13,938 bases of DNA. Source: Candidatus Zixiibacteriota bacterium (GTDB lineage Bacteria > Zixibacteria > MSB-5A5 > CAIYYT01). Each line of letters opens with the position of its first letter. Position 1 is the stretch's first letter. Where the stretch lies: NCBI GenBank assembly GCA_026397575.1, contig JAPLUP010000455.1:1-13938 (forward strand), in the 5' to 3' direction. Shown here one piece after another: positions 1 through 13,938 of the stretch. Below the pieces are notes generated by a model that ran no database searches, was not told the origin of the DNA, and saw only the letters and a list, made by a program, of their open reading frames with translations. The position numbers and the translations under genes were made by a program.

Positions 1-279
1 ATCGGTCGGGGAATTGTGATTCCGCATATCCGCACGATGCAGGCCAAGGAGCTGATCATCGGCGTGCTGCGTTCCACACCCGGCTACGATTTCGAATCGC
101 TCGACGGCATGCTCTCGCACGTCTTTATTCCGATGTCCGCACCGCCTTATGATGACACACTTTATCTGCGTGTCTTCAAATCGCTGGCGCAGATTATCTC
201 CGCCGACGGTTTCTTCGACCGGGATATGTCCGCCCAGCAGCCGTACGATATCATCCGCAGCTTCGAAGACCTCGAGTAG
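1..279 (+). CDS. PTS EIIA (fructose/nitrogen-type) domain protein, 3' part only
   Basis: The reading frame is open from the first base, so the gene begins outside the window and only its last 92 codons are seen. The stretch IGRGIVIPHIR matches the active-site motif of fructose/mannitol/PtsN-type EIIA domains (GxGxAxPHxR); the phosphorylated histidine would be the CAT codon at 25-27. The rest (a GYDFESLDG turn, then VFIPMSAPPYDDTLYLRVF) fits the family core strand and the helix after it. In the family this domain accepts phosphate from HPr or NPr and either passes it to a sugar permease or acts as a regulator. No permease is visible downstream, and the next genes are unrelated secreted proteins, so a regulatory PtsN-like role or a C-terminal EIIA domain on a transporter are both possible. 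The family is fairly certain; the role is not. Confidence 0.8.
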   Translation: MGRGIVIPHIRTMQAKELIIGVLRSTPGYDFESLDGMLSHVFIPMSAPPYDDTLYLRVFKSLAQIISADGFFDRDMSAQQPYDIIRSFEDLE

Positions 280-335
280 TCTAACTTCCATCTGATCGTC
301 CGCGGGGACAATCCCGCATCTCCGCAAATAATCGG

Positions 336-363
336 TTGACAGAAAAACCGTATAAACGATCTT
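336..363 (+). promoter_or_regulatory. Putative promoter of the first beta-helix gene
   Basis: TTGACA (336-341) is followed after 16 bases by GATCTT (358-363), about 40 bases before the TTG start at 405. The same pair with the same spacing, and largely the same flanks including AAACGATCTTG, stands upstream of the paralogue at 2591. The -35 match is perfect and the -10 weak (3 of 6). The conservation could reflect a recent duplication rather than selection. An EIIA terminator before it is doubtful: a small hairpin, GCGGG (302-306) with CCCGC (313-317), has no T run. Confidence 0.4.
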
Positions 364-404
364 GCCTGTGGCACGTCTTTCATGGTGTAGCCGGGAGGCA
401 CCCT

Positions 405-2393
405 TTGAAGCTCAAGTTGAGCATACTGAGAACACTGCTGACAATCGCGCTGTGTGCATTCGTCTACGCGCACGCTGCGACCCGCTACGTCTCGCATTCG
501 GGGAGCAACACGTTCCCGTATACGACGTGGGAGACAGCGGCGAACACCATCGAGGCCGCCAATCTGGCTACACTGCCGGGCGACACGATGTTTGTCGACA
601 CGGGGAGTTATCAACTCACGCAGACGATCGTCTTGCCGTCCAAGATCACTCTCCGAGGTAAGGGGATGGACTCCACCACTATTCTCGGCAGCACAGCCAT
701 TGTCGACATGTTCAAGCCGGGGGACTCGACCTACGTGGAAGACATCTACTTCCGAGGAAACAACTGGTTTCGGGGATTCACAAAATACCTGGGGGTTAGT
801 CTCTTCACTTGGACGATTACGCGCTGTAAGTTCACGAATTTCCTGAGCGCACCGATCTACTCCGCTTGGACCGAGCGCGTTGACGTGTCCCATTGCTGGT
901 TTGGGGGCTGGGGTGATCCGGGTGCTATTGCGGTGACTGATCGCGGAGACTGCACAATAACCAACTGCACCTTCTATTCTCCCGGGGTGGTGCGTCCCAT
1001 ATGCTCGTTCAGTGGCAATAGCACCGGTCATGAGGTCTTTGACTCCAACGTTGTCGTCGGGGGAGGATTCATAGGCATCAACGGGTTGGGGGGGGGCGCT
1101 GAGTTGAAGTACAACCTTTTCTGCGGCAAGTCTTATATGAGTGAGGCAGTCTACGGTGGGGTGGCCATGGAGGTTGCCTTTAATAGCTTTTATATGGACA
1201 TACCTTGGAACTTCTCCTACGCCGACGTACTCACCATTAGTTCACTGGCACTGGGCCGCGCCTACATTTATAACAACATCTTTGCCGGCATGAATCCCCG
1301 CGTCATTTTCTATTTCGATATCCCTGACTCCGCCGATATCCGGATCAACTACAACTGTTTCTATTCCAACTATCCGATGACCAGGCCTCATATCGGGCAT
1401 ACCAACGGTACCGGCATCATCGACTCCGTCTACGGCAACGTCTATGCTGATCCGATGTTTGTCGACCCTGACAACGGCGATTTGCGACTTCAAAAGGGCT
1501 CGCCTTGCATCGACGCAGGCGCGCCGTGGATTCTCGACGTTGATGGAACGCGCTCGGATATCGGCGCTTTCGGCGGGCCGGGGGGTTCGGTCTACATCTA
1601 TCAGGACCTGCCTCCGAAAGCATCGGCGAGCATGACTGCCTGGCGAGACAGAGATCGAGTCATTCTGAGTTGGGAGCGCAACAGTGAATCGGATTTCTTG
1701 CACTATATTCTCTTCCGCACGACCGAACCGGGCGCGCTGCTCGATTCGGAGCATGTGCTGACTTATCTTGATCGTCTCGGCAGACCAATCGGAAACGACA
1801 ACCACAAAGAACCACTCGGTTTCGACGACGACGGCAAGCAACTCGATCAAGAACAGTATATACCGATGTACGCTGTCAAGGATTTGCGGCGGGTCTATTA
1901 TGTCGACTGGTATCCGATTGACACGCTGACTTCTTACTACACTCTCGTGGCCGTTGATAGTTCGGGGCTGGTGTCGTCTGTGTCGTCTGTGTCGTCTGCG
2001 TCGACAGCGGCTGTAGCGGCAGGCCTTGCGCCTGCCCAGAATTCGGGCGACCGCGAGGGTCGCCCCTACGGAGCCGATGTCACGCCGCAAGACGGCGTGA
2101 CCTACGAATTGGAACCTAACTATCCGAATCCGTTCAATGCGACTACAGCGCTGGTCTACCATCTGCCCAGCATCGGTGCGCAACCCGCGCCGGTGCATAT
2201 AGAGATCTTCAACATTTTCGGTCAGAGAGTAAAAACGCTGGTGGATACGCGGCAGTCGCCGGGGCGACATACCGTCTACTGGGACGGCACGAATGAAGAA
2301 GGCCAGCCGCTGAGCAGTGGCGTCTATTTCTGCAGACTGGAGGTGTCAGGTATCGAGTTTGTTAAATCTGGTAAAATGATATTGATGAAGTGA
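405..2393 (+). CDS. Secreted right-handed beta-helix protein with Fn3-like domain and C-terminal sorting domain (paralogue 1)
   Basis: The protein is 662 aa from a TTG start at 405, chosen because GGGAGG (393-398) sits 6 bases upstream and a signal peptide follows at once (hydrophobic core, AHA-A cleavage near residue 24). An upstream start at 336 would fall on the -35 box. Residues about 25-340 form a parallel beta-helix of the DUF1565/pectate-lyase-like type, rich in short N-x-F/I rungs. Residues 345-394 carry the closing motif GSPCIDAG...DVDGTRSDIGAFGG seen in 'choice-of-anchor Q' proteins. An Fn3-like domain covers about 400-530, then a repeat-derived linker (537-568), then a YPNPFN...SGVYFCRL...GKMILMK sorting domain (569-662), the Ig-like type that directs export through T9SS-like systems. 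No catalytic residues could be assigned, so a surface-binding or polysaccharide-active role is inference. Confidence 0.85.
   Translation: MKLKLSILRTLLTIALCAFVYAHAATRYVSHSGSNTFPYTTWETAANTIEAANLATLPGDTMFVDTGSYQLTQTIVLPSKITLRGKGMDSTTILGSTAIVDMFKPGDSTYVEDIYFRGNNWFRGFTKYLGVSLFTWTITRCKFTNFLSAPIYSAWTERVDVSHCWFGGWGDPGAIAVTDRGDCTITNCTFYSPGVVRPICSFSGNSTGHEVFDSNVVVGGGFIGINGLGGGAELKYNLFCGKSYMSEAVYGGVAMEVAFNSFYMDIPWNFSYADVLTISSLALGRAYIYNNIFAGMNPRVIFYFDIPDSADIRINYNCFYSNYPMTRPHIGHTNGTGIIDSVYGNVYADPMFVDPDNGDLRLQKGSPCIDAGAPWILDVDGTRSDIGAFGGPGGSVYIYQDLPPKASASMTAWRDRDRVILSWERNSESDFLHYILFRTTEPGALLDSEHVLTYLDRLGRPIGNDNHKEPLGFDDDGKQLDQEQYIPMYAVKDLRRVYYVDWYPIDTLTSYYTLVAVDSSGLVSSVSSVSSASTAAVAAGLAPAQNSGDREGRPYGADVTPQDGVTYELEPNYPNPFNATTALVYHLPSIGAQPAPVHIEIFNIFGQRVKTLVDTRQSPGRHTVYWDGTNEEGQPLSSGVYFCRLEVSGIEFVKSGKMILMK
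1971..1997 (+). repeat. Three perfect 9-bp tandem repeats (GTGTCGTCT) inside the coding sequence
   Basis: GTGTCGTCT occurs three times without a break and in frame, encoding Val-Ser-Ser three times. It lies between the Fn3-like domain and the palindromic element at 2013. The paralogue has a single VS at this place. The unit is a multiple of three, so copy-number change would alter linker length without a frameshift. Confidence 0.85.
2013..2069 (+). repeat. GTAG...CTAC paired palindrome (REP/BIME-like) lying in frame within a gene
   Basis: The 57-base element starts GTAG and ends CTAC. It holds two hairpins: GGCAGGC/GCCTGCC (2018-2024 with 2030-2036, 5-nt loop) and GGGCGACC/GGTCGCCC (2045-2052 with 2058-2065, 5-nt loop). 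It has the same plan as the intergenic elements at 2441 and 4570. It is exactly 19 codons, in phase, and encodes residues 537-555 of the surrounding protein (VAAGLAPAQNSGDREGRPY). A third hairpin, TCACGCCG/CGGCGTGA (2080-2087 with 2093-2100), follows directly. REP elements linked to RAYT transposases characteristically have a GTAG or GGAG foot next to the hairpin; assigning this one to that class is inference. Confidence 0.75.
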
Positions 2394-2440
2394 GAAGATT
2401 TGACATCGTGATTGACAGGAGTCAAAACTAACATTGATGC

Positions 2441-2511
2441 GTAGGGGCACGCTGCGCGTGCCCGCGGGTGCAGCGTACGTCCGGAGCATGAGTCGAAGGA
2501 TGCACCCCTAC
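2441..2511 (+). repeat. GTAG...CTAC paired palindrome (REP/BIME-like), intergenic
   Basis: The element is bounded by GTAGGGG (2441-2447) and CCCCTAC (2505-2511). Inside are the hairpin GGGCACG/CGTGCCC (2445-2451 with 2457-2463, loop CTGCG) and the wider inverted repeat GGGTGCA/TGCACCC (2466-2472 with 2501-2507). Its first 28 bases are identical to those of the element at 4570. It fills most of the gap between the two beta-helix genes and could also weaken read-through, though no T run follows. Confidence 0.8.
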
Positions 2512-2522
2512 GAAAGAATAGC

Positions 2523-2550
2523 TTGACACAAAACCGGAATAAACGATCTT
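2523..2550 (+). promoter_or_regulatory. Putative promoter of the second beta-helix gene
   Basis: TTGACA (2523-2528), a 16-base spacer and GATCTT (2545-2550) reproduce the arrangement at 336-363. The following leader ends in GGGAGG just before the ATG at 2591. The -10 is weak, and the similarity may only mark the extent of the duplication. Confidence 0.4.
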
Positions 2551-2590
2551 GGATGTAGAACGTCATAGTTGGTGAGGCTGGGAGGTTCGA

Positions 2591-4573
2591 ATGATCCTCA
2601 AACGTATTCAGACAGTAGTCATCTTGTGGGCAGCCGCGTCTGCGTGTTTGCTTGCCGCGACCCGCTACGTCTCGCATTCGGGTAGCAACGCATTCCCGTA
2701 TACGACGTGGGAGACAGCAGCCAACACCATCGAAGCAGCCAATCTCGCGACCCTGCCGGGGGACACGATGTTGATAGATACGGGGAGTTTTTACTTATCC
2801 GCGCCAGTCTACACTCAGCCAAAGATCACCATGCGCGGAAAGGGGATGGATTCAACAAGAGTGCTGGGATCGGAAGCTCCCGAATTGTTGCATTCGGTGA
2901 TGTTCCTGCCGGAAGACTCCAACCTGATCGAGGACTTGCACTTTGTTGGCTCTGGCAGTCACTACGCTTTCATCAAGTCTGCAACTGATCCCGACCGGAG
3001 CTTGTTTTTCACAAGCTGTAGATTCTCCGACTTTGCGTCCTCCACTCTCGCCTGTGGAAACAACAGGCATGTTGCTGTAATCAACTGCATCTTTGAGACT
3101 TGGAATGATTTCGCCCTCTTCCTCACAGACCGCGGTGACTATGTCATCGAAAACAACACTTTCTACATGCCAGATGCCATCAACGAATTTGCCAATTTCA
3201 TCGGTAATACAGGTTCTATCGTCCTCCACAAGAACGTTTTCGTCGGCGGCGGCTGGACAGGCATTCAGGGGGGGAGCGGACGTATCGATGTCCGGAACAA
3301 TCTCTTCTACCGCAACAGGTGGCTGGAATTGGTACAGATCACCGCTGCCAGCGACGTTGTCTTTGCGCAGAACAGTTTTTTTCTTACACATAACGACTTT
3401 GGTCGCGCCAACGATATCCTGGTCCTGTACCTCGACGAGCTCGATACCTGCTTGATCTACAACAACGTTTTCGCCGGTTATCAACCGCGGCTGGTATTTA
3501 ACGCCAGTGTTACCAATGACCCCATGATCAAGATTACTTACAACTGCTTCTACGCCGTAGCGCCCTTTGGCCAAGAGGAACACATCTGGGTCCCGAACAA
3601 CCAACGGCTCGACTCCCTCCACAGTAACGTTTTTGCCGACCCGATGTTTGTCGACCCGTGGAACGGCGACCTGCGACTTCAGAAAGGATCGCCTTGCATT
3701 GACGCGGGCGCCCCTTGGATTCTCGACGTTGATGGGACGCGTTCTGACATAGGCGCCTTTGGAGGGCCCGATGGCGAGTTCTATATTTATCAGGACCTGC
3801 CGCCGAAAGCACCGGCGAGCATGATGGCCTGGCGAGACAGCAATCGCGTCATCCTCAGTTGGGAACGCAACAGTGAATCCGACTTTTTGCACTACGTGCT
3901 TTTTCGAACAACCGAACCGGGTGCGCCGCTCGATTCACAACATGTCTTGACCTACCTTGATCCTCTCGGCAGACCGATCAGAACCGACAATCACAAAGAA
4001 CCCCTCGGTTTCGACGACGACGGTAAGTATTTTGATCCCGAGCGTTATATCCCTATGTACGCTGTGAAGGATTTGCGGCGGGTCTATTATGTCGACTGGT
4101 ATCCCATTGACACGCTCCCATCGTACTACACTCTCGTCGCCGTGGACAGTTCGGGATTGGTGTCGGCCGCCAGCACAGTTCAGGTAAGCCCACCGCAAGC
4201 GGTGGGGCACCCGGTTTCCAGCGGCGTCGGGAATCCTTTCCCGACGCCAGACAGTTGCTGTCAGGAAGGGATTCATGACAGCGCGTCTTTGGAACCGAAC
4301 TATCCGAATCCGTTCAACGCCACCACCGCACTGGTCTACAATCTCCCGAGCATCGGTGCACAGCCAGCGCCGGTGCATATAGAGGTCTTCAACATTCTCG
4401 GGCAAAGAGTGAAAACGCTTGTGGATACGCGACAGTTACCGGGTCGACATACCATCTATTGGGACGGCACGAATGAACAAGGCGAACTGCTCAGCAGTGG
4501 CGTCTATTTCTGCAGATTGGAGGTGTCAGGCATCGAGTTTGTGAAATCTGGTAAAATGATATTGATGAAGTAG
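2591..4573 (+). CDS. Secreted right-handed beta-helix protein with Fn3-like domain and C-terminal sorting domain (paralogue 2)
   Basis: The protein is 660 aa from ATG 2591, with GGGAGG five bases upstream and a clear signal peptide (MILKRIQTVVILWAAASACLLA). The domain order matches its upstream neighbour: beta-helix, GSPCIDAG...DIGAFGG closing motif, Fn3-like domain, variable linker, sorting domain at 567-660. The sorting domains agree at 86 of 94 residues by my alignment, and the first 60 mature residues are nearly identical, while the central beta-helix has diverged strongly. The linker consists largely of inverted repeats (4189-4282) unrelated in sequence to the linker of paralogue 1. The TAG stop (4571-4573) lies inside a palindromic element. 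Likely cell-surface or secreted; ligand or substrate unknown. Confidence 0.85.
   Translation: MILKRIQTVVILWAAASACLLAATRYVSHSGSNAFPYTTWETAANTIEAANLATLPGDTMLIDTGSFYLSAPVYTQPKITMRGKGMDSTRVLGSEAPELLHSVMFLPEDSNLIEDLHFVGSGSHYAFIKSATDPDRSLFFTSCRFSDFASSTLACGNNRHVAVINCIFETWNDFALFLTDRGDYVIENNTFYMPDAINEFANFIGNTGSIVLHKNVFVGGGWTGIQGGSGRIDVRNNLFYRNRWLELVQITAASDVVFAQNSFFLTHNDFGRANDILVLYLDELDTCLIYNNVFAGYQPRLVFNASVTNDPMIKITYNCFYAVAPFGQEEHIWVPNNQRLDSLHSNVFADPMFVDPWNGDLRLQKGSPCIDAGAPWILDVDGTRSDIGAFGGPDGEFYIYQDLPPKAPASMMAWRDSNRVILSWERNSESDFLHYVLFRTTEPGAPLDSQHVLTYLDPLGRPIRTDNHKEPLGFDDDGKYFDPERYIPMYAVKDLRRVYYVDWYPIDTLPSYYTLVAVDSSGLVSAASTVQVSPPQAVGHPVSSGVGNPFPTPDSCCQEGIHDSASLEPNYPNPFNATTALVYNLPSIGAQPAPVHIEVFNILGQRVKTLVDTRQLPGRHTIYWDGTNEQGELLSSGVYFCRLEVSGIEFVKSGKMILMK
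4189..4282 (+). repeat. Cluster of three palindromes inside the coding linker of paralogue 2
   Basis: Three inverted repeats follow one another in the coding sequence: CCCACCGC/GCGGTGGG (4189-4196 with 4199-4206), an 11-bp perfect stem GGCGTCGGGAA/TTCCCGACGCC (4223-4233 with 4238-4248, loop TCCT), and GCTGTCA/TGACAGC (4257-4263 with 4276-4282). Also, GAATCCTTTCC (4231-4241) is nearly the reverse complement of GGAAGGGATTC (4264-4274). They code for the linker just before the sorting domain, the same place where paralogue 1 has its GTAG...CTAC element. Confidence 0.75.
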
Positions 4574-4617
4574 GGGCACGCTGCGCGTGCCCGCGGGCGC
4601 ATGCCATACGCCCCTAC
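4570..4617 (+). repeat. GTAG...CTAC paired palindrome that supplies the stop codon of paralogue 2
   Basis: The element runs from GTAGGGG (4570-4576) to CCCCTAC (4611-4617). Its first hairpin is GGGCACG/CGTGCCC (4574-4580 with 4586-4592, loop CTGCG), and its first 28 bases equal those of the element at 2441. The second arm pair is GGGCG/CGCCC (4595-4599 with 4609-4613). The TAG at 4571-4573 is the stop codon of the upstream gene, so the element overlaps the end of that gene by four bases. Confidence 0.8.
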
Positions 4618-4639
4618 GTAACAAATCATGGGAGGATCT

Positions 4640-5251
4640 ATGAGAAGGTACCTATTGCTTCTCGGGTTGACGTTTCTATGCGCCGTCAGCATTGCGAAGG
4701 CAACACAACAACAATTTATGTTCGGCGTTTGGACAAGTCGTGAGGCAAGCGAAGACACTTTGTCCGCATTTGCCCAAATGCTCAGCAACACACTCCATTT
4801 CAACACGGTGCTTGGATACTGCTATAAGCCGGAACACCTGCAGGCGTATGCTAACGCCGGACTGAAAGTCATCAGCAGCAACGACTGGCAATGGGATAGC
4901 ACGGTCACCTACTGGCCGCGAGTCTACACCGACGCCGCCTACAGCATTTTCGAATCGGAAGGCACCGACATTGGCCAGTGCCATTTGGTGTATCGTGGCG
5001 GTGCACAAGTGCAGTTCGGTAACACCAAATGCCAGCGCTTTGCGGCAGTCGGTCACCGGGTTGACTCACTGATCCAAACCGGGCCGGAAGTGCCGGGCCA
5101 GTGTACTTACTGCCAGGCCGGCTGGTATTATCCGCAGCATCTGAGGAAGGGCGCAGACATTCTCTACCACTACACAGCGAATCTCAGATTCAAGATGGGC
5201 GACAGGCGACACGGTGGCTGTGTTCTACATCTACCGTTACAACTCCCCTGA
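4640..5251 (+). CDS. Secreted TIM-barrel-like protein with dockerin-like tail: N-terminal part, frameshifted
   Basis: ATG 4640 is preferred over the in-frame ATG at 4628 because GGGAGGA (4630-4636) then serves as its ribosome binding site and the protein starts with a normal signal peptide (MRRYLLLLGLTFLCAVSIAKA). The family is unknown to me. The sequence after it (FGVWTSREASEDTLSAFAQM...LNAG-type strand and helix order, LKVISSNDWQW) resembles the first strands of a TIM barrel. The frame ends in an out-of-place tail after residue 184 (NLRF), where the matching continuation lies one base further on. Removing one A at 5192/5193 joins it to the downstream part as NLRFRWATGDTVAVFY and gives a 721-aa protein. 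The last about 20 codons of this part are therefore probably not real. Confidence 0.7.
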   Translation: MRRYLLLLGLTFLCAVSIAKATQQQFMFGVWTSREASEDTLSAFAQMLSNTLHFNTVLGYCYKPEHLQAYANAGLKVISSNDWQWDSTVTYWPRVYTDAAYSIFESEGTDIGQCHLVYRGGAQVQFGNTKCQRFAAVGHRVDSLIQTGPEVPGQCTYCQAGWYYPQHLRKGADILYHYTANLRFKMGDRRHGGCVLHLPLQLP

Positions 5252-6806
5252 CGAATCTGCTCCGGGACAAAACGACACTCTAATCGAACAACAACCTGTG
5301 TATATCCTGAATTCTGCATTCGGCAATGCGGCAACCGATTTCGGCAATATCAGTCTCAGCTATCACTACAACAACCCAATGGGTGAGTTCCGGGACTCAC
5401 GCTATGTCTACTTTATCAGTTATCAGGTGCGTTGGTATGGGACACGGGACATATACATCGATCAGGTCAATGTTTCGGATGTGTTTGGAAGGCAGTTGTG
5501 GGAACCGAGCGATACGGTCGTCGGATTTCCGAATCTTCGCGATCAGGCAGCCGCGTACTATGGCAATTCGCCGACGATACTTGGCTGGTATCTGGTGGAC
5601 GATCAGAGCATGGCGGAAGACCGTGACAACGTTCTCTCGGGGCGACGTGTTGATTCGTTGTTGGGCGCGTGGTATCCCGGCAAGAAGGGCTTTGTGGTGA
5701 CCGGCGCTGGGGGGGCGGACTATATATCGCTCGCGGGGTACAGCAATATTTCCTTTCAGTGGTTTCCGATCTTTAAGGACATCGGCACGGCATCGCAGCA
5801 GATAGCCTGGGACTACAAAATTCCCGAGCTCGCAAACATGAAAGAACTGGCTTTAGCAAAGGGAGTGCCCTGTTACCCATTAATCCAAGGGTTCGAGGGA
5901 GAAAACGGCGTCACAGGAGACCGAGGCTGGCGTCGTCCTACCGCCGAAGAGCACCTGTGTATGGTCAATCTTGTCCTCGCATACGGTGCGAACGGCATAT
6001 GGTACTGGAAGTACTACGGAACAGACGCCTCGCTCGAAAAATACACCGACGGTCTTGTCTATAGCGGCGACATATTCGCTGATACCACAACAACCTGGAG
6101 TGAGATCAAAAACACCATCGGTCCTTACATCGAGAAGATGGGACCGATTTTTGCGTCGCTGGAGTGGCAGGATGCCAAGAAGTACACATCGGGGTTGTAC
6201 TCTCAGTTCCATCTAATAGATTCGATCAGCTGCAACCAGTACTCCGGATACAATCTCCATTTACAGGTTGCTTATTTCCACAATCCTGGTGATGAAGCCC
6301 GGTACTACATGTTGGTGAATCGCCGCTGTCTGCCCACCGAGACCGTCACTGGACGCGTCTTTCTCCAGGACCGCCAAACACTTGTAAACGTCTCCGAGTC
6401 CGACACTGTTGCGCAGGAACCGAACGAACCTTGTCCGCCACCCCCTTGTCCAGACCGCTGGTGGGTAACAGATATGGAGACTGGCAATTCCTGGCAGTGT
6501 ACTCGTAGTGTCGGGTACGATTGTAAGCCACAGTATTTCAACTACGTCGTCGCTCCAGGCGCGGCCAAACTCTACCGAATATCCCCAACCGTCCCATGTC
6601 ATCACGGCGATGCCAATGACGATGGCAATATCGACATTTCTGATGCGGTCTTCTTGATCAGTTACATTTTCTCCGGAGGCTTGGCGCCAGACCCATTGGC
6701 AGCCGGTGATGCAAATTGCGATGGCGGAGTAGACATTTCCGATGCTGTGTTCTTGATCTCATACATCTTCTCCGGCGGACTAGCGCCGTGTGGAGGGTGT
6801 TACTAA
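5214..6806 (+). CDS. Secreted TIM-barrel-like protein with dockerin-like tail: C-terminal part, frameshifted
   Basis: This is the continuation of the gene at 4640. Its frame is open from 5145, and the GTG at 5214 is only the first possible start codon, with no ribosome binding site. It holds a beta-rich segment, then ILGWYLVDDQ, which recalls the GWYLxDEP strand of TIM-barrel glycoside-hydrolase-like proteins but lacks the Glu-Pro, and YGANGIWYWKYYG, typical of a late barrel strand. A glycosidase-like fold is inference, and activity is uncertain. The end is a dockerin-like pair of calcium loops, DANDDGNIDISD and DANCDGGVDISD, each followed by AVFLISYIFSGGLAP, ending CGGCY. Both loops keep the acidic residues expected at positions 1, 3, 5, 9 and 12 (D/N/D/D/D). 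A convergent hairpin follows. Confidence 0.75.
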   Translation: MAVFYIYRYNSPDESAPGQNDTLIEQQPVYILNSAFGNAATDFGNISLSYHYNNPMGEFRDSRYVYFISYQVRWYGTRDIYIDQVNVSDVFGRQLWEPSDTVVGFPNLRDQAAAYYGNSPTILGWYLVDDQSMAEDRDNVLSGRRVDSLLGAWYPGKKGFVVTGAGGADYISLAGYSNISFQWFPIFKDIGTASQQIAWDYKIPELANMKELALAKGVPCYPLIQGFEGENGVTGDRGWRRPTAEEHLCMVNLVLAYGANGIWYWKYYGTDASLEKYTDGLVYSGDIFADTTTTWSEIKNTIGPYIEKMGPIFASLEWQDAKKYTSGLYSQFHLIDSISCNQYSGYNLHLQVAYFHNPGDEARYYMLVNRRCLPTETVTGRVFLQDRQTLVNVSESDTVAQEPNEPCPPPPCPDRWWVTDMETGNSWQCTRSVGYDCKPQYFNYVVAPGAAKLYRISPTVPCHHGDANDDGNIDISDAVFLISYIFSGGLAPDPLAAGDANCDGGVDISDAVFLISYIFSGGLAPCGGCY

Positions 6807-6836
6807 TAGTGGACGACCGAGTAGATGGCAAGCAAA

Positions 6837-6862
6837 GAGGGATGTAGTGTTGCACATCCCTC
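6837..6862. terminator. Hairpin between convergent genes, probable bidirectional terminator
   Basis: GAGGGATGT (6837-6845) pairs perfectly with ACATCCCTC (6854-6862) over an 8-nt loop. It lies in the 82-base gap between the end of the dockerin-tailed gene on the plus strand and dnaN on the minus strand. There is no long T run on either side, so termination efficiency is uncertain. Confidence 0.55.
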
Positions 6863-6888
6863 ACAGTTTAGCAAATCGTTGTGTAAGC

Positions 6889-7998
6889 TTAGTCTGCCAG
6901 TCGCAGAGGCATTACCAGACAGAGATAGTCGCTGGTGGGTTCCATCGTGGTGATGATCGCCGCCGAGACTGCCGTTGACAGGGAAAAACGAACCTCATCA
7001 CATTCCAACTGCTTGAGAATGTCCAGCACATAGGCCGCATTGTAACCGATTTCGATATCCTCGCCATCGTACTGGCAGGGTAATTTCTCGACCGCTTCGC
7101 CACCAAAATCGACGTTAGTTGCCGACAATTGCAACGTGTTTTTACTGATCGAGAATTTGACCTGATGGGTCAGAGCGTTGGACAAGATTGCCACACGACG
7201 CACCGTGTCGGCCAATAATGATTTGGCAACAATCAAACTCTTATTGTTGTACTTGGGGATTACTTGCTCGTAGTTGGGGTACGGACCCTCGATCACACGC
7301 GTGGAAATCGTATTGCCACCGCAAGTGAAGATAAGGTTATTTTCATTAAAGGTAACACCAACTTCAGTGATGTCGTCAACAGCCAACCGATTGACAAGGT
7401 TTAGCGCTCGCGGCGGCACAATCATGTCGCCATACAAACCCTGAAGCTTGGTATTGTCGGCTTCAATCTTCGCCAAGCGGTGACCGTCGGTAGCAACCAT
7501 CCGCATTTTCTCACCGGAGGTCTGCCAAAGGATGCCATTCAGAGCCGGTCGAGTTTCATCGTTGGAAGCGGAAAAAGCGGTTTTGTGAATCATACGGCGC
7601 AAGACATCAGCGGGTATCTTGATTTCTTTTGCCGGATTAAGCTCAGGTAGCCGCGGGAATTCATCGGCAGGCATTCCGGCAATCTTGTAGTCACCGGTAC
7701 CGAAACGCATCTCAATACGATTACTTATTGCTTCGATCTCAATGTCAGTCTGTGGTAAGGCATCAATGATCTCTTGAAATTTCTTAGCCGGAATTGCTAC
7801 CGAGCCTTTCTTGGTTACTTTCGCTTCGATCGTTGTTGTAATCGAAATTTCCAGATCAGTCGTCGATAACTTAAGTGATTTACCCTCCGTCTCCAGTAAA
7901 ACATTACCAAGTATTGGCAAAGCTGATTTAGCAGGGACAGCACTCATGACTGCGGTTAATGCAGATTGAAGCTTATCTGTCGTGACGCTGAATTTCAT
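6889..7998 (-). CDS. dnaN: DNA polymerase III beta subunit (sliding clamp)
   Basis: The 369-aa product has the normal length of the bacterial clamp (about 366 in E. coli). It starts MKFSVTTDKLQSALTAVMSAV and ends with the family motif VMPLRL (362-367) near the C terminus. In between are expected blocks such as LPILGNVLLE, FSASNDETRPALNGIL, MVATDGHRLA and EGPYPNYEQVIP. Three similar clamp domains fold into a dimeric ring that encircles DNA and tethers the replicative polymerase and other partners. AGGAG (8006-8010, complement) precedes the ATG. It lies 247 bases downstream of dnaA on the same strand, the usual order, but no recF follows; the next gene converges on it. Confidence 0.97.
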   Translation of the reverse strand: MKFSVTTDKLQSALTAVMSAVPAKSALPILGNVLLETEGKSLKLSTTDLEISITTTIEAKVTKKGSVAIPAKKFQEIIDALPQTDIEIEAISNRIEMRFGTGDYKIAGMPADEFPRLPELNPAKEIKIPADVLRRMIHKTAFSASNDETRPALNGILWQTSGEKMRMVATDGHRLAKIEADNTKLQGLYGDMIVPPRALNLVNRLAVDDITEVGVTFNENNLIFTCGGNTISTRVIEGPYPNYEQVIPKYNNKSLIVAKSLLADTVRRVAILSNALTHQVKFSISKNTLQLSATNVDFGGEAVEKLPCQYDGEDIEIGYNAAYVLDILKQLECDEVRFSLSTAVSAAIITTMEPTSDYLCLVMPLRLAD

Positions 7999-8066
7999 TT
8001 TCCGGCTCCTTTAGGTTTGTACACCACAGCCCTTATTATATCTATCTTAAGTTATCAAATCAACAA

Positions 8067-8087
8067 TAGTAATAATACTGTGGAAAT
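8067..8087 (+). promoter_or_regulatory. Possible DnaA-trio run next to a DnaA-box-like site
   Basis: TAG-TAA-TAA-TAC (8067-8078) is directly followed by TGTGGAAAT (8079-8087). DnaA-trios are repeated 3'-(G/A)AT-5' triplets beside a DnaA box in the bacterial unwinding element. The usual GC-rich spacer is missing here, so this is a weak candidate. Confidence 0.3.
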
Positions 8088-8141
8088 GTTGATTGGAAAG
8101 AGTAGAGTCCTGCAATGGAACAACATAACTCTTTGATAACC

Positions 8142-8150
8142 TGTGGAAAG
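8142..8150 (-). promoter_or_regulatory. DnaA-box-like site
   Basis: TGTGGAAAG, complement CTTTCCACA, keeps the TCCACA core of the DnaA box. It adjoins TTTGATAAC. Binding is inferred only from the motif and from its place between dnaA and dnaN. Confidence 0.35.
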
Positions 8151-8245
8151 AGAAGGTAACTTATCAATATCATTAACATTTCTGCCGTGGACTTGATCAT
8201 TTCCTTAATCACTACACACTTCTGTAACATATGATCAACAGTTTC

Positions 8246-9604
8246 TCAACCATACATCTGATTGATTAGTTGGTCAATTTGCAGTTTGTAATCAATCGAT
8301 GATTTGATATTCTCGGTCACCTGCTGACAGGCGTGGATGACCGTAGAATGATCTCGATTGCCAAACTTGGCTCCGATCATTTTCAGAGAAGATGTTGTCA
8401 AGGTCCGACAAAGGTACATAGCGATTTGGCGAGCGTTAACGATTTCCTGACTCTTTTTCTTTGCCTTCAGCAGTTCCTCGGAGATTTTGTAGAACTGCGC
8501 AACTTTTTTTTGTATCTGCTCGATGCTGATTTGCTGCGATTTTGATCGAATCGTATCCTTGAGAACTTCCTGGGCTACGGCTATGGTCAAATCCTTCTGG
8601 CGTAGCGAACTGTAGGCAATCAATCGCACCAGAGCTCCCTCAAGCTCACGAACATTCGAGGTGATCGAGTCGGCAACGTAAGTTAACACGTCCTGAGGCA
8701 CTGTTACACCGTCGCAATCGGCTTTCTTCTGCAAAATGGCGATACGAGTTTCCAATGACGGCGGCTGAATATCAGCAACCAGACCCCAACTAAAACGCGA
8801 GAGAAGGCGTTCTTCGAGACCGAGGATATTTTTCGGTGGACGGTCCGCAGTCAGCACAATCTGTTTGCCTTCTTGATGTAACGCGTTGAATGTGTGGAAG
8901 AATTGCTCCTGCGTCGACTCCTTGCCGGTGAAAAACTGAATGTCATCCACCAACAACACATCGACAGAACGATAACGGTTGACAAACTCGTGCACGGCCT
9001 TGGAACCTAAAGAGCGGATGAAGTCATTGGTGAATTCTTCGCTGGTAACGTAGAGAATGGTGTGAGTGCCGTTACTTTCACAGATATCGTTGCCGATTGC
9101 CTGCACCAAGTGGGTCTTACCGAGGCCCGAACCACCGTAAATAAACAACGGGTTATAGCGATTCTCACCCGGATTCTCTGCCACCGCTTGACAAGCTGCA
9201 TGAGCGAACTGGTTCGAATCACCGACGACAAAACTCTCAAATCGATAGCGCGGATTTAGTTTAGGCGGCGGCTGAGCAGTGCCCCTGGGTTTGCTGATGA
9301 CTACGGTTGGTTCAACATCATCGTCGGCTTCAAAAATCTCTGCTTGAAAAGGTGTCTTGCGGACTTTGACGCCGAAGTTCCATCCGGTTTCGGAAACTTC
9401 AGTCAGCACTTGCGAGATCAGAGGCCGATATCTTTCCTCAATCCAATTGGCAGCGAAGCGATTGGGGACTACAATGTTGAATGACTGGTTGTCGACATAC
9501 TCTGCTTCAGTCGGTTTCAACCACATAAAGAAGGAATTTTTCTTGACCCTTTTTGACAATTGAGACAGACATCTATCCCAAAGAATACTAATATTATCCT
9601 GCAT
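8246..9604 (-). CDS. dnaA: Chromosomal replication initiator protein DnaA
   Basis: The 452-aa product shows all DnaA domains. Domain I (about 1-75) has the conserved FFMWLKP. A short linker rich in D/E and P follows (about 90-115). The AAA+ domain has Walker A GGSGLGKT (157-164) and Walker B LLVDD (217-221). The C-terminal helix-turn-helix carries the DnaA signature FGNRDHSTVIHACQQV (about 414-429), which reads DnaA boxes. ATP-bound DnaA multimerises at oriC and opens the duplex. The ATG is preceded by GGGAGA. It is transcribed away from the 9605-10275 gap, with dnaN downstream. TTTCCACA motifs on both sides of the gene suggest the origin is here and that the gene may be autoregulated; the latter is inference. 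Confidence 0.97.
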   Translation of the reverse strand: MQDNISILWDRCLSQLSKRVKKNSFFMWLKPTEAEYVDNQSFNIVVPNRFAANWIEERYRPLISQVLTEVSETGWNFGVKVRKTPFQAEIFEADDDVEPTVVISKPRGTAQPPPKLNPRYRFESFVVGDSNQFAHAACQAVAENPGENRYNPLFIYGGSGLGKTHLVQAIGNDICESNGTHTILYVTSEEFTNDFIRSLGSKAVHEFVNRYRSVDVLLVDDIQFFTGKESTQEQFFHTFNALHQEGKQIVLTADRPPKNILGLEERLLSRFSWGLVADIQPPSLETRIAILQKKADCDGVTVPQDVLTYVADSITSNVRELEGALVRLIAYSSLRQKDLTIAVAQEVLKDTIRSKSQQISIEQIQKKVAQFYKISEELLKAKKKSQEIVNARQIAMYLCRTLTTSSLKMIGAKFGNRDHSTVIHACQQVTENIKSSIDYKLQIDQLINQMYG

Positions 9605-9773
9605 GGTCTCCCCACTCCAAACTAAGCAAAGTCTTCAAAAAAGACTCAAACCGCCAAGCAAGGCGTCATTGTCATTCTGCTTTACCGTGACTTTTCCAGG
9701 CCATTCACTCGATGCACTCATGACTTTCCCCAAGAAAGCAAGCCCCTCTGGATGATTCTACATTGTCAACAGG

Positions 9774-9782
9774 ATTTCCACA
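9774..9782 (+). promoter_or_regulatory. DnaA-box-like site upstream of dnaA
   Basis: ATTTCCACA is the exact complement of the TGTGGAAAT site at 8079-8087 on the far side of dnaA. It sits in an AT-rich patch with TTGTCAACA (9763-9771), about 170 bases upstream of the dnaA start. A role in replication initiation or dnaA autoregulation is inferred from position only. Confidence 0.35.
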
Positions 9783-10223
9783 TCTTGTTAACATCTTATC
9801 TACCAGCGACTTCCGAGCTTGAATATACCGCTCGTACATCCCAAGTCAAGCGATTTTCCAGAAAATTGGCAGGTTTGCGAACGCGTTGCGAGTCTTCCAC
9901 TTTGGAGCCGCAATTGGCATCAAGACATTCAGACACTGTGTGCGAATTATTGTTCATTTGTTAAGATGATGTTCAAACGACAGTTATAGCGCGGCATCAA
10001 ACTACGACCGAGCAACAGCGAATTGGCATCCTGGCTGTGTGATCGATATCTTTCTGAGCGCTGCAAGTACTATCGCAACAATCGGGCTTCCACATACTAG
10101 TGTGCGACCGAGACTGATGCTGTGCCATTGTAGTGATTACACCAATAGAGGATCTCGGTGCAGCACGAAGCTCAGTCAGATCACCGATATCACATCGAAT
10201 CTCGAGGGAATTACACAAATTCC

Positions 10224-10251
10224 TTGGAAGTCAGTCTATTTGGTGTATATT
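10224..10251 (+). promoter_or_regulatory. Putative sigma-70-type promoter of the M1 peptidase gene
   Basis: TTGGAA (10224-10229), a 16-base spacer and TATATT (10246-10251) lie 25 bases before the ATG at 10276. The ribosome binding site AGAGGTG (10266-10272) follows, so the leader would be short, about 15-20 bases. Confidence 0.45.
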
Positions 10252-10275
10252 GGTCTAAGTCTTCCAGAGGTGATT

Positions 10276-12516
10276 ATGAAAAGAGTGATCTTTGTATTTG
10301 TGTGCTTGCTGCTTGCCGTTGGCACCGCGAACGGTCAGTACAAAATCCGCGACTATGGTAATTTGACCCCCGCACAGATTGACACCATAAAACAAGAACG
10401 TTTGCAGATGTACCGCTATGAAGCTGATCGGCGCGAGCAAGCGGTCAAAGGTGCGTTGCTGAACCAGGCGTTGTATTTGAATGCGAATCAGGCCAACTAT
10501 GATGTGCGCTATTATGGCATTCACTTGAGTTTGAATTTTGATAGTTACTCAATCAAAGGGTATGTCGACTACCGAATCAGGTCGGCGATCAACGGTTTGA
10601 ACTCCGTTGATCTGGACTTGCACGATCAATTGTCTGTCGACTCGATCAAAGTCGGCGTCACTCGCCTTTTCTACACGCACTCTGCCGGTATCATCGCCAT
10701 TGTTCTGCCGACATCCTACAATTCGGGTGCCGAGTTCGCCATGCAGGTTTATTACCACGGGCAGCCGGTTTACGGCTGGGGCTATGCGTATGGAGGCATG
10801 GGGTTCGATAACAAGGGCGGGTATCCGATCTGCTTTACGTCGTGTGAACCTTTCTATTCGCGTAACTGGTGGCCCTGCAAGGACACACCGGAAGACAAGG
10901 CCGATTCACTCGATATGTACATTGAGTGTCCGACGGCATATGATGTCGCCTCCAACGGCGTGATCGTGAGCAATACGGACATTGGCGGTGGGCGTCGGAT
11001 GTTTCACTGGAAGCACATGTATCCGATCACAACCTATCTGATCGCACTTACCTGTGCTGACTTCGACGTAACCACGAAAACTTGGAATTACGACGGGCAT
11101 TCGATGCCGGTTTATGGCTATTCGATTCCTAACGACTATGACTTGAAGCAGGCGTTTGACGAACTGACCATTCGTTTGTTAGACATTTATAGCGATGCGT
11201 TCGGGATCTATCCATTCGTGAACGAGAAACTCGCCAACGCCAATGCCGGTACCTATGGTACGATGGAACACCAAACCTGTTCATTCCATGAGTCGTTTTC
11301 GCACTACGACCCGGTCTACATCGTAATCCACGAGAATGCGCATCAATGGTGGGGGGACATGATAACCTGCAAGACGTTTAATCATATCTGGTTGAATGAA
11401 GGCATGGGTACTTATACGGAATCGATCTTCTATGAGAAACAATACGGGACACAGGCATATTTCAACCATATCTACACGCAGGAATACCTCGGACCCGGCA
11501 CGATTTATGTTGAAGACCCGGCACATGAAGTGATTTTTGACGGTAACCTCACTTACAACAAGGGCGCCTGGGTGATGCACATGCTGCGTGGTGTGCTCGG
11601 TGACTCCGCGTTTTTCAAGGCGATGAAGGACTGGGCCTTTTCGGAATTCCGCTACGGTTCGGCCACGACCGAAGACTTCAGCGACGTGCTGAGCCGGAGT
11701 GTCGGAAGCGACATGAGCTGGTTCGTACATCAGTGGATCTATGGCAATGGTCATCCCGATTATGTGATTTCGTGGATTTGTGAGCCCGATTCAGTTCATG
11801 GCGGTTACAGCTTTGTCTACTTTGTCCGGCAGGCGCAAGGCGGCGGGACCTACTTCAAGATGCCGATTCGCCACCGGTTCGTCACCACGGGGGGGAATGT
11901 TGATACGGTGTTGTGGAATGAGGGGCGCGATCAAATCTATACGCTTCACTTTGCCGATTCAGTCACGAATGTCGCCGTCGATCAGCAGAAATGGATTCTG
12001 CGCACGGTCACGAAAGAGCCCTTTATCATGCATGTCTACTCTTACCCATTGCCGGATGCGTTCTTGGGTCAGCCCTACGATCAGCGACTTGCCGCAGTTG
12101 GTGGCAAAGCACCTTATCATTGGACGTATTGGAGCGGCGATCTGCCGTATGGGCTGAGTTTCCAAGGCGATACGGTGGGCTTGATCTCGGGTACACCGAC
12201 CTGGCCGGCGACTTTCTTTTTTACGATTCGTCTGACCGATTCCAAATCGCCCCCGGATACCGTTCTTGAGAATTTCGCACTGACAGTTAGCCAGTATGTC
12301 CCGCCCTACACCTGCGCTGACGCGGACGGTGACCTCGCGATTGATATCTCCGATGCCGTTTTTCTCATCAACTACATTTTCTCGGGTGGCGCCGCACCTA
12401 TTCCCCTGATTGCCGGTGATGCCGATTGCAGTTCCCACGTCGACATTTCGGACGCGGTGTATCTGATCAGCTATATTTTCAGCGGCGGTCCGGCGCCGTG
12501 CACAGGGTGCAAGTGA
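10276..12516 (+). CDS. Secreted M1-family metallopeptidase with Ig-like domain and dockerin-like tail
   Basis: The protein is 746 aa. ATG 10276 is chosen because AGAGGTG precedes it and a signal peptide follows (MKRVIFVFVCLLLAVGTANG-Q). Residues about 55-230 form the beta-rich N-terminal domain of M1 peptidases. GTMEH (328-332) stands where GAMEN usually binds the substrate amino terminus. The zinc site is HENAH (352-356) plus E375 after exactly 18 residues, the M1 pattern HExxH-x18-E. YNKGAWVMHML fits the region of the catalytic tyrosine. Residues about 582-676 resemble a putative Ig (He_PIG-like) domain. Residues about 679-746 are a dockerin-like pair: DADGDLAIDISD, then the degenerate DADCSSHVDISD, each followed by AV(F/Y)LI(N/S)YIFSGG. 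It should cleave N-terminal residues from peptides outside the cell; substrate is unknown. Confidence 0.92.
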   Translation: MKRVIFVFVCLLLAVGTANGQYKIRDYGNLTPAQIDTIKQERLQMYRYEADRREQAVKGALLNQALYLNANQANYDVRYYGIHLSLNFDSYSIKGYVDYRIRSAINGLNSVDLDLHDQLSVDSIKVGVTRLFYTHSAGIIAIVLPTSYNSGAEFAMQVYYHGQPVYGWGYAYGGMGFDNKGGYPICFTSCEPFYSRNWWPCKDTPEDKADSLDMYIECPTAYDVASNGVIVSNTDIGGGRRMFHWKHMYPITTYLIALTCADFDVTTKTWNYDGHSMPVYGYSIPNDYDLKQAFDELTIRLLDIYSDAFGIYPFVNEKLANANAGTYGTMEHQTCSFHESFSHYDPVYIVIHENAHQWWGDMITCKTFNHIWLNEGMGTYTESIFYEKQYGTQAYFNHIYTQEYLGPGTIYVEDPAHEVIFDGNLTYNKGAWVMHMLRGVLGDSAFFKAMKDWAFSEFRYGSATTEDFSDVLSRSVGSDMSWFVHQWIYGNGHPDYVISWICEPDSVHGGYSFVYFVRQAQGGGTYFKMPIRHRFVTTGGNVDTVLWNEGRDQIYTLHFADSVTNVAVDQQKWILRTVTKEPFIMHVYSYPLPDAFLGQPYDQRLAAVGGKAPYHWTYWSGDLPYGLSFQGDTVGLISGTPTWPATFFFTIRLTDSKSPPDTVLENFALTVSQYVPPYTCADADGDLAIDISDAVFLINYIFSGGAAPIPLIAGDADCSSHVDISDAVYLISYIFSGGPAPCTGCK

Positions 12517-12570
12517 AAGGCTGGAAACTCGCGCCCTTGCAGTAGACCCTTCATGTCAAGCGTGATGCGC

Positions 12571-12665
12571 GTAGGCAATGCGGGTGGACTTACCAGATTT
12601 TTCACGGGCGGACGCCGTCCACCCCTACGATTCGTAGCGGCGCACGGCGTGCGCCTGACGAATCG
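12571..12665. repeat. Cluster of three REP-like palindromes with GTAG/CTAC feet
   Basis: The first part (12571-12628, 58 bases) begins GTAGG and ends CCTAC; GGGTGGAC (12582-12589) pairs perfectly with GTCCACCC (12617-12624), and GGGCGGAC (12606-12613) competes for the same arm with one mismatch. Five bases later a second unit starts GTAGCGG (12634-12640), like the element in the gene at 2013. Its hairpin is GGCGCAC/GTGCGCC (12639-12645 with 12649-12655), enclosed by CGATTCGT/ACGAATCG (12628-12635 with 12658-12665). The head-to-head arrangement CTAC-GATTC-GTAG is typical of BIME-like clusters. Confidence 0.7.
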
Positions 12666-12785
12666 ATCCATGACATCGATTTATGTCAAGTTCATTGCGG
12701 GCGACCGAATTCCATCAAGGCAAAGAGACATGCTAGTGCGGTGTCACGGAGAAAGCCTTACAGATGAAAGGAATCTTGAGGAATT

Positions 12786-12997
12786 GTCACTCCCGAGAAA
12801 GGGACTGTTGAAAAACCTCTGTGTGTGTCATTCTGAGGAGCGCGAAGCGCGACGAAGAATCTCCAAGTCGTTGCATCACCAACGTGCGAGATTCTTCACT
12901 GCGCTCAGAATGACGAACCACCGGACTTTTTCAACAGTCCCGAAAGCGGAAATCCAGTATTGAAATTAGCCTGGATCCCTGCTTTCGCAGGGATGAC
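12786..12997. repeat. 27-nt imperfect inverted repeat, left arm interrupted by a MITE-like element
   Basis: The right arm is 12971-12997 (CTGGATCCCTGC... to GGATGAC). The left arm is split: 12786-12796, then, after the inserted element and with one GAAA copy removed, 12942-12957. The joined left arm is also 27 nt and matches the complement of the right arm at 20 of 27 positions by my count. The loop is 13 nt (12958-12970). The arm ends GTCA...CCAG resemble the GTCATTCCCGC...GAATCCAG palindromes common in many bacterial genomes. Confidence 0.75.
12801..12941. mobile_element. 141-bp MITE-like non-autonomous element with perfect 15-bp TIRs and GAAA target duplication
   Basis: The left end GGGACTGTTGAAAAA (12801-12815) and right end TTTTTCAACAGTCCC (12927-12941) are perfect complements. 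GAAA flanks both sides (12797-12800 and 12942-12945). Inside are two further inverted pairs, GTCATTCTGAG/CTCAGAATGAC (12827-12837 with 12904-12914) and GAAGAATCTC/GAGATTCTTC (12854-12863 with 12888-12897), so the whole element can fold into one long hairpin. It encodes no transposase and must be moved in trans. The donor transposon family cannot be named from this window. Confidence 0.8.
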
Positions 12998-13040
12998 GGA
13001 TTTGGAATTACTGCTGTAAAAAGGCGTTAGGGACACTACA

Positions 13041-13938
13041 CTATTTCAGTAGCACCATCTTCTTGACTTCAGCATGATCACCAATTCGTAGCCGATAGAA
13101 ATAGACTCCGGATGCTACCTCTGCTTCCATCTTGTCTCTGCCGTTCCATTGGACCCGCTTGCTCCCAGCCGTGAGATGCTCGTTTATCAAGGTTGACACC
13201 TTGCGACCCAAGACATCATAAATATCCAGAGAAACAAATGAGGGTTTGGGAAGGTCGAAGCCAATTTCAGTGCTCGGATTAAATGGATTGGGATAGTTCT
13301 GGTCGAGAGCCGGTTTCTCCGGGAGCGAGACGGGAGTCATCTCATCAGATACGTCGTTCGCACCATCGAAATACAGCTTGGTCACAAAAGCACCGCCGTT
13401 GCCTTGATACGTTTGATAGGGATTCAAAGTCGGGAAATTGGTAGAATAAGTATACCCCGTCACATAGGCATTGCCGCTGACATCGACTGCGATCTCCCAT
13501 CCTACATCGTATTCTCCCCCGCCGAGGTAGGTGCTGTAGATCAGGTTGTTGCCGGAATTTGACAACTTGGTCACAAAAGCATCATAGACGCCGCCTTGAA
13601 ACGTCGACTGATAGGGATTCAGAGTCGGAAAGTTGGAAGAATTAGTATAGCCCGTCACATAGGCATTGCCGCTGGCATCGATTGCGATGCCCCGTCCAAC
13701 GTCGCCGCCTCCCCCGCCAAGGTAGGTGCTGGAGATCAGGCTGTTGCCAGTACTGCTCAGCTTGGTTACAAAAACATCACCGTTGCCTTGATAGGTCTGA
13801 TAGGGATTCAAAGTCGGGAAGTTGGAAGAATAAGTCCTGCCCATTAGATAAGCATTGCCGCTGCCATCGACCGCGATGCCGTATCCATAATCCGAGTCTC
13901 CCCCGCCGAGGTAGGTGCTGTAGATCAGGCTGTTGCCA
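13041..13938 (-). CDS. SBBP-type beta-propeller repeat protein with C-terminal sorting domain, 5' part outside the window
   Basis: The frame is open to the right edge, so the N terminus is missing; the ATG at 13844 is internal to a repeat (NAYL-M-GRTYSSNFP) and is not the start. At least 298 residues are seen. About three units of 63-65 residues share STYLGGG...AVDxSGNAYVTGYTxSxNFPTLNPYQ...FVTKL, the SBBP/beta-propeller pattern. After a short linker (MTPVSLPEKPALDQ) comes a classic sorting domain, YPNPFNPSTEIGFDLP...LDIYDVLGRKV...AGSKRVQWNG...SGVYFYRL...KKMVLLK, ending at TAG 13041-13043. It is probably a large secreted or surface protein; ligand unknown. Its sorting domain is of the common YPNPFNPST kind, unlike the YPNPFNATT kind of the two beta-helix paralogues. 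Confidence 0.88.
   Translation of the reverse strand, partial: GNSLIYSTYLGGGDSDYGYGIAVDGSGNAYLMGRTYSSNFPTLNPYQTYQGNGDVFVTKLSSTGNSLISSTYLGGGGGDVGRGIAIDASGNAYVTGYTNSSNFPTLNPYQSTFQGGVYDAFVTKLSNSGNNLIYSTYLGGGEYDVGWEIAVDVSGNAYVTGYTYSTNFPTLNPYQTYQGNGGAFVTKLYFDGANDVSDEMTPVSLPEKPALDQNYPNPFNPSTEIGFDLPKPSFVSLDIYDVLGRKVSTLINEHLTAGSKRVQWNGRDKMEAEVASGVYFYRLRIGDHAEVKKMVLLK
13381..13938 (-). repeat. Coding tandem repeats of 189-195 bp
   Basis: The motif GTCACAAAAGC recurs at 13381 and 13570 and, slightly changed (GTTACAAAAAC), at 13765, giving periods of 189 and 195 bases, both multiples of three. Blocks such as TAGGGATTCAAAGTCGGGAA and GCCGAGGTAGGTGCTGTAGA recur nearly unchanged. The array continues beyond the window. 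Confidence 0.85.

Follow-up and report, generated by a model that had tools for sequence, protein, structure and literature searches.

Palindromes in the linker of a beta-helix gene

The window analysed here, that is, the whole stretch of 13,938 nt, is contig C277 of a 3.09-Mb, 719-contig Zixibacteria genome (G000). It carries two tandem paralogous genes and a set of palindromic elements, which are given below together with their state in a second species of the same genus (G001).

336..2393, + strand: gene 1, coding for a beta-helix-like protein with a FlgD_ig tail; 685 aa as listed from TTG
1995..2138, + strand: linker ahead of the gene 1 tail (residues 554-601 of the model)
2013..2069, + strand: cassette A, two GTAG units forming a head-to-head dimer; codes VAAGLAPAQNSGDREGRPY
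2079..2105, - strand: cassette B, third GTAG unit, GTAGGTCACGCCG-TCTTG-CGGCGTGAC; in frame; missing from the G001 copy
2441..2513, + strand: intergenic GTAG element between gene 1 and gene 2; not at the corresponding place of G001
2591..4573, + strand: gene 2, the tandem paralogue of gene 1
4187..4213, + strand: cassette C, palindrome AGCCCACCGCAAGCGGTGGGGCACCCG; codes SPPQAVGHP; missing from the G001 sequence
4217..4282, + strand: cassette D, two palindromes with 11-bp arms; codes SSGVGNPFPTPDSCCQEGIHDS; common to G001
4570..4617, + strand: GTAG dimer whose foot provides the TAG stop of gene 2 (4571-4573)
12634..12655, + strand: intergenic GTAG unit, GTAGCGGCGCACGGCGTGCGCC

Cassette A is 57 nt long, starts in phase 0 and contributes 19 stop-free codons, as an earlier note on this DNA had described. 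Its first hairpin (2013-2036) has a stem of 7 and a 5-nt loop and has lost one pair beside the foot, where the window reads GTAGCGG and G001 reads GTAGGGG; the second (2045-2069) has a stem of 8 and again a 5-nt loop. Together with cassette B, which the earlier note did not mention, the gene 1 linker contains three GTAG units with perfect stems of 7, 8 and 9 and loops of 5. The element is more palindromic than chance would give: the DNA fold of 2000-2080 reached -26.1 kcal/mol against a shuffled mean of -16.8 (z -3.9), and none of 200 shuffles was as good. The RNA fold of 2010-2072 (z -3.6) also beat all 200 shuffles, and the RNA folds of the linkers in the window ranged from z -3.6 to -5.0. 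The foot-plus-spacing pattern occurs 6 times in the window, against 0.07 expected. The absence of a stop is by itself weak evidence, because the 57-mer is stop-free in four of its six frames, and the chance of a length divisible by three is 1 in 3.

Head-to-head (BIME-like) dimers were found at 2013-2069 and 4570-4617. The proposed likeness of cassette A to intergenic elements at 2441, 4570 and 12571 holds broadly, but those at 2441 and 4570 begin with 3-nt-loop units, and for the third the scan for perfect GTAG hairpins of at least 7 bp gave none in 12571-12628 and flagged 12634-12655 instead. Gene 2 of the window ends on the TAG of a GTAG foot, whereas its G001 counterpart ends on TGA, before its repeats. 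Cassettes C and D are not standard-form GTAG hairpins, and the second palindrome of cassette D has one broken pair in the window copy. An unpaired CGTC tag beside the stem, as in a CGTC REP, was not found in cassette D, where the fold places CGTC inside the stem of GGCGTCGGGAA-TCCT-TTCCCGACGCC.

In the AlphaFold2 model of the gene 1 product (mean pLDDT 70), linker residues 554-601 have pLDDT values below 50 (22-42 in blocks of ten) and no secondary structure; a variable alignment may be partly responsible for this low confidence. The FlgD_ig/YPNPFN tail follows directly on the C-terminal side, and the part preceding the tail is, in our own reading, FN3-like. The model is in agreement with the idea of a disorder-tolerant linker just ahead of the export tag.

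Three other observations concern the window. The repeat GTGTCGTCT stands in tandem at 1971-1997, shortly 5' of cassette A. An imperfect inverted repeat of a different kind, with arms AGCGCGACGAAGAATCTC and GAGATTCTTCACTGCGCT, occupies 12846-12905. The genes dnaN and dnaA are adjacent at 6889-9604, and their proximity suggests that the locus is near the replication origin.

The REP family and a RAYT gene

The pattern GTAGGGGC-N(10-16)-GCCC gave 31 rows in G000 versus 1 for the reversed pattern, 15 versus 3 in G001 and 11 versus 5 in G002. The family is thus dispersed in G000, as the earlier note had expected, at a copy number that is low for a REP family. The rows represent 30 distinct units, since the C540 copy shares the same 60 bases with C130. 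Coding calls were based on our own codon model and on open frames; by these, 29 of the 30 units lie outside modelled CDS, in keeping with the intergenic position described as normal for such elements. The sole unit inside a CDS is the second half of cassette A; the first half carries GTAGCGGC and falls outside the pattern. We found no further copy of hairpin 1 of cassette A in the examined G000 or G001 loci, and a BLAST search of the whole of G000 with this hairpin returned short matches only; the only other strong match to cassette A in G000 was a half element. Cassette B begins with GTAGGTCA, and units of this type occur in two further contigs, C2 (L104) and C714 (L181). D-type palindromes occupy 18 places in G000 (control, 0) and the C palindrome occupies 3, one of them within mnmA.

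A profile search recovered six Y1_Tnp matches in G000, and the one taken on to the RAYT model NF047646 scored 141.8 bits against a cut-off of 80. This match, on contig C603 (L007, 747-1882), supplies the Y1-transposase (RAYT/TnpA-REP) gene for which a search had been proposed. It has inverted GTAGGTCAAAACCGCTTCGGTTTTGAC hairpins on each side, the flanking GTAGGTCAAAACCG...CGGTTTTGAC hairpins lying in inverted orientation within about 1.2 kb, and the gene and its hairpins likely constitute a REPtron. The flanking hairpins are of the GTAGGTCA type, like cassette B, and not of the GTAGGGGC type seen in cassette A. A single GTAGGGGC unit does lie within about 1.4 kb of each of two further Y1_Tnp matches, L005 and L009.

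Across the class, parts of the G001 form of cassette A were matched in 30 of 132 genomes. Dimers of the form GTAGGGGC...GCCCCTAC, a pattern that the window's own dimer with its GTAGCGGC does not fit, were found 184 times in 40 of 132 genomes versus 11 times in reverse (summed forward columns). The examined loci, a non-random sample taken from search matches and judged with our own codon model instead of a gene finder, contained 81 distinct dimers, of which 3 are coding by the codon model, 15 lie in an open frame without backing from the model and 63 lie outside.

Linker composition in the gene family

The protein search yielded 108 relatives of the gene family. We analysed 40 of them (P0002-P0042 without P0011, whose tail was unrecognised by the script and whose linker is C + D2), with linker DNA for the four linkers of the window and G001 genes and at the protein level for the other members. 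In these sequences, the linker is a mosaic of five cassette types: A is present in 11 members (one partial), B in 6, C in 11, parts of D in 12 and E in 2. By our own motif list, 27 linkers contain one or more cassettes and 13 are cassette-free, and the family includes relatives both with and without the 19 residues of cassette A. The position is filled by different palindromes in different relatives, so that a pool of selfish repeats seems to supply the material from which the linker is rewritten.

The 12 linker types on the 40 rows require at least 18 changes (the least possible number being 11) on a tree of the protein without linker and tail, which is a quick tree with flagged long branches. 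Taken by cassette, the changes number 8 for A versus not-A, 7 for C and 7 for D. The linker types are also clustered on this tree, since the shuffled mean was 25.4 changes and none of 200 shuffles was as low as 18. Members P0004 and P0007, with 86% identity over the body and 98% over the tail, have wholly different linkers; P0032 and P0034 (body 81%, tail 91%) comprise one cassette-free linker and one with A. The linkers of genes 1 and 2 of the window are likewise wholly different, their tails being 91% and their bodies 59% identical. Other tandem pairs, such as P0010 and P0027 (body 46% identical, tail 98%), share the tail and part of the linker despite bodies that are far apart, which shows that recombination between copies is ongoing. 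Since tandem paralogues also exchange tails, some of the 18 changes may represent recombination of longer stretches.

In the 10 members with a full cassette A, the frame, the orientation and the spacer are constant. The spacer is AGAATTC in both DNA copies and is confined to this linker among the examined loci, whereas 12 other dimers of the cassette A type in these loci have different spacers. Given this constancy, and with no more than half an element as the other strong match in G000, cassette A seems to have been passed from linker to linker; it probably spread between copies of this linker and not by repeated fresh insertion. Residue changes among the 10 members affect 14 of 70 cells in loop and spacer codons and 8 of 120 in stem and foot codons.

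Comparison of two species

In G001, cassette A occupies the corresponding position and differs at 3 of its 57 nt; cassette B, two of the GTGTCGTCT repeats and the 2441 element are absent. Cassette D, but not cassette C, is present in the second G001 gene, which lies on a different contig. The G001 counterpart of gene 1 (L074, 1064-3010) has an internal TGA in its beta-helix part, so this copy may be a broken gene or a misassembly.

We compared the codons of the cassettes with those of their host genes. In cassette A, all 19 third positions are the same in the two species, with 0 synonymous and 3 non-synonymous codon differences; the synonymous, palindrome-destroying changes that had been named as evidence against a palindrome origin are not seen in the G001 copy. 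Over the aligned gene 1, 350 of 663 third positions are the same, with 208 synonymous and 182 non-synonymous codon differences. Cassette D shows 22 of 22 identical third positions, with 0 synonymous and 2 non-synonymous differences; the aligned part of gene 2 shows 135 of 221 (45 of 98 in the FN3-like part and 64 of 94 in the tail). When 567 windows, each of 19 codons, were compared, all 19 third positions were identical in just two, which begin at 2013 and 2010. In the beta-helix part, the window at 1326 has 18 of 19, and the windows at 1326-1331 tie with cassette A in plain nucleotide identity (54 of 57). Since the cassette DNA is more alike than the host genes, it is either younger than the split of the genes, having arrived or been exchanged later, or under selection for its structure. 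On this sequence comparison, the cassettes probably postdate the split of their host genes, a reading that we favour over selection because other linkers of the family are cassette-free and the small number of changes observed fail to maintain pairing.

Palindromes in other genes

In-frame palindromes were found in other coding genes, at the DNA level in mnmA, queA, ruvC and a G026 ORF, as for the linker, and at the protein level in relatives of QueA. A gene fragment on contig C91 of G000 was identified as mnmA by its score of 315 bits against the MnmA model (cut-off 284); in it, SPPQAVGHP is encoded by the C palindrome in the stretch before KIRYLHKP. At the protein level, such a peptide is present in the close MnmA relatives P0230, P0231 (twice, plus a D-like stretch) and P0232 and absent from P0233-P0244. 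The queA gene of G012 contains a 62-nt GTAG dimer (L126, 1501-1562), and neighbouring bases must complete its frame, since 62 cannot be divided by three; the same gene contains another hairpin further on. Nine full QueA relatives of one Zixibacteria-like lineage (P0110-P0118) have lengths between 348 and 508 aa and carry inserts at about four places, seen at the protein level except in P0110, and from their sequences these inserts look repeat-encoded; more distant QueA proteins that we saw are mostly about 337 aa. A GTAG unit also lies within ruvC of G012. In G026, an in-frame GTAG dimer (L223, 1001-1060) stands just after the MPNHLHGIVVI stretch of a Y1-transposase-like ORF that scores above the cut-off of the Y1 transposase Pfam model (26 versus 23) and below that of the RAYT model (61.4 versus 80).

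We then considered how general such insertions are. In a sample of 60 G000 contigs (about every ninth; 243,185 bases), no GTAG-footed hairpin lies in modelled CDS and 2 lie outside, and we rejected the idea that in-gene REPs are common in this genome. With seven added contigs that were not chosen by the step (67 contigs, 286,868 bases), 3 of 13 strong hairpins are in CDS, none of them GTAG-footed. A G012 sample of 286,880 bases contains 4 in CDS (the two halves of the queA dimer, the ruvC unit and one weak ORF) and 3 outside. A general link between palindromes and export-tag linkers was rejected as well. The 40 YPNPFN-type matches in G000 include 29 distinct tails, 11 being omitted as duplicates or for want of a YPNPFN-like anchor, and a hairpin of at least 8 bp occurs in the 210 nt upstream of 2 of the 29, both of them the window paralogues. 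Export tags are not special, since palindromes also enter the folded enzymes MnmA, QueA and RuvC, and the proposal that palindromes serve as linker material before an export tag stands for this gene family but not in general.

Origin of the coding palindromes

We consider it likely that cassette A is a REP-type palindrome, a GTAG-footed head-to-head dimer, that has turned protein-coding in a hinge since rewritten by recombination and by other palindromes. In a single member of a multi-copy gene family, a REP dimer would have inserted into the unstructured hinge that precedes the secretion tail, presumably through RAYT-mediated transposition, and would have been tolerated there because it is a multiple of three bases with an open frame, the inserted residues being probably neutral. 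The hinge would then have been rewritten repeatedly: recombination among paralogues and relatives would carry cassette A between linkers, and other palindromes of the genome (B, C and D) would join or replace it. Several findings count against this explanation: the C603 RAYT gene is flanked by REPs of the GTAGGTCA type and not of the GTAGGGGC type, hairpin 1 of cassette A has no further copy in the examined loci, tails are exchanged as well, the linker types are clustered on a quick tree, a beta-helix stretch equals cassette A in plain nucleotide identity, and the G001 copy may be broken or misassembled.

The identity of cassette A between the species could instead come from selection on the hairpins as RNA or DNA structure, for example in slowing ribosomes before the secretion tail or in mRNA decay, with the peptide as a by-product. 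The two species show 0 synonymous changes in 41 cassette codons, while third positions differ by 47% in gene 1 and by 39% in the aligned gene 2; the strong RNA folds of the window linkers, and the concentration of cassette A residue changes in loop and spacer codons, fit such selection. However, a third or so of the family (13 of 40) does without any cassette, unrelated palindromes substitute for each other, and stem-breaking changes (GTAGCGG, TTCATGAC) are seen with no compensating changes, which makes this explanation quite improbable. We regard as less probable still, and indeed very unlikely, a single old insertion in the ancestor of the family that was inherited vertically as an ordinary protein linker. 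The constant frame, orientation and spacer in the 10 full-A members, the shared place of cassette A in G000 and G001 and the clustering of linker labels on the tree agree with it; but the body tree needs 8 changes for A and 18 for all linker types, the third positions of the cassettes are far more alike than those of the gene, and G000 and G001, although of one genus, do not agree in B, C and the 2441 element.

Repeated direct insertion of REPs in many lineages, RAYT favouring the hinge as its target, overlaps in part with the explanation that we prefer and has a better claim than either of these, although we still think it unlikely. Different palindromes do occupy the same place, copies of C and D exist elsewhere in the genome, and CT, the dinucleotide given as the cleavage site of TnpA-REP in PMC8266576, lies directly 5' of the GTAG foot of cassette A in both species. 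On the other hand, the spacer, frame and orientation of cassette A are the same wherever it is seen, C and D do not have the standard GTAG form, and CT is the 5' neighbour of none of the 30 canonical G000 units, so that a CT target as a general rule is unsupported.

The preferred explanation, a REP dimer turned coding and rewritten by exchange, can be extended, as a doubtful but possible generalization, to permissive protein loops of this lineage at large: these would be lasting insertion sites at which palindromic cassettes of several repeat families keep replacing one another. Selfish REP-like DNA might then go on supplying new linker sequence, to surface proteins as well as to housekeeping enzymes (QueA, for one), at a pace above that of change in the flanking domains.

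Comparison with known systems

In-frame REPs and Rickettsia palindromic elements (RPE) are already known. In Di Nocera et al. (2013, PMC3733652), GTAG REPs are described as forming head-to-head dimers with stems mostly of 6-9 bp and in-frame inserts of 20-30 residues, their feet provide TAG stops, and recB of two Xanthomonas species carries different REPs at about the same site. The window resembles these intragenic REPs in its GTAG foot, such stems, head-to-head dimers, an in-frame insert and the foot-derived TAG stop of gene 2. It differs from them in that a single linker position of a gene family holds palindromes of several families, alternately or stacked, in presence and absence within a genus, and in DNA that is more conserved than the host gene. 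RPE are palindromic repeats that lie in frame in unrelated genes (PMC3733652 and PMC10969869). The insertions described here are likewise palindromic and in frame in coding genes, but RPE are given as about 150 bp long, whereas our elements are about 23-70 nt and their host is an environmental Zixibacteria bacterium. The G000 RAYT gene, which inverted GTAG hairpins flank on either side, resembles the REPtrons of TnpA-REP (PMC8266576); it differs in that its hairpins are of the GTAGGTCA type of cassette B and not of the GTAGGGGC type of cassette A.

Our search of the open-access literature listed no report of REP palindromes in Zixibacteria genes, nor any on sorting-domain proteins with palindromes in their linkers. 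What looks new is that several palindrome families are exchanged at one linker, both between species of a genus and among the members of a gene family. Protein-coding palindromes are known from Rickettsia and listed in some REP-rich bacteria, but their turnover has seldom been observed. The linker described here, compared across tandem paralogues and related genomes, displays gain, loss and exchange of several palindrome families, and it offers a defined locus at which both the entry of REPs into genes and the feeding of protein evolution by selfish DNA are testable.
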